A stretch of 64,000 nt of DNA from assembly GCA_937899415.1 (NCBI GenBank), contig CALBPI010000060.1:1-64000 (forward strand), given 5' to 3'. The position numbers and the translations under genes were made by a program. Below are positions 1 through 64,000 of the stretch, piece by piece (the first letter of the stretch is position 1; each line of letters begins with the position of its first letter). The stretch is from an uncultured Gammaproteobacteria bacterium. GTDB lineage: Bacteria > Pseudomonadota > Gammaproteobacteria > Steroidobacterales > Woeseiaceae. Under the pieces are notes generated by a model, which saw only the letters and a list, made by a program, of their open reading frames with translations, was not told where the DNA came from and did no database searches.

Positions 1-142
1 GGGGCGGTGGGTCTGGGTCTGCCCTCTGCCCCTCTGCTCCACGCCTCGCGCGGCTCCGCTTTACTCCCTTCCTCCTGCTTCGCCCCGACACTCACCCTCT
101 AGGGTTGTGGTGGCGGCGCGCGCGCCCGTAAAACCCGCCGCT
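1..142. other. Noncoding sequence at the left edge
   Basis: No gene, RNA gene or convincing signal is visible here. The + strand is strongly pyrimidine-rich up to about position 105 and then GC-rich. It lies downstream of rnd, beyond the palindromic element at 143-278, and may continue into an unseen neighbouring gene. Confidence 0.4.
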
Positions 143-278
143 CGTCATTGCGAGCCCGCGTAGCGGGCGCGGCAATCTCATGACGCTGTCGCGAGGGTCG
201 GCGAATCGCAGTTGTTTAGAGATTGCTTCGTCACTGCGTTCCTCGCAATGACGGACGGAAGCGGCTCGCAATGACGAG
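143..278. repeat. Palindromic intergenic repeat element downstream of rnd
   Basis: The left arm CGTCATTGCGAG (143-154) and GGCAATCTC (171-179) are matched in inverted order by GAGATTGC (219-226) and CCTCGCAATGACG (241-253). A further copy, CTCGCAATGACGAG, lies at 265-278. The layout is that of the CATTGCGAG/GCAATCT palindromic elements scattered between genes in many proteobacterial genomes. It ends 4 nt from the rnd stop codon, so it would form a large stem-loop at the 3' end of the rnd transcript. That this is a dispersed repeat is inferred from the motif; other copies lie outside the window. Confidence 0.6.
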
Positions 279-282
279 GAGG

Positions 283-1371
283 TCACGGCATCAAGTCGGC
301 GATCGCTGGCCCGACCACGTCTTTGCGCCAGCCTGTTAATGCTCTAACGTCGAGATCGCCTGCGGCCAGCCTGCGGACTTCGCGTTGCGGCGCCAGCACT
401 TCGGCTTCCAGTTCCATGTCTTTGGCCAGGGCGCGCAGTGTCGCGGCCATGGCTTTGGCGCGGCGTTTTTCCTCGTCGTCGGGTGGGCCGCCAGTGACCG
501 GCGTCGGCGGCAGGGGTTCTCGCAGAGCCTGGACCACAGCTTTGCCATGGCGGGCCGCGAATTTGGCCGGGACGCCCTGGACGTCCACGACGTCGTCAGC
601 GTGTTCGGGGTTGTCGAAGGCGATGGCGATGAGCGCGTCGTCGCGCACGAGCCACTGGCGCGGCAGATTGCGTTGCTGGGCCAGCGCTTCGCGCCAGGCC
701 GCGAGCGAGACGATACGTTGCTGCACGCGGGCGGGCAGGCGGCCGATGCCTTTCACGCGTTGCCAGGCGGCGGCCGGCGGGTTTTCGTAGAGCGTGGGGT
801 CGAGCAATGCGGCGCTGTCGGCGCGCGCCCACTCGAGACGGCCCAGCGACGAGAGCTTGTCTTCGAGGTGCGCCGTGATCTCAGCGAGGTGTTTGACGTC
901 ATCAGCGGCGTAGTCGAGCACGGCGACTGAGAGCGGCCTGCGTTTCCAGTTCGTGCGTGTGTGCGCCTTGTCGAGCGTGACGTCGACGATCTCCTTCACG
1001 AGCGTCGCGTAGCCCACCTGCGGCGACCAGCCTGCCATGCCGGCCATAACCTGCGTGTCCATGAGGGTGCTCGGCATTGTGTCCGTGGTCACGCGCAACA
1101 CTTCGAGATCCTGTCGCCCCGAATGCAGTGTCAACGGCGTGTCGAGCATGGCCGCCCAGAAGGCATCGAACTCCATGCGCGCGAGCGGATCGACGATGAA
1201 GATCTCGCCTCCAACGGCGAGTTGCACCAGGCAGAGTTCGGGGTAGTAGGTTTTCTCGCGCAGAAACTCGGAGTCGAAACCGGCGTGTGATGCCGCCGCG
1301 ACTCGGGCCGTTACGGCGTCCAGTGTCGATTGTGAGTCGATGTATTCGATGGCGGGTGTTGCGCGGTTCAA
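283..1371 (-). CDS. rnd: Ribonuclease D
   Basis: This 362-residue protein is a 3'-to-5' exoribonuclease that trims tRNA and other stable RNA precursors. The DEDD exonuclease domain occupies about residues 10-175: D33 and E35 in FDSEFLRE, D88 in GRQDLE, and Y154/D158 in YAADD, which are the metal-binding and catalytic residues of the DEDDy class. An HRDC domain follows at about 205-290. The first usable start is a TTG at 1371 without a clear ribosome-binding site, so the N-terminus is provisional, although it aligns with the usual Rnd start. It is divergent from the membrane-protein gene. Confidence 0.93.
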   Translation of the reverse strand: MNRATPAIEYIDSQSTLDAVTARVAAASHAGFDSEFLREKTYYPELCLVQLAVGGEIFIVDPLARMEFDAFWAAMLDTPLTLHSGRQDLEVLRVTTDTMPSTLMDTQVMAGMAGWSPQVGYATLVKEIVDVTLDKAHTRTNWKRRPLSVAVLDYAADDVKHLAEITAHLEDKLSSLGRLEWARADSAALLDPTLYENPPAAAWQRVKGIGRLPARVQQRIVSLAAWREALAQQRNLPRQWLVRDDALIAIAFDNPEHADDVVDVQGVPAKFAARHGKAVVQALREPLPPTPVTGGPPDDEEKRRAKAMAATLRALAKDMELEAEVLAPQREVRRLAAGDLDVRALTGWRKDVVGPAIADLMP

Positions 1372-1416
1372 GACAGGTGTCGGGGAGTGTGGAACAATGT
1401 AGCAGAGGAGACGACG

Positions 1417-1926
1417 GTGCTGGATTTTTTTCGACTCATGGTGCCTGTGACGTTGTTGCGTCGCGGTCCCGAACGCATCCCGTACTCGCAGTCACTGCTC
1501 GTCATGGGCATAGCGCTGTGCACGTTGCTCACGATCACCGCGGCATCTATGGCGGAGCGTCCCGTCGGCATGGCGGTGCTGACGTTCGCCGCGTTGGCGA
1601 CGTTTTACGCGGGCGCCATTCTGTTTTTGCTCACGCTGTACGGCTTGCGCAATCGCGCCCTGCAAACGCTGACGGCTGCTTTTGGTGTCGGCGTCGTGTT
1701 TGGTGTGGTCGAGCTGTTCCTGTTGTTCATGGCAGGGTCGGGCGTCGATGAAGGACTCATCGCCGTCGCCGCGCTGGCGCTGCAACTCTGGGCCATTCTT
1801 GTGGACGGTTTCATCATCAGCGGCGCGCTCAACATCAGCTTGTCGCTGGGCTGCCTGTTGTCTTTCTCGATCCTGTTGCCGCAGGTGGCATTGATCACGG
1901 CCATCGGTGGTGGAGGCGGCGCCTGA
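1417..1926 (+). CDS. Integral membrane protein of unknown function, coupled to mpl
   Basis: About 169 residues with five predicted membrane helices and a C-terminal run of glycines. I do not recognise the family. The short N-terminal segment reads RRGPERIPYSQ before the first helix, which may be a family signature. An open frame extends back to a GTG at 1387, but AGAGGAG at 1404-1410 sits 6 nt before the GTG at 1417, so the shorter start is preferred. Its TGA overlaps the mpl ATG as TGATG, so the two are probably translated together. A link to envelope recycling is only an inference from that coupling. Confidence 0.75.
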   Translation: MLDFFRLMVPVTLLRRGPERIPYSQSLLVMGIALCTLLTITAASMAERPVGMAVLTFAALATFYAGAILFLLTLYGLRNRALQTLTAAFGVGVVFGVVELFLLFMAGSGVDEGLIAVAALALQLWAILVDGFIISGALNISLSLGCLLSFSILLPQVALITAIGGGGGA

Positions 1927-3290
1927 TGCACCTTCACATCCTGGGTATTTGTGGCACCTTCATGGGCGGCATCGCGGCGCTGGCCAAGGCGCACGGCCAC
2001 ACGGTGACGGGCTGCGACCAGAACGTGTACCCACCGATGTCCGACCAGCTCGCGGCGTTGGGTATCACACCCATCGAGGGTTTCGATGCCGAGCAGATCG
2101 AGCTCGCGCCGGACGTGTTTGTTGTCGGCAATGTCGTCAGTCGCGGTAACCCACTCATGGAAGCCATTCTCGACGCGGGCCTGGCTTATGCCTCGGGGCC
2201 ACAGTGGTTGGCCGCGCACGTCTTGCGCGGTCGTCGCGTCGTGGCCGTCGCGGGCACACACGGCAAGACCACGACGACAAGTCTTGTGGCCCACCTGCTT
2301 GAGCACGCAGGCCTTGAGCCTGGCTTTCTCGTGGGCGGTGTGCCTGCGGATTTTGGCGTGAGCGCGCGCCTCGGCACGGGCGCGCCGTTTGTGGTCGAGG
2401 CGGATGAATACGACACGGCCTTTTTCGACAAGCGTGCGAAGTTTGTGCACTACGCGCCCGAGATCGCCGTGCTTAACAATCTCGAGTTCGATCACGCCGA
2501 CATCTATGCGGACCTTGCGGCCATCGAATGGCAGTTCCACCAGTTGCTGCGCATCGTGCCGCGCAAAGGCCGTGTGGTTTTCAATGCGCGCGACGACAAC
2601 CTCATGCGTGTGCTGGCGCGCGGCTGCTGGACACCGACCCTGAGTTTTGACGGTGAGGGCGGTCGTGACGCCGACGTCGCGCTGGCCCACGCCGGCGGGG
2701 CGCGACTCGCGGCAACGATCGACGGTGCTGACCATGAGGCGTCGTGGACCATGCCGGGCGCCCACAACCGCCAGAACGCGGCCGCAGCCGTCGCCGCCTG
2801 CCTGGCGCTGGGCGTGCCGGCCGACACGGTGCTCGAGGGTCTCGCCACCTTCCGGGGGGTCAAGCGCCGGCTCGAGGTGGTCGCGACCGGCGGGCAGGTG
2901 ACGGTCTATGATGATTTTGCCCATCACCCAACGGCTATCCGCTTGACGGTGGGTGCGATGCGCGAAGCCGACGAGGGCGGACGTCTTCTGGTGGCCTTTG
3001 AGCCACGCTCGAACACGATGAAACTCGGTGTTCACCGCGACGCGCTGGGGCCGGCTTTTGCGGGTGTGGACGGCTTGTTTGTGCTCGCGCCCGCGGCGCT
3101 CGACTGGGACCTGGTGGGCGCATTGGCGGGTGGCGCCGACGACGTCACGGTGCACGACGGCGTGGCCGCATTGCACGAGTCCATCATGGCAGCGCTACGC
3201 CCGGGCGATCGTCTGGTGCTCATGAGCAACGGTGGGTTTGGCGGTCTGCGTGAACGGCTGGTCACAAGTATCGGAGCGGCAGCGGCATGA
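1926..3290 (+). CDS. mpl: UDP-N-acetylmuramate:L-Ala-gamma-D-Glu-meso-DAP ligase
   Basis: Mpl attaches recycled murein tripeptide to UDP-MurNAc in the cytoplasm, so peptides released during wall turnover re-enter peptidoglycan synthesis. The 454-residue length is normal for the family. A Rossmann-like N-terminal domain (LHILGICGTFMGG) is followed by the Mur-ligase ATP-binding loop [10 protein letters not shown] at 110-119 and the Mur central and C-terminal domains (MPGAHNRQNAAAA, DDFAHHPTAI). It overlaps the upstream membrane-protein gene by 1 nt and the downstream LON-domain gene by 4 nt (ATGA), indicating one transcript. MurC, its close relative, is encoded separately near 51 kb. Confidence 0.95.
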   Translation: MHLHILGICGTFMGGIAALAKAHGHTVTGCDQNVYPPMSDQLAALGITPIEGFDAEQIELAPDVFVVGNVVSRGNPLMEAILDAGLAYASGPQWLAAHVLRGRRVVAVAGTHGKTTTTSLVAHLLEHAGLEPGFLVGGVPADFGVSARLGTGAPFVVEADEYDTAFFDKRAKFVHYAPEIAVLNNLEFDHADIYADLAAIEWQFHQLLRIVPRKGRVVFNARDDNLMRVLARGCWTPTLSFDGEGGRDADVALAHAGGARLAATIDGADHEASWTMPGAHNRQNAAAAVAACLALGVPADTVLEGLATFRGVKRRLEVVATGGQVTVYDDFAHHPTAIRLTVGAMREADEGGRLLVAFEPRSNTMKLGVHRDALGPAFAGVDGLFVLAPAALDWDLVGALAGGADDVTVHDGVAALHESIMAALRPGDRLVLMSNGGFGGLRERLVTSIGAAAA

Positions 3291-3880
3291 GGACAATGAC
3301 CGTACCGCTGTTTCCACTGGGTACCGTGCTGTACCCCGAGGGCCCCCTGCCGTTGCGACTGTTCGAGGCGCGCTACATCGACATGGTCAGCCAGTGCATG
3401 CGCGAGCAGGCACCGTTTGGTGTCGTCGCCATCCGCGAGGGCCGCGAGGTGGGACCGTCGGTGATTTACGAACAAGGCACGCTCGCGCGCATCACGGACT
3501 TCTACCAGGGCAGTGACGGGCTGCTCGGCATCACGGCCATCGGCCATGAGCGATTCCGGCTCGTGTCCGAGCACGAGGCCAGCGATGGCTTGCGCATTGG
3601 CGAGATCGAGCTGCTGCCCGATGAACCGGTGGTCGCCTTACCTGAAGGCTATGCCGCCCTGGCGGAGATGCTCGACAGCGTGCTTGACGACCTGGGCAAG
3701 CTCTACGAGGACCGGCCGCGCAAGCTCGACGACGCGAGCTGGGTCGGCTACCGCTACTGCGAGATCCTGCCCATCCGCCTGCCGCAAAAGCAGCAGTGCC
3801 TCGAGATCGAGGACGCGCTGGCGCGGCTCGAGCTGATTGCCGCGGTACTGAGCCGCGTGCCCAGCAACCGCAGCCAGTAA
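3287..3880 (+). CDS. LON substrate-binding-domain protein
   Basis: This 197-residue protein matches the N-terminal substrate-binding domain of Lon protease (VPLFPLGTVLYPEGPLPLRLFEARY at the start), with no AAA+ or protease domain. Stand-alone LON-domain proteins are common in proteobacteria and their role is not settled. It starts inside the end of mpl (ATGA overlap) and is probably co-translated with it. Its stop and the hemL stop together form the palindrome TAAGCGCTTA (3878-3887), leaving only 4 nt between the two convergent genes. Confidence 0.88.
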   Translation: MRTMTVPLFPLGTVLYPEGPLPLRLFEARYIDMVSQCMREQAPFGVVAIREGREVGPSVIYEQGTLARITDFYQGSDGLLGITAIGHERFRLVSEHEASDGLRIGEIELLPDEPVVALPEGYAALAEMLDSVLDDLGKLYEDRPRKLDDASWVGYRYCEILPIRLPQKQQCLEIEDALARLELIAAVLSRVPSNRSQ

Positions 3881-3884
3881 GCGC

Positions 3885-5171
3885 TTAAGCCGCCGCCGTA
3901 CCGGCGAGTTCGCGCATGGCGTCGCGGGCGCGGTCGATTGTCGCGTTGATGTCTGCGGTCGTGTGCGCGGCCGAGATGAATCCAGCTTCAAAGGCCGAGG
4001 GCGCGAGATACACGTCACGCGACAACATGGCGTGGAAGAAGCGCTTGAAGTACTCGACGTCCGCGTTGCAGATGTCCTGGAATGTCGTCACGCGATCTGA
4101 GTCCGAAAACACGAAGCCGAACATGCCGCCCGCGTGGTCCGTGTGTATAGGAACGCCCGCGTCCGCTGCGGCGTCGCGCAGGCCCGCAAGCAGGCGCTCG
4201 CTGGACGCGCCCAGCGCCTCGTGGAAACCATCGACGTCCACACGCTCCAGCGTGGCGAGACCCGCGGCCATGGCGACGGGGTTACCCGAAAGCGTGCCGG
4301 CCTGGTAGACGGGGCCCAGCGGGGCGATGTGCGCCATGATGTCTTCGCGGCCGCCGAACGCGGCCGCAGGCATGCCGCCGCCAATGACCTTGCCCAGCGT
4401 CGTGAGGTCGGGCCGAACGCCGAACAGCTCCTGGGCGCTGCCGCGTGCGACGCGGAAGCCCGTCATGACTTCGTCAAAGATGAGCACGCTGCCGTACTCG
4501 GTGCAGAACTCGCGCAGCGTCTCCAGGAAGCCGGGCTCGGGTTTGATGAAGTTCATGTTGCCCGCGATCGGCTCCACGATGATGCAGGCGATCTCCTCGC
4601 CGCGTTTCGCGAAGAGCTCGCGCACCTGGTCGGCGGCATTGAAGTCCAGCGTGATCGTGTGTTCGGCCAGCGCCGCAGGGACGCCCGGTGAACTGGGAAC
4701 ACCCATGGTCAACATGCCCGAGCCCGCCTTGATGAGCAGCGAGTCCGAGTGCCCGTGGTAGCAACCCTCAAACTTGACGATGGTGTCGCGGCCTGTGAAT
4801 CCACGCGCGAGGCGCAGTGCGCTCATCGTCGATTCCGTGCCCGAGCTCACCATGCGTACTTTTTCGATCGAGGGCAGCATGGCGCAGATTTTTTTCGCGA
4901 TGGCCGTCTCGAGCGCACAGGGCGCGCCGAAGCTCAGCCCATCGGCAGCGGTTTTCTGCACGGCCTCGATGACGTCAGGATGGGCGTGGCCCAGGATCAT
5001 GGGACCCCAGGAGCCGATGTAGTCGATGAGTTCGCGACCGTCTTCGGTCCAGACGCGGGCGCCTTTGGCGCGTTTGAAAAACAGCGGCTCACCACCGACG
5101 CCGTTGAAGGCACGGACGGGTGAATTCACGCCACCGGGAATGTACTTCTGTGCTTCTGCGAAAAGTCCCAC
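3885..5171 (-). CDS. hemL: Glutamate-1-semialdehyde 2,1-aminomutase
   Basis: This PLP enzyme converts glutamate-1-semialdehyde into 5-aminolevulinate, the first committed precursor of haem and other tetrapyrroles. The signature [12 protein letters not shown] lies near the N-terminus, and the Schiff-base lysine is K261 in [13 protein letters not shown] longer frame opens at an ATG at 5243, but it would add 24 residues that the family lacks and would cover a TACAAT -10-like element at 5205-5210. The GTG at 5171 gives 428 residues, close to the usual length. It is divergent from the rubredoxin gene. Confidence 0.95.
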
Positions 5172-5204
5172 GACTGCTCTGCCTGCTTTGGTTTGACCGT
5201 TGCA

Positions 5205-5210
5205 ATTGTA
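5205..5210 (-). promoter_or_regulatory. Candidate -10 element for hemL
   Basis: TACAAT on the minus strand lies about 34 nt upstream of the preferred hemL GTG start. No good -35 element stands 16-18 nt before it. Its position supports the shorter hemL start, but the call rests on one hexamer. Confidence 0.3.
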
Positions 5211-5276
5211 ACGCCGCACGGGGGCCGCTGGTATCATGGTCATGGCCGTGACAGGCCGCGGAGCGATAGAGAACCG

Positions 5277-5441
5277 ATGAAAACTTACATGTGCCTGATT
5301 TGCGGCTACGTCTACGACGAAGAGACGGGCGACCCCGAAGCAGGCATCCCGTCAGGCACGCGCTGGGACGACGTGCCGCTGTCGTGGCGCTGCCCCGATT
5401 GCGGAGCCGGCAAGGAAGACTTCGAGATGGTCGAGGTCTGA
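5277..5441 (+). CDS. Rubredoxin
   Basis: A 54-residue one-iron electron-transfer protein. The Fe(Cys)4 site is C6-x2-C9-G and C39-x2-C42-G, with the typical aromatic and acidic core ([10 protein letters not shown], GIPxGTxWDDVPxxWRCPDCG). The ATG at 5277 gives the standard rubredoxin N-terminus [14 protein letters not shown]; an in-frame ATG at 5193 would add 28 unrelated residues. Partners such as rubredoxin reductase or alkane hydroxylase are not in the window. It faces cpdA with 7 nt between the stops. Confidence 0.95.
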
Positions 5442-5448
5442 GCGCGCC

Positions 5449-6213
5449 TCAGTCCCGCACAGCGGCAAAAACCGCCGCGTCCAGGCGATCGATGCGTGTC
5501 TCTAGCGCGCGGTCCCCTAGTTCCAGCCAGCGCCAGCCCGGCGCCAGCTCATCCACCGCATAGCCCTCGCTGCCACTGGCGAACTGTCGGCACGTCGACG
5601 GCGTGGCCATCACCCGAATGTGCCCAACGGTTTCGTCGAGCGGCTGGTGGATGTGCCCGCAGAGCACAGCCAGAACCTGGGCGTGGCGCGCGAGCATGCT
5701 CATGAACGCGTCGCCGTCCTGGAGGCGGCTCTGGTCGAGCCAGCGTGACCCGCAGGGAACAGGCGGGTGGTGCAGCGCCACGATGGTTGGCTGGGTGGGC
5801 AGCTCGGCCAGCGCACGGTCCAGCGCCGCGATGCGGGCCTCGCCGTACTCGCCGTGGACGGCGCCCGGAATGGTGCAGTCCGTGGCCAGCAGCCGCCAGT
5901 GTCCCAGTGAATGGTCGCCCAGAACCGCGATGTGGTCGCTGGTCATCTCGGCCTGCATGAGCGCCAGGTCGTCGTGGTTGCCGGGCAGGCAGATGACGGG
6001 GACTGCAATAGGGTCGAACAGGCCGCGCAGCTGCCGGTAGCCCTCGCGGGATTCGTCCTGGCAAAGATCACCCGATACGAGCACGGCATCCGGCTGCCCG
6101 GGCAGGGCGGCGTCGAGCACGTGCTCGAGACTGGCCCGCGTCACCACGCCACGCTGGGCGCTCGCGGCGTCCGCATAGAGATGGGTATCGGTCAGGTGCA
6201 ACAGGCGAAACAT
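5449..6213 (-). CDS. cpdA: 3',5'-cyclic-AMP phosphodiesterase (CpdA-type metallophosphoesterase)
   Basis: This 254-residue calcineurin-like phosphoesterase probably hydrolyses cyclic AMP to AMP. The two-metal site is complete: D9 and H11 (DTHLY), D49 (SGDLCQDES), N79/H80 (GNHDD), H148/H149 (LHHPP) and GHIH at 186-189. The DTH, GDL and GNHDD blocks fit CpdA well, although related class III nucleotide phosphodiesterases share the metal ligands. It lies downstream of the ahcY terminator on the same strand, so it is probably transcribed separately. Confidence 0.82.
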   Translation of the reverse strand: MFRLLHLTDTHLYADAASAQRGVVTRASLEHVLDAALPGQPDAVLVSGDLCQDESREGYRQLRGLFDPIAVPVICLPGNHDDLALMQAEMTSDHIAVLGDHSLGHWRLLATDCTIPGAVHGEYGEARIAALDRALAELPTQPTIVALHHPPVPCGSRWLDQSRLQDGDAFMSMLARHAQVLAVLCGHIHQPLDETVGHIRVMATPSTCRQFASGSEGYAVDELAPGWRWLELGDRALETRIDRLDAAVFAAVRD

Positions 6214-6246
6214 CCTGTTTCCCTCCGGCGACAGGTGCGCACAAAC

Positions 6247-6274
6247 AAAAAAGGCCCCGAACGGGGCCTTTTGT
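6247..6274 (-). terminator. Rho-independent terminator of ahcY
   Basis: A 6-bp GGCCCC/GGGGCC stem (6253-6258 and 6263-6268) with a 4-nt loop is extended by A/T pairs. On the minus strand a run of six T residues, then GTTTGT, follows. It lies about 20 nt past the ahcY stop and closes the metK-ahcY unit. The A-rich other flank could also let it work weakly on the + strand. Confidence 0.88.
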
Positions 6275-6294
6275 GCCAGAGCGCCTGCCGGCGA

Positions 6295-7608
6295 TCAATA
6301 GCGGTAGGTGTCGGGCTTGAACGGGCCGTCGACAGAAACGCCAAAGTAATCGGCCTGTTCCTGCGTCAGTTTGGTCAGCTTGGCGCCGATGCGCTCGAGG
6401 TGCAGCTCCGCCACTTTCTCGTCCAGGTTCTTCGGCAGCACATAGACCTGCCGCTCATACTTGCCCGGGTGGTTCCAGAGGTCGATCTGCGCGAGCACCT
6501 GGTTGGTGAACGACGCCGACATGACGAAACTCGGGTGGCCCGTGGCGCAGCCGAGGTTCACGAGCCGGCCTTCGGCGAGCAGGATGATCTTGCGCCCGTC
6601 GGGGTAGATCACGTGGTCAACCTGCGGCTTGATGTTCTCCCACTCGTACTTGCGCAGGTAGGCGACGTCGATCTCGTTATCGAAGTGGCCGATGTTGCAG
6701 ACGATGGCTTCATTCTTGAGCTTGTCGAGCATCGAGCCGCTCAGGATGTTGTAGTTGCCCGTGGCCGTGACCACGATGTCGGCCTGGTCGATGACTTCTT
6801 CGAGACGCACGACGCGGTAGCCTTCCATCGCCGCCTGCAGCGCGCAGATCGGGTCGATTTCAGTGATCCAGACCGTCGCACCGAGGCCGCGCAGGCTCTG
6901 CGCGCTGCCTTTGCCCACGTCGCCGTAGCCGCAGACGATCGCGATCTTGCCCGCAATCATCACGTCCGTGGCGCGCTTGATGCCGTCCACGAGCGACTCT
7001 CGGCAACCGTAGAGGTTGTCGAACTTGGACTTGGTGACCGAGTCGTTGACGTTGATGGCGGGGCAGGCCAGTCGGCCGTTGGCCGCCATTTCGTAGAGGC
7101 GCTTGACGCCCGTCGTCGTTTCTTCGGAAATCCCGCGGACCTGCTCGAGCAGCTCGGGGTACTTGTCGTGCATGAGCACGGTCAGGTCGCCGCCGTCGTC
7201 GAGGATCATGTTCGGCGTCCAGCCGTCCGGGCCGTGGATCGTCTGCTCGACGCACCACCAGTATTCGTCTTCGGTTTCACCGCGCCAGGCGAACACGGGC
7301 ACGCCCGTCGCCGCGATGGCTGCTGCAGCCTGGTCCTGGGTCGAGAAGATGTTGCACGACGACCAGCGCACTTCGGCGCCCAGTGCGGTCAGTGTTTCGA
7401 TCAGGACGGCCGTCTGGATCGTCATGTGCAGGCAGCCCGCGATGCGTGCGCCCGCGAGCGGCTGTTCGCTGCCGTACTCGGCGCGTAGCGCCATGAGGCC
7501 CGGCATCTCGGACTCTGCGATCGAGATTTCCTTGCGGCCCCATTCGGCCAGCGTGATGTCGGCGACCTTGTAATCGGTCGTGTGCAGTTGGTCAGCGGTG
7601 CTGCTCAT
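6295..7608 (-). CDS. ahcY: S-adenosyl-L-homocysteine hydrolase
   Basis: AhcY splits S-adenosylhomocysteine, the product of SAM-dependent methylation, into adenosine and homocysteine using tightly bound NAD. The 437-residue protein shows the family blocks [37 protein letters not shown]-binding [16 protein letters not shown] and GHFDNEID, and the conserved C-terminal DxYRY. It follows metK by 51 nt, forming a SAM synthesis and recycling pair. A strong terminator follows it. The metF that often joins this cluster is not present. Confidence 0.97.
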
Positions 7609-7659
7609 GTCGGAAGTTCCTTGAAAAATCTCTCTGGGGGGGATGGGTGCGGTGCGGAC

Positions 7660-8829
7660 TCAGGCCGCGCGTTCGCCGTCGGCGCGCAGCGCGTCGGCGC
7701 GATCTGTGCGCTCCCAGGTGAAGTCGGCGTCGGTGCGGCCGAAGTGTCCGTAAGCCGCCGTTGCCCGGTAAATGGGGCGAACGAGGTCGAGCATCGTGAG
7801 GATGCCGTGCGGCGTCAGGTCAAAGTGGTCGCGAACCAGCCGCGTGAGCGCCGACTCGCTGATCTTACCCGTGCCAAAGGTCTGCACGGTGATGGAGGTG
7901 GGCTCCGCGACCCCAATGGCATAGGAAATCTGCACCTCGCAGCGGTCTGCGAGCCCGGCCGCAACGATGTTCTTGGCAACGTAGCGCGCGGCGTAAGCCG
8001 CCGAGCGGTCGACCTTGGACGGGTCCTTGCCCGAGAACGCGCCGCCGCCATGGCGCGCGGCACCGCCGTAGGTGTCGACGATGATCTTGCGGCCCGTCAG
8101 GCCCGCGTCGCCCATGGGGCCGCCGATAATGAACTGGCCCGTCGGGTTGATGTGGTAGATCGTGTCGTCATTGAGCCACTCGCCGGGCAACACGTCTTCG
8201 ATGATGTGCTCGCGAACGGCGGCCTGGAGCTCGGGCAATTCGATGTCGGGGTCGTGCTGCGTCGAGAGCACCACGGCGTCGATGCCAGCCGGCTTGCCGT
8301 CCTCATAACGGAAGGTCACCTGGCTCTTGGCATCAGGGCGCAGCCATGAGAAGTCGCCGCCGGCCTTGCGCAGCTCGGCCTGACGCTGCACGAGCCGGTG
8401 CGCGTAGGTGATCGGGCCGGGCATGAGCACGTCGGTCTCGTTGGTGGCGTAGCCGAACATGAGGCCCTGGTCGCCGGCGCCCTGGCTTTCCGGTGCTTCA
8501 CGGTCCACACCCTGGGCGATATCGCCGGACTGCTTGCCGATGGCGTTGAGAACCGCGCAGGTGCGGCCGTCAAAGCCCACGTCCGAGCCCGTGTAACCGA
8601 TATCCACGACCACGTCGCGCACGAGGTCTTCGACGTCGACCCACGCATTCGTCGTGATCTCGCCGGCGACGATTACAAGCCCTGTCTTGACCAGTGTCTC
8701 GCAGGCCACGCGGGCATGCGCATCCTTCTCGAGGATGGCATCCAGGATGGCATCGGAGATCTGGTCGGCCATCTTGTCGGGATGGCCCTCCGACACGGAT
8801 TCGGAGGTAAACAGGTATGCGTCGCTCAT
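7660..8829 (-). CDS. metK: S-adenosylmethionine synthetase
   Basis: MetK makes SAM from methionine and ATP. The 389-residue product begins [23 protein letters not shown], the conserved MetK N-terminus, and contains the ATP and metal segments GEITT and [17 protein letters not shown]. An open frame continues upstream to 9273, but that part has no resemblance to MetK and overlaps the tkt start. A TATAAT at 8975-8980 on the same strand implies a 5' leader of about 140 nt. It is first in the metK-ahcY pair and divergent from tkt. Confidence 0.97.
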
Positions 8830-8974
8830 AGCGTGGAACCTTGAGGGTGTGCGGCAGCCGCCGGCGTTGCGAGCACCGGGTCGCCATATTTGAGTGTTGA
8901 GTCTTATGGTGTCCTGGCAGGCCAGCCGAGGTCCGGGCGTGGAATCGCCTGACGTGATGACCAATTGGCCCGGC

Positions 8975-8980
8975 ATTATA
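8975..8980 (-). promoter_or_regulatory. -10 element of the metK promoter
   Basis: A perfect TATAAT on the minus strand. The best-placed -35 (TGTCCG, 17-nt spacer) is poor, so an activator may be needed. Transcription would start near 8968, leaving about 140 nt of leader before the metK ATG at 8829. I could not match that leader to a SAM-I, SAM-II or SAH riboswitch consensus by eye. Confidence 0.5.
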
Positions 8981-9038
8981 GCGGTTGGCCACGCCAACGG
9001 ACAGGCCAGCGCGTACCTAAAAGCAGCTTTGGCCTTGC

Positions 9039-9067
9039 TTGCCCGTTGCGGGCTCTCGCGCGACAAT
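9039..9067 (+). promoter_or_regulatory. Sigma-70 promoter of the tkt operon
   Basis: TTGCCC (9039-9044) and GACAAT (9062-9067) are separated by exactly 17 nt, placing the start near 9074, about 20 nt before the tkt ATG. It lies within about 70 bp of the divergent metK -10 element. Confidence 0.55.
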
Positions 9068-9094
9068 GCGCGCCCCGAATTGCGGAATGACCGG

Positions 9095-11122
9095 ATGCCC
9101 ACGAGCAACAAGGCCGAAGCGGCCGCCAAGCGCCGCCGGCTGGCGAATGCGATACGCGCACTTTCAATGGACGCGGTGCAGGCCGCCAATTCAGGCCACC
9201 CGGGTGCGCCCATGGGCATGGCCGATATTGCCGAGGTGCTCTGGAACGACCACCTGAAGCACAACCCGGCCAACCCGGCCTGGTGGGACCGCGACCGCTT
9301 CGTGCTCTCGAACGGCCACGGCTCGATGTTGCTGTATTCGCTGCTGCACTTGTCGGGCTACCCGCTGACGATGAACGACCTTCGGGACTTTCGGCAGCTC
9401 GGTGCACACACGGCCGGCCACCCCGAACGCGACCTCGACCTCGGCATCGAAACCACCACCGGGCCGCTGGGCCAGGGCATCACGAATGCCGTGGGCATGG
9501 CTATCGCCGAGCGCCATCTGGCCGCCACCTTCAACCGCCCGGGTTTCGACATCATCGACCACCACACCTGGGTGTTCACGGGCGACGGCTGCCTCATGGA
9601 GGGTATCTCGCACGAGGCCTGTTCGCTGGCGGGCACGCTTAAGCTGGGCAAGCTCATCGCAGTCTACGATGACAACGGCATCTCCATCGACGGTGACGTC
9701 AAAGGCTGGTTTACCGACGACACAGCCGCGCGCTTCCGCGCCTACGGCTGGCAGGTCATCGAGGGTGTCGACGGCCACGATTCGGCCGCCATCGCCAAGG
9801 CCATCAAGTCGGCCAAGTCCGAAACCGATAAGCCGACGCTGATCGCCTGTCGGACCGTGATCGGCTTTGGGTCTCCCAACAAGCAGGGCACCGCGGCCAC
9901 GCACGGTGCGCCGCTCGGTGATGACGAGATCGCCGCGACGCGCGAGGCCCTGGACTGGTCACACGCACCGTTTGAAATCCCTGACGACATTTACGCCGAT
10001 TGGGACGCACGCCCGCGCGGCGGCAGCGCCGAGTCGGACTGGAAGCAGCGCTTCGCCTCCTACGCCAAAGCGCACCCGGAACTTGCGGCTGACCTCACGC
10101 GGCGCATGAACGGTGAGCTGCCCGACGGCTGGAGCCGGACGGTCGACGCCGCGATCAACGCGACGGTCGAGGCTGGCGAGACCATGGCCACGCGTAAGGC
10201 GTCACTAGGCGCGCTCGAGCACCTGGCAGGTGCCTTGCCCGAGCTCATTGGCGGCTCGGCGGACCTCACGGGGTCGAACTGCACGCTGCACTCGGGTTCG
10301 ACGGTGCTCAGCGCGGAAGACCCATCAGGCAACTACGTCAATTTCGGTGTCCGCGAATTCGCCATGACGGCGATCGGTAATGGCCTGGTGCTGCACGGTG
10401 GCGTCGTGCCTTACTCGGGCACGTTTCTGGTGTTCTCGGACTACGCCCGCAACGCCGTGCGACTCGCCGCCCTCATGGAAGCGCAGAACATCCTTGTCTA
10501 CACGCACGACTCAATCGGTCTGGGTGAGGACGGCCCGACGCACCAGCCTGTCGAGCACACGGCCAGCCTGCGGCTCATGCCCAATCTGACCTTGTGGCGC
10601 CCGGCGGACACGGTCGAGACGCTCGTGGCCTGGGTCGACGCGATCGAGCGTCGTGATGGTCCGTCGGCACTGGTGTTAACGCGACAGGGATTGCCGTTTG
10701 TGGATCGCACCCCCGAACAGGTGGCCGCGATTCGACGCGGCGGCTACGTGCTGCGCGAGCCCGGCGGCGCGCCCGACATCGTGCTCATTGGCACAGGCTC
10801 CGAACTCGCCGTCGTGCAGGGCGCTGCGGACACGTTGGCCGCTTCGGGCGTCGCTGTCCGGGTTGTGTCAATGCCGTGCACGGAAGCGTTTGATGCGCAA
10901 ACTGACGCCTACCGGCGCGGCGTGCTGGGCCCGGCCGGGACGCCGCGACTGGCCGTCGAGGCCGGCGCCACGGGCGGTTGGTGGCGCTACGTGGGTGATC
11001 GCGGCGGGGTCGTTGGCCTTGACCGCTTTGGCGAGTCCGCGCCGGCGGGTAAGCTGTTTGAAAAATATGGCTTCACGGCGGACGCCGTGGCGGCCCGGGC
11101 GCGCGCGCTGTTGGACGACTGA
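9095..11122 (+). CDS. tkt: Transketolase
   Basis: A thiamine-diphosphate enzyme that moves two-carbon units between sugar phosphates, linking the pentose phosphate pathway to glycolysis. The product is 675 residues, near the family norm. Visible features are the N-terminal block [21 protein letters not shown], the ThDP motif [13 protein letters not shown], and the pyrimidine-binding block with [14 protein letters not shown]. The frame is open back to 8894, but family alignment and the promoter at 9039-9067 support the ATG at 9095. It heads a same-strand run with gap, pgk and pyk. Confidence 0.96.
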
Positions 11123-11169
11123 GCGCAGCCACTGGGACAACGAAAACATCTGGACGGAGTAAACAATCG

Positions 11170-12186
11170 ATGACCATCAAAGTCGGCATCAATGGCTATG
11201 GCCGCATCGGCCGCAACGTGCTCAGAGCCATCTACGAAAGTAACCGCCGCAGCGAACTGCAGGTGGTGGGCGTCAATGACCTGGGCGACGCTGAAACCAA
11301 TGCCTACCTGACCCGCTTCGATACCGCGCACGGCAAGTTTCCGGGTGATGTGGCGGTCGACGGGAATCACATGGTCGTCAACGGTGACCGTATCCGTGTC
11401 ATGGCCGAGCGCGACCCCGCCAAGCTGCCCTGGGGTGAGCTGGGCGTTGACGTGGTGATGGAGTGCACGGGCATTTTCCGCACCAAGGAAAAGGCCATGG
11501 GCCACATCGAGGCAGGCGCCAGTAAGGTGGTCGTTTCGGCGCCGTCGGGCACGAACGTGGACGCGACGATCGTCTACGGCGTCAACCACGACACGCTGAC
11601 TGCGGACGACGTCGTGATCTCCAACGCGTCGTGCACGACCAACTGCCTGGCACCGCTCGTCAAGCCGCTGAACGATGCCATCGGTGTCGAGCACGGCATC
11701 ATGACGACGATCCACGCCTACACGAACGACCAGGTGCTCACTGACGTCTACCATTCGGACCTGCGTCGTGCGCGTTCGGCCACGATGTCGATGATCCCGA
11801 CCAAAACGGGCGCGGCTGCGGCTGTGGGTCTCGTGCTGCCGGAGCTGGCAGGCAAGCTCGACGGCTTCGCCGTTCGTGTGCCGACCATCAACGTCTCGAT
11901 GGTGGACCTCTCATTCGTCGCCAAGCGTGAAACGACCATCGACGAGATCAACGACGTGCTGCGCGCCGCGAGCGAAGGCCCGCTCAAGGGCATCCTGGCC
12001 TACAGCGACGGCCCGCTCGTATCGATCGATTTCAATCATGATCCGGCCTCGTCGACGTACGACGCGACGCTTACGAAAGTGATGGAAGGCACGCTCGTGA
12101 AGGTCTGCGCCTGGTACGACAATGAATGGGGCTTCTCGAACCGCATGCTGGACACGGCTCAGGCGTTGATCCGGGCAGCGGGCTGA
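11170..12186 (+). CDS. gap: Glyceraldehyde-3-phosphate dehydrogenase, type I
   Basis: This 338-residue enzyme interconverts glyceraldehyde-3-phosphate and 1,3-bisphosphoglycerate. The dinucleotide fold starts [14 protein letters not shown], and D37 (VGVND) is the acidic residue usual in NAD-binding forms. Catalytic C155 lies in SCTTNC and is paired with the His in TTIHAYTND. The segment [13 protein letters not shown] is closer to GapB-like and Epd-like enzymes than to E. coli GapA, so a gluconeogenic bias or erythrose-4-phosphate activity cannot be excluded. The tkt-gap-pgk order fits either reading. Confidence 0.92.
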
Positions 12187-12222
12187 CGAACCTCAGGCTC
12201 GACGCACCTCGGGGCGCGCCAC

Positions 12223-13383
12223 ATGGCTGACTACCTGACCCTCGACGCGGTCGATATCGCGGGCAAGCGCGTGTTGGTCCGCGAGGACCTCAACGTGCCG
12301 CTTGATAACGGTCGGATTACGTCGGACACGCGGATCCGCGCTGCGGTACCAACGCTTGAGCAGGCGCTCGAGCGCGGTGCTGCGGTCATCGTCATGTCGC
12401 ACCTCGGGCGGCCCAATGAGGGCGAATACGACCCGGCCGCGTCACTGGCGCCCGTTGCGGCGCGCCTGTCTGAATTGCTGGATCGACCCGTGCCGTTGGT
12501 CAAGGACTGGCTCGACGGCATCGACGTGGCACCCGGCGACATCGTGCTGGCCGAGAATGTCCGGTTCAACGTGGGCGAGAAGGCCGGCGATGCGGCGCTG
12601 TCGAAGCGTATGGCCGCGCTGGCAGACGTCTTCGTCATGGATGCGTTCGGCACCGCGCATCGCGCCCAGGCCAGCACGAGCGGCGTGGCCGAGTTCGCGC
12701 CCGTTGCCTGCGCCGGCCCGTTGCTCGCGCGCGAGCTCGATGCACTGGGTCGGGCTATGCAAGAACCCGCGCGGCCGTTCGTGGCCATCATCGGGGGCTC
12801 CAAGGTTTCGACCAAGTTGTCCGTGCTCGAAGCACTCAGTGACAAGGTCGACCAGCTGATCGTTGGCGGTGGCATTGCCAACACCTGCCTCGCGGCTGCG
12901 GGCCTGCCCATCGGCAAGTCCCTGGCCGAACACGATATGCTCGATACAGCCCGGCGGCTGATGGATAACACGCAGATACCGTTGCCCACCGACGTGACGG
13001 TGGGCGACGCGTTTTCGCCGGATGCCGACGCCCGGGTCGTCGCTGCGGATGCTGTTGGTGACGAGGACCTGATCCTCGATATCGGGCCGGAAACGGCCGC
13101 ACGGTACGCGGAGATCATCGCTGGCGCCGGCACGGTGATCTGGAATGGTCCCGCGGGCGTGTTCGAGTTCGACCAGTTTGGTGCGGGTACGGCTGCAATG
13201 GCGTGCGCCATCGCCGATAGCGCCGCCTTTTCGGTCGCGGGCGGCGGAGACACGCAGGCTGCCATTGAGAAATACGCAGTGGCTGACGGGATCAGCTACA
13301 TTTCGACGGGCGGTGGCGCCTTCCTTGAGTTTGTTGAGGGCAAGACACTGCCCGCGGTCGCGGCGCTCGCGCGTCACGGCTGA
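12223..13383 (+). CDS. pgk: Phosphoglycerate kinase
   Basis: Pgk transfers phosphate between 1,3-bisphosphoglycerate and ADP. The 386-residue protein contains the substrate-binding [11 protein letters not shown] and SHLGRPN blocks, the hinge region [14 protein letters not shown], and the nucleotide-binding [10 protein letters not shown] and GGGDTQAA motifs. It is 36 nt downstream of gap and 62 nt upstream of pyk, with no terminator between, so it is part of the glycolytic operon. Confidence 0.97.
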
Positions 13384-13445
13384 GACCGACGCTGCAGGCG
13401 CCGGAACACCCTGAATACCGCGCACGGCGCGGGAGGTACGCTGCA

Positions 13446-14924
13446 ATGGCAGGCAAGGTAGCGCTTCGACGCACCAAGATCATCGCAACGCTGGGCCCCG
13501 CAACCGACGATGACGCCGTACTGCGGCGCATGATCGAGAACGGGCTGGACGTGGCGCGACTCAACTTCTCCCACGGCAGTGGTGAGATCCTCGAGCAGCG
13601 CAGCCAGCAGGTTGCGCGACTGGCGGCCGAGGTGGGGCGCACCGTCGCTATCCTCGGCGATCTGCAGGGCCCCAAGATTCGCATCGGCAGTTTTGTTGAC
13701 GGCAAGATCATGCTGGCTGAGGGCGCACCCTTCCTGCTCGACCCCGACATGGACGAGGAGGCGGGCACGGCCGAAGGCGTGTCGATTGCGTACAAGACGC
13801 TGGCCGATGACGTCGAGCCCGGCGACACGCTGCTGCTCGACGACGGGCAGATCGCGTTGACCGTTGCCAGTATCGACGGCAACCGGGTATCGACTACGGT
13901 GCTGACGGGCGGCGCGCTTTCGAACAAGAAGGGGATCAACCTTCAGGGCGGCGGTCTGTCGGCGCCTGCGCTGACGCGCAAGGACGAGGCCGACATTCAG
14001 ACCGCAGCCGACCTCAATTTCGACTACCTGGCCGTGAGCTTCGTGCGCAGTGCGACGGATATCCGCCAGGCGCGTGCACTGTTCGAGTCCGCGGGCGGGC
14101 ACGGTCGCATCGTGGCGAAGATCGAGCGCACCGAAGCGGTGGACAACATTGAAAGCATCATTGAAGCGTCCGACGCCATCATGGTGGCGCGCGGTGACTT
14201 GGGTGTGGAGATGGGCTACGCCGGGCTGACGGGGCTGCAGAAACGCATCATCCGCAGCACGCGCTACGGCAATAAGATCGCGATCACTGCCACGCAGATG
14301 ATGGAGTCGATGATCGCGAGTCCGCTACCGACGCGTGCCGAAGTGTCGGACGTCGCCAATGCCGTCATGGACGGCACGGACGCCGTGATGTTGTCGGCCG
14401 AGACGGCGGTGGGCAAACACCCGGCGACGGTCATCGAAGCCATGGCCGAGGTGTGCCTGGGTGCAGAGAAGTACCAGACGCACCGATACCGCGCATCGCA
14501 CCGCATGGACGACACGTTCCAGCACGTCGACGAAGCCATCGCCATGGCCACGATGTACACGGCTAACCACCTGAACGTGCGCGCCATCATCGCGCTTACG
14601 GAGTCGGGGACGACGACGCAGTGGATGTCGCGTATTCGCTCCGACATTCCGATCTTTGCGTTTACGCGCAACGAGCGCACGAGCCGCCGTGTTACCTTGT
14701 ACCGCGGCGTCTATCCCGTCGCTTTCGACATCACGCAGACCAACTCGGTGCGCGTCTACAACGACGTTTGCGCCTTGCTCTTCGAGCTCGGGCTCGTGGA
14801 CCCCGGCGACCGCGTCATCTTCACCAAGGGTGATCTGAGCGGGGTTGCGGGCGGCACCAATGCGATGAAGATCATCAGCGTGCCCGACGCCGAAATCATG
14901 CAGGCCGCACGCGCCGCCGACTGA
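13446..14924 (+). CDS. pyk: Pyruvate kinase
   Basis: Pyk makes pyruvate and ATP from phosphoenolpyruvate. The 492-residue protein has the family blocks RRTKIIATLGPATD, ARLNFSHG, GDLQGPKIRIG, the active-site segment IMVARGDLGVEMG with its preceding lysine (AKIERTEAV), and a C-terminal allosteric domain. It resembles the PykA-type enzyme. The aldolase gene fba, which often follows pyk in gammaproteobacteria, is absent. A MoxR-type ATPase gene follows after 20 nt with no terminator. Confidence 0.96.
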   Translation: MAGKVALRRTKIIATLGPATDDDAVLRRMIENGLDVARLNFSHGSGEILEQRSQQVARLAAEVGRTVAILGDLQGPKIRIGSFVDGKIMLAEGAPFLLDPDMDEEAGTAEGVSIAYKTLADDVEPGDTLLLDDGQIALTVASIDGNRVSTTVLTGGALSNKKGINLQGGGLSAPALTRKDEADIQTAADLNFDYLAVSFVRSATDIRQARALFESAGGHGRIVAKIERTEAVDNIESIIEASDAIMVARGDLGVEMGYAGLTGLQKRIIRSTRYGNKIAITATQMMESMIASPLPTRAEVSDVANAVMDGTDAVMLSAETAVGKHPATVIEAMAEVCLGAEKYQTHRYRASHRMDDTFQHVDEAIAMATMYTANHLNVRAIIALTESGTTTQWMSRIRSDIPIFAFTRNERTSRRVTLYRGVYPVAFDITQTNSVRVYNDVCALLFELGLVDPGDRVIFTKGDLSGVAGGTNAMKIISVPDAEIMQAARAAD

Positions 14925-14944
14925 ACCAGCAGGACAGCACAGGT

Positions 14945-15799
<855 letters not shown>

Positions 15800-15811
15800 C
15801 GCGGGGCCGCC

Positions 15812-16990
15812 ATGCTGACGCGCTTTTTCTACATGCTGCGCGAGGGTGGCATGAAGACTTCGGTCACAGAGCTGCTCACGCTGCTTGGGGCCATGAAGCA
15901 GGGCCTTGCGGGCACGAGCGTCGACGACTTCTACTACCTGTCCCGGTCCTGCCTCGTTAAGGACGAGACGCAGTTCGATCGCTACGACAAGATCTTCGCC
16001 GCGCATTTCCGTGGCATCGAAGATGCATTTCGTAGTCTCATCGCCGACGTGCCAGAGGACTGGATCCGCCAGCTTGGCACGCTCGACCTCACCGACGAAG
16101 AGCGCGCCGAAATCGAATCACTGGGCGGTTTCGACGAGATCATGAAAGCGCTCGAGGAGCGACTCGCTGAACAGGACGAGCGCCACGAGGGCGGCAACAA
16201 GTGGATCGGCACGGCAGGCACCTCACCGTTCGGCGTCGGCGGGTTCAACCCCGAAGGCGTGCGCATCGGCAAGCAGCAGGGTGGCGGCAGCCGACGTGGC
16301 GTGAAAGTCTGGGAGCAGCGCGAGTACCGCAATCTTGACGACTCGGTGGAGCTCGGCACACGCAACATCAAGCTCGCACTGCGCAAGCTGCGACGCTTCG
16401 CGCGCGAGGGTGCGGCCGACCAGCTCGACCTGCCCGACACGATTCGCAGCACGGCCCGCAATGCGGGTTACCTCGACCTCAAGATGGTTCCCGAGCGTCA
16501 CAATGCCATCAAGGTACTGCTGTGCCTCGATATCGGCGGCTCGATGGACGATCACGTGCGTGTGTGCGAAGAGCTGTTCTCGGCAGCCAGCAGCGAGTTC
16601 AAGCACCTCGAGTATTTCTACTTCCACAACTTCGTTTACGAGTCGTTGTGGAAGGACAACCGGCGCAGACACTCCGAGCGCATCGGTGTGCAGGAGGTCA
16701 TTCACAAGTACGGGCCTGACTACAAACTCGTGTTCGTCGGTGATGCCACGATGAGCCCCTACGAGATCGTCTACCCGGGGGGCAGCGTCGAGCATTGGAA
16801 CGAGGAGCCTGGCGCGGCATGGATCCAGCGCCTGCTCAACCATTTCCCGAAGTCGATCTGGCTCAATCCCGAGCCCGAGCAACGCTGGCCGCACACGCCG
16901 TCCGTGAAGATCACGCGCGAGATCATGGAGGAACGCATGTTCCCGTTGACCGTGCGCGGCCTTGACGAGGGGATCAAGCGGCTGCGCTAA
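15812..16990 (+). CDS. VWA-domain protein, CoxE-like, partner of the MoxR ATPase
   Basis: A 392-residue soluble protein with an alpha-helical N-terminal half and a C-terminal von Willebrand A domain. The metal-site loop reads D240-I-G-G-S244-M-D, so the usual DxSxS MIDAS has Gly in place of the first Ser. Glycine may be normal for this CoxE-like subgroup, but it should reduce metal coordination. The pairing with MoxR, 12 nt apart, is the usual arrangement for this chaperone class. The client protein cannot be inferred from neighbours. Confidence 0.88.
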   Translation: MLTRFFYMLREGGMKTSVTELLTLLGAMKQGLAGTSVDDFYYLSRSCLVKDETQFDRYDKIFAAHFRGIEDAFRSLIADVPEDWIRQLGTLDLTDEERAEIESLGGFDEIMKALEERLAEQDERHEGGNKWIGTAGTSPFGVGGFNPEGVRIGKQQGGGSRRGVKVWEQREYRNLDDSVELGTRNIKLALRKLRRFAREGAADQLDLPDTIRSTARNAGYLDLKMVPERHNAIKVLLCLDIGGSMDDHVRVCEELFSAASSEFKHLEYFYFHNFVYESLWKDNRRRHSERIGVQEVIHKYGPDYKLVFVGDATMSPYEIVYPGGSVEHWNEEPGAAWIQRLLNHFPKSIWLNPEPEQRWPHTPSVKITREIMEERMFPLTVRGLDEGIKRLR

Positions 16991-17009
16991 GCACCGCGGT
17001 CGGCGAGTC

Positions 17010-18251
17010 ATGGCCAACACCCCAGAAGCACCGCAACAGCTGGCGCTCGTGCTGCCGGGCGGCGGCGCGCGCTGCGCCTTCCAGGTGGGCGTCCTCAAAG
17101 CGGTGTCCGAGCTGCTGCCGCCGCGCGCTCGCAACCCGTTTCGCATCCTGAGCGGCACCTCGGCCGGGGCGATCAACTCGGTCGTGTTGGCGAGCAAGGC
17201 CCAGCGCTTTCATTTCGCGGTGCGCGAACTTGAGCGCGTGTGGGGCAACTTCGAGACCGAGATGGTCTACCGCGCCGATGCCATGACCATGTTCAAGACG
17301 AGCATGCACTGGCTGGCTGCGATCGTATTCGGCGGGCTCGGCGTGCGAAATCCCAAGTCGCTGCTCGACAACGCACCGCTGCGCGCGCTGCTGGCACGCA
17401 ACATCCGCTTCCAGCGCATCCGCGCCAACGTCGAGCGCGGCTTCGTCGATGCGGTGGCCGTGACGGCCGCGGGCTACAATTCTGCGCGCTCCGTGACGTT
17501 CTACGAGGGTGTCGACAGCCTGAAGCCCTGGAGCCGCACGCGCCGGGTCGGCAAGGCCGAAGACCTCAACATCGATCACCTCATGGCAAGCATCGCCGTG
17601 CCCATGATCTTCCCGCCCGTGGCGATGCACGGTGAGTACTTCGGCGATGGTGCCATGCGCCAGGCGACGCCGCTGTCACCCGCCGTGCACCTGGGCGCCA
17701 GCCGCATCCTCGTGGTGGGGGTCCGCGATGAGCTCGCGGACCCCGTGCGCGATGACGACAGCCGCGAGCCCGAGTACCCGGGCTTCGGCCGCATCGCGGG
17801 CTACATGCTCGACACGCTGTTTCTCGATGGCCTGTACTCCGACCTCGAGCGGCTCGCGCGCATCAACCGCATGCTTGAATCCGTGCCGCCCGAGCACCGC
17901 ACGGGCTTTGCCGCGCAGATGCGACCCATCGACACGATGGTCGTGCTGCCCAGCGTGGATTTGCGCGTGCTCGCCATCGAATACCTGCGCGACTTGCCGT
18001 TGCCGATACGGCTGCTCTTGCGTGGCGTCGGGGGCAGCGAGGGCCGGCTGCTCAGCTTCCTGCTGTTCGAAGCGGGCTACACACGCGCGCTTATTGACCT
18101 CGGCTACGCCGACGCCATGCGCCAGGCGGATCGCCTGCGCGCGTTCGTGATGGGTGAGGACGTACCGCCACTCTCGGGTCCCGAGCCCGTCGTCGACGAC
18201 CTTTCGGGGCGTTTTCACGCGCTCGACATGGGCGCGATGCCCGGGCTCTAG
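17010..18251 (+). CDS. Patatin-like phospholipase
   Basis: A 413-residue patatin-fold acyl hydrolase. The oxyanion loop is GGGAR at 17-21, the nucleophile elbow is GTSAG with S51, and the dyad aspartate is D213 in GDGAMRQ. All catalytic elements are present, so activity on phospholipid or lysophospholipid is likely. No signal peptide is obvious; a cytoplasmic or membrane-associated location is inferred. A longer frame starts at 16962 inside coxE, but the homologous start is the ATG at 17010. Its TAG overlaps the opposing mgtE stop in a CTAG. Confidence 0.88.
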   Translation: MANTPEAPQQLALVLPGGGARCAFQVGVLKAVSELLPPRARNPFRILSGTSAGAINSVVLASKAQRFHFAVRELERVWGNFETEMVYRADAMTMFKTSMHWLAAIVFGGLGVRNPKSLLDNAPLRALLARNIRFQRIRANVERGFVDAVAVTAAGYNSARSVTFYEGVDSLKPWSRTRRVGKAEDLNIDHLMASIAVPMIFPPVAMHGEYFGDGAMRQATPLSPAVHLGASRILVVGVRDELADPVRDDDSREPEYPGFGRIAGYMLDTLFLDGLYSDLERLARINRMLESVPPEHRTGFAAQMRPIDTMVVLPSVDLRVLAIEYLRDLPLPIRLLLRGVGGSEGRLLSFLLFEAGYTRALIDLGYADAMRQADRLRAFVMGEDVPPLSGPEPVVDDLSGRFHALDMGAMPGL

Positions 18252-19597
18252 AGCAGAAACGCGGCGCCAAGCCCCAGAAACACGCCGTAGCCGACCACGT
18301 CGGTGATGGTCGTGAGGATGACGCCACCCGCAAGCGCCGGGTCGACACGCAGCCGCCCGAGGATCAGCGGAATGGCATAGCCGCACACAGCCGCGACGAC
18401 GAGGTTGGTCGCGAGCGCCACAGCAATGAGCAGTCCGATGTCCCAGGTCCCAAACCACACGGCTGTCACGACAGCCACAAGCCCGGCCCAGAAGAAGCCG
18501 TTGATCACACCGACGAGCACTTCGTGGCGCAAGACGTAGAGCGCGTTTGAGGCCTCGATCTGGCCCAGCGCAATCGCGCGCGTAATGATCGTCAGTGTCT
18601 GCGTGCCCGCGACGCCACCCATGCTGGGTACGATCGGCATGAGTACCGCGAGCAGTACGACCTTGTCGATTGTGGTCTGGAACAGGTCGACGACGCTGGC
18701 CGCCACGAAGGCGGTAAGCAGGTTGATGCCGAGCCAGAAGGCGCGCCGGCGCGAACTCTGGAACACGGGTGCAAAGAGATCGTGGTCTTCATCGAGACCG
18801 GCGGCGCCCATGAGTGAGTGCTCGGCTTCGTCACGGATAACGTCGATGACGTCATCGACGGTGATGCGGCCCACGAGCAGGTTGTCGTCGTCGACGACGG
18901 CGATCGAGAGCAGGTCGCGGTCCTCGAAGACGCGCGCGACCTCAAGCGCATCGGTCAGCGCATTAACGCTCATGGCTTCAGGCGTCACAAGGTCTTCGAT
19001 AATCGCGTCAGGATCTGCCACGAGCAGGCTCGTGAGCGCCACGGTCCCGAGAAAGTGGTTGTCGCGGTCGACGACAAACAGGAGGTCCGTGCGGTCCGGC
19101 AGCTCGTCGTGGGCGCGCAGGTAGCGGAGCACGACCTCGACGGAGACATCGGGGCGGACGGACATGGTGTCCGTATCCATGAGACCGCCGGCACTGTCCT
19201 CGGGGTAGGCCAGAACCTCGCGCAGCTCTTCGCGGTCCTCGCGGTCCAGCGAGCGCAGAACCTGTTGCGTGATGGCCTCGGGCAGATCGACGACGAGGTC
19301 GGCGAGATCGTCGACGGCCATCCCTTCCGTGGCAGCCACGACCTGATCGACATCCATCTCGCGAATGAGGCTGTCGCGAACGTCGTCGGCGAGCTCCACG
19401 AGCACCTCGCCCTCGAAGTCGCGGTCAACGAGTTCCCAGACGACACGGCGTTCGGTGTAGGGCAGGGATTCGAGCAGCCGGGCGATCTCACCCGGGCGCA
19501 GACCCGCTACCATGCGCCGTGCCGCGCGCATGGTTCCCGATTCGAGCGCTTCTCGTAACGCGCCGAGTACGCTTTGTTCGCTTACCGGCTGGTCCAT
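18248..19597 (-). CDS. mgtE: Magnesium transporter MgtE
   Basis: A 449-residue Mg2+ channel/transporter. The order is an N-terminal helical MgtE-N domain (GLRPGEIARLLESLPYTERR), two CBS domains that gate the channel in response to Mg2+ (around MSVRPDVSVEV and MSVNALTDALEV), then a membrane domain with about five helices including MPIVPSMGGVAGTQTLTIITRAIALG. The ATG at 19597 gives the standard length; the frame is open further upstream without homology. It lies downstream of rapZ on the same strand, where some relatives carry HPr and enzyme I genes. Confidence 0.95.
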   Translation of the reverse strand: MDQPVSEQSVLGALREALESGTMRAARRMVAGLRPGEIARLLESLPYTERRVVWELVDRDFEGEVLVELADDVRDSLIREMDVDQVVAATEGMAVDDLADLVVDLPEAITQQVLRSLDREDREELREVLAYPEDSAGGLMDTDTMSVRPDVSVEVVLRYLRAHDELPDRTDLLFVVDRDNHFLGTVALTSLLVADPDAIIEDLVTPEAMSVNALTDALEVARVFEDRDLLSIAVVDDDNLLVGRITVDDVIDVIRDEAEHSLMGAAGLDEDHDLFAPVFQSSRRRAFWLGINLLTAFVAASVVDLFQTTIDKVVLLAVLMPIVPSMGGVAGTQTLTIITRAIALGQIEASNALYVLRHEVLVGVINGFFWAGLVAVVTAVWFGTWDIGLLIAVALATNLVVAAVCGYAIPLILGRLRVDPALAGGVILTTITDVVGYGVFLGLGAAFLL

Positions 19598-19682
19598 GAC
19601 ACACCGCTGACGCAACGACAGCCGGGTGGCCGTCGCCGGGGAGTGTAGCGGAGCGCGGTGTTGGCGTCGAAAGGCGCGCGGC

Positions 19683-20555
19683 TCAGTGGCCGACGGCGCC
19701 GCGAACGAGTTCGTGGTGGCGCACGCTGATGTCGCGCCCGTCGCTGCGCAGCGTGCGCGCGATACGTTCAGCCATGTAAACAGACCGATGTTGTCCGCCT
19801 GTGCAACCGACGGCAATCGTCAGATAGCTGCGGCTGAAGTTCTCGTAACGCGGCAGCCAGTCACGCAGGAACGCGATGATGGCGTCATGCATGTCGTCGG
19901 CCAGCGGCTCGGAGTCGAGGTAGTCGATGACGGGCTTGTCGAGCCCGGTTTCCTGGCGCAGTTCGGGCTGCCAGTAAGGGTTGGGCAGGCAGCGCAGGTC
20001 GAACACGTAGTCGGCATCAGCGGGGATGCCGTGCTTGAAACCGAAGCTTTGGATCAGGATCGACAGTTTGTGAACGTCGCGCGAGGCGATGCGCTCGCGC
20101 ACGAGGTCACGAAGCTCGTAGACGCTCGTGCGGGTGGTGTCGATGATGAGATCAGCCACGTTAACCACGGGCGTCAGGATGCTGCGTTCGGTTGCAATGG
20201 CCTCCCGCAGTCCGTCGCCCGATTGTGCGAGCGGATGGCGTCGTCGGGTCTCACCAAAACGTTTGATGAGCATGGCTTCCTCAGCCTGCAGAAAGAGCAC
20301 TTCGACCTGGGCGCCCTGATTGCGCAAGTGCGCGACCTGTCGGTCCAGCATCTGCAGATCGTCGGCGCGATTGCGGGCATCGATGCCGATCGCCACGCGG
20401 TCGCCGCCGGCTTCGTCGGCGAGCAGGTAATCCGTGAGCTGGGGCAGCAGGGCAACGGGGATGTTGTCGACCGAGTAGTAGCCGAGGTCCTCGAGCACAT
20501 GCAGCGCCACTGACTTACCCGAACCCGAGAGGCCGCTGACGATGATGATGCGCAT
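19683..20555 (-). CDS. rapZ: RNase adapter protein RapZ
   Basis: RapZ senses glucosamine-6-phosphate and, in enterobacteria, presents sRNA GlmZ to RNase E to tune GlmS, which supplies amino sugar for wall and LPS. The 290-residue protein has Walker A GLSGSGKS at 8-15, the segment GYYSVDNIP, and the C-terminal GCTGGQHRSVYMAE. It starts 4 nt after ptsN, as in the usual rpoN-hpf-ptsN-rapZ operon. Whether the sRNA branch exists in this organism cannot be told from the window. Confidence 0.96.
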   Translation of the reverse strand: MRIIIVSGLSGSGKSVALHVLEDLGYYSVDNIPVALLPQLTDYLLADEAGGDRVAIGIDARNRADDLQMLDRQVAHLRNQGAQVEVLFLQAEEAMLIKRFGETRRRHPLAQSGDGLREAIATERSILTPVVNVADLIIDTTRTSVYELRDLVRERIASRDVHKLSILIQSFGFKHGIPADADYVFDLRCLPNPYWQPELRQETGLDKPVIDYLDSEPLADDMHDAIIAFLRDWLPRYENFSRSYLTIAVGCTGGQHRSVYMAERIARTLRSDGRDISVRHHELVRGAVGH

Positions 20556-20559
20556 GGCG

Positions 20560-21048
20560 CTAGTCTTGACCAGCCGCCATGTCTGCCGGTGCCTCGATGC
20601 CCGTTACCGCGGCGAGCACCTCGTTCTCGTCACGCGCATTGCGAAGCCGCCGGGCCAGGGCGGGATCGACGAGGTGTTGCATGAGACGGCGCAGCGCGTC
20701 GGCGCGAGCCTCGTCGTCAGCAGACGGTATGACGAAGCCGAAGATCAGGTCGACGTCGCGGTTGTCGCTGGAGTCGAAGTCGATGGGCTTGGCGAGTCGC
20801 AGCAAGACGCCCCGCACGGTGCGCACTTCGGGCATTCGCGCGTGGGGAATGGCGAGGCCGCAATCGGCTGCGGTGCAGCCCAGGCGCTCACGTTCGAACA
20901 GTGCCTCGAAAATCTCGTCGGCACTGGCGTCATCGGCGCTTTGGGCGAGGTGGTGGCTCAGCAACTGCAACACCTGCTTCTTGCTCGTCGCCTCTATATC
21001 GAGGTGAACGCGGTCCCGGGTCAGAAGCGAATCGATCGTGAACGGCAT
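20560..21048 (-). CDS. ptsN: Nitrogen-regulatory PTS component EIIA-Ntr
   Basis: A 162-residue regulatory phosphocarrier of the nitrogen PTS, which transmits nutrient state to potassium and other regulatory targets. H69 in CGLAIPHAR is the phosphorylation site. The ATG at 21048 gives the family start MPFTIDSLLT; the frame opens further upstream into a long hairpin region without homology. It lies between hpf and rapZ. Its usual phosphate donors, NPr and EI-Ntr, are not encoded in the window. Confidence 0.95.
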   Translation of the reverse strand: MPFTIDSLLTRDRVHLDIEATSKKQVLQLLSHHLAQSADDASADEIFEALFERERLGCTAADCGLAIPHARMPEVRTVRGVLLRLAKPIDFDSSDNRDVDLIFGFVIPSADDEARADALRRLMQHLVDPALARRLRNARDENEVLAAVTGIEAPADMAAGQD

Positions 21049-21084
21049 CGTATTATTTTTTGTTTCGGCGGTTCTTGAGTCGAA

Positions 21085-21129
21085 CGCGCCGACCGGGTGG
21101 ATCCACAAAGGATGCACCCGGTCGGCGCG
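21085..21129. repeat. Long inverted repeat between hpf and ptsN
   Basis: Two perfect 15-nt arms (21085-21099 and 21115-21129) are followed inward, after one G/G mismatch, by ATCC/GGAT around an ACAAA loop. That makes about 19 pairs with one mismatch. No T-run follows on the minus strand, so it is not a standard terminator. It may protect or attenuate the hpf-ptsN transcript. Confidence 0.75.
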
Positions 21130-21183
21130 CGCTACATGCGATTATGCCACCTGAAGCGGGTCAGGTGCGGCCCTTAAGCCGGC

Positions 21184-21498
21184 TCAGGCGTGCTTTTGCA
21201 CTTCCCTGGCGTGGTGGTCGCACTGTTTTTCCTTGTGCTTCAAGATGCGACGGTCAAGCTTGTCGGCCAGGCCGTCGATCGCAGCGTACATGTTCTCTTC
21301 GGTCGCCTCGACGTGCAGGCGCTTGCCGCGCAGGTTCGCGGTCGCCTCGGCACGATGGCGGAGTTTCTCCACCGTGAGGATGCAGTGCACGTCGGTTACG
21401 TGATCGTAGTGCTTCTCGATCCGTTGCATCTTGGCGCTGACGTAATCTCGAAGGGCGTCAGTCACGTCGACGTGATGGCCGGTAACATTCAGCTGCAT
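21184..21498 (-). CDS. hpf: Ribosome hibernation-promoting factor, short form
   Basis: A 104-residue HPF/RaiA protein that binds the ribosomal decoding region in slow growth and inactivates ribosomes. The N-terminus MQLNVTGHHVDVTDALRDYVSAKMQRIEKHYD and the YAAIDGLADKLDRRILKHKEK segment are characteristic. It lacks the C-terminal dimerisation domain of long HPF, so it should be the short, gammaproteobacterial type. It lies between rpoN and ptsN. Confidence 0.95.
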   Translation of the reverse strand: MQLNVTGHHVDVTDALRDYVSAKMQRIEKHYDHVTDVHCILTVEKLRHRAEATANLRGKRLHVEATEENMYAAIDGLADKLDRRILKHKEKQCDHHAREVQKHA

Positions 21499-21683
21499 AT
21501 CTGGCTCCTATCTGTGTCATGGCATGTGTTTGATTGGGTGTCGGCGTTTCTCCTAGTCACCGGCAGAAAAGTCTTTCAAAACAGCCGCTTGGCCAAATCA
21601 CAGCCTTACGGCGCCGACGCAGCGCACAGGCGCAACGCCACTTGATCATGCGCCGATCGGGGGTGGGCTGCAAGCCCGTGGGA

Positions 21684-23093
21684 TTAGCGGGGTGCGCGGA
21701 CCCTGCGTTCGCTTGACGAAGCGATATTCATGGCCTCGCGGTACTTGGCGACGGTGCGACGGGCGACCTGGACGCCGTCTTCCTTGAGCAGTGCCGTGAT
21801 CTTGCTGTCGGACAGGGGTTTCGCGGGGTCTTCGGCGCCAACGAGCTTCTTGATTTTGGCGCGAACGGCCACGGAGCTCTGCTCGTCGCCGTCCGTGGTC
21901 GATACGTGCGAAGAGAAGAAATAGCGAAACTCGAGCACGCCGCGCGGGGTGTGCATGTACTTGTGGCTGGTTACGCGTGACACCGTCGATTCGTGCATAT
22001 CGATGGCCTCGGCGATGTCCTTGAGGATCATCGGCTTCATGGCCTCTTCGCCGTGCTCGAAGAACTCGACCTGGCGCTCGACGATGGTGCTGGCCACCTT
22101 GTAGAGCGTCTCGTTGCGGATTTCGAGGCTGCGCACAAGCCAGCGCGCTTCCTGGAGCTGGGCGCGCAGGACGGTGTGTTCGCCGTTACCGCGAAGCAGT
22201 GCTGCGTACTGTTGATTGACCTTGAGCCGCGGCACGCCCGACGGGCTGATTTCCACGATCCACTGTCCGTCGACCTTGCGCACGAACACGTCGGGAATGA
22301 CGTATTCGGTGCGGCCGCCACTGACGGCCTGGCCGGGTTTGGGGTGGCAGCTGCGTACGAGCGACAGCGCGTGCTCGAGGTCGTCATTGTCGACGGCGAG
22401 CCGGCGGCGCAACTGGGTGTAGTTTTGTTCGGCAACGAGCGGCAGGAAGTTCTCGACAATGCGCCGCGCCGTGGTCAGCCCCGGCGTGCCTTCGGGGTAG
22501 GGCGCGAGTTGTAGTGACAGGCACTCGCCCAGTGACCGGGCACCCACGCCCAACGGGTCGAAGCGCTGGATCTTGACGAGGACGCGCTCGATGCGGCTCT
22601 CGCTCAATGAGGGCTCGTCCAGAACCTCGCGGATTTCCTCAAGGCTCTCGAAGAGGTAGCCATCGTCGTCAATGGCGTCGATGATCGCCTCGCCGATGAT
22701 GCGTTCTTCATCGGTGAAGTTCTCTGTCTCGAGCTGGTGCAGCAGGTGCTCGCGCAGGGTCTCCTCGCGGTCATCAGCGAAGTCCGCCATCGACCGGCCG
22801 TCATTGCCCGAGAACGACGTGTCACCGCCGCGACCCACGTCGCGCCAGGAGTCTTCGGCGGGCGCCGCTGTGGGCTCGGGCGTCAGCGCACGGACCTCAG
22901 CCGTCGACGCGGCATCCACTTTGGGCGCGTCGGGCAGGTCCTCCATGTCGAGCATGACATTGGACTCGAGCGCTTCGGCAATCTGCTGATTGAGGTCCAT
23001 GACGGGCAGTTGCAGCAGTTTGATCGCCTGCTGCAGCTGGGGCGTCATGGTCAGCGTCTGACCAAGCTTGAGTTGTAGGGATGGTTTCAGCAA
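21684..23093 (-). CDS. rpoN: RNA polymerase sigma-54 factor
   Basis: Sigma-54 directs RNA polymerase to -24/-12 promoters opened by enhancer-binding ATPases. The 469-residue protein has the Q- and L-rich activator-interacting region I (LQLKLGQTLTMTPQLQQAIKLLQLP), an acidic region II, the core-binding domain, a helix-turn-helix around MHESTVSRVTSHKYMHTPRG, and the RpoN box ARRTVAKYREAMNIASSSERR. The conserved N-terminus maps to a TTG at 23093, preceded by GGGA. A perfect palindrome lies about 50 nt upstream. Confidence 0.96.
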   Translation of the reverse strand: MLKPSLQLKLGQTLTMTPQLQQAIKLLQLPVMDLNQQIAEALESNVMLDMEDLPDAPKVDAASTAEVRALTPEPTAAPAEDSWRDVGRGGDTSFSGNDGRSMADFADDREETLREHLLHQLETENFTDEERIIGEAIIDAIDDDGYLFESLEEIREVLDEPSLSESRIERVLVKIQRFDPLGVGARSLGECLSLQLAPYPEGTPGLTTARRIVENFLPLVAEQNYTQLRRRLAVDNDDLEHALSLVRSCHPKPGQAVSGGRTEYVIPDVFVRKVDGQWIVEISPSGVPRLKVNQQYAALLRGNGEHTVLRAQLQEARWLVRSLEIRNETLYKVASTIVERQVEFFEHGEEAMKPMILKDIAEAIDMHESTVSRVTSHKYMHTPRGVLEFRYFFSSHVSTTDGDEQSSVAVRAKIKKLVGAEDPAKPLSDSKITALLKEDGVQVARRTVAKYREAMNIASSSERRVRAPR

Positions 23094-23143
23094 AGCGTGT
23101 CCCGTCGTTTGCTGAATGATACCGTAACAAACGCTCGCTGATT

Positions 23144-23165
23144 CGCCGTGACCGCGGTCACGGCG
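23144..23165. repeat. Perfect 22-bp palindrome between lptB and rpoN
   Basis: Arms CGCCGTGACC and GGTCACGGCG flank a central GC with no mismatch. It lies 14 nt past the lptB stop and 51 nt upstream of the rpoN start. It lacks a T-run, so it is either a regulator-binding site or an RNA hairpin at the lptB 3' end. Confidence 0.75.
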
Positions 23166-23179
23166 GTGTCGATCCGGCG

Positions 23180-23905
23180 TTACAGTCGGAAGTCGTCGCC
23201 CAGGTAGACCTCGCGCACGTGGCGGTCCGTGACGATCTCCTCTGGCGTGCCGCTGGCGATCAGGCCGCCGTCGCTCAGGATGTAGGCGTGGCCGCAGATG
23301 CCCAGTGTTTCGCGCACGTTGTGGTCCGTAATGAGCACACCGATGCCGCGTTCGGTGAGGTGGCGAATCGTCCGCTGAATGTCTATGACCGAGATGGGAT
23401 CGACGCCCGCGAACGGCTCGTCGAGCAGAATGAAGCGCGGCTCGGCCGCCAGTGCGCGCGCAATCTCGACGCGACGGCGCTCACCCCCCGACAGGCTCAT
23501 CCCGAGGCTCGTGCGCACGTGGCCGATGTGCAGTTCGTCGAGCAACTGTTCGAGTCGTGCGTCGCGTTCGGTGCGGTTCAGGTCACGCCGCGCCTCGAGG
23601 ATGGCCATGATGTTCTGTTCGACGGACAGCTTGCGAAAAATCGACGCTTCCTGCGGCAGGTAGCCGAGACCCATGGCCGAGCGCCGGTGCATGGGGTCGT
23701 GCGTGAGGTCATTGCCGTCGAGCAGGATCCGGCCGCGGTCGCAGCGGACCAGGCCCACGATCATGTAGAAGGCCGTGGTCTTGCCGGCGCCGTTGGGGCC
23801 AAGCAGGCCCACGACCTCACCGCTCTTGATCTCGAGCGAGATGCCACGCACCACCTCGCGAAACTTGTAGCGTTTGGCGATATCCTGGACGCTCAGGATG
23901 CTCAC
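23180..23905 (-). CDS. lptB: LPS export ABC transporter ATPase LptB
   Basis: LptB powers extraction of LPS from the inner membrane together with LptFG. The 241-residue protein has Walker A GPNGAGKT at 36-43, signature LSGGERRR, Walker [14 protein letters not shown] and the switch histidine in [11 protein letters not shown]. It starts with a GTG that overlaps the lptA stop (GTGA). The partner permease genes lptF and lptG are not in the window, as is usual. Confidence 0.97.
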
Positions 23906-24582
23906 GGCGCGTCGCGATCCTCGTCGATGGCGTCGGCGGCCGCATCCTCGGCGGCGTCCTGTGCAGCGTCAGCCGCATCTTCAGGCGGCTGCACGACGAT
24001 TTTCACCCGCTCGCCTGTGTTGGCGTCACCCTCGAAAGCGACCTGTTGTCCTTTGACGTCGTAGACGAGCAGCGCGCCCGTGACTTCATTGGCGTCGTCG
24101 GAAATCCGCGCATTGCCCTCGAACCGCACGACACCGGCGTCAAGGTCGTAGTCGAAGCGCTCGGCCTGGCCCTCGGTGATCGCGGCGACGCCCGTGCGCT
24201 GGTCGATGAAACGCGCCGGCTCGCCGGTCACACGCGCGCGGACGAGCCGGTGCGACATAAAACGGAGCTCGGCATTCTCGGCGCGAATGCTGGCGCCGTC
24301 GACGTCGATTTCAACGTTGCCCGAAAACTGCCAGCTGGAGTCTGCGAAGTTGGTGCCCGCCGTGGTTTCCGCGCGGCGCGCTTCGATGCGGGTGGCGCCC
24401 TGCGTGATGCGCAAGCCGTAAAACACGGTCGTATTGTCGGCAAGATTGAGCTCGGAGTTGTCGGCGTCCATGACGATGGGCAGGCCGGGCTCGACCGCGA
24501 GCTGTGCCGAAGCGCCGGCCGCCAGCAGCGAGAGCAGCGCAGTCAACAGCCAACGCGTGAGATCAGGGTGTGAATTGGCCAC
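23902..24582 (-). CDS. lptA: Periplasmic LPS transport protein LptA
   Basis: LptA forms the periplasmic beta-jellyroll bridge that carries LPS to the outer membrane. The 226-residue precursor has an N-terminal signal peptide ([16 protein letters not shown]) and an OstA-like domain with [31 protein letters not shown]. The last 30 or so residues are an Ala/Asp/Glu-rich low-complexity tail not needed for the fold. It starts at a GTG and overlaps lptC by 20 nt. Confidence 0.93.
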
Positions 24583-25120
24583 GGATATTCGACCTCAGTT
24601 CAATCCGGTCTTCGTCGAGTAGTGCCAGCATACCCGTTGCCACGAGCGTACCTTCGCCAATTTCAAACCGGACCGTGTCGTCGGTCTCGACGGTCCGTGC
24701 CTCCGGGTTGAAGGCCAGCGTTTCGGTGTGCACCGCGACCGCGCCGACGGTGCCGTCGTCGGCGCGCCGGGCCACGACCTGGCCCGACAATGCGAGTTGC
24801 GAGCCGCCAAACTCGAGCGTGGCCGAATTGGCCTCGATCTGCCAGCGTCCGTTGCCGGCCGCGTAGTCGACGCGAATGCCAGACAACTCGATGGGCTCGC
24901 GGCTCGCCGTTTGCAGCGCACGTTGCGCCATGAGCTCGTAGAGCAGCTCGCCGTCGTCATCGGTGCCAAAGATGTGCGCGTCGATCATGTAGTAGCCGCG
25001 CTCGACGGGGGTGTTGGCCACGGGCGTTTCATCGTTGGTGTCGCGGTCGCCGCGCAGCAACCAGGTCGCCATGGCGGTGGCGGCCAGTGCGAGCAGTGCT
25101 ATCCAGCCGCGCGTGTTCAC
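24563..25120 (-). CDS. lptC: LPS export protein LptC
   Basis: LptC is a single-pass inner-membrane protein that passes LPS from LptBFG to LptA. The 185-residue product has an N-terminal membrane anchor (WIALLALAATAMATWLLRG) and a periplasmic jellyroll domain with the family pattern YYMIDAHIFGTDDDGELLYELMAQRA. It starts with a GTG overlapping the kdsC stop (GTGA), so kdsC, lptC, lptA and lptB are translationally coupled. Confidence 0.92.
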   Translation of the reverse strand: MNTRGWIALLALAATAMATWLLRGDRDTNDETPVANTPVERGYYMIDAHIFGTDDDGELLYELMAQRALQTASREPIELSGIRVDYAAGNGRWQIEANSATLEFGGSQLALSGQVVARRADDGTVGAVAVHTETLAFNPEARTVETDDTVRFEIGEGTLVATGMLALLDEDRIELRSNIRGQFTP

Positions 25121-25644
25121 GTGGATCGCGCCTCGCGAGCGGCAAGTATGAAGTCGGCGATCTCGCGTACGGCGCCATCACCACCCGGGCGGCGTGTGAT
25201 GAGGTCGGCGCGGCTGGCGACGGCGACGACGGCATTGGCCGGAGCAAATGCGATCCCCGTTGCCTCGAACATGGGCAGATCAGGCATATCGTCTCCGACT
25301 GCCGCCGCCTGCTTCTGTTCCACGCTCAGCTTGGATAGGAGTCCCGTGATCGCGGCGTGTTTGTCACGACAACCCTGGAATACGTGCTCGATGCCGAGCT
25401 CCGCAGTGCGAGCCGTGACGGCACCGCTCGAGCGCCCCGTAATCACGGCAACACGGATTCCGCACTCGATGAGGTGGCGCAGGCCATAGCCGTCCTGCGT
25501 GTTGAAGGTCTTGCTCTCGTTGCCAGCATCGTCAAGCGTGAACTTGCCGTCGGTCATGACGCCATCGACGTCAAACACCACGAGCCCGATGTCGGCCGCG
25601 GCCGCAACGAGCTCGGGTGACGCCATTTCGATGAGGACCGCCAC
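25117..25644 (-). CDS. kdsC: 3-deoxy-D-manno-octulosonate 8-phosphate phosphatase
   Basis: KdsC releases phosphate from Kdo-8-phosphate, giving Kdo for the LPS inner core. The 175-residue HAD-family protein carries motif I FDVDGVMTDGKF, motif II ITGRSSG, and the late motif GDDMPDLPMFEATG. The GTG at 25644 shares one base with the kdsD stop; an in-frame ATG at 25626 is an alternative start. It sits with kdsD and the Lpt genes. Confidence 0.95.
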   Translation of the reverse strand: MAVLIEMASPELVAAAADIGLVVFDVDGVMTDGKFTLDDAGNESKTFNTQDGYGLRHLIECGIRVAVITGRSSGAVTARTAELGIEHVFQGCRDKHAAITGLLSKLSVEQKQAAAVGDDMPDLPMFEATGIAFAPANAVVAVASRADLITRRPGGDGAVREIADFILAAREARST

Positions 25645-26618
25645 TACATGACACCCGCGCGAAACAGGTCGTGGATGTTGAAGGCGCCGATGAGTTGTTC
25701 GTCGCCATCAGTGACGGGCAGTGCCGTGATCGCGTAGGTCTCGAGCATGTGAACGGCCTCGGCCGCGAGCGCGTTGGACCGGATGTGGTGGCCGCCCTGC
25801 GTCATCGCGTCGCGCACGTTGAGGCCCGTGAGGTCGAGCTGTTCGTCGAGCAGCCGGCGCAGGTCGCCGTCGGTGAACACGCCCGCCAGGCGCACGCCAT
25901 CCGTGACCGCGGCGAAACCCAAACCCTTGCGGGTCATTTCGATGAGTGCATCACTGAGCGTGGCGCCGATATCGACGACGGGTACGGCGTCGCCTGTGTG
26001 CATGATGTCGGCGACCGTGAGCAACAGGCGTTTGCCCAGGCTGCCGCCCGGGTGCGACCGCGCGAAATCCTCGGCCGTGAATTCGCGGCTGTCGAGGAGC
26101 GCGACGGCCAGGGCGTCGCCAAACGCGAGCGTTGCCGTGGTGCTGGCTGTTGGCGCCAGGTTGAGTGGGCAGGCCTCCTCGGCGACACCCACGTTGAGGT
26201 GCACATCGGCTTGCCGCGCCAGCGTCGACCTGGCGTTGCCCGTCATGCTGATGAGCGGCGCGCCCAGCCGTTTGATGAGCGGGAGGATCGTCAGCACCTC
26301 TTCGGTCTCACCCGAGTAGGAAATCGCGAGTACGACGTCGTCGGGCGTGATCATCCCCAGGTCGCCATGGCTCGCTTCACCGGGGTGCAGATAAAACGCG
26401 GGACTGCCTGTGCTGGCCAGCGTCGCGGCGATCTTGCTCGCCACATGACCTGATTTGCCCATGCCGGTAACCACGACACGGCCCCGGCATTCGAGACACA
26501 GCTGACAGGCCGCTTCAAAGTCGTCGTCAATCCGAGCCGCGAGTGCCTGGACGGCGTCGGCTTCGATACGCAGAACGCGCTGCGCCTGCTCCAGGCGCCG
26601 TTTCGCGTCAGACCCCAT
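25644..26618 (-). CDS. kdsD: D-arabinose 5-phosphate isomerase
   Basis: KdsD converts ribulose-5-phosphate into arabinose-5-phosphate, the precursor of Kdo. The 324-residue protein has an N-terminal SIS domain (GMGKSGHVASKIAATLASTGSPAFYLHPGEASHGDLGM, then SYSGETEEV) and two C-terminal CBS repeats. It overlaps yrbG by 11 nt and kdsC by 1 nt, so the block is tightly coupled. Confidence 0.96.
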   Translation of the reverse strand: MGSDAKRRLEQAQRVLRIEADAVQALAARIDDDFEAACQLCLECRGRVVVTGMGKSGHVASKIAATLASTGSPAFYLHPGEASHGDLGMITPDDVVLAISYSGETEEVLTILPLIKRLGAPLISMTGNARSTLARQADVHLNVGVAEEACPLNLAPTASTTATLAFGDALAVALLDSREFTAEDFARSHPGGSLGKRLLLTVADIMHTGDAVPVVDIGATLSDALIEMTRKGLGFAAVTDGVRLAGVFTDGDLRRLLDEQLDLTGLNVRDAMTQGGHHIRSNALAAEAVHMLETYAITALPVTDGDEQLIGAFNIHDLFRAGVM

Positions 26619-27585
26619 TCGTCATGCTCTGCGTCAGCACATAGACGTGGTAGGAGAAGAACGCGATCAGCAAAGCAGAGCCCTCGATGCGGTTGATGCG
26701 CCCGGCGCCCGAGTAATTGTAGGCCATTGCGAACAACACGAGCGTCAATGCGATCATCACGAAGAAATGCAGCGACAGAACCTCGGCGCTCAGCCCCGTG
26801 GGCTCGATGACGACAGCCGCGCCGATGACCGCCAGCAGGTTGAACATGTTGGAGCCGATGATGTTGCCGATGGCGAGACCTTGTTCGCCCTTGAGCGCCG
26901 ACATGATGGATACGGCCAGCTCGGGCAGACTCGTGCCGATGGCCACCAGCGTGACGCCGATGACCAGCTGACTGACGCCCAGACCTTCGGCAATCGTCGT
27001 CGCGCCGTTGACGAGCAACTGTGCGCCCGCGAGCAACACGAGCAGACCCAGCAGGAACCAGCCCGCGGCCACGTTCATGGCCATGTCCTTGGGGATCTCG
27101 GCTTCGTATTCAGCTTCGATCGGATCGTTGACGTTGCTGCGGTAGCCCAGGCGCACAATCCAGTACATAACGACCACGAGCGCCGTGAGCATGACGAGTC
27201 CGTCGATGCGCGACAGGTTGAGATCGAGGCAGAGCGCTACGGCCAGCAGGGTGACGGCCAGCAACGCGGGCATCTCCTGCTGCAGTGTGCGCGAGAGGAC
27301 CTGGATGGGTCGCAGCAGCGCCGTGGCACCCAGCACGAGCGCGATGTTGGCGATGTTGGAGCCGACAGCGTTACCGATGGCGAGGTCGGGTTGTCCTTTC
27401 ATGGCCGCTACGATCGACACGAGGATCTCGGGCGCGGAGGTCGCGATGCCGACGACGGTCAGGCCGATGAGCAACGTGGGCACGCCCAGGTTGCGCGCCA
27501 TGGCGCCGGCGCCGATAACGAATCGATCGGCCCCCCAGATCAGGGCCAGAAGACCCACGATCACCATGGCCACGTTGACGAGCAT
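26608..27585 (-). CDS. yrbG: Calcium/sodium antiporter, YrbG family
   Basis: A 325-residue inner-membrane cation/Ca2+ exchanger with about ten helices in two inverted halves. The alpha repeats are the paired segments GIATSAPEILVSIVAAMKGQPDLAIGNAVGSNIANI and GTSLPELAVSIMSALKGEQGLAIGNIIGSNMFNL, which hold the transport acidic residues. The ATG at 27585 gives the standard N-terminus MLVNVAMVIVGLLALIWGADRFV; the frame is open upstream without homology. It heads the kds-lpt block, as in E. coli. Confidence 0.93.
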   Translation of the reverse strand: MLVNVAMVIVGLLALIWGADRFVIGAGAMARNLGVPTLLIGLTVVGIATSAPEILVSIVAAMKGQPDLAIGNAVGSNIANIALVLGATALLRPIQVLSRTLQQEMPALLAVTLLAVALCLDLNLSRIDGLVMLTALVVVMYWIVRLGYRSNVNDPIEAEYEAEIPKDMAMNVAAGWFLLGLLVLLAGAQLLVNGATTIAEGLGVSQLVIGVTLVAIGTSLPELAVSIMSALKGEQGLAIGNIIGSNMFNLLAVIGAAVVIEPTGLSAEVLSLHFFVMIALTLVLFAMAYNYSGAGRINRIEGSALLIAFFSYHVYVLTQSMTNGV

Positions 27586-27738
27586 TGACTCCAAGCAGCG
27601 ATCTCCGCGGCGCACTCGCACCGCCTGCGCAGGCCGTTCCCGGGCTCAGGCACCCGAAGCGGCGGCAACATAAGACGAGGCCACAACGCCCGCAGGGCTC
27701 GTGGCCAGCCCTTAATAATACACAAAACCGCCATTTGC

Positions 27739-27771
27739 CCATGTCGGACATGGCCCCGGCACGGTGCCGGG
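27739..27771. repeat. Two adjoining palindromes upstream of ibaG
   Basis: CCATGTC-G-GACATGG (27739-27753) is a perfect 15-bp palindrome. It is followed directly by CCCGGCAC-G-GTGCCGGG (27755-27771), also perfect. They lie between the divergent yrbG and ibaG genes, about 60-90 bp before the ibaG start, and could be operator sites for either. A run of only three T residues follows nearby, so terminator function is unlikely. Confidence 0.65.
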
Positions 27772-27830
27772 CCGGGCGCTTTGTACTAGACTCTTCGACC
27801 CCCGAACAGGCCGCCCGGAGACCGAATCCC

Positions 27831-28070
27831 GTGACCCCCAGTGAGATTGAAAGCCTGATCCGAGAGGCGCTCGACGTGTCCGAGATTGTCGTGCAGAGCG
27901 ACGACAACGTGCACTTTGAGGCGCAGATCGTCTCGAGCGCGTTCGAGGGCAAGCGGGCCGTGGCCCGCCACCAGATGGTCTACGCGGCACTCGGCGACCG
28001 CATGCGCGCAGACATCCATGCGCTGTCGATCCGCGCGTTGACGCCCGCCGAGCTTGCGGCGCAGGGCTAG
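27831..28070 (+). CDS. ibaG: BolA-family protein IbaG
   Basis: A 79-residue BolA/IbaG protein, a family that binds monothiol glutaredoxins and iron-sulfur clusters and is linked to envelope stress. The BolA core is VHFEAQIVSSAFEGKRAVARHQMVYAALGDRMRADIHALSIRALTP. The start is a GTG at 27831 with GGAG about 10 nt upstream; the frame is open further back without homology. It is 3 nt upstream of murA, the conserved ibaG-murA pair. Confidence 0.92.
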   Translation: MTPSEIESLIREALDVSEIVVQSDDNVHFEAQIVSSAFEGKRAVARHQMVYAALGDRMRADIHALSIRALTPAELAAQG

Positions 28071-29330
<1,260 letters not shown>

Positions 29331-29333
29331 GCG

Positions 29334-30401
29334 CTACGGCCGCGTGGTCGCAAGCGTACGATCGCCGGCCACAGCTTCGGTGCTGCGCCGCTCTCCATTG
29401 CGCAGGTACTCAAGCCGCAGCCGCGCGCCGGGCGCGTAGCCGGCCACGGTGAGCAGCGCCTGCTGGTTCTCACGCATGGGCTCGCCGTTGATCGAAAGCA
29501 GCACGTCGCCGCTGCGAATGCCCGCGTCCCAGGCCGGACCGTCACGCAGCACCGCCGTCAGCACGATGCCAGAGCCGGGCTCCAGCCCAATCCGCGCCCA
29601 TTCGTCAGCCGTGAGCTGCTGCATTTCCAGACCAAGCCAGCCGCGTCGCACGCGTCCGTCCTCGCGCAGCGCGCGCACCACGCCACTGACGAGATTGGCG
29701 GGGATGGCGAAGCTGATGCCCTCGATATCGACTTCGCGCGACACCACGGCCGTGTTGATACCGATCAGTTCGCCGCGCACGTTGATGAGCGCGCCGCCTG
29801 AATTGCCCGAGTTAATGGCCGCATCGGTCTGGATGTAGTTCTCGAACGTCGTCAGCCCAAGCAGTCCCCGTCCCGTGGCACTGACGATGCCCTGGGTCAC
29901 GGTCTGACTCAGGCCGTACGGGTTGCCGATGGCCAGCACCACGTCACCAATCTGTAGCGTGTCGGACCGACCGACGCGGATCGGGGTCAGGTCGTCGAGC
30001 TCGATTTTGAGCAGCGCCAGGTCCGTGTCTGCGTCTGTGCCAACGACGGTGGGGATGGCCTCGCGCCCGTCGGCCAGCTGCACGCGTCCCGAGCGCGCAC
30101 CCCGGATGACGTGGAAGTTGGTGACGATGTAGCCCTGGGCATCGATGATGACGCCCGAGCCGAGGTTGGTCTGCACGGCCACGGGTGACTCGGCGCTGGG
30201 GTCGTCGCTGGGCACGAGCCGGGTTGTGTAGATGTTGACCACAGCGTCGGCACTGGCGGCCACGGCATCGGCGTAGCTGACGCGCGCCTGCTCGCGCGGC
30301 CCCAGCAGATCGGGCCTCAGCAGGATGACCACGCAGGCCAGCGCGAGGCCGCCCACGACACAGCGAAACAGGAATTGGAGGGTTTGGCTCAATCCAGACA
30401 T
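29334..30401 (-). CDS. degS: Periplasmic serine protease DegS (AlgW type)
   Basis: A membrane-anchored HtrA-family protease that senses misfolded outer-membrane proteins through its PDZ domain and starts cleavage of the anti-sigma factor RseA/MucA. The 355-residue protein has one N-terminal membrane helix (about 12-28), catalytic H97 (TNFHVIRG), D127 (TDLALL) and S201 (NSGNSGGALI), and one PDZ domain. The ATG at 30401 gives the E. coli DegS length; the frame is open to 31085, antisense to petA, without homology. Its sigma-E regulon partners are not in the window. Confidence 0.93.
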   Translation of the reverse strand: MSGLSQTLQFLFRCVVGGLALACVVILLRPDLLGPREQARVSYADAVAASADAVVNIYTTRLVPSDDPSAESPVAVQTNLGSGVIIDAQGYIVTNFHVIRGARSGRVQLADGREAIPTVVGTDADTDLALLKIELDDLTPIRVGRSDTLQIGDVVLAIGNPYGLSQTVTQGIVSATGRGLLGLTTFENYIQTDAAINSGNSGGALINVRGELIGINTAVVSREVDIEGISFAIPANLVSGVVRALREDGRVRRGWLGLEMQQLTADEWARIGLEPGSGIVLTAVLRDGPAWDAGIRSGDVLLSINGEPMRENQQALLTVAGYAPGARLRLEYLRNGERRSTEAVAGDRTLATTRP

Positions 30402-30474
30402 CGACACCGCGGAGACACTGCCCCGCACCGGCTCTTTTGTGGCCACTATTGTGACGCAGGCCAGCGCATAGCGG

Positions 30475-30504
30475 TAGGCAAGGCTGCGTCGAGGCCTGTA
30501 TAAT
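30475..30504 (+). promoter_or_regulatory. Promoter upstream of petABC
   Basis: TAGGCA (30475-30480) and a perfect TATAAT (30499-30504) are 18 nt apart. The predicted start near 30511 leaves a leader of about 356 nt before the petA ATG. Confidence 0.55.
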
Positions 30505-30702
30505 GGCGGGCTGAGACCAGCGCGCCCTGCCACAGCCCGACGACACTCGAGCCAACTTCCCCGACTGAAAACTGGTGCATTCGCGGCCATTTCGAGGCCG
30601 GCCGACGGTGCGCAAGACCTCGACTGCGGCGTGCAATCGCAACTCGCAGGACGCGTAGGAAGGCCAGGTTCGACACCGCAAAAATTGGTGAGTCGACAGC
30701 GC

Positions 30703-30748
30703 TTCGACAGAGTGGGTCTGGTGCGTCTGGGTCGGCCCACCTGTCGAA
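30703..30748 (+). other. Stable hairpin in the petA leader
   Basis: TTCGACAG-A-GTGGG (30703-30716) pairs with CCCAC-CTGTCGAA (30736-30748): 13 base pairs with one bulged A and a 19-nt loop. It is preceded by a partial copy, GTCGACAG, at about 30692-30699. Confidence 0.6.
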
Positions 30749-30867
30749 AACGCAGGGTGCCGGGGCAGCGAAGGGCGATAGGGTTCGCCACAACATTCGT
30801 GAGGTGCCGGCCCAGCCGCGCGCCCGCCAGGCTTAGTAACAATTGATCGTGATTCGGAGTCGACCTG

Positions 30868-31467
30868 ATGGCTGACAATCCTGACAACCTTGACGACAGC
30901 AGACGCCGGTTCCTCGGCATCGCCACGGGCGCCACGGGCGCTGTCGCGGGTGCCATGTTCGTAGTGCCCTTCCTGGGATCGCTGGTACCGAGCAAACGGG
31001 CGCAGGCGCTGGGCGCACCTGTTGAAATCAACATCGGAAACCTCGAAACCGGCCAGATGGCGCGCAAGCAATGGCGTGGCCGCACGGTCTACGTGGTGCG
31101 TCGCGACGAAGAGATGCTGAAGCGTATCGAGAACACGACGCCGCAAGTCGCCGACCCGGATTCAGCAGAATCAGAGCAGCCCGATTACGCCAGCAACGGT
31201 TTTCGCTCGCTGAAGCCCGAGTTTCTCGTGGTCTTCGGCCAGTGCACCCATTTGGGCTGCGCGCCCTCGCAGCGCTTCGAGGTGGCCCCACCGGATCTCG
31301 GCCAGGACTGGCTGGGCGGCTTTTTCTGCGCCTGCCACGGTTCGAAATTCGACATGGCCGGCCGCGTCTTCAAGGGGGTTCCGGCGCCCCTCAACTTGCC
31401 GGTACCGCCTTACCGCTTTATCGGTGAGGACGTCATCGAAATCGGCACGGAAACAGGAGCAGCCTGA
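30868..31467 (+). CDS. petA: Ubiquinol-cytochrome c reductase Rieske iron-sulfur subunit
   Basis: The Rieske subunit of respiratory complex III moves electrons from ubiquinol to cytochrome c1. The 199-residue protein carries a twin-arginine signal/anchor (SRRRFLGIAT, then a hydrophobic segment to about 39), so it should be exported folded by Tat. The 2Fe-2S ligands are C126 and H128 in CTHLGC (C131 in the disulfide) and C154 and H157 in CACHGS; the second box has Ala where Pro is common (CPCHGS). It overlaps petB by 1 nt. Confidence 0.97.
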   Translation: MADNPDNLDDSRRRFLGIATGATGAVAGAMFVVPFLGSLVPSKRAQALGAPVEINIGNLETGQMARKQWRGRTVYVVRRDEEMLKRIENTTPQVADPDSAESEQPDYASNGFRSLKPEFLVVFGQCTHLGCAPSQRFEVAPPDLGQDWLGGFFCACHGSKFDMAGRVFKGVPAPLNLPVPPYRFIGEDVIEIGTETGAA

Positions 31468-32735
31468 TGGCACGCGCAGAATCGGAACTGCAGATCGGTC
31501 AGAAAGACGGAGGGTTGATGAAGTGGATCAACGACCGCTTCCCCTTCGACAAGATGATGAAGGAGCACGTGACTGAGTATTACGCCTCCAAGAATCTGAA
31601 CCTCTGGTACGTTTTCGGCGTGTTATCGATGGTCGTGCTCGTGATCCAGCTGCTCACGGGCATCTTCCTGACGATGAACTACAAGCCCAGCGCGGCAGAG
31701 GCGTTCGCCTCGGTCGAGTACATCATGCGCGACGTGAAGTACGGCTACATCATTCGTTACATGCACTCGACGGGTGCGTCGGCGTTCTTCATTGTGGTTT
31801 ACCTACACATGTTCCGCGCCATGCTGTATGGCAGCTACCGCAAGCCACGCGAGCTCATCTGGCTCATCGGCATGATCATCTTCATCGTGCTCATGGCGGA
31901 AGCGTTTATGGGTTACCTCCTGCCCTGGGGTCAGATGTCCTATTGGGGTGCGCAGGTGATCGTGTCGCTGTTCGGGGCGATCCCGGGTATCGGTGAAGGC
32001 CTTGTGGACGTCATCCGCGGTGACTACTCGATTTCGGACATCACGTTGAACCGCTTCTTCGCGCTGCATGTGATCGCGCTGCCGCTGGCACTCGTCATGC
32101 TTGTTGTCGTGCACATCCTTGCGCTGCACGAAGTGGGTTCGAACAACCCCGACGGCATCGAAATCAAGAAAAAGAAGGACGCGAACGGCGTGCCGCTCGA
32201 TGGCATCGCATTCCACCCCTACCACACGTCGAAAGACCTCGTGGCCATCGTGGTGTTCATGGCAGCGTTCTTCGCAGTCGTGTTCTTTGCGCCTGAAATG
32301 GGTGGCTACTTCCTGGAGCACGCCAACTTCGAGCCGGCCAACCGTCTCAAGACGCCGGAGCACATCGCACCGGTCTGGTACTTCACGCCGTTCTACGCGA
32401 TTTTGCGCGCCGTGCCGGACAAGCTGCTGGGGGTCATCCTCATGGGCGCGGCCGTCGTGATTCCGATGTTCCTGCCCTGGCTGGACCGCTCGCCTGTGAA
32501 GTCGATTCGCTACAAGGGCGTCATCACAAAGTCGGCACTGGGCCTGTTCGTGGTCGCGTTCCTGTTCCTCGGCTGGCTGGGTCTGCAGCCCGCGACGGAT
32601 CTCTACACGAACCTCGCGCGCGTGTTCACGGTGATCTACTTTGCGTTTTTTGCACTGATGCCTTGGTACAGCAAGATCGACCAGACCAAGCCGGTACCCG
32701 AGCGTGTCGTGATGAAGGGGGCGGAGCATGCGTAG
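31467..32735 (+). CDS. petB: Ubiquinol-cytochrome c reductase cytochrome b
   Basis: Cytochrome b carries both haems b and the quinol oxidation and reduction sites of complex III. The 422-residue protein has about eight membrane helices. Haem-ligand histidines lie in YMHSTGASAFFIVVYLHMFR and in ALHVIALP with VVHILALHEVG. The Qo-site motif reads PVWY (HIAPVWYFTP) rather than the PEWY of mitochondria and alphaproteobacteria. The gene overlaps petC by 8 nt. Confidence 0.97.
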   Translation: MARAESELQIGQKDGGLMKWINDRFPFDKMMKEHVTEYYASKNLNLWYVFGVLSMVVLVIQLLTGIFLTMNYKPSAAEAFASVEYIMRDVKYGYIIRYMHSTGASAFFIVVYLHMFRAMLYGSYRKPRELIWLIGMIIFIVLMAEAFMGYLLPWGQMSYWGAQVIVSLFGAIPGIGEGLVDVIRGDYSISDITLNRFFALHVIALPLALVMLVVVHILALHEVGSNNPDGIEIKKKKDANGVPLDGIAFHPYHTSKDLVAIVVFMAAFFAVVFFAPEMGGYFLEHANFEPANRLKTPEHIAPVWYFTPFYAILRAVPDKLLGVILMGAAVVIPMFLPWLDRSPVKSIRYKGVITKSALGLFVVAFLFLGWLGLQPATDLYTNLARVFTVIYFAFFALMPWYSKIDQTKPVPERVVMKGAEHA

Positions 32736-33492
32736 GGCAACGCTTTTGCGCGCAGCAGCCCTTTGCCTGGCGTTGTCGGCTTCTGGTGCTGCGTTCGCCG
32801 CGGGCGGCGGCGCGGCACTCGATGCCGCCAATAACGACGTGGGTAACACCAAGTCGCTGCAGCGCGGCTTCAAGTACTTCATGAACTACTGCTCGGGCTG
32901 CCACAGTGCCGAATACGTGCGTTACAACACGATCGGCGCGGCACTTGAGATTAGCGATGCAGAGCTTGAGCAGAACCTCATGTTCAATGCTGAGCGCACC
33001 TTCGAGACGATTAATATCTCGATGCGCACTGAGGACGCGACGGCGTGGCTCGGCCAGGTGCCACCCGACATGTCGCTGATCGCACGTTCGAAAGGCGTCG
33101 ACCACATCTACTCGTTCCTGCGCGGCTACTACCGCGACGACAAGTCCGCAACAGGCTGGAACAACACGGTGGTCAAAAATGTCAGCATGCCGCACGTGCT
33201 CTGGGAAATGGAGGGCGTCAAGGCCAAGGCTGAGTCGCACAGCGACGAGGGTGCAGCGGCCGACGGCCACAGCGCCGCCGACAAGCCCGCGTTCGACGTT
33301 TTGGCGGCGGGTACGATGTCGGCTGAGGAATACGACGACGTCGTTCGTGACATTGTCAACTTCCTGGACTTCATCTCAGAGCCCATGCAGCTCGAGCGCA
33401 CCCAGATCGGCATCTGGATCATGGCTTTTCTCGTGATCTTCTTCTTCTTGTCCCTGTTCCTTAAGAAGGAAATCTGGAAGGACGTGAAGTAA
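32728..33492 (+). CDS. petC: Cytochrome c1
   Basis: Cytochrome c1 passes electrons from the Rieske centre to soluble cytochrome c. The 254-residue precursor has a signal peptide ending near AAFA (20-24), the haem attachment site C55-SG-C58-H59, a likely Met ligand in PPDMSLIARSKG, and a C-terminal membrane anchor (IGIWIMAFLVIFFFLSLFL) ending in KKEIWKDVK. A short His/Ala/Asp-rich insertion lies at about residues 170-190. It completes petABC. Confidence 0.97.
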   Translation: MRRATLLRAAALCLALSASGAAFAAGGGAALDAANNDVGNTKSLQRGFKYFMNYCSGCHSAEYVRYNTIGAALEISDAELEQNLMFNAERTFETINISMRTEDATAWLGQVPPDMSLIARSKGVDHIYSFLRGYYRDDKSATGWNNTVVKNVSMPHVLWEMEGVKAKAESHSDEGAAADGHSAADKPAFDVLAAGTMSAEEYDDVVRDIVNFLDFISEPMQLERTQIGIWIMAFLVIFFFLSLFLKKEIWKDVK

Positions 33493-33506
33493 ACACCGGT
33501 TCGCGC

Positions 33507-33530
33507 GGCGGCGTGTGGGGACACGTCGCC
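33507..33530 (+). repeat. Hairpin between petC and sspA
   Basis: GGCGGCGTGT (33507-33516) pairs with ACACGTCGCC (33521-33530) over ten positions, including one G-U, around a GGGG loop. No T-run follows, so it may stabilise or partly terminate the petABC transcript before sspA. Confidence 0.6.
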
Positions 33531-33595
33531 AGTGACGCTCGGGTGCACCGGACGTCACCGTCGACTACACAACAAGACAGATACGGAGACTCCAA

Positions 33596-34225
33596 ATGGG
33601 AGCAATCGCTAACCGGCGCTCGATCATGAGCCTTTTTTCTCGGCCCACGTGCATTCACAGTCACCGCACGCGCCTCGTGCTGGCTGAGAAGAGCATCAAC
33701 ATCGATATCGTGACGGTCGAAGGGGACGACCTGCCCGAAGACCTGCTCGATCTGAACCCCTACCACACGGTGCCGACACTCGTAGACCGCGACCTCGTCC
33801 TTTACGATTCGCGCGTCATCATCGAATACCTCGATGAGCGCTTCCCGCATCCGCCGCTCATGCCCGTCGATCCCGTGACGCGCGCTCAGTTCCGCCTGGC
33901 GCTGTTCCGCATCGAGAATGACTGGTACAAGCTCGCCGAACAGATCGAAGACGCGGCCGAGAAGAAAGCCAACACGCGAGCCCGCAAGATCCTGAAGGAA
34001 AGCGTGCTGGCCAGCGCCGAAGTGTTTGCGGCCAAAGAATTCTTCCTGGGCGATGAGTTTTCGCTTGTTGACGCGAGTGTCGCGCCGCTGCTCTGGCGGT
34101 TATCGAGTTACAATATCGACCTGGGCAAAGGTGGCGCCCCCATCGAGGCCTACATGGAACGCATGTTCGCGCGGCCCTCGTTCCGCGCCAGCCTGACCGA
34201 ACTCGAGCAGGAGATGCGGCTGTAG
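33596..34225 (+). CDS. sspA: Stringent starvation protein A
   Basis: SspA binds RNA polymerase with sigma-70 and alters transcription during starvation and acid stress. The 209-residue protein has a glutathione-transferase fold that does not act as an enzyme: an N-terminal thioredoxin-like domain (NRRSIMSLFSRPTCIHSHRTRLVLAEK), HTVPTLVDRDLVLYDSRVIIEYLDERFPHPPLMP, and a helical C-terminal domain. GGAGAC precedes the ATG at 33596. The petABC-sspAB order is conserved in gammaproteobacteria. Confidence 0.96.
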   Translation: MGAIANRRSIMSLFSRPTCIHSHRTRLVLAEKSINIDIVTVEGDDLPEDLLDLNPYHTVPTLVDRDLVLYDSRVIIEYLDERFPHPPLMPVDPVTRAQFRLALFRIENDWYKLAEQIEDAAEKKANTRARKILKESVLASAEVFAAKEFFLGDEFSLVDASVAPLLWRLSSYNIDLGKGGAPIEAYMERMFARPSFRASLTELEQEMRL

Positions 34226-34234
34226 GCCGCCCCG

Positions 34235-34651
34235 GTGCCGACCGTGAGTGACGGTGAGCGGCGCATCTCCTCAAAACGGCCCTACCTGATTCGGGCCATG
34301 CACGAGTGGATGAGCGACAACGGCCATACACCGCATCTCGTCGTAGACGCCGAGATGGCGGGTGTCGTCGTGCCGACGGAACACATCCAGGACGGACGTA
34401 TCGTGCTTAACATCAGCTACTCGGCAGCGCATGCGTTGCAGCTCGACAATGACGCGGTGTCGTTTCGGGCGCGCTTCGGTGGCAGTCCCTTCGACGTCCG
34501 CGTCCCGGTACCGAGCATCCTGGGCATCTACGCCCGCGAGACAGGGCAGGGCATGGTGTTCTCAGATGGCGGGCCCGAAAAGCCTGAGCCCGAACCTGAC
34601 GACAACGGCGACGACAACACTCGGCCGTCGCACCTCAAGGTCGTCAAGTAA
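34235..34651 (+). CDS. sspB: ClpXP specificity-enhancing factor SspB
   Basis: SspB delivers ssrA-tagged proteins from stalled ribosomes to ClpXP. The 138-residue protein has the substrate-binding domain (KRPYLIRAMHEWMSDNGHTPHLVVDA, LNISYSAAHAL, FRARFGG), an acidic flexible linker (EPEPDDNGDDN), and a C-terminal ClpX-binding tail ending RPSHLKVVK. The start is a GTG at 34235; an in-frame GTG at 34244 is also possible. It lies 9 nt after sspA and is convergent with diaA. Confidence 0.95.
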   Translation: MPTVSDGERRISSKRPYLIRAMHEWMSDNGHTPHLVVDAEMAGVVVPTEHIQDGRIVLNISYSAAHALQLDNDAVSFRARFGGSPFDVRVPVPSILGIYARETGQGMVFSDGGPEKPEPEPDDNGDDNTRPSHLKVVK

Positions 34652-34670
34652 CGCCGGGGCGTTCGCTCAG

Positions 34671-35300
<630 letters not shown>

Positions 35301-35338
35301 CTAGCGGATTCCAAGGCTTAACCCCAGTCCGGAGCGCG

Positions 35339-35704
35339 TCAGCCGGCACGAAATGCGTCCCGGTGCCAGGCGATAGTGGTGCTACCGTCCTCACTGGCAT
35401 CGAAGGCGACGACGTCGAACCGCATTCGGGCCTGGGCCCATTGTGGCTGGCGCAGCAGAAAGAACTGTGCTGCCTGAATGAGCCGATGCTGCTTGCCGGG
35501 GTTCACGGACGCAGCCGCGCCGACACGTGCCCGTGCACTGCGGTAACGGACCTCAATGAACACCAGCGTCGCGTCGTCGCACATGATCAGATCGATCTCA
35601 CCAAAGCGACTGTGAAAGTTGCGCGCAACGGGTTCGAGGCCATGATCGCAGAGATGGCTTGCGGCACGGTCTTCCCAGAGCGTGCCCGCGGCACGCCGGC
35701 TCAC
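35339..35704 (-). CDS. yraN: UPF0102 nuclease-like protein YraN
   Basis: A small endonuclease-like protein of the UPF0102 family; its role is not established. The core is GTLWEDRAASHLCDHGLEPVARNFHSRFGEIDLIMCDDATLVFIEVRYR, with the restriction-nuclease-like D and E-x-K type positions (here E-V-R). The GTG at 35704, 4 nt past the lpoA stop, gives 121 residues and aligns with relatives. A longer frame from an ATG at 35785 would overlap lpoA by 77 nt and adds no homology. Confidence 0.85.
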   Translation of the reverse strand: MSRRAAGTLWEDRAASHLCDHGLEPVARNFHSRFGEIDLIMCDDATLVFIEVRYRSARARVGAAASVNPGKQHRLIQAAQFFLLRQPQWAQARMRFDVVAFDASEDGSTTIAWHRDAFRAG

Positions 35705-35708
35705 CGTG

Positions 35709-37682
35709 CTAGTCCAGCGTGATGATTGTGGGCTGCCGGGGCTCGTCACCGCCCGATTCGAATGCGTCTTCGGCATCGTCGCCAAAGGGCGCGTCGGGGT
35801 TGTCGCGTTCAGCGGGCGCCATGGGGTCGACGCGCGGGTCCAGCGCGGGAAGCGCGACCGTCTGACCGCGTTGGAACACGGCCCACTCCGTGCTGCGTCG
35901 GATGTCGCCTGTCACGCGAAGCTCAAGCCCACCCGTGGCGCCCTGCCAGCGCTGCGGCGGCAATGTGCCGCCGAGTGCGGCGGCCACCTGCGACACGGCG
36001 CCGTAGGCGTCGTACCCCAGCGCAAACAGGCGCGGCTGGCGCCTCGCCGAGGCCAGTGCTGCGCTGGCCACCGTCAGCGGTGTTTGCTCGCCGCGCATGT
36101 CGGCAGTAAGCCAGGGGATCTCCGTGAAGCGCACACCCTCGAGGTCGCGTGCCCGGACGTCGCGGCCCGGTGCGTTTACGGCGCTCGTGGCGTACACGGG
36201 CAGGTCACCGGAATAGTGGAACCGGAACTGCGGACGCAGGCGTTCGGCGCTGGCAGATGCTGCGGCCATGAAGATGAAGTCGACGTCGGCCCGGCGTCGT
36301 GGCTCGAACTGCAGCGGCTGGCCCACCAGCGAGCGCATCCGGCGGTAGCGCGTCACGCTGTCGTCGAGCAGCATCGCCGCCTGAATCTCGCTGGAGTAAT
36401 CCGTGTCTTCGGCAATGTAGGTCGCGTAGTCGACCACCACGCCGCCGTAGGCAGAGAAGGTGTCGGCGAAAGCCTGCAGCACGCGTTCGCCCCAGTTGGA
36501 TGCGGGCACAAAGGCAACAGCGCGACGGTGGCCGTCGCCGATCGCGCGCAGTGCGGCGGCGGCTGCCTCGTCCTCGGGTGCGAGCCCGAACTGGAAGAGC
36601 AACGGCTGCCCGGTGGGTTCGCGCAGGTAGTTGAGCGTCAGCGTCGGCACCGTGAGCTCGCTGTTCATGGCGAGCTCTTCGACCGCTGCCGGCAGGATCG
36701 GGCCCACGATGAGTTCGGCACCGTCTGCGACGGCCTGTTGCCAGGCGAGTGTGGCGCCCATTTCGGCGATGTCGTAGACCCGAACAATGGGGGCGTCAAC
36801 GCGGCCCTGTTGGGCTGCGGCGTAGTGACCCAGGAAGCCGTCGCGAACCGCCTCGCCGATGGGCGCGGCGCGACCCGACAGTGTGGCGAGCAGCGCCACC
36901 TGGCGTGGCTCGAACTGCGTCGGCTCAACAGGCTCGCCCCATTCCCGAACGATGGTGTCGATGGCGGGATGCCCCGGGTACTGGCGGGTCCAGCCGGCGA
37001 TGCCTGCGCGCGGGCCGGCTTCCCCGGAGCCGTCGAAGATCAGCCCCAATGCGATCCAGCCTGCGACGACGCGGTCGCCGGCGCGCGTCGCGGCGTCCCG
37101 GAGTCGCGCCGGGTCTGCGCGCAACAGACCGTCCCAGATGCGCGTGTGGTTGGCTTTGATTTCTTCCGACGTGCCGAGCCAAAGCTCGCGGCGATTGAGC
37201 GTGCTTACGGCCTCGAGTGGTTGGCCCGTGAGGAATAGCGCCGTGCCGCGTTCCCCCTCGAGGTCGATGCGCTGGTTCAGTGTGACCCCGCGCATGTCGA
37301 CTTCGTCGAGCAGCGAGAGTGACTCGACGCCGTTGTCCTGCAGGTTGGCCAGCGCGGCGCGGGCGACGAGCCAGTCAGTGACCCGATCGGCCGCCCGGGG
37401 CTCCGCCACGCGACTGATCGCGACACCGGCACGCGAGGCATCGCCCGCGGCTGTGAAGGCGCGCGCGGCGCGTAACAGCAGACGATCGCGCTCACCGCCT
37501 TCGGTCAGGCCTGCGAGCTCGAGGTACACGGTTGCGGCGCGCTCAGGCTCGCCCGCGTCCAGCAGGCGTTGTGCCCGCGATTCACTGACGCTACCGCCGG
37601 GCAGGCTTGCGCAGCCCGCAACGAGTGCGAGCAGCAGTGCGAGGGCCGAGAGGCGTGTGCGAATGAGCGACCGTTGGGTCAT
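35709..37682 (-). CDS. lpoA: Outer-membrane lipoprotein LpoA, PBP1A activator
   Basis: LpoA spans the periplasm from the outer membrane and activates the peptidoglycan synthase PBP1A. The 657-residue protein starts with a lipoprotein signal peptide and lipobox (LLLALVAGC-ASL, Cys about residue 24), then a TPR-like helical N-domain, and from about residue 250 a periplasmic-binding-protein-like C-domain (VALLATLSGRAAPIGEAVRDGFLGHY, GPILPAAVEELA). It is divergent from rsmI, as in E. coli. Confidence 0.93.
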   Translation of the reverse strand: MTQRSLIRTRLSALALLLALVAGCASLPGGSVSESRAQRLLDAGEPERAATVYLELAGLTEGGERDRLLLRAARAFTAAGDASRAGVAISRVAEPRAADRVTDWLVARAALANLQDNGVESLSLLDEVDMRGVTLNQRIDLEGERGTALFLTGQPLEAVSTLNRRELWLGTSEEIKANHTRIWDGLLRADPARLRDAATRAGDRVVAGWIALGLIFDGSGEAGPRAGIAGWTRQYPGHPAIDTIVREWGEPVEPTQFEPRQVALLATLSGRAAPIGEAVRDGFLGHYAAAQQGRVDAPIVRVYDIAEMGATLAWQQAVADGAELIVGPILPAAVEELAMNSELTVPTLTLNYLREPTGQPLLFQFGLAPEDEAAAAALRAIGDGHRRAVAFVPASNWGERVLQAFADTFSAYGGVVVDYATYIAEDTDYSSEIQAAMLLDDSVTRYRRMRSLVGQPLQFEPRRRADVDFIFMAAASASAERLRPQFRFHYSGDLPVYATSAVNAPGRDVRARDLEGVRFTEIPWLTADMRGEQTPLTVASAALASARRQPRLFALGYDAYGAVSQVAAALGGTLPPQRWQGATGGLELRVTGDIRRSTEWAVFQRGQTVALPALDPRVDPMAPAERDNPDAPFGDDAEDAFESGGDEPRQPTIITLD

Positions 37683-37758
37683 GATGGGGGTTCTCCCGCA
37701 GGGGACCGGTTAAGGTCATGCTGACAGTCAATGATACCGCGCGCCGCGGGCCTGCGCC

Positions 37759-38619
37759 GTGAGCCTGGACGTCGACAACGCGGCCCAAGGTCGGCTTGAA
37801 GTCGTGGCCACGCCGATCGGCAACCTTGGTGACGCCAGTACCCGCATGCGCGAGGCGCTGGCTGCAGCGGATCTCGTGGTTGCTGAAGATACGCGGCGCA
37901 CGGGTCGCCTGTTGACGCAGTTTGGCGTCGATCGCCCGCTATTTGCATTACATGACCACAACGAGTCCGAGGTGGTTCCGGGGCTCGTTGCGCGGATGCG
38001 TGACGGTGCACGCCTGGCACTGGTCTCGGACGCGGGAACGCCCGCCATCAGCGACCCGGGCTTTCGGCTGGTTCGTGCCGCGCTGGCAGAGGGTCTGCGC
38101 GTGACTCCCATACCGGGCGCCGTGGCGCTCATCGCGGCCCTGTCGGTGTCCGGGCTGCCCACAGACCGCTTCGCCTTCGAGGGCTTCCCACCCGCCAAGG
38201 CCAAGGCGCGACTGGCGTCGTTTCAGGCGCTGGCCAATGAGCCGCGCACGCTCGTGTTCTATGAAGCCGTGCACCGTATTGAGGCCAGCCTGCGCGACGC
38301 GGTCACCGCGTTTGGCGCAGAGCGACCCGCGTTCCTCGCGCGCGAGCTGACCAAGATGCACGAGCAATGTGTCAGCGACTCGCTGGGTGGCTTGCTCGAA
38401 GCCGTGGCAACGGGACGGGTCACTGCAAAGGGCGAGTTCGTACTTGCCGTTGCCGGCAATCCCACAGCGGGTGACGCAGAGCACGTTCAGGTGGGCGCCA
38501 GCGAGCTCATGCGCCGCTTGCTGGCGGCCGGCCTGTCGCGTGGCGATGCTGCCCGGCTCGTCGCCGGCGTCTCGGGACTGTCGCGCAACGATCTCTACGC
38601 GGCCACCGTCGACGACTGA
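37759..38619 (+). CDS. rsmI: 16S rRNA (cytidine-1402-2'-O)-methyltransferase
   Basis: RsmI methylates the ribose of C1402 in the 16S rRNA decoding centre; RsmH, encoded about 1.2 kb downstream, methylates the base of the same nucleotide. The 286-residue protein has the tetrapyrrole-methylase fold with LEVVATPIGNLGD, VVAEDTRRTGRLL, LVSDAGTPAISDPGFRLV and FEGFPPAK. The start is a GTG at 37759. It lies just upstream of the RNase P RNA gene. Confidence 0.96.
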   Translation: MSLDVDNAAQGRLEVVATPIGNLGDASTRMREALAAADLVVAEDTRRTGRLLTQFGVDRPLFALHDHNESEVVPGLVARMRDGARLALVSDAGTPAISDPGFRLVRAALAEGLRVTPIPGAVALIAALSVSGLPTDRFAFEGFPPAKAKARLASFQALANEPRTLVFYEAVHRIEASLRDAVTAFGAERPAFLARELTKMHEQCVSDSLGGLLEAVATGRVTAKGEFVLAVAGNPTAGDAEHVQVGASELMRRLLAAGLSRGDAARLVAGVSGLSRNDLYAATVDD

Positions 38620-38627
38620 CGTTGCGC

Positions 38628-38656
38628 TTGCCGCGCCTCACCGGCTGACCTATCGT
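38628..38656 (+). promoter_or_regulatory. rnpB promoter
   Basis: TTGCCG (38628-38633) and TATCGT (38651-38656) are 17 nt apart, placing the start at about 38662-38664, which coincides with the first base of the RNase P closing helix. Confidence 0.6.
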
Positions 38657-38661
38657 TGCCC

Positions 38662-39018
38662 GCGGAGCCGGCCGGGTGACCGCTGCGCCTTGTGCGTGGA
38701 GGAAAGTCCGGGCTCCTTCGGACAGGGCGCCAGGTAACGCCTGGGGGGCGCGAGCCCACGGAAAGTGCAACAGAAAAGATACCGCCACGTTCGCGTGGTA
38801 AGGGTGAAATGGTGCGGTAAGAGCGCACCGCGTCGCTGGTAACAGCGGCGGCAAGGTAAACCCCGCCCGGAGCAAGACCAAATAGGGGAGCAGCGGCCCT
38901 CGGGCTGCAGCGCCGGTTCCGAGCGCGCTCCCGGGTAGGTCGCTACAGCGTCACGGCGACGTGACGCGCAGATGAATGGTTACCCTCGACAGAACCCGGC
39001 TTACAGGCCGGCTCCCCA
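38662..39018 (+). ncRNA. rnpB: RNase P RNA, bacterial class A
   Basis: The catalytic RNA that removes 5' leaders from pre-tRNA. The closing helix pairs GGAGCCGGCC (38664-38673) with GGCCGGCTCC (39006-39015). Conserved core sequences are present in order: GAGGAAAGTCCGGGC, ACAGAAA, GGTAAACCCC, AGATGAATGGT and ACAGAACCCGGCTTAC. Length is about 357 nt, normal for class A. It lies between rsmI and mraZ, as in pseudomonads. Confidence 0.96.
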
Positions 39019-39026
39019 TCATCCCG

Positions 39027-39063
39027 CCGTGCCCGGATTTGCCCCGGGCGCGGCCTTTTTTTG
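39027..39063 (+). terminator. Terminator of rnpB
   Basis: CCGTGCCCGG (39027-39036) pairs with CCGGGCGCGG (39044-39053) around a 7-nt loop, followed after CC by seven T residues. It ends the RNase P RNA and insulates the dcw promoter. Confidence 0.9.
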
Positions 39064-39303
39064 CCCGATTTCCCCGTTAGCCTGCGATCTGAATGACAGG
39101 GCCGGACAGGCGTTTGCGCAAACCTGGCCCGGCATCCCGCCCGCGAGGCGCTGTCGCTTTGTGGCGACCGTAATCTGTCCGCTTATGTAAGAAAACGACG
39201 TAAGGCGCTGAATTACCGTTCCTTGTCGTTGGTCTGATCGCCGACAAGTTCTTTCAAATCGCGCCTAAGTGACTGTGCAAGCTCACAGTTTTACTGTTTT
39301 CGG
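39064..39303 (+). other. Noncoding region upstream of the dcw promoter
   Basis: No gene is visible. It holds the palindrome GTTTGCGCAAAC (39112-39123) within outer arms GGGCC/GGCCC (39099-39103 and 39126-39130), a small hairpin GTCGC/GCGAC near 39153, and the inverted-repeat operator candidate at 39272-39297. Confidence 0.5.
39272..39297. promoter_or_regulatory. Inverted-repeat operator candidate upstream of the mraZ promoter
   Basis: ACTGTG (39272-39277), six bases, then CACAGT (39284-39289) form a perfect inverted repeat. CACAGT in turn pairs with ACTGT at 39293-39297 across TTT. The three alternating arms end 6 bp before the -35 hexamer. The spacing does not fit CRP (TGTGA-N6-TCACA) and the orientation is opposite to LexA boxes. 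The regulator is unknown. Confidence 0.45.
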
Positions 39304-39332
39304 TTGACGCTCCCGAGGCCCGTTTCTATAGT
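39304..39332 (+). promoter_or_regulatory. Promoter of the dcw operon (mraZ)
   Basis: TTGACG (39304-39309) and TATAGT (39327-39332) are separated by exactly 17 nt. The predicted start near 39339 lies among the MraZ-type repeats and about 48 nt before the mraZ ATG. Confidence 0.75.
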
Positions 39333-39365
39333 GGCAAAAAGTGGGTATTAGTGGGGATTGATGGG
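39332..39365 (+). promoter_or_regulatory. MraZ-binding repeats at the dcw promoter
   Basis: TGGG repeats start at 39342, 39352 and 39362, exactly 10 bp apart, and a weaker TGGC at 39332 continues the phase upstream. MraZ is known to bind direct TGGG-type repeats spaced by one helical turn at its own promoter and repress the dcw operon. Here they cover the -10 element and the start site, consistent with autorepression. Confidence 0.75.
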
Positions 39366-39386
39366 GTTTCCCGTCTTTTTTGACAC

Positions 39387-39839
39387 ATGTTTCGGGGTCT
39401 CAACAAGGTAACGGTCGATGCGAAGGGGCGCTTTGCGTTCCCCACGCGTGTTCGTGAGCGCATTTCACAGCGCTGCGCGAACCAGCTCGTCGCCACGGTT
39501 GACCGGGATCACTGTCTCCTCATTTATCCGATGCCTGACTGGGAGGATATCGAACGCAAGCTCGAACGTCTGCCCAGTTTCAATCCGCAAACCCGACGGC
39601 TGCAGCGGCTCATGCTCGGTCACGCCAGCGAGATGGAGCTCGACGGCCACGGGCGCGTGCTGTTGCACGCCGCATTGCGGGAGTTCGCAGGCATTGAGAA
39701 GCACGCGGTCCTCGTAGGGCAGGGCCGCAAGTTCGAACTCTGGGACGAGACGCGCTGGAACGAGAGGCGAGAAGACTGGCTGGCCGAAGACGAGGCGGGC
39801 CTGGAGCTACCGGCAGAACTCGAAACGTTGTCGCTGTAA
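39387..39839 (+). CDS. mraZ: Transcriptional regulator MraZ
   Basis: A 150-residue AbrB-fold DNA-binding protein with two SpoVT/MraZ repeats (MFRGLNKVTVDAKGRFAFPTRVRERI, then ASEMELDGHGRVLLHAALREFAGIEKHAVLVGQGRKFELWDE) that forms ring oligomers. It represses the division and wall operon it heads, through the repeats at 39332-39365. The ATG at 39387 matches the family N-terminus. It lies 3 nt upstream of rsmH. Confidence 0.96.
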   Translation: MFRGLNKVTVDAKGRFAFPTRVRERISQRCANQLVATVDRDHCLLIYPMPDWEDIERKLERLPSFNPQTRRLQRLMLGHASEMELDGHGRVLLHAALREFAGIEKHAVLVGQGRKFELWDETRWNERREDWLAEDEAGLELPAELETLSL

Positions 39840-39842
39840 GCC

Positions 39843-40775
39843 ATGGCGCACGTCCCGGTTCTGCTCACCGAGGTCCTCGAGGGTCTCGCGCTTCGCGACG
39901 ACGGCGTCTACGTCGATGCAACTTTTGGTCGCGGTGGGCACAGCGCGGCCATTCTCGAGCGATTGTCGGCCGCGGGCAGGCTCGTCGCTCTGGACCGGGA
40001 TGACACGGCAGTGACGGAAGCACGGGCGAAGTTTGAAGGCGATCCACGCTTTGCGATCGCGCATCGGTCATTCGCGGCAATCAGGGAGGTGTGCGAGGCG
40101 CACGACATCCTGGGCCGCGTCGATGGGCTGCTGTTCGACTTCGGCGTGTCGTCGCCGCAGCTCGATGAAGGTGAGCGCGGATTCAGCTTCCTTAATGATG
40201 GCCCGCTCGACATGCGTATGGACCGGCGCCAGACACTGACGGCTGCCGACTACCTGGCCGAGGTCGACGAGCAGACGCTCGCGCGCGACCTCAAACAGCT
40301 CGGTGAAGAACCTCTGGCGCGCGCCTACGCTCGCGCCATCGTCGCTGCGCGAGCTGATGCACCCATCACGCGCACGGTGCAGCTCGCCGATCTCATCGAG
40401 TCGGTCACGCCGGCTCGTGTCCGCCGACGCTCGAACCGCCACCCGGCCACGCGTGTATTCCAGGCGATTCGCATGCGCATCAACGACGAGCTCGGTGAGC
40501 TCGAGGCGGCGCTTGACGCTGTGCCCGACGTGCTTGCCGTAGGCGGCCGTGTGGCTTTTCTCACCTTTCATTCGCTCGAGGACCGGCCCGTAAAGCGCTT
40601 TCTGCGTGCGATGGCCGCCGAGGATCCGGCATGGCGCGGCTTGCCGGACATGCCGGAGCACGCGCGTGCGCGCATGCGCATCGTCGGTCGCGACCGCAAG
40701 GCGGGGCCAGAAGAAATTGAGGACAACCCGCGCTCGCGCAGCGCGCGTTTACGCGTTGGGGAGCGACTGCGATGA
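39843..40775 (+). CDS. rsmH: 16S rRNA (cytosine-1402-N4)-methyltransferase
   Basis: RsmH methylates N4 of C1402 in 16S rRNA, completing the modification begun by RsmI. The 310-residue protein has the SAM-binding DATFGRGGHSAAIL, GVSSPQLDEGERGFSFLNDGPLDMRMD, ATRVFQAIRMRINDELGELE and AFLTFHSLEDRPVKRF blocks. It overlaps ftsL by 4 nt (ATGA). Confidence 0.97.
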   Translation: MAHVPVLLTEVLEGLALRDDGVYVDATFGRGGHSAAILERLSAAGRLVALDRDDTAVTEARAKFEGDPRFAIAHRSFAAIREVCEAHDILGRVDGLLFDFGVSSPQLDEGERGFSFLNDGPLDMRMDRRQTLTAADYLAEVDEQTLARDLKQLGEEPLARAYARAIVAARADAPITRTVQLADLIESVTPARVRRRSNRHPATRVFQAIRMRINDELGELEAALDAVPDVLAVGGRVAFLTFHSLEDRPVKRFLRAMAAEDPAWRGLPDMPEHARARMRIVGRDRKAGPEEIEDNPRSRSARLRVGERLR

Positions 40776-41158
40776 GCGTATTGCCTGAGACACGAACGGC
40801 CTGGTACGAGAGCCCGACGCTTGCGATCGTGGCCTTGTTCGCAGCGACGGCTGCCGCGGTAGCGCTGGCGTTCACCAAGCACGAGTCGCGTAAGAACTTC
40901 ATCGAGTTGCAGCGACTGTCCCGCGAGCGCGACGCCATCAATATCGAGTGGACGCGGCTGCAGATTGAGCAGGCCGCCTACGCCGCGCACACGCTCATCG
41001 AAGAAAAGGCCAGTGAGTCGCTGTCCCTGAAGCGCCCCGACTCCGAAGACCTGCTGCTCATCGGCGACGACGGCGACTACCGCTTCTTCGTGCTCGAGCC
41101 GGCCGTGGGTGACGGTACGCGCGCGTCGATTGACGAAGAGACTGAGGCGGCGCCATGA
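40772..41158 (+). CDS. ftsL: Cell division protein FtsL
   Basis: A small bitopic division protein that forms the FtsQLB complex and activates septal peptidoglycan synthesis. The 128-residue protein has one membrane helix (LAIVALFAATAAAVALAFT, about 16-34) followed by a periplasmic coiled coil (residues about 45-75: LQRLSRERDAINIEWTRLQIEQ). The C-terminal 30 residues are acidic. The call rests on the coil pattern and on its position between rsmH and ftsI. Confidence 0.9.
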   Translation: MSVLPETRTAWYESPTLAIVALFAATAAAVALAFTKHESRKNFIELQRLSRERDAINIEWTRLQIEQAAYAAHTLIEEKASESLSLKRPDSEDLLLIGDDGDYRFFVLEPAVGDGTRASIDEETEAAP

Positions 41159-42876
41159 AACGCGCGGCTGAACGCAAGGCGCAGGCGCTGCGCCGGTTCC
41201 GCATTCGCAGCGCGCTCATGCTGAGCGCGTTTGCCGTTGCGGCCATTGGGCTTGTGGGCAAGAGCATCTGGGTGGTGGTCGTCGATCGCGATGACATCAT
41301 GCTGCTGGCCGAGGCGCGTCACCTGCGCACGATCACGATCAACCCCAGCCGCGGCAGCATCGTCGACCGCAACGGTGAACCCATGGCGGTGTCGACGCCC
41401 GTTGACAGCATCGGCGCCATTCCGAAAACACTGGCGCCCGCCATCGACGAATTCCAGCCACTGGCCGAGGCGCTCGGTGCCAATGCCGAACAGCTCATGC
41501 GCCGAGTGTCGCGCAACATGGACAAGGAGTTCGTGTTCCTTGCGCGACGTCTCCGGCCGAGCCAGGTCGAGGCCGTCAACGCCTTGCAGTTGCCAGGCAT
41601 CGACGTTCGTCGTGAGTACAAGCGCTACTACCCCGCGGGTGAGGTGGCCGTGCACCTCGTCGGTATGACGGATATCGAAGACATCGGGCAGGAAGGGCTT
41701 GAGAAGGCCTTTAATGCCGTGCTGGCGGGTGAGCCCGGTGCCAAGCGCGTGCTCCGCGACCGCAAGGGCCATGTCATCGAGGAAGTGGAGAGCATTCGGT
41801 CGGTGCGCCATGGCCAGACCCTGGTGAGCAGCATCGACTTGCGACTGCAGTATTTCGCGCACCGCGAGCTCAAGCGCGCCGCAATGGCGCACCGCGCACG
41901 GTCCGGTTCGGTTGTCGTACTCGACGTCAAGACGGGTGAAGTGCTCGCCATGGTCAACTGGCCGGCGACCAACCCCAACAACCGTGCTGCGCTAAAACTT
42001 GATGCGATCAAGAACCGGGCCGTGCTCGACAACCACGAGCCGGGATCGGCCATTAAGCCGCTGATCGTTGCTGCGGCGTTATCGACAGGCGTGGCCGACG
42101 CCGCTGCGATCATCGATACCTCGCCGGGCAAGATCCAGGTGGGCGCCAAGTCCATCGAGGACAAGAACAACCTGGGCCCGATAAGCCTGGCCACGATCCT
42201 GTCGCGCTCGAGCAATGTTGGCATGACGAAGGTGGCGTTGCGCATGGAGCCCGAGCAGATGTGGCGCGTGCTCGACCGGTTCGGCTTTGGCCAGCCCACG
42301 GGCGGCGGATTCCTGGCCGAGTCATCGGGCCTGCTCAGTCATCACTCCTACTGGCGCGATATCAGTCAGGCCACGATCAGCTACGGCTACGGCCTCACCG
42401 TCACGCCGCTGCAATTGGCGCGTTCCTACGCGGCGCTCGGCAACGGTGGGGTGCTGCCACAGATCTCGCTGCTGGCGAACCCGCCGCCCGAAGCCGGCGT
42501 GCGCGTTATTGATGCCGAGGTGGCCGAGGCCGTGCTGGGCATGATGGAGCAGGTCGTAGGCCCGGGCGGCACGGCGCGCAAGGCGGCCATTCCCGGCTAT
42601 CGCGTGGCCGGCAAGACGGGCACCTCCAAGAAGTCGGCCGTCGGCGGCTACGCTGACGACCGTTACCTGTCCGTATTCGCAGGTCTGGTTCCCGTATCCG
42701 AACCGCGGTTCGCGGCGATCGTCATACTCGACGAGCCGTCAGGCGATGCCTACTACGGTGGTGACGTGGCTGCGCCCGTGTTTTCGGTTGTGATGCGCGA
42801 GGCGCTGCGTCTGTTTGCCGTTGCACCCGACGATTCGCCGGCGATCGGCGCCGGCGCCATGCAGGCGGCGCGCTGA
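41155..42876 (+). CDS. ftsI: Septal peptidoglycan transpeptidase FtsI (PBP3)
   Basis: FtsI cross-links septal peptidoglycan with FtsW and is a beta-lactam target. The 573-residue protein has a short cytoplasmic tail, one membrane helix (about 18-40), a PBP-dimer domain (NPSRGSIVDRNGEPMAVSTP) and a transpeptidase domain with S-x-x-K in EPGSAIKPL, SxN in SRSSNVGM and KTG in KTGTSKK. It overlaps ftsL by 4 nt and murE by 1 nt. Confidence 0.97.
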   Translation: MKRAAERKAQALRRFRIRSALMLSAFAVAAIGLVGKSIWVVVVDRDDIMLLAEARHLRTITINPSRGSIVDRNGEPMAVSTPVDSIGAIPKTLAPAIDEFQPLAEALGANAEQLMRRVSRNMDKEFVFLARRLRPSQVEAVNALQLPGIDVRREYKRYYPAGEVAVHLVGMTDIEDIGQEGLEKAFNAVLAGEPGAKRVLRDRKGHVIEEVESIRSVRHGQTLVSSIDLRLQYFAHRELKRAAMAHRARSGSVVVLDVKTGEVLAMVNWPATNPNNRAALKLDAIKNRAVLDNHEPGSAIKPLIVAAALSTGVADAAAIIDTSPGKIQVGAKSIEDKNNLGPISLATILSRSSNVGMTKVALRMEPEQMWRVLDRFGFGQPTGGGFLAESSGLLSHHSYWRDISQATISYGYGLTVTPLQLARSYAALGNGGVLPQISLLANPPPEAGVRVIDAEVAEAVLGMMEQVVGPGGTARKAAIPGYRVAGKTGTSKKSAVGGYADDRYLSVFAGLVPVSEPRFAAIVILDEPSGDAYYGGDVAAPVFSVVMREALRLFAVAPDDSPAIGAGAMQAAR

Positions 42877-44381
42877 TGATGGCTTCTGAACACCGCGCAG
42901 CCTGGAACCTGGCGACGCTTGTGGGCGATGACGTTCAGGCGCCGTCGATCACGGTGACGGGCCTGGCGCTCGACAGTCGTCGCGCCCGACCGGGTGATGC
43001 GTTCTTTGCCGTGCAGGGCGTCACCCGGCACGGCATCGCCTTCGCCGCCGATGCCGTTGCCAACGGCGCAGTCGCTGTGCTCACGGATCTCGAAGCTGGC
43101 GACGCGCGACTCAAGGACGTGCCCGAGACGACCGCGGTGGTGCACATTGGCACCAACCGCGAGACCGTGGGCGCGATCGCGGCACGGTTCTTTGGTGCGC
43201 CGACCGAGGCGCTCCAACTCGTCGCGATAACGGGCACCAATGGCAAGTCGAGCATCAGCTGGCTCGTTGCGAGCGCGCTCGAGGCGCTGGGGCGCGACGC
43301 CGCGATTCTGGGTACGCTGGGTGGCGGCCGACCGCAACAGCGCGTCCACCAGGCCCTGACCACACCCGACGCCGTGAGCCTGCACGCGTTCGCCGCGCGC
43401 CTTGTTGACGAGGGCGTCACCGCGCTGGCTATGGAGGCATCGTCTCACGCCATTGACCAGGCCCGCATTGCAGGCGCCGACATCGACGTTGCCGTGTTCA
43501 GCAACCTGTCACGTGACCACCTCGACTATCACGGTGACATGCAGCACTACTTTGAGGCCAAGGCCGCGCTGTTCGCCCGCAAAGAACTGCGTGCGCGTGT
43601 CATCTGCATCGACGACGCGGCCGGTCGCAGGCTGCACGAACGCCATGCAACCGACGCCATCTGGGTGGCGGCGGGCGATGCGCGCGGCGATTCAAACGCG
43701 CCGCACCTGTTTGCCACGGACATCCAGGCAAACGCGTCCGGCTTGTCCATTGCCTGGCAGAGCGGCGGTCTGACCGGCCAGCTCACCTCAACGCTCATGG
43801 GTCGCTTCAACGCGCAGAACCTCATGCTGGCGCTCGCCACGTTGCAAGCGCTCGGCGTCGGGCTCGGCCGCGCCGCAAATGCCTTGTCGCAGGTCGCAGC
43901 GCCGCCCGGGCGGTTGCAGCGTGCGGGCGCGCAGGCTCCCGCTGTGTACGTCGACTACGCCCACACGCCCGATGCCCTGGCCGCCGCGTTGTCGGCGTTG
44001 CGCCCGCACAGCCGCGGCGCGCTCTGGTGCGTATTTGGCTGCGGTGGCGACCGTGATCGCGGCAAGCGCGCCCCCATGGCGCGCGCGGCGGCGACCGGCG
44101 CCGATCACATCATCGTGACCAGCGACAACCCGCGCGGCGAGGCGCCCGAGGCCATCATCGCGGACGTCGTTGCTGGTCTCGGTGAGCAGTCGTACGAGGT
44201 ATTCGTCGATCGACGCGAGGCCATCGCGCACGCCGTGGCTGGCGCCGCCGAAGGCGACACCGTGCTCATCGCGGGCAAGGGTCATGAGACCACGCAGCGC
44301 ATCGGCGCCAGCGCTCTGCCGTTTGATGATGTCGCCGAAGCCCGCATCGCGCTGGCGCGGCGTGAGGAAGCGAGACGGTGA
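42876..44381 (+). CDS. murE: UDP-MurNAc-L-Ala-D-Glu:meso-DAP ligase
   Basis: MurE adds the third residue of the wall peptide. The 501-residue protein has the Mur ligase ATP loop GTNGKSS, the YVDYAHTPDAL segment, and the DNPR motif (TSDNPRGEAPE) that selects meso-diaminopimelate over lysine. Its start overlaps the ftsI stop (TGATG); a second ATG follows immediately. Confidence 0.97.
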   Translation: MMASEHRAAWNLATLVGDDVQAPSITVTGLALDSRRARPGDAFFAVQGVTRHGIAFAADAVANGAVAVLTDLEAGDARLKDVPETTAVVHIGTNRETVGAIAARFFGAPTEALQLVAITGTNGKSSISWLVASALEALGRDAAILGTLGGGRPQQRVHQALTTPDAVSLHAFAARLVDEGVTALAMEASSHAIDQARIAGADIDVAVFSNLSRDHLDYHGDMQHYFEAKAALFARKELRARVICIDDAAGRRLHERHATDAIWVAAGDARGDSNAPHLFATDIQANASGLSIAWQSGGLTGQLTSTLMGRFNAQNLMLALATLQALGVGLGRAANALSQVAAPPGRLQRAGAQAPAVYVDYAHTPDALAAALSALRPHSRGALWCVFGCGGDRDRGKRAPMARAAATGADHIIVTSDNPRGEAPEAIIADVVAGLGEQSYEVFVDRREAIAHAVAGAAEGDTVLIAGKGHETTQRIGASALPFDDVAEARIALARREEARR

Positions 44382-45730
44382 TGCACGGCAGCCTCGCAGA
44401 CAGCGCACGCGTACTCGGCGTGCCCGCGCCCACGGTCAATGCGTCGTTTCGCGGTGTGTCGACCGATACGCGCACGCTCGCGCAGGACAACCTCTTTGTG
44501 GCGCTCAACGGCCCCAACTACACGGGCGCTGACTTCGTGAGTGTGGCGCGTGAGGCCGGCGCGGCGGCCGCTATTACGGACCGTCAGGTAGACGACGTGC
44601 TGCCGCAGCTCGTCGTCGATGACACCCGCGACGCCATTGGCGCGCTGGCGCGTGACTGGCGCCGTCGCTTTTCGCCTCAGGTCATCGGCATCACGGGTAG
44701 CAACGGCAAGACCACGACACGCTCGCTGATCGCGGCCTGCTGCGGCCCAGAGACGCTGGCCACCGTGGGCAACCTCAACAACGACATCGGCGTGCCATTG
44801 ACGCTGTTTCGACTCGATGCCTCGCACCGGCGCGCCGTCATCGAGATGGGCGCCAACCACCAGGGCGAAATCGCTGCACTGGCGGCTATCGCTGAACCTT
44901 CTATTGGCATCGTGACCAACGCGGGGCCCGCCCACCTCGAAGGTTTCGGCGGCATCGATGGTGTTGCGCAGGGCAAGGGCGAGCTGTTCAAGGCGCTGGA
45001 TCGTGGTGACGTGGCCGTGATCAACGCCGACGACGTGTACGCGCCGCTCTGGCGGGAGTTAGCAGCGCCAGCCACGGTGCGCACGTTCGGCAGCACCCCT
45101 GACGCGGATGTCTGGTTCGATGACGTGCGCGTTCGCGAAGGCGGCGGCCTGGACTTCCGGCTCAACGTGGCCGGCGAGTCGGCCGACGTTTCTCTCGCAC
45201 TCGACGGGCGTCACAACGCGATGAACGCGGCCGGCGCGGCAGCTGCGGCGCTGGCTGCGGGTGTGCCACTCGCGCAGATCGTGGCTCGGCTCTCAACGGT
45301 CATGGCCGAGCCCGGGCGTCAGCGCGTGGTCGCGGGCCGTGAGGGCGCGCAGCTTGTTGACGATAGTTACAACGCCAATCCCGCATCGATGCGGGCGGGT
45401 GCCGCGAGCCTTGTGGCCGCAGGTGGCCGCGCCTGGATGGTGGTCGGTGACATGGGTGAGCTCGGTGACGACACAGAGTCCCTGCACGCAGCCCTGGGCC
45501 GTGACCTGGCTGCCGCAGGCGTAGAGCGACTGTTCGCGCTGGGCCCGTTGTCGGCCGCGACCGCACAGGCGTTCGGTGAGCTTGCTGAACACTTCGAAGA
45601 TCACGACGCCCTCGCCGAGCGCGTTGCGCAAGGGCTGGCACCGGACGTGCGCGTGCTCGTAAAAGGGTCGCGTTCGATGCGCATGGAGCACATTGTCGAG
45701 CGCCTCCGCGCTGTCGAGGAGACCGCCTGA
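44381..45730 (+). CDS. murF: UDP-MurNAc-tripeptide:D-Ala-D-Ala ligase
   Basis: MurF adds D-Ala-D-Ala to the UDP-MurNAc-tripeptide. The 449-residue protein shows [10 protein letters not shown]-like N-domain sequence ([20 protein letters not shown]), ATP loop [18 protein letters not shown] and [13 protein letters not shown]. The ATG at 44381 overlaps the murE stop; an in-frame GTG at 44378 is an alternative. Confidence 0.97.
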
Positions 45731-45732
45731 CC

Positions 45733-46815
45733 ATGTTGCTCTGGCTTGCCGAATACCTGACCCGCTTCGAGAGCGGCTTCAATGTCTTCAGCTACCTGAC
45801 GATGCGCGCCATCCTGGGTGCGCTGACGGCGCTCGTCATCTCGTTCGTGATCGGACCGATGATGATCAACCGACTGACTCTGCGTCAGATCGGGCAGACC
45901 GTGCGCGACGACGGTCCGGAGTCGCACCTGGAAAAGGCCGGAACGCCGACCATGGGTGGCGCGCTCATTCTCACGGCCGTCGCCGTGTCGACGCTGCTCT
46001 GGGCCGATCTTGGCAGTCGCTTTACCTGGGTCGTCGTCGGCGTGTTGCTGAGCTTTGGCGCGATTGGCTTCTACGACGACTGGAAGAAGCTCGTGCTGCG
46101 CGACAGCGCGGGCCTGGCCGGTCGCTGGAAGCTGACCTGGCAGACGCTGTTCGGGCTCATCGCGGCCATCGCGCTTTATCGCACGGCAACCTCGCCCATC
46201 GAGTCGCAGCTATTGATCCCGTTCTTCAAGGACGTGTTCCTGCCGCTCGGGATCGCGCAGGTGCTGTTCACGACGTTCATCGTCGTCGGCTTCTCCAACG
46301 CTGTGAACCTGACCGATGGTCTCGACGGGCTCGCCATCATGCCGACCGTGCTTGTCGGCGGCGCGCTGGGTGTCTTCGCCTATGTCGCGGGCAACATCAA
46401 CTTCTCGGGGTACCTCGGGGTGCCCTATGTCGCGGGCGCGGGAGAAGTACTCGTGTTCTGCGCGGCCATCGCAGGCGCCGGCCTGGGCTTTCTCTGGTTC
46501 AACACGTATCCCGCGCAGGTGTTCATGGGCGATGTCGGCGCGCTCGCGCTGGGCGCAGCACTCGGCGTCGTGTCGGTCATCGTTCGACAGGAACTCGTGC
46601 TCGTCATCATGGGTGGCGTGTTCGTGGTCGAAACGCTCTCGGTAATGATCCAGGTGGCCTCATTCAAGCTCACGGGCAAGCGCGTGTTCCGCATGGCCCC
46701 GCTGCACCATCACTACGAGCTCAAAGGCTGGCCCGAGCCCAAGGTCATCGTGCGGTTCTGGATCATCACGGTGATCCTGGTCCTCGTCGGCCTGGCGAGC
46801 CTGAAGATCCGTTGA
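45733..46815 (+). CDS. mraY: Phospho-MurNAc-pentapeptide transferase
   Basis: MraY makes lipid I by attaching phospho-MurNAc-pentapeptide to undecaprenyl phosphate. The 360-residue protein has about ten membrane helices and the catalytic sequences [28 protein letters not shown] and the C-terminal [19 protein letters not shown]. It lies 2 nt past murF and overlaps murD by 1 nt. Confidence 0.97.
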
Positions 46816-48182
46816 TGGTGGCCGAGGACGACATGCGCGACCAACTGGCCAGAGACATGGCAGGCGACACGCTCATACTGGGCGTCGGCGCCACGGGTGC
46901 ATCCGTGGCGCGCCATCTTGCGCGACAGGGTCGCGAGGCCGTGTTTGCAGATACGCGCGCCGATGCCGACACGCGTGCCGTGCTCGAGGCCTTGCCGGGT
47001 TCGGCGACGCACCTCGGCGACTTGTCGGGCGTCGATCTTGAGGGCGTGGGCTGCATCGTCGCATCACCGGGTGTGGCACCCCACGAGCCATTCCTGAAGC
47101 GCGCCGAAGCGGCAGGCGTGCCCGTGGTCAGCGACATCGATCTGTTCTGCGACGCGGCGCGCGCGCCGATCGTGGCGGTGACGGGCTCGAATGGCAAAAG
47201 CACTGTGGTCAGCCTCGTCGCCGCGCTTTGCGAACACGCCGGTGTTGCCGCGGCGGCCGGGGGCAACCTGGGTACACCGGCGCTGGACCTCATCGACGGT
47301 CCCGTTCCGGCGTTTTACGTGCTCGAGCTGTCGAGCTTCCAGCTGCAGCGCACATCGTCTCTGGATGCGTACTGCGCCAGCGTGCTCAACGTGACGCCTG
47401 ACCATCTCGACTGGCACGGTGACTTTGAAGCCTACGCCGCCGCGAAGTACCGCATCTACGCCCGCTGCGAGTACGCCGTCGTCAATGCTGATGCGCCGCC
47501 ACCGCGCGGGCTCATCGACGACCGCGCCACGATGTTGTCTGTCACGGCCGGCCAGCCGGGTTTGCGCCAGTTTGGACTGCGCGGCCGCGGCGCCGACACC
47601 ATGTTCGCATTTGGCGACCGCGACCTCATGCCGGTATCGGAGTGCGCGCTTGCGGGCCGCCACAACCACGTCAATGCATTGGCGGCGCTGGCGATCGGCA
47701 GCGCCATGGACCTGCCCATGTCGGCCATGCTCGATGGCTTGCGTGTCTTCTCCGGTCTGCCGCACCGCCACCAGTGCGTCGCACGGCGCCGCGACGTGGA
47801 CTGGATCGATGACTCCAAGGCGACCAACAGCGCCTCGGCGCTCGCATCTGTCGGGGCCGTGGCGGGTCCCCTCGTCCTGCTCGCCGGTGGACGTGGCAAG
47901 GGCGAAGACCTGGCAGCGTTTGCACAAGCACTGCCACGGCACGTCACGGCCTGCGTCGTTTACGGCGAGAACCGCGAGGGGCTCGCAGATCGGCTGCGCG
48001 ATGCCGGCCTGTCCTGCACGGTCACCGAGACGCTCAATGAGGCTGTGGCGATTGCCGCCACGCTTGCCGGGCCGGGTGACACGGTTTTGTTGGCTCCTGC
48101 AGCGGCAAGCCAGGATCAGTTCGCGGATTACCGCGCGCGGGGCCGCGCGTTCGCTGCCGCCGTCGAGGGGCTCGACGCATGA
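46815..48182 (+). CDS. murD: UDP-MurNAc-L-Ala:D-Glu ligase
   Basis: MurD adds D-glutamate to UDP-MurNAc-L-alanine. The 455-residue protein has an N-terminal Rossmann-like domain (LILGVGATGASVARHLARQG), ATP loop GSNGKSTV, LELSSFQLQ, and the NVTPDHLDWHG and DDSKATN motifs. The ATG at 46815 overlaps the mraY stop (TGATG); the open frame continues far upstream antisense and out of frame to known genes, without homology. It overlaps ftsW by 4 nt. Confidence 0.96.
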   Translation: MVAEDDMRDQLARDMAGDTLILGVGATGASVARHLARQGREAVFADTRADADTRAVLEALPGSATHLGDLSGVDLEGVGCIVASPGVAPHEPFLKRAEAAGVPVVSDIDLFCDAARAPIVAVTGSNGKSTVVSLVAALCEHAGVAAAAGGNLGTPALDLIDGPVPAFYVLELSSFQLQRTSSLDAYCASVLNVTPDHLDWHGDFEAYAAAKYRIYARCEYAVVNADAPPPRGLIDDRATMLSVTAGQPGLRQFGLRGRGADTMFAFGDRDLMPVSECALAGRHNHVNALAALAIGSAMDLPMSAMLDGLRVFSGLPHRHQCVARRRDVDWIDDSKATNSASALASVGAVAGPLVLLAGGRGKGEDLAAFAQALPRHVTACVVYGENREGLADRLRDAGLSCTVTETLNEAVAIAATLAGPGDTVLLAPAAASQDQFADYRARGRAFAAAVEGLDA

Positions 48183-49363
48183 ACTCAGCCGTCGACCGCA
48201 TGATGCAGATTCGGTTGCCGTTGCGCGCGGCGCCGTCGCTCAAGATCGACCACGTCCTGCTGCTGCTGGCCGTGGCGCTGCTCTGCTGCGGCATTGCCGT
48301 GCTGGCCTCGGCGTCGCTCGGCATCGCCGAGGCGCGTCACGATGCGCCGTTCTTTTATGTCTTCCGCCAGCTGCAGGCCATCGCTATGGGTTTGGTCGCC
48401 GCAGGCGTTCTGATGTACCTGCCAACGAGTGCCTGGCAGCACCTGAGTCCGCTGTTGCTGGTGTTCGCGTTGGCGTTGCTCGTACTGGTATTGATTCCGG
48501 GGATTGGCCACGAGGTGAACGGCGCACAACGCTGGGTGCTCATCGCCGGGGTCCGGGCGCAGGTGTCGGAACCCGCGCGGCTGGCGCTGATCTTCTATGT
48601 GGCCGGCTATGCTGTCCGTCAGCAGGAGGCGTTGCAGAGCGGCTTTGCGGGTCTGGCGCGTCCGATCCTCGTGTTGTCCGTAGCAGCTGCGCTGTTGCTT
48701 GCGGAACCTGACTTCGGCGCCGCCGTGGTGCTCGTCGCGACGGGCTTTGTCATCCTGTTCACAGCCGGCGCACGGCTGCGCGACTTCGCGGTCTGGGTTG
48801 CCATAGGTGCCGTTGCTTTTGTGGTCCTGCTCGTCACAGCCAAGTACCGGCTCAAGCGTTTCCTGTCGTTCCTCGACCCTTTCGACGATCCCTACGACTC
48901 CGACCTGCAGCTCATCCAGTCCCTGATTGCTGTGGGCCGCGGCGAGTGGTTCGGCGTCGGTCTCGGCGACAGCGTGCAGAAGCTCTTTTACCTGCCCGAG
49001 GCGCACACGGACTTTGTGTTCGCCGTGTTCTCCGAAGAGTTCGGTCTGCTCGGTGCCACGGTGCTCATTGGGCTCGTGCTCGCGCTCGTCTGGCGCATCG
49101 GCACGATTGCGCGCCGCGCCGCGGATTGTGGTCTCTGGTTCCAGGCCTATGTTGCCGTTGGCATCGCCGCGTGGCTGGGCATGCAGGGCTTCATCAACAT
49201 CGGTGTCAACAACGGTGCCTTGCCCACCAAAGGCCTGACTTTGCCGCTCGTGAGCTACGGGCGCAGCAGTATCATCATCGTGCTCGCGGCGATTGGTCTC
49301 GCGCTGCGTATCCACCATGAGACCCAGCAGGCCGATGGACAGACCAAGGGGGCGCGGCGATGA
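48179..49363 (+). CDS. ftsW: Septal peptidoglycan polymerase FtsW
   Basis: A SEDS-family glycosyltransferase that polymerises septal glycan from lipid II with FtsI. The 394-residue protein has about ten membrane helices and the SEDS signatures FFYVFRQLQAI, VNGAQRWV, LKRFLSFLDPFDDPYDSDLQLIQSLIAVGRGEWFGVGLG and KGLTLPLVSYGRSSII. It overlaps murD and murG by 4 nt each. Confidence 0.97.
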   Translation: MNSAVDRMMQIRLPLRAAPSLKIDHVLLLLAVALLCCGIAVLASASLGIAEARHDAPFFYVFRQLQAIAMGLVAAGVLMYLPTSAWQHLSPLLLVFALALLVLVLIPGIGHEVNGAQRWVLIAGVRAQVSEPARLALIFYVAGYAVRQQEALQSGFAGLARPILVLSVAAALLLAEPDFGAAVVLVATGFVILFTAGARLRDFAVWVAIGAVAFVVLLVTAKYRLKRFLSFLDPFDDPYDSDLQLIQSLIAVGRGEWFGVGLGDSVQKLFYLPEAHTDFVFAVFSEEFGLLGATVLIGLVLALVWRIGTIARRAADCGLWFQAYVAVGIAAWLGMQGFINIGVNNGALPTKGLTLPLVSYGRSSIIIVLAAIGLALRIHHETQQADGQTKGARR

Positions 49364-50466
49364 CGCGTGCACCCGTCATGATCATGGCCGGTGGTACAGG
49401 CGGGCACGTGTACCCCGCGCTGGCCATTGCCAATGCGCTTGAGGACCGCGGTCAGCCCGTGATCTGGCTCGGCACGGAGCGCGGACTCGAGGCCCGCGTG
49501 GTGGTGGCGGCGAGTATTCCCATCGAGTGGTTGTCGGTCACGGGTTTGCGTCGCAAAGGCGCCGCCTCCTGGCTGCTGGCACCGTTCCGGCTCGCCTACG
49601 CGCTTGTCCAGGCTTTCATGATCCTGCGGCGCAATCGGCCACGGCTCGTGATTGGTATGGGCGGCTTCGTCAGTGGCCCGGGTGGCGTCGCCGCGCGCCT
49701 GTCGGGTCGGCCGCTGCTGATCCACGAACAAAATGCCGTGGCGGGTCTCACGAACCGCATGCTCGCGCGCGTGGCCACACGCGTGATGCAGGCCTTTGAC
49801 GGCGCATTCCCGAAGTCCCTGAAGCCTGTGACTGTCGGCAACCCCGTACGCGGAGACATCCGCGACCTGCCAAAGCCCGAGCAACGCTTTGAAGGCCGCG
49901 AAGGACCGCTTCGGTTGCTCGTCATCGGCGGCAGCCAGGGCGCGCTGGCGCTCAATCGTGGCGTGCCCGCTGCATTGGCGACGCTTGAGGCACCGGCGCG
50001 ACCCACGGTGCGCCACCAGGCTGGCTCCGGCACCCTCGAGGCTGCGCAAGACGCCTATGCCGTGGCCGGTGTGCTCGGTGAAGTCACGCCGTTCATCGAA
50101 GACATGGCCGAGGCCCTCGGTTGGGCCGACCTCATCGTCTGTCGTGCGGGTGCGCTGACCGTGGCCGAAGTCATTCACGCGGGCGTGGGCGCCATCTTCG
50201 TGCCGTACCCGGCAGCCGTTGACGACCATCAGACGGCCAACGCGCAAGCCCTGGTTGAGGCAGGCGCGGCGCTGTTGCTGTCGCAGGACTCGCTGACGGC
50301 GGCGTCTCTGGCCGAGGCCATGACGATGTTGGGCCCGGATCGTCCGGCGCTGCTCGAGCGCGCGCGGCGCGCCCGCGCGCTGCGCCGCGGCGATGCCATT
50401 GATGCCGTGCTTGCCCAGTGCGCCGACGTGCTCGGCGAGCCGGCGCTGGCGGAGGACGCGTCATGA
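49360..50466 (+). CDS. murG: Lipid II synthase MurG
   Basis: MurG transfers GlcNAc to lipid I on the cytoplasmic face, making lipid II. The 368-residue GT-B enzyme has the N-terminal glycine-rich loop [14 protein letters not shown], the second glycine-rich segment [26 protein letters not shown], and the donor-site [11 protein letters not shown] and [10 protein letters not shown]. It overlaps murC by 4 nt (ATGA). Confidence 0.97.
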
Positions 50467-51893
50467 ATCTGCGCATGCGACGGATCCACCGCATCCACTT
50501 CGTCGGCATCGGCGGCTCGGGGATGTGCGGCAGCGCCGAGGTGCTGGCGAACCAGGGCTACGACGTGCAGGGCTCGGACCTGAAGCCGTCGCCGGCTACA
50601 GAACGCCTGGCGGGGCTGGGCGTGGACATTCGCATCGGCCACGACGCCAGCAATGTGGCGGACGCCGACGTGCTGGTCGCATCGAGTGCCATCGACGAAG
50701 ACAACGTCGAACTCAAGGCGGCACAAGCCGTGCGTATGCCCATCGTGGCCCGTGCCGAGATGCTCGGCGAGCTCATGCGCTTTTCGCGCCGCTCTGTCGC
50801 AGTCGCGGGGACCCACGGCAAAACGACGACGACGAGTCTCGTCGCTGCGATCCTTGCCGAAGCGGAGCTCGACCCGACCTTCATCATCGGTGGCCGACTC
50901 AAGGGCGCCGACAGCAACGCGCGCCTGGGCGCGAGCGACTACCTCGTGGCCGAGGCCGACGAAAGTGACGCCTCGTTCCACCATCTGCAGCCGCTCGTTG
51001 CGATTGTGACCAACATCGACGCGGATCACCTGAGCACCTACGGCAACGACATCGGTCGCCTGCGCCACGCGTTCCTGGAGTTTCTGCACAACCTGCCGTT
51101 CTACGGGCTGGCTGTGGTCTGCACGGACGACGCCGGCGTGCGCGCGGTGCTGCCCGAGCTCGGACGCCCAACGGTGACCTACGGGCTCGAGCCCGGCGCC
51201 GATGTACAGGCCAGCGACGTATCGTTCGAGCGTGATGCGAGCCGGTTCACGGTGCACCGCTCGGGGCGCGACCCTATGGATGTGACGTTGGGGCTGCCGG
51301 GCGAACACAACGTGCGCAACGCACTGGCCGCGATTGCCGTGGCCACAGACTTCGATGTGGCCGACACGGCGATCCAGGCTGCGCTCGCCAACTTCGGCGG
51401 CATCGACCGGCGCTTCCAGGCGCTGGGTTCGGTCACGGTGGCTGGCGGTGAGGCGACGCTGGTTGACGACTACGGCCACCATCCCACGGAAATCGCGGCG
51501 ACCGTGGCCGCGGCGCGGCGTGGCTGGCCCGAACGTCGCCTTGTACTGGTCTTCCAGCCGCACCGCTACACGCGCACGAATGCGTTGCTCGACGACTTTG
51601 CGGCCGTGTTGTCCGAAGTCGACGTGCTCGTGCTGCTCGACGTCTACGCCGCAGGTGAGGCGCCCATTGCGGGGGCCGATGGGCGGGCGCTGGCGCGCGC
51701 CGTGCGCCAGCGCGGTGCCGTGGAGCCCGTTTTCGTCGAGGAGACGGCCGCGCTGCCGGAAACACTGGCACGCGTGCTCGAAGACCGCGACCTCGTATTG
51801 ACGATGGGCGCCGGCGATGTGGGTGCGATCGCACGCGGTCTGCCTGATGCGCTGGCCGAGGCCGTTGTAGCGCTCGAGGAGGCGTCGGCATGA
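50463..51893 (+). CDS. murC: UDP-MurNAc:L-alanine ligase
   Basis: MurC adds L-alanine, the first residue of the wall peptide. The 476-residue protein has [18 protein letters not shown] at the N-terminus, ATP loop [22 protein letters not shown] and [10 protein letters not shown]. The ATG at 50463 overlaps the murG stop; the frame is open to 50418 without homology. It resembles Mpl near 2 kb but is the biosynthetic form, given its place in the dcw cluster. Confidence 0.97.
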
Positions 51894-52819
51894 CGGCCGC
51901 CCACGACCAAAGCCTGCCGACCACGCTCAAGACGGCGTTGGCGTCACGCTTTGGTGACGACCTGCGCTTCGACGAGCCCATGGCGAAGCACACCTCGTGG
52001 CGCGTCGGCGGGCCGGCCGCCGTGCTGTTCCAACCGCGCGACTTCGAGTCGCTGTCCGCATTCCTGCGCGCGTTGCCCGTCGAGGTACCCGTGCACTGGG
52101 TCGGGCTCGGCAGCAACCTGCTCGTGCGCGATGCGGGTGTACCCGGCGCCGTAATTTCGAGCAAGAAGCTGCCCAACGACTTGGCGCGGCTCGACGAGCA
52201 GACCGTGAGCGCCACGGCCGGCATCCCCTGTACCACGCTGGCGCGCCAGCTCGTGCGCTGGGGGCTCGGGCCGAGTGAGTTTTTCGCGGGAATCCCGGGC
52301 TCTCTGGGCGGCGCCCTGACCATGAATGCGGGCGCGCACGGCAGTGAAACCTGGGACGCCGTGGTGTCAGTTCGGCTCATGCATCGCGATGGCGGCATTG
52401 AGACGCGTGATGCTGACGCCTTCAATGTCGGTTACCGCCGGGTTACGGGCCAGAACGGTGCCTGGTTCATTGGCGCCACGCTGCGCTTCCCCGAGGACTA
52501 CACGCCGAGCCGCGAGCACATGCAGGCACTCCAGGACAAGCGTCGTGACACGCAGCCCCTGGGCCTGCCGAGCTGCGGTTCCGTATTCGCGAATCCCGAG
52601 GGAGACCACTCGGCACGGCTCATCGAAGCGGCGGGCCTCAAGGGCACGCGCATTGGCGGCGCCGAGGTGTCGACCAAGCACGCCAACTTCATCATCAACA
52701 CGGGTGAAGCGAGCGCTGCGGACATCGAGCAGCTCATCAGTCACGTCGCCGACACCGTGGCGCGCGAGCACGGTGTGACGCTGCGCCACGAAGTACGCTT
52801 TCTTGGGGAGGCCGGCTGA
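51890..52819 (+). CDS. murB: UDP-N-acetylenolpyruvoylglucosamine reductase
   Basis: MurB reduces the enolpyruvyl group made by MurA, giving UDP-MurNAc. The 309-residue FAD enzyme has [50 protein letters not shown] and the [26 protein letters not shown] block. It is much shorter than the E. coli type I enzyme and fits the type II form. It overlaps murC by 4 nt and ddlB by 1 nt. Confidence 0.97.
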
Positions 52820-53757
52820 TGCGCGTCGAAACCGCACAAGCCTTTGGCCGCGTCGCCGTGCTTTACGGCGGCGACTCCGCCGAACGCGACGTGTCACTCG
52901 ACAGCGGCGCGGCCGTTCACGAGGCACTCGTGGCGCGCGGCGTGGATGCCGAGTTGTTCGATCCGGCCAAACGCGCGTTGGCCGAGCTCGTGAGCGCGGG
53001 CTTCGAGCGCGCCTGGAATGCACTGCACGGCGGCGCCGGCGAAGACGGCCGACTGCAGGGTGCCTTGTCGGTGCTGGGCGTGCCCTACACCGGCAGCGGC
53101 GTGCTGGGCAGCGCACTTGCGATGGACAAGATTCGCAGTAAGCAGCTGCTGGCGGCCAGCGGTGTGGCCGTGCCGACGAGCCTCGCGCTGCGACGCGGCG
53201 AACCCGTTCCCGGTGCTGTGACGTTTCCTGTCTTTGTGAAGCCCGTGTCGGGGGGGTCGAGCCTGGGCGCCAACCCCGTGCACGACGCGGCCGATCTCGA
53301 GCCTTCACTTAAGAAGGCCTGGACACAGGACGATACGGCGCTCATCGAACCCTTGCTGCCGGGGCCCGAGTACACGGTCGGTGTTTTGGCAGGGCGTGCC
53401 TTGCCCTCCATCCGCATTGAGTCAGCCGGGCGGTTCTACGACTACGACGCCAAGTACGTCGCCGATGACACGCGCTTCGACTGCCCCGCACTGGCCGACG
53501 ACGATCCGCTGGCCGCGGCGCTGGCCACGGCCGCACTCCGCAGTTTTGAAGTGCTGGGTTGCAGCGGCTGGGGCCGCGCCGACCTCATGCTCGACGCCGC
53601 AGGCGTTCCGCAGGTACTCGAGGTCAACACCGTGCCCGGCATGACGAGCCACAGCCTCGTGCCCTGTGCGGCCGCGGCGGCGGGCATCGACTTCCCCGAG
53701 CTCTGCTGGCGCGTGCTCGAAACCAGTTTTGCGGAGGACGTGACGCATGGCGGCTAA
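52819..53757 (+). CDS. ddlB: D-alanine-D-alanine ligase
   Basis: Ddl makes the D-Ala-D-Ala dipeptide used by MurF. The 312-residue ATP-grasp protein has VLYGGDSAERDVSLDSG, ALHGGAGEDGRLQGAL, SALAMDKIRSKQLL, FVKPVSGGSSLG and the metal-binding VLEVNTVPGMTSHSL. The last 11 nt overlap ftsQ, which suggests coupled translation. Confidence 0.97.
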   Translation: MRVETAQAFGRVAVLYGGDSAERDVSLDSGAAVHEALVARGVDAELFDPAKRALAELVSAGFERAWNALHGGAGEDGRLQGALSVLGVPYTGSGVLGSALAMDKIRSKQLLAASGVAVPTSLALRRGEPVPGAVTFPVFVKPVSGGSSLGANPVHDAADLEPSLKKAWTQDDTALIEPLLPGPEYTVGVLAGRALPSIRIESAGRFYDYDAKYVADDTRFDCPALADDDPLAAALATAALRSFEVLGCSGWGRADLMLDAAGVPQVLEVNTVPGMTSHSLVPCAAAAAGIDFPELCWRVLETSFAEDVTHGG

Positions 53758-54565
53758 GCAAGCCCGTCGTCGCAAGCCGCGGCGCAAGACGCCAAACGTG
53801 GTGCTGCAGTTGCCGCGTCGTGCCGTTCGCGTCATGACCACGGCGGTCATTGTCGCCGTCACGCTGACCGCGGCCGGCGCCCTGACGCGCGCGGCCTTCG
53901 ATGTGCCGATCACGGGCTTGACGATCGATGCGGAGTATCAGCGCGTGAGTTCGCTGCAGCTCACAGAAGCGGCAAGCGACGCCATTGACGGCGGATTCCT
54001 GACCGTGCGGCTCGACCGCATTCGCGAGTCCATCGAGGCGCTCGAGTGGGTCGATACCGTCAGCGTCCGGCGTGTATGGCCCGATCAGCTGCACATCGTC
54101 GTACTCGAGCAAAAGCCTGCGGCACGCTGGGGCGACGGAGGACTGCTGAACACGCGCGGCGAGCTGTTCGTCGAGTCGGCGCGTCACCAGCTCGAAGAGT
54201 TGCCGCGCCTGGCGGGCCCGGCCAACGAGGTGCACACCGTGGCTGCGCAATACCTCGCACTGCGCGGCCCGCTCATCGAGGCGGGGCTTGGCCTGAGCGC
54301 GGTGACGCTCAGCGAACGCGGTGCCTGGAAAGTGGTGCTGGGCAACGGCATCGAAGTGCGCCTGGGCCGGCAGCAGACCGACGACCGCGTCGATCGTTTT
54401 CTTACCGTGGCAGCGCCCGTTGTTGCGCGCCACGAGTCACGCATTCGCTACGTCGACATGCGTTACAGCAATGGCTTTTCAATCGGCTGGAAAAAGCCTG
54501 AATACCGACGCGATGTGCACGCCGAAGCGGCGGCGCGTGCAGCTGCGTTGCAGGGGAATCGCTAG
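53747..54565 (+). CDS. ftsQ: Cell division protein FtsQ
   Basis: FtsQ is the membrane scaffold of the FtsQLB complex. The 272-residue protein has a basic cytoplasmic N-terminus (AAKQARRRKPRRK), one membrane helix (about 28-48), a POTRA domain (about 53-125, ending in VRRVWPDQLHIVVLEQKPAARW) and the FtsQ beta domain (GELFVESAR, LPRLAGP, RFLTVAAPV, VDMRYSNGFSIGW). Confidence 0.95.
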   Translation: MAAKQARRRKPRRKTPNVVLQLPRRAVRVMTTAVIVAVTLTAAGALTRAAFDVPITGLTIDAEYQRVSSLQLTEAASDAIDGGFLTVRLDRIRESIEALEWVDTVSVRRVWPDQLHIVVLEQKPAARWGDGGLLNTRGELFVESARHQLEELPRLAGPANEVHTVAAQYLALRGPLIEAGLGLSAVTLSERGAWKVVLGNGIEVRLGRQQTDDRVDRFLTVAAPVVARHESRIRYVDMRYSNGFSIGWKKPEYRRDVHAEAAARAAALQGNR

Positions 54566-55801
<1,236 letters not shown>

Positions 55802-55885
55802 GTGCGACCGGGATGGGTTCGGCGGCTCGGATTGACCGAGTGGCCATTGAGAGCAATGAAAAGTCTAAAGACGAGGTGAGTCACA

Positions 55886-57076
55886 ATGTTTGAACTGATG
55901 GATGCACACAGCCAGACGGCTGTCATCAAAGTCATCGGGGTCGGCGGGGGCGGCGGCAACGCCGTGTCCTACATGGTCGAGTCCGGAATCGAAGGCGTCG
56001 ATTTCATCTGCGCCAACACGGATGCGCAGGCGCTCAAGAACATCGAGGTGCGCACGAGCCTGCAGATCGGCTGCAACATCACAAAGGGCCTCGGCGCGGG
56101 CGCCAACCCCGACGTCGGCCGCCAGGCCGCGATGGAAGACCGCGACCGGATTCAGGAAGTGATCGAAGGCGCCGACATGCTGTTCATCACGGCCGGCATG
56201 GGTGGTGGTACCGGCACCGGTGCCGCACCGATCGTGGCCCAGGTCGCCAAGGAGATGGGCATTTTGACGGTGGCCGTCGTCACGCGGCCGTTCATGATGG
56301 AAGGTGCCAAGCGCGCCTCGATCGCCGATCAGGGCATCGCCGAACTCGGCAAGTACGTCGACTCGCTGATCACGATTCCCAACGAGAAGCTGCTGAGCGT
56401 ATTGGGTGCCGAGACCACGCTGCTGGACGCGTTCGGTTCCGCCAACCAGGTGCTGCAGGGTGCGGTGCAGGGTATTGCCGAACTCATCACGCGTCCGGGC
56501 CTCATCAACGTCGACTTCGCCGACGTGCGCACGGTCATGGCCGAGATGGGCATGGCGATGATGGGTTCGGGTGTCGCGTCGGGCGAGGACCGCGCCCGCG
56601 CGGCGGCCGAAGCCGCCGCGTCGAGCCCGCTGCTCGAGGACATCAACCTGGCGGGTGCCAACGGCATCCTGGTCAATGTCACGGCCGGCATGGACCTGTC
56701 GATTGGCGAGTTCCAGGAAGTGGGCGAGACGATTCGCGAGTTTGCGTCGGACGACGCCACGGTCGTGGTTGGCACGGTGATCGATCCGGACTTGAGCAAC
56801 ACGATCCGCGTCACGGTCGTGGCTACGGGTCTGGGCCAGTCTGCACGCCAGGCGCAGCAGCCGCCGATGCGCGTGGTGCGTCAGCAGCAGCAACAGCGTG
56901 AAGAGCCCGTCACGGCGGCGCCGTCCAAGGCGGTCTCGAACAACGAACCCAACTACCAGGACCTCGAAAAGCCGACCATCGCGCGCAAGCGCGCCGTAGG
57001 CGATGGTCTCGGTGACGGCATGTTGCAAGAGGAGCTGCTCGACATCCCTGCGTTCCTCCGCCGCCAGGCCGACTGA
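55886..57076 (+). CDS. ftsZ: Cell division protein FtsZ
   Basis: The tubulin-like GTPase that forms the division ring. The 396-residue protein has [17 protein letters not shown], the GTP-binding [13 protein letters not shown] signature, the T7 loop [15 protein letters not shown], a variable linker (about 315-375) rich in Gln, and the C-terminal peptide [11 protein letters not shown] that binds FtsA, ZipA and ZapD. AGGTGAG precedes the ATG. A long hairpin follows the gene. Confidence 0.98.
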
Positions 57077-57091
57077 CGCCGACCGCGACCC

Positions 57092-57130
57092 GCACGACGC
57101 GCGCCGATACTCACCCGGCGCGCGTCGTGC
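57092..57130 (+). repeat. Perfect 15-bp hairpin after ftsZ
   Basis: Arms at 57092-57106 and 57116-57130 pair without mismatch around a 9-nt loop, starting 16 nt past the ftsZ stop. There is no T-run after it. It may protect the 3' end of the dcw transcript or act in factor-dependent termination. Confidence 0.7.
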
Positions 57131-57201
57131 GCCCGTCGCGCAGGGTTCCGTGTGCAACGCACGGGGCCCCGCTGGCGCCCGCCAGCCGTGGGACAATTCC
57201 T

Positions 57202-57229
57202 TTGCGAATTGTGAACTTTCGGTTACTAT
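57202..57229 (+). promoter_or_regulatory. Promoter in the ftsZ-lpxC gap
   Basis: TTGCGA (57202-57207) and TACTAT (57224-57229) are 16 nt apart. The start near 57236 would produce an RNA that meets the terminator-like hairpin at 57359-57383 about 145 nt later, before lpxC. Confidence 0.5.
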
Positions 57230-57358
57230 CCGAGCCCAAGTTATTGATTTTGCGTATTTCGGCAGCCGTAGCGGCCTGAAAAACGCTGGCATGGACGCAA
57301 CACGCGCCTGCGGAAGAACCCGCCGGAGCCGGCAAGACCACGAACGCAAAATGGGGTT

Positions 57359-57383
57359 CTGCACCGCTGAGTGCAGTTTTTTT
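57359..57383 (+). terminator. Intrinsic terminator or attenuator upstream of lpxC
   Basis: CTGCAC (57359-57364) pairs with GTGCAG (57371-57376) around a 6-nt loop, and seven T residues follow at 57377-57383. It lies 85 nt before the lpxC start and downstream of the promoter at 57202-57229. It would either end a short RNA or attenuate lpxC. Confidence 0.65.
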
Positions 57384-57468
57384 AAGGCAACACAAAACGT
57401 TAGAGACCCTGCAGCGCAGCCTTCGGTGGCTCGCAGCCAGCGTTGAGTGCGCCCAAGAGATTGTTGTG

Positions 57469-58377
57469 ATGCTGCGACAAAGAACACTCAAAACGACGAT
57501 CCGCGCCACGGGCGTGGGCCTGCACACGGGCGAGAAGGTCTACATGACCCTGCGTCCGGCGGCCCCGAACACGGGCGTCGTGTTCCGCCGGATCGACCTC
57601 GAGACCCCGGTCGATATTCCCGCAGACGGCCGCCGCGTGCGCGAAACCATGCTGGGCACCAACCTGTTCGAGGGCGAACACAAGGTTGGGACCGTAGAGC
57701 ACCTGCTCTCGGCCGTGTCCGCACTGGGCATCGACAACCTTTACGTCGATATCACGGCCCCCGAAGTACCGATCATGGACGGCAGCGCCGCACCCTTCGT
57801 CTTCCTGCTCCAGTCAGCGGGCATCGAAGAGCAGGACGTAGCCAAGAAACTGCTCCGGATCCGCCGCAAGATTCGCGTCGAAGACGGCGACAAGTGGGCC
57901 GAGCTCGTGCCTCATGACGGCTTCCGCATCAATTTCGCGATCAACTTCAACCACCCGGTGTTCGCAGACCAGCGCCAGCAGCTGTCTCTCGATTTGTCAT
58001 CGAGTGCGTTTCTTCGCGAGGTGAGCCGGGCTCGTACGTTTGGTTTCATGCGTGACATTGAGGCGCTGCGCGAACGCGGCCTGACGCTCGGCGGCAGCAT
58101 GGACAATGCCATCGTGCTCGACGACTACCGGATCCTCAACGAGGACGGCCTGCGTTACGAAGACGAGTTTGTGCGCCACAAGGTGCTCGACGCCGTCGGC
58201 GACCTGTTCCTGCTGGGCTACGGGCTCATCGGCGAGTACACGGCTTACAAGTCCGGGCACGACCTGAACAACAAGCTGGTCCGCGCAGTACTCGAAGATG
58301 CGGGCTGCCACGACATCGTCAGTTACGACGAAGGCACGACGGCGCCCGTCCAGTACCCGGCGCCGGTTACGGCCTGA
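57469..58377 (+). CDS. lpxC: UDP-3-O-acyl-N-acetylglucosamine deacetylase
   Basis: LpxC catalyses the committed step of lipid A synthesis and is a zinc enzyme. The 302-residue protein has [10 protein letters not shown], the zinc ligands in [10 protein letters not shown] and [11 protein letters not shown] (HxxxD), and the [12 protein letters not shown] block. The ATG at 57469 gives the family start MLRQRTLK; a GTG precedes it in frame. It ends the dcw cluster but has its own upstream control region. Confidence 0.97.
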
Positions 58378-58393
58378 CAAAACTGCCTGACTA

Positions 58394-58708
58394 CTACTGC
58401 CTGACGGGGCGCGCCCGGACGCGACAACGCGCGGCCTGCACGCCGTTTCGGCGGGCGCAGGCCAACAGATCATCGGCATGGAAGCGCAGCCGCGCCGCCC
58501 AGGCGGCGCTGGCACATACGACGACGAGGACGCGGTCCGAATCGACTGCAGCGCCCGTAATGTGGCCACCAAGCCCATCGGGCAGGCTGGCCGCGAGCTG
58601 GTCACGCAGCGCCACCATTGAGGCGGCACGGTCGGCCAAGGCACCCAGGGGTGAATCGGCGTCGGTCAACAGGTTTTTCAGGGACTTGGAGTCCGTTTTG
58701 GAGTCCAT
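58394..58708 (-). CDS. dciA: DUF721 protein, DciA-type helicase loader
   Basis: A 104-residue protein of the DUF721 family. In bacteria lacking DnaC, DciA loads the replicative helicase DnaB. The visible core is SPLGALADRAASMVALRDQLAASLPDGLGGHITGAAVDSDRVLVVVCASAAWAARLRFHADDLLACARR. The ATG at 58708 gives the usual length; the frame is open further upstream without homology. Its place between lpxC and secA is shared with pseudomonads. It is convergent with lpxC (16 nt). Confidence 0.85.
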   Translation of the reverse strand: MDSKTDSKSLKNLLTDADSPLGALADRAASMVALRDQLAASLPDGLGGHITGAAVDSDRVLVVVCASAAWAARLRFHADDLLACARRNGVQAARCRVRARPVRQ

Positions 58709-58896
58709 ATCTGGCCCGTTTCGGTGTGAATCCGTGACGCGGTTCTCAATATCGGCTGTGATGCTAGCACTAGTGAGAACCCGTCGATGGAATTGCCGCG
58801 CCGGCAGCGGCACATTATGACGCAGGGCTGTAGCGCCCCGCACTTTCTGGTAAAACAACGGGCTGGCCCGAACCCCCGCACGCGAATACTCTCTGC

Positions 58897-59829
58897 ATGA
58901 ACGTCGTCATTTTCCGCAACGGTAGCCACGGACCGCGCCAATTCAGCCTGACCTCGCCGGGGTTCATTACGGCGGCCGTTGCCGTATTCGCAGCCGTGAC
59001 CGCGCTCGTTTTTGGGGCCGGTTACACGCTCGCGCTGCAGAAAAATGACGTTGCGGACACCAACGAAATGCGCGCCATGGCCGAGGACCTCGAGGCCCAG
59101 CGAGCCGCGCTGGAAGCCGCCAAGCGCCGCGCTCAGGACACGCTCGACGCCCTGGCCATTCGAATTGGCCGCATGAACGCACACATCGTCCGGCTCGATG
59201 CCCTGGGTCAGCGCCTAACCGAAATGGCCGACCTCGAAGACGGCGAATTCGATTTTCAGTCCCAGCCCCCCATTGGTGGTCCCGAAGAGACCGAACTCTT
59301 CCTGGACATGGATGAGGCGGGTCTGCGCACCCAGCTCGACAGCCTCGACCTGCAGATCGAAGACCGCGCCCGCCAGCTCGGCGTTCTCGAGAGCGTCATG
59401 CTCTCGCGCAATCTGGGTGAGCAAACGCGCCCGCAGGGCCGGCCCGTGGATGGCGGCTGGATCTCGTCCTACTTTGGCATGCGCACTGACCCTTTCACGG
59501 GTAAAAAGGCGCGCCACAAGGGCATCGACTTCGCGGGCAAGGCTGGCGCGGATATCCACGCCGTTGGCTCGGGCGTCGTGACCTACTCGGGCAACCGCTA
59601 TGGCTACGGCCTCATGGTCGAGATCGATCACGGTGACGGCTTCGTAACCCGGTACGCCCACAACGCCGAGAACACGGTCGTGGTGGGCCAGGAGGTCCAA
59701 AAGGGCCAGCTCATCGGCTACATGGGCTCTACGGGTCGCGCCACAGGCCCGAACATGCACTTTGAAGTGCTGAAAGACGGGGCCCCGCAAAACCCCGTGA
59801 ACTACATTCGCGACGCCATCGGCAACTGA
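58897..59829 (+). CDS. LytM/M23-family peptidase-like protein with a missing active-site His
   Basis: A 310-residue envelope protein with an N-terminal membrane helix (about 23-46), a coiled coil (about 57-110) and a C-terminal LytM domain (about 186-305). The zinc ligands H207 and D211 (HKGID) and H288 are present, as is H255 (RYAHN). The H-x-H motif reads N286-M-H288 (GPNMHFEV), so the first His is replaced by Asn. It may be a weak peptidase or an inactive amidase activator, as EnvC and NlpD are. It is upstream of secA on the same strand, 170 nt apart. Confidence 0.9.
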   Translation: MNVVIFRNGSHGPRQFSLTSPGFITAAVAVFAAVTALVFGAGYTLALQKNDVADTNEMRAMAEDLEAQRAALEAAKRRAQDTLDALAIRIGRMNAHIVRLDALGQRLTEMADLEDGEFDFQSQPPIGGPEETELFLDMDEAGLRTQLDSLDLQIEDRARQLGVLESVMLSRNLGEQTRPQGRPVDGGWISSYFGMRTDPFTGKKARHKGIDFAGKAGADIHAVGSGVVTYSGNRYGYGLMVEIDHGDGFVTRYAHNAENTVVVGQEVQKGQLIGYMGSTGRATGPNMHFEVLKDGAPQNPVNYIRDAIGN

Positions 59830-59999
59830 GCGCAGGCTCACCCTTGAAATCCCGGCTTCGCCCGCCATCCCTGTAGTGATCTATCGGTGATACCCAAGCC
59901 GCCCGGCAACGCTTAAAATGACGGGCTGCCACGGTGCGGCCGTGAAGACCACGGCGCGCCACCGACTCAACGCGCCCGCTACAGCACAGGGAGCCAGTT

Positions 60000-62813
<2,814 letters not shown>

Positions 62814-62816
62814 CGG

Positions 62817-63206
62817 GTGCCCGACCTCCGCATTGAGGTCGCTGCCGGCGTGCTGCGCCGCGGCGATGACGTGCTATTGGCCGAACGTGTCCGCGGCGGC
62901 CACGGCGATGGCTACTGGGAGTTTCCGGGCGGCAAGATCGAGTCCGGCGAGTCGCCCTCAGACGCGCTCGCGCGCGAGCTTGAGGAAGAGATCGGCGTGC
63001 GCATCGATACGCCTCAGCCGCTTATCACCCTGAGCCATGACTACCCGCAACGCCACGTGCGTCTGCACGTATTCGAGGTGCATGACTGGCAGGGTGAGCC
63101 CGCGGGCAGGGAAGGGCAGGCCTTGCAGTGGTGCGCGGTGTCTGCGCTTGCGCGTGTTCAGTTGCTCGAGGCCAACGCGCCGATCGTCGCGGCGCTCACG
63201 CGCTAG
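62817..63206 (+). CDS. mutT: 8-oxo-dGTP diphosphatase MutT
   Basis: A 129-residue Nudix hydrolase that probably removes oxidised GTP and dGTP. The Nudix box G-x5-E-x7-R-E-x2-E-E-x-G runs at 39-61 (GKIESGE ... RELEEEIGV), preceded by DGYWEFPGG, the MutT-type signature. The start is a GTG at 62817, 3 nt past the secA stop; secA-mutT is a common gammaproteobacterial pair. Its TAG overlaps the opposing zapD stop in CTAG. Confidence 0.94.
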   Translation: MPDLRIEVAAGVLRRGDDVLLAERVRGGHGDGYWEFPGGKIESGESPSDALARELEEEIGVRIDTPQPLITLSHDYPQRHVRLHVFEVHDWQGEPAGREGQALQWCAVSALARVQLLEANAPIVAALTR

Positions 63207-64000
63207 CAGATACTGAGCTGAAAGCTCACGTCCTGGCTGGTTTGCGCCGGACGGGCATCCACGTTGTTCCAGCTCAGGAATCGAATCGTGAAGCGCTGCG
63301 GGCTGCCTGAGATTTCCGGGAACAGGCCCGTGCCGCCGGCCAGGCGCACGCGCAACATGCGACAGCTGGTTTCACGCGATATCGAGTGTTGGTACATGCC
63401 TGCCTGCGCCGTGTATTCGACGGTCGTCGCGCTCTGCCGGATCAACCACATCACCTGTTGCACGGCATCGCAAAGCGGCCGGAGTGAACCCAGCCACAGG
63501 TCGAGGTGCTGCAGGCGCGCCTCGTAAGGTTGGCGCAGCCAATGGCTGAACAGCGGCAGGTCGAACTCACAGGTGCCACCCGGAATGGCGCTGCGGTGTT
63601 TGATGGCGCTCAGAAACTCCGAGTCCTTGACGGTCTGCAGGTAGTGCGGACCAATAGCATTGAGCGCTTCGCGTGAGGCGCGTAGTTCAGTGAGCAAGCC
63701 GTCAACCCGGGTCCGGTCAACATTGGGATTGGCCGCAAAGCCCTCCAGCTCGCCAATTTGGCGCTCAAGCTCCTTGAGGACATCGCTGCGGACATCACCG
63801 CGCCCCAGGATGGCCGCAATTTCGAGCATGCCCGTGATGGCCTCGCGCGTGTCGATTTGCGACTCATGCGCGACGTGGTGCTCGGTCTGGTGGTAGAGGA
63901 ATTCGAGCCGCAGAAAGGTGCGCATCCGCTCATTGAGCGGTTGCTCGTAGATCGCATCCGCGGCCTCATCTCGGGGCTCGCGAGCATTTTCGACGACAAA
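63203..64000 (-). CDS. zapD: Cell division protein ZapD (5' end outside the window)
   Basis: ZapD bundles FtsZ filaments at midcell. The visible 265 residues have the ZapD core YEQPLNERMRTFLRLEFLYHQ, a helical domain, and the C-terminal beta domain ending FLSWNNVDARPAQTSQDVSFQLSIC. The frame runs off the right edge; the first 25 or so residues seen before MRTFL are longer than in E. coli and the start lies beyond 64000. The secA-mutT-zapD order is conserved. Its FtsZ partner is encoded about 6 kb away. Confidence 0.93.
   Translation of the reverse strand, partial: FVVENAREPRDEAADAIYEQPLNERMRTFLRLEFLYHQTEHHVAHESQIDTREAITGMLEIAAILGRGDVRSDVLKELERQIGELEGFAANPNVDRTRVDGLLTELRASREALNAIGPHYLQTVKDSEFLSAIKHRSAIPGGTCEFDLPLFSHWLRQPYEARLQHLDLWLGSLRPLCDAVQQVMWLIRQSATTVEYTAQAGMYQHSISRETSCRMLRVRLAGGTGLFPEISGSPQRFTIRFLSWNNVDARPAQTSQDVSFQLSIC

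Follow-up and report, generated by a model that had tools for sequence, protein, structure and literature searches.

A predicted lpxC control region in the ftsZ–lpxC gap of a Woeseiaceae bacterium, with an IHF-type site and a terminator-like hairpin in the lpxC leader

The window analyzed here is a stretch of 64,000 nt (64 kb) from contig C60 of the 3.9-Mb genome of a Woeseiaceae-type gammaproteobacterium. It carries ftsZ (55886–57076, + strand; an ORF of 396 aa), the last gene of the dcw cluster before lpxC, and lpxC itself (57469–58377, + strand; the ORF tool places the start at GTG 57466). Between the ftsZ stop codon and the lpxC ATG at 57469 lies a gap of 57077–57468. An earlier note on this DNA described a 392-nt gap with a hairpin, a promoter, and a terminator in that order, and all of its coordinates are correct on re-reading: a 15-bp hairpin (57092–57130), a sigma-70-like promoter TTGCGA-16-TACTAT (57202–57229), and a CTGCAC/GTGCAG hairpin followed by seven T (57359–57383) are present, all on the + strand. 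The gap also holds an IHF-type site (57237–57249), which that note overlooked.

The genome is the only one of its genus in our collection, so conservation is judged at the level of the family. The best named LpxC matches are from Woeseiaceae bacteria, and the window LpxC shares 71–72% identity with the best family LpxC over nearly the full length (74% over one partial match). In an FtsZ tree of 40 rows, the window is placed beside genus g11 (G010) with support of 90/84, and near g2, g3, g4, and g9 without firm support. lpxC was found at 102 places in 100 genomes; one place cut by a contig end (G055) and a second copy in G034 were left out. Of the resulting 100 loci (window included), 90 have an ftsZ match upstream of lpxC and ten do not, which gives 89 relatives' gaps from 88 genomes (G099 gives two). 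The gap sequence itself is poorly shared: blastn against 101 family genomes returned, beyond the genome of origin, a single 28-nt match (G090, contig C105), which we take as chance because lpxC of that genome sits on C49, and a search of a plasmid collection with the gap gave no match.

The first feature after ftsZ is the hairpin at 57092–57130, the arms of which (57092–57106 and 57116–57130) form 15 perfect pairs around a 9-nt loop, AUACUCACC. In many relatives, ftsZ is followed by a hairpin with an ACUCAC loop and a stem that changes in a compensating fashion, of which the window hairpin, with the same loop, appears to be the counterpart. The letters ACTCA, which were used to find this hairpin, occur in the first 150 nt of 46 of 90 gaps (window included), and scoring for the hairpin covered these 46. 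Across all 46 ACTCA gaps, 59.8% of cells are paired (shuffle maximum 57.6%) and 65 cells show double changes (shuffle maximum 55). In 22 rows (21 without the window) taken from these 46 for pairing well in a single register, the paired share of cells is 87.4%, with 43 double changes against a shuffled mean of 14.4, counts that are biased upward because the rows were picked for good pairing. A leave-one-out model lacking the window row (R2) has its best match in the window at 57092–57130, with a modest 17.5 bits (E 0.022); across the whole genome, for which 150 of 1314 candidates were scored, three of the six matches listed score at least 17.5 bits, and the window's own match is absent from those six. 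A second model (R1) includes the window row, and its matches in the window are therefore not independent. R1 found the ftsZ-end site in two of 13 family genomes (G000, G009); its matches in G001, G003, and G007 do not share a contig with lpxC, and those opened in other families (L186, L187) are at loci without ftsZ or lpxC. The earlier note counted the hairpin as part of a promoter-to-terminator unit; the relatives suggest instead that it belongs to the ftsZ end rather than to the lpxC unit. In the gaps L083–L174, CTCCGC often comes next after the ftsZ-end hairpin, along with a second GC-rich hairpin that has no U tract.

The putative promoter at 57202–57229, from which transcription would start near 57236, matches 8 of 12 consensus bases. 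It is the sole site of this quality in the gap on either strand, and a promoter scanner with a limit of 9 of 12 listed nothing in 56900–57700. Because 19% of dinucleotide-shuffled gaps also contain an 8/12 site, and the match is itself only 8/12, the promoter is weak when judged by sequence alone. It is nevertheless the probable lpxC promoter, as suggested by its being the only 8/12 site of the gap, by its location in an AT-rich stretch (57180–57279) of a GC-rich gap, and by its position between the ftsZ-end hairpin and lpxC, as in relatives. The second AT-rich stretch of the gap is 57360–57419. No other recognizable promoter precedes lpxC: the consensus scan finds no site of at least 8/12 between the terminator and lpxC, in agreement with the earlier note, and none of the gap's five best matches to a family −10 matrix lies in 57384–57468.

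This family −10 matrix describes TGTGnTAnnCT-type sites in ftsZ–lpxC gaps, and 80 of the 89 relatives' gaps, on which it was also trained, score at least 14. The relatives' lpxC promoter lies at a place corresponding to 57202–57229, and their leaders range from 10 to about 220 nt. The TACTAT element of the window is not recognized by the matrix (nearest listed score −7.6, out of register), and the top score in the window's gap is 2.7, at a GC-rich place. The IHF-type motif begins 7 nt after TACTAT, as against 29–31 nt after the −10 in 14 other leaders; because of this difference, the true −10 could instead be an extended −10 without a −35, TGGGACAAT (57189–57197, + strand), which by eye resembles the family form TGTGATAATCTTTCG and is not among the gap's five best sites by the family matrix. 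In 37 of the 89 relatives' gaps (L085–L162, genus g10), the lpxC −10 ends 10–12 nt before the ATG, which suggests an almost leaderless lpxC mRNA in these genomes. A long lpxC leader of another relative (L159, from G010) contains TATAAT, a possible second promoter.

The IHF-type site at 57237–57249 (+ strand) reads CAAGTTATTGATT and is an exact YAANNNNTTGATW, the reverse of the IHF consensus printed as WATCAANNNNTTR in a passage of PMC5963220, with all specified consensus positions matched. This strict form has the wording of PMC5963220 and was not fitted to the data. On both strands of the 64-kb window it occurs once, at 57237–57249. A relaxed form, which was written after the lpxC sites had been viewed, occurs at four places in the window (22979, 39201, 57237, and, on the − strand, 58688). 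The genome encodes both IHF subunits, alpha (TIGR00987, 163.6 bits) and beta (TIGR00988, 148.8 bits), each over the NCBIfam cut-off. IHF binding at 57237–57249 is predicted from the site and would place a DNA bend at the start point of lpxC transcription.

A 14-nt motif of this type recurs in the ftsZ–lpxC gaps of relatives, with the sequence YAANNNNYTGAWW and, in many cases, a T tract some ten bases further on. Of the 89 relatives' gaps, 77 carry the relaxed form on the lpxC strand (shuffled mean 1.1, maximum 4) and 12 lack it, and the opposite strand has it in one gap; in 48 gaps judged by eye to be from outside the family, it occurs in none on the + strand and in four on the − strand. The strict form is present in two of the 89 (shuffled mean 0.3), and the relatives' lpxC sites mostly have TTGAA (A in 94% of 68 sites), one mismatch from the printed consensus. 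Relative to the end of the −10, the motif begins 40–52 nt upstream in 61 gaps, 30–32 nt downstream in 15, and 18 nt downstream in one. At 55 of the 77 lpxC sites, the relaxed motif has TTTT within the next 18 nt; the IHF site H′ of phage lambda likewise carries a T tract 3′ of its core. A matrix built from 14 relatives' leader sites ranks 57237 narrowly best in the window (12.1 vs. 12.0), and a matrix of all 63 relatives' sites gives it 6.3, below the 6.9 of another position in the gap.

Other readings of the conserved leader motif were considered and set aside. An RNA structure was rejected for lack of a consensus fold (0.0) among the leaders of 18 genomes. NtrX was rejected as a shared regulator; in the passages of PMC7240162 that describe it, the NtrX motif is GCAn9TGC, unlike the motif of the lpxC gaps, and no NtrX site at lpxC is given. 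A separate leader motif, GTGG..GCAACA, was suspected by eye, and GCAACA is present in seven of 24 leaders of at least 90 nt (window included). The pattern TAAGNNATTGAAT-N11-TTTT occurs in five of 107 genomes, and two of these matches are at lpxC by position; of the other three, one (L183) is inside an obg-like gene, and the letters of the remaining two are the same or nearly the same as those of L183.

Sites of IHF type also lie at the other end of the dcw cluster, upstream of mraZ (39387). Scored with the matrix built from all 63 relatives' lpxC sites, the window reaches its top value (10.8) at an IHF-like site at 39200–39213 (+ strand), GTAAGGCGCTGAAT, which is not a match to the strict consensus. 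For mraZ, 30 loci (window included) were taken out of 95 genomes with a match. Among the 29 relatives, the strict consensus is found upstream of mraZ on the + strand in 22 and on the − strand in five (0.55 expected), and the relaxed form on the − strand in 11. None of the 22 strict mraZ sites has a T tract. The relatives' strict mraZ consensus lies ~205–231 nt before the start codon, with a conserved CTAAGTCCCTGTACAACAA nearer the promoter, and 39195–39240 together with the relatives L189–L217 forms a long conserved block upstream of mraZ. Just before mraZ, at 39342–39366, are three TGGGN repeats with 5-nt spacing (TGGGT-ATTAG-TGGGG-ATTGA-TGGGG), which we take to resemble MraZ operators.

Transcripts from the predicted promoter would encounter the terminator-like hairpin at 57359–57383, which has a 6-bp stem and a 6-nt loop (CTGCAC-CGCTGA-GTGCAG, 57359–57376; −7.5 kcal/mol) and then T7 (57377–57383). 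Under a strict form (at least six perfect pairs, four G-C, and T7 directly after), the criteria of which were fixed after the terminator had been seen, seven of 3000 shuffled gaps and one of 3000 shuffled leaders contain such an element; under loose criteria, the two strands of 801 bp together hold two sites vs. 1.1 expected. T runs of at least seven occur four times on the + strand of the 64-kb window, and A runs of at least seven never. Five hairpin sites are listed for the + strand; apart from the lpxC one, a single site among them is followed by seven T (stem 39026–39054, T7 39056–39062), and it has the same build and stands directly 3′ of the RNase P RNA gene (rnpB, 38664–39019). A plain long lpxC leader, in which the hairpin and T run would be accidental or too weak to terminate, is nonetheless conceivable, given a stem of just 6 bp, the free variation of leader lengths across the family, and the chance-level frequency of terminators in long leaders. 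The last point rests on loose criteria, with two terminators in 33 family leaders of at least 60 nt (window included; L104 left out of the count) vs. 1.84 expected by chance. Against this stand the rarity of the strict form in shuffled gaps and the placement of its one listed counterpart behind rnpB, and we consider a non-functional hairpin unlikely. The same frequency leads us to reject the leader terminator as a family trait and to regard it as lineage-specific or accidental, rather than as a device of the family. The one other long leader with a terminator-like hairpin is L132 (G007), with GCCGGCGTAACAATGTCGGC and then six T.

If termination occurs at 57383, the released leader RNA (57236–57383, + strand) would be about 146–148 nt long, with 85 nt of leader (57384–57468) remaining before lpxC. 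In the 148-nt RNA the terminator stem has a pairing probability of 0.87–0.94, and it opens in a longer fold, to 57500. Prefix folds of 57236–57383 show no clear anti-terminator pairing, and the folding energy of the 148-nt RNA is no better than that of shuffles (z −0.33). The earlier note had offered two readings of this arrangement, a small RNA (sRNA) or attenuation of lpxC. What survives of the latter is that transcripts directed toward lpxC would meet a terminator; regulated attenuation finds no such backing, with a terminator that is not conserved in the family (the closest level of relationship in the collection), an unexceptional fold, and no clear anti-terminator in the prefix folds. 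A leader peptide was also set aside: the reading frame at 57291–57446, which spans the terminator, shows no sign of use.

The terminator might instead end the ftsZ/dcw transcript and insulate lpxC, which would then be transcribed from a promoter in 57384–57468 that consensus scans miss. This arrangement has parallels in the 37 relatives' gaps with an lpxC −10 close to the ATG, and in three gaps from outside the family (L048, L072, L074) in which, by eye, a hairpin and seven T after ftsZ are followed by an lpxC promoter-like site; the AT-richness of 57360–57419 would also suit it. However, neither the consensus scan nor the five best family −10 matches place a promoter in this interval, and the IHF-type site is 5′ of the terminator, so that insulation appears distinctly improbable.

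A further alternative is a stand-alone gene for a trans-acting sRNA, with lpxC transcribed by readthrough from ftsZ or elsewhere. The spacing of promoter and terminator is typical of sRNAs, and a 9-bp inverted repeat (57247–57255/57344–57352) would close the leader RNA just before the terminator, although a repeat of this length also occurs in 175 of 3000 shuffles. RNAs are also known from the same gap in Pseudomonas aeruginosa (passages of PMC4651636) and in Xanthomonas oryzae, where Xoo8 (RF02243), an RNA of ~300 nt between ftsZ and lpxC, was detected by Northern blot (passages of PMC3039613). The window gap has the same gene neighbors as Xoo8, and the Xoo8 covariance model scores 23.1 bits over 57063–57541 (E 0.0034). 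We exclude it from Xoo8 because this score compares with a gathering score of 90 and the match is lost when the gap alone (57077–57468) is scanned, at E up to 10. The ends of the Xoo8 model align with ftsZ and lpxC codons, and Xoo8 is not a promoter-to-terminator unit like that predicted in the window. The near-absence of blastn matches (a single 28-nt match among the 100 other genomes of the family, away from the contig that carries lpxC) argues against a conserved RNA sequence. In relatives the corresponding place holds the lpxC promoter, and leaders span 10 to about 220 nt; an lpxC leader is therefore more likely than a free-standing sRNA gene, which we consider quite unlikely.

We therefore return to the gap as a control region of lpxC, the reading in which we have moderate confidence. 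Transcription would start near 57236 from a sigma-70-type promoter whose start point carries an IHF-type bending site, and about 235 nt of leader would precede lpxC. The intrinsic terminator at 57359–57383 would release some or most transcripts as a ~146-nt RNA, and the remainder would read through into lpxC; the first hairpin (57092–57130) would belong to the ftsZ end. Promoter activity, termination, IHF binding, and readthrough are all predicted here from the DNA letters, and the individual elements are of ordinary kinds. A more speculative extension, to which we attach little weight, is that, in Woeseiaceae, IHF sites flanking the division and cell-wall cluster (upstream of mraZ and at lpxC) couple the expression of envelope and division genes, and that in this genus leader termination also restrains lpxC, such that LpxC would be set at transcription besides, or instead of, by proteolysis. 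If true, termination ahead of lpxC would give outer-membrane synthesis an extra point of control, and either this terminator or IHF control shared with mraZ would add a transcriptional handle on the balance between the outer membrane and division. Among the matches listed for open-licence PubMed Central, none describes attenuation of lpxC transcription or places IHF at lpxC, and excerpts of the listed texts containing both "integration host factor" and "lpxC" mention neither.

By place, the closest known system is PA4406 of P. aeruginosa, an 84-nt RNA in the ftsZ–lpxC gap and in the same sense as lpxC, which passages of a review (PMC4651636) call experimentally verified and suspected to control LpxC. 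According to the same passages, LpxC of P. aeruginosa is not a substrate of FtsH, and a leader mutation from LpxC-inhibitor selection raises lpxC expression 3-fold; a gap RNA acting on LpxC would have a precedent there. The likeness is drawn from the description in that review, which calls it unclear whether PA4406 arises from its own promoter or by processing. Cleavage of PA4406.1 is reported in a passage of PMC5870498, and further passages on the PA4406/PA4406.1 RNA are found in PMC12932574 and PMC3039613. PA4406 lies directly before the lpxC start with its 3′ end reaching the ribosome-binding region, whereas the window RNA would end 85 nt before lpxC at the predicted terminator.

With respect to IHF promoter sites, the site in the window is a predicted one that fits all specified positions of WATCAANNNNTTR. 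For the leader, the closest worked-out case of a comparable build appears to be UpsM of Rhodobacter sphaeroides, in which termination inside the 268-nt mraZ leader produces a 206-nt RNA in abundance and lets through about one transcript in a hundred (passages of PMC5089854). UpsM differs in that it lies ahead of mraZ, where the cluster begins, belongs to the Alphaproteobacteria, and is experimentally shown, whereas the window case is lpxC after ftsZ and is known from sequence. The two share a long leader (268 nt there, about 235 nt in the window) in which an intrinsic terminator is placed far ahead of the start codon, here the predicted one at 57359–57383 inside the 5′ UTR. They also share a dcw neighborhood and the expectation of a short RNA, and perhaps the lack of a separate promoter for the gene; in the window, the consensus scan gives one predicted 8/12 site in the gap and none after the terminator.
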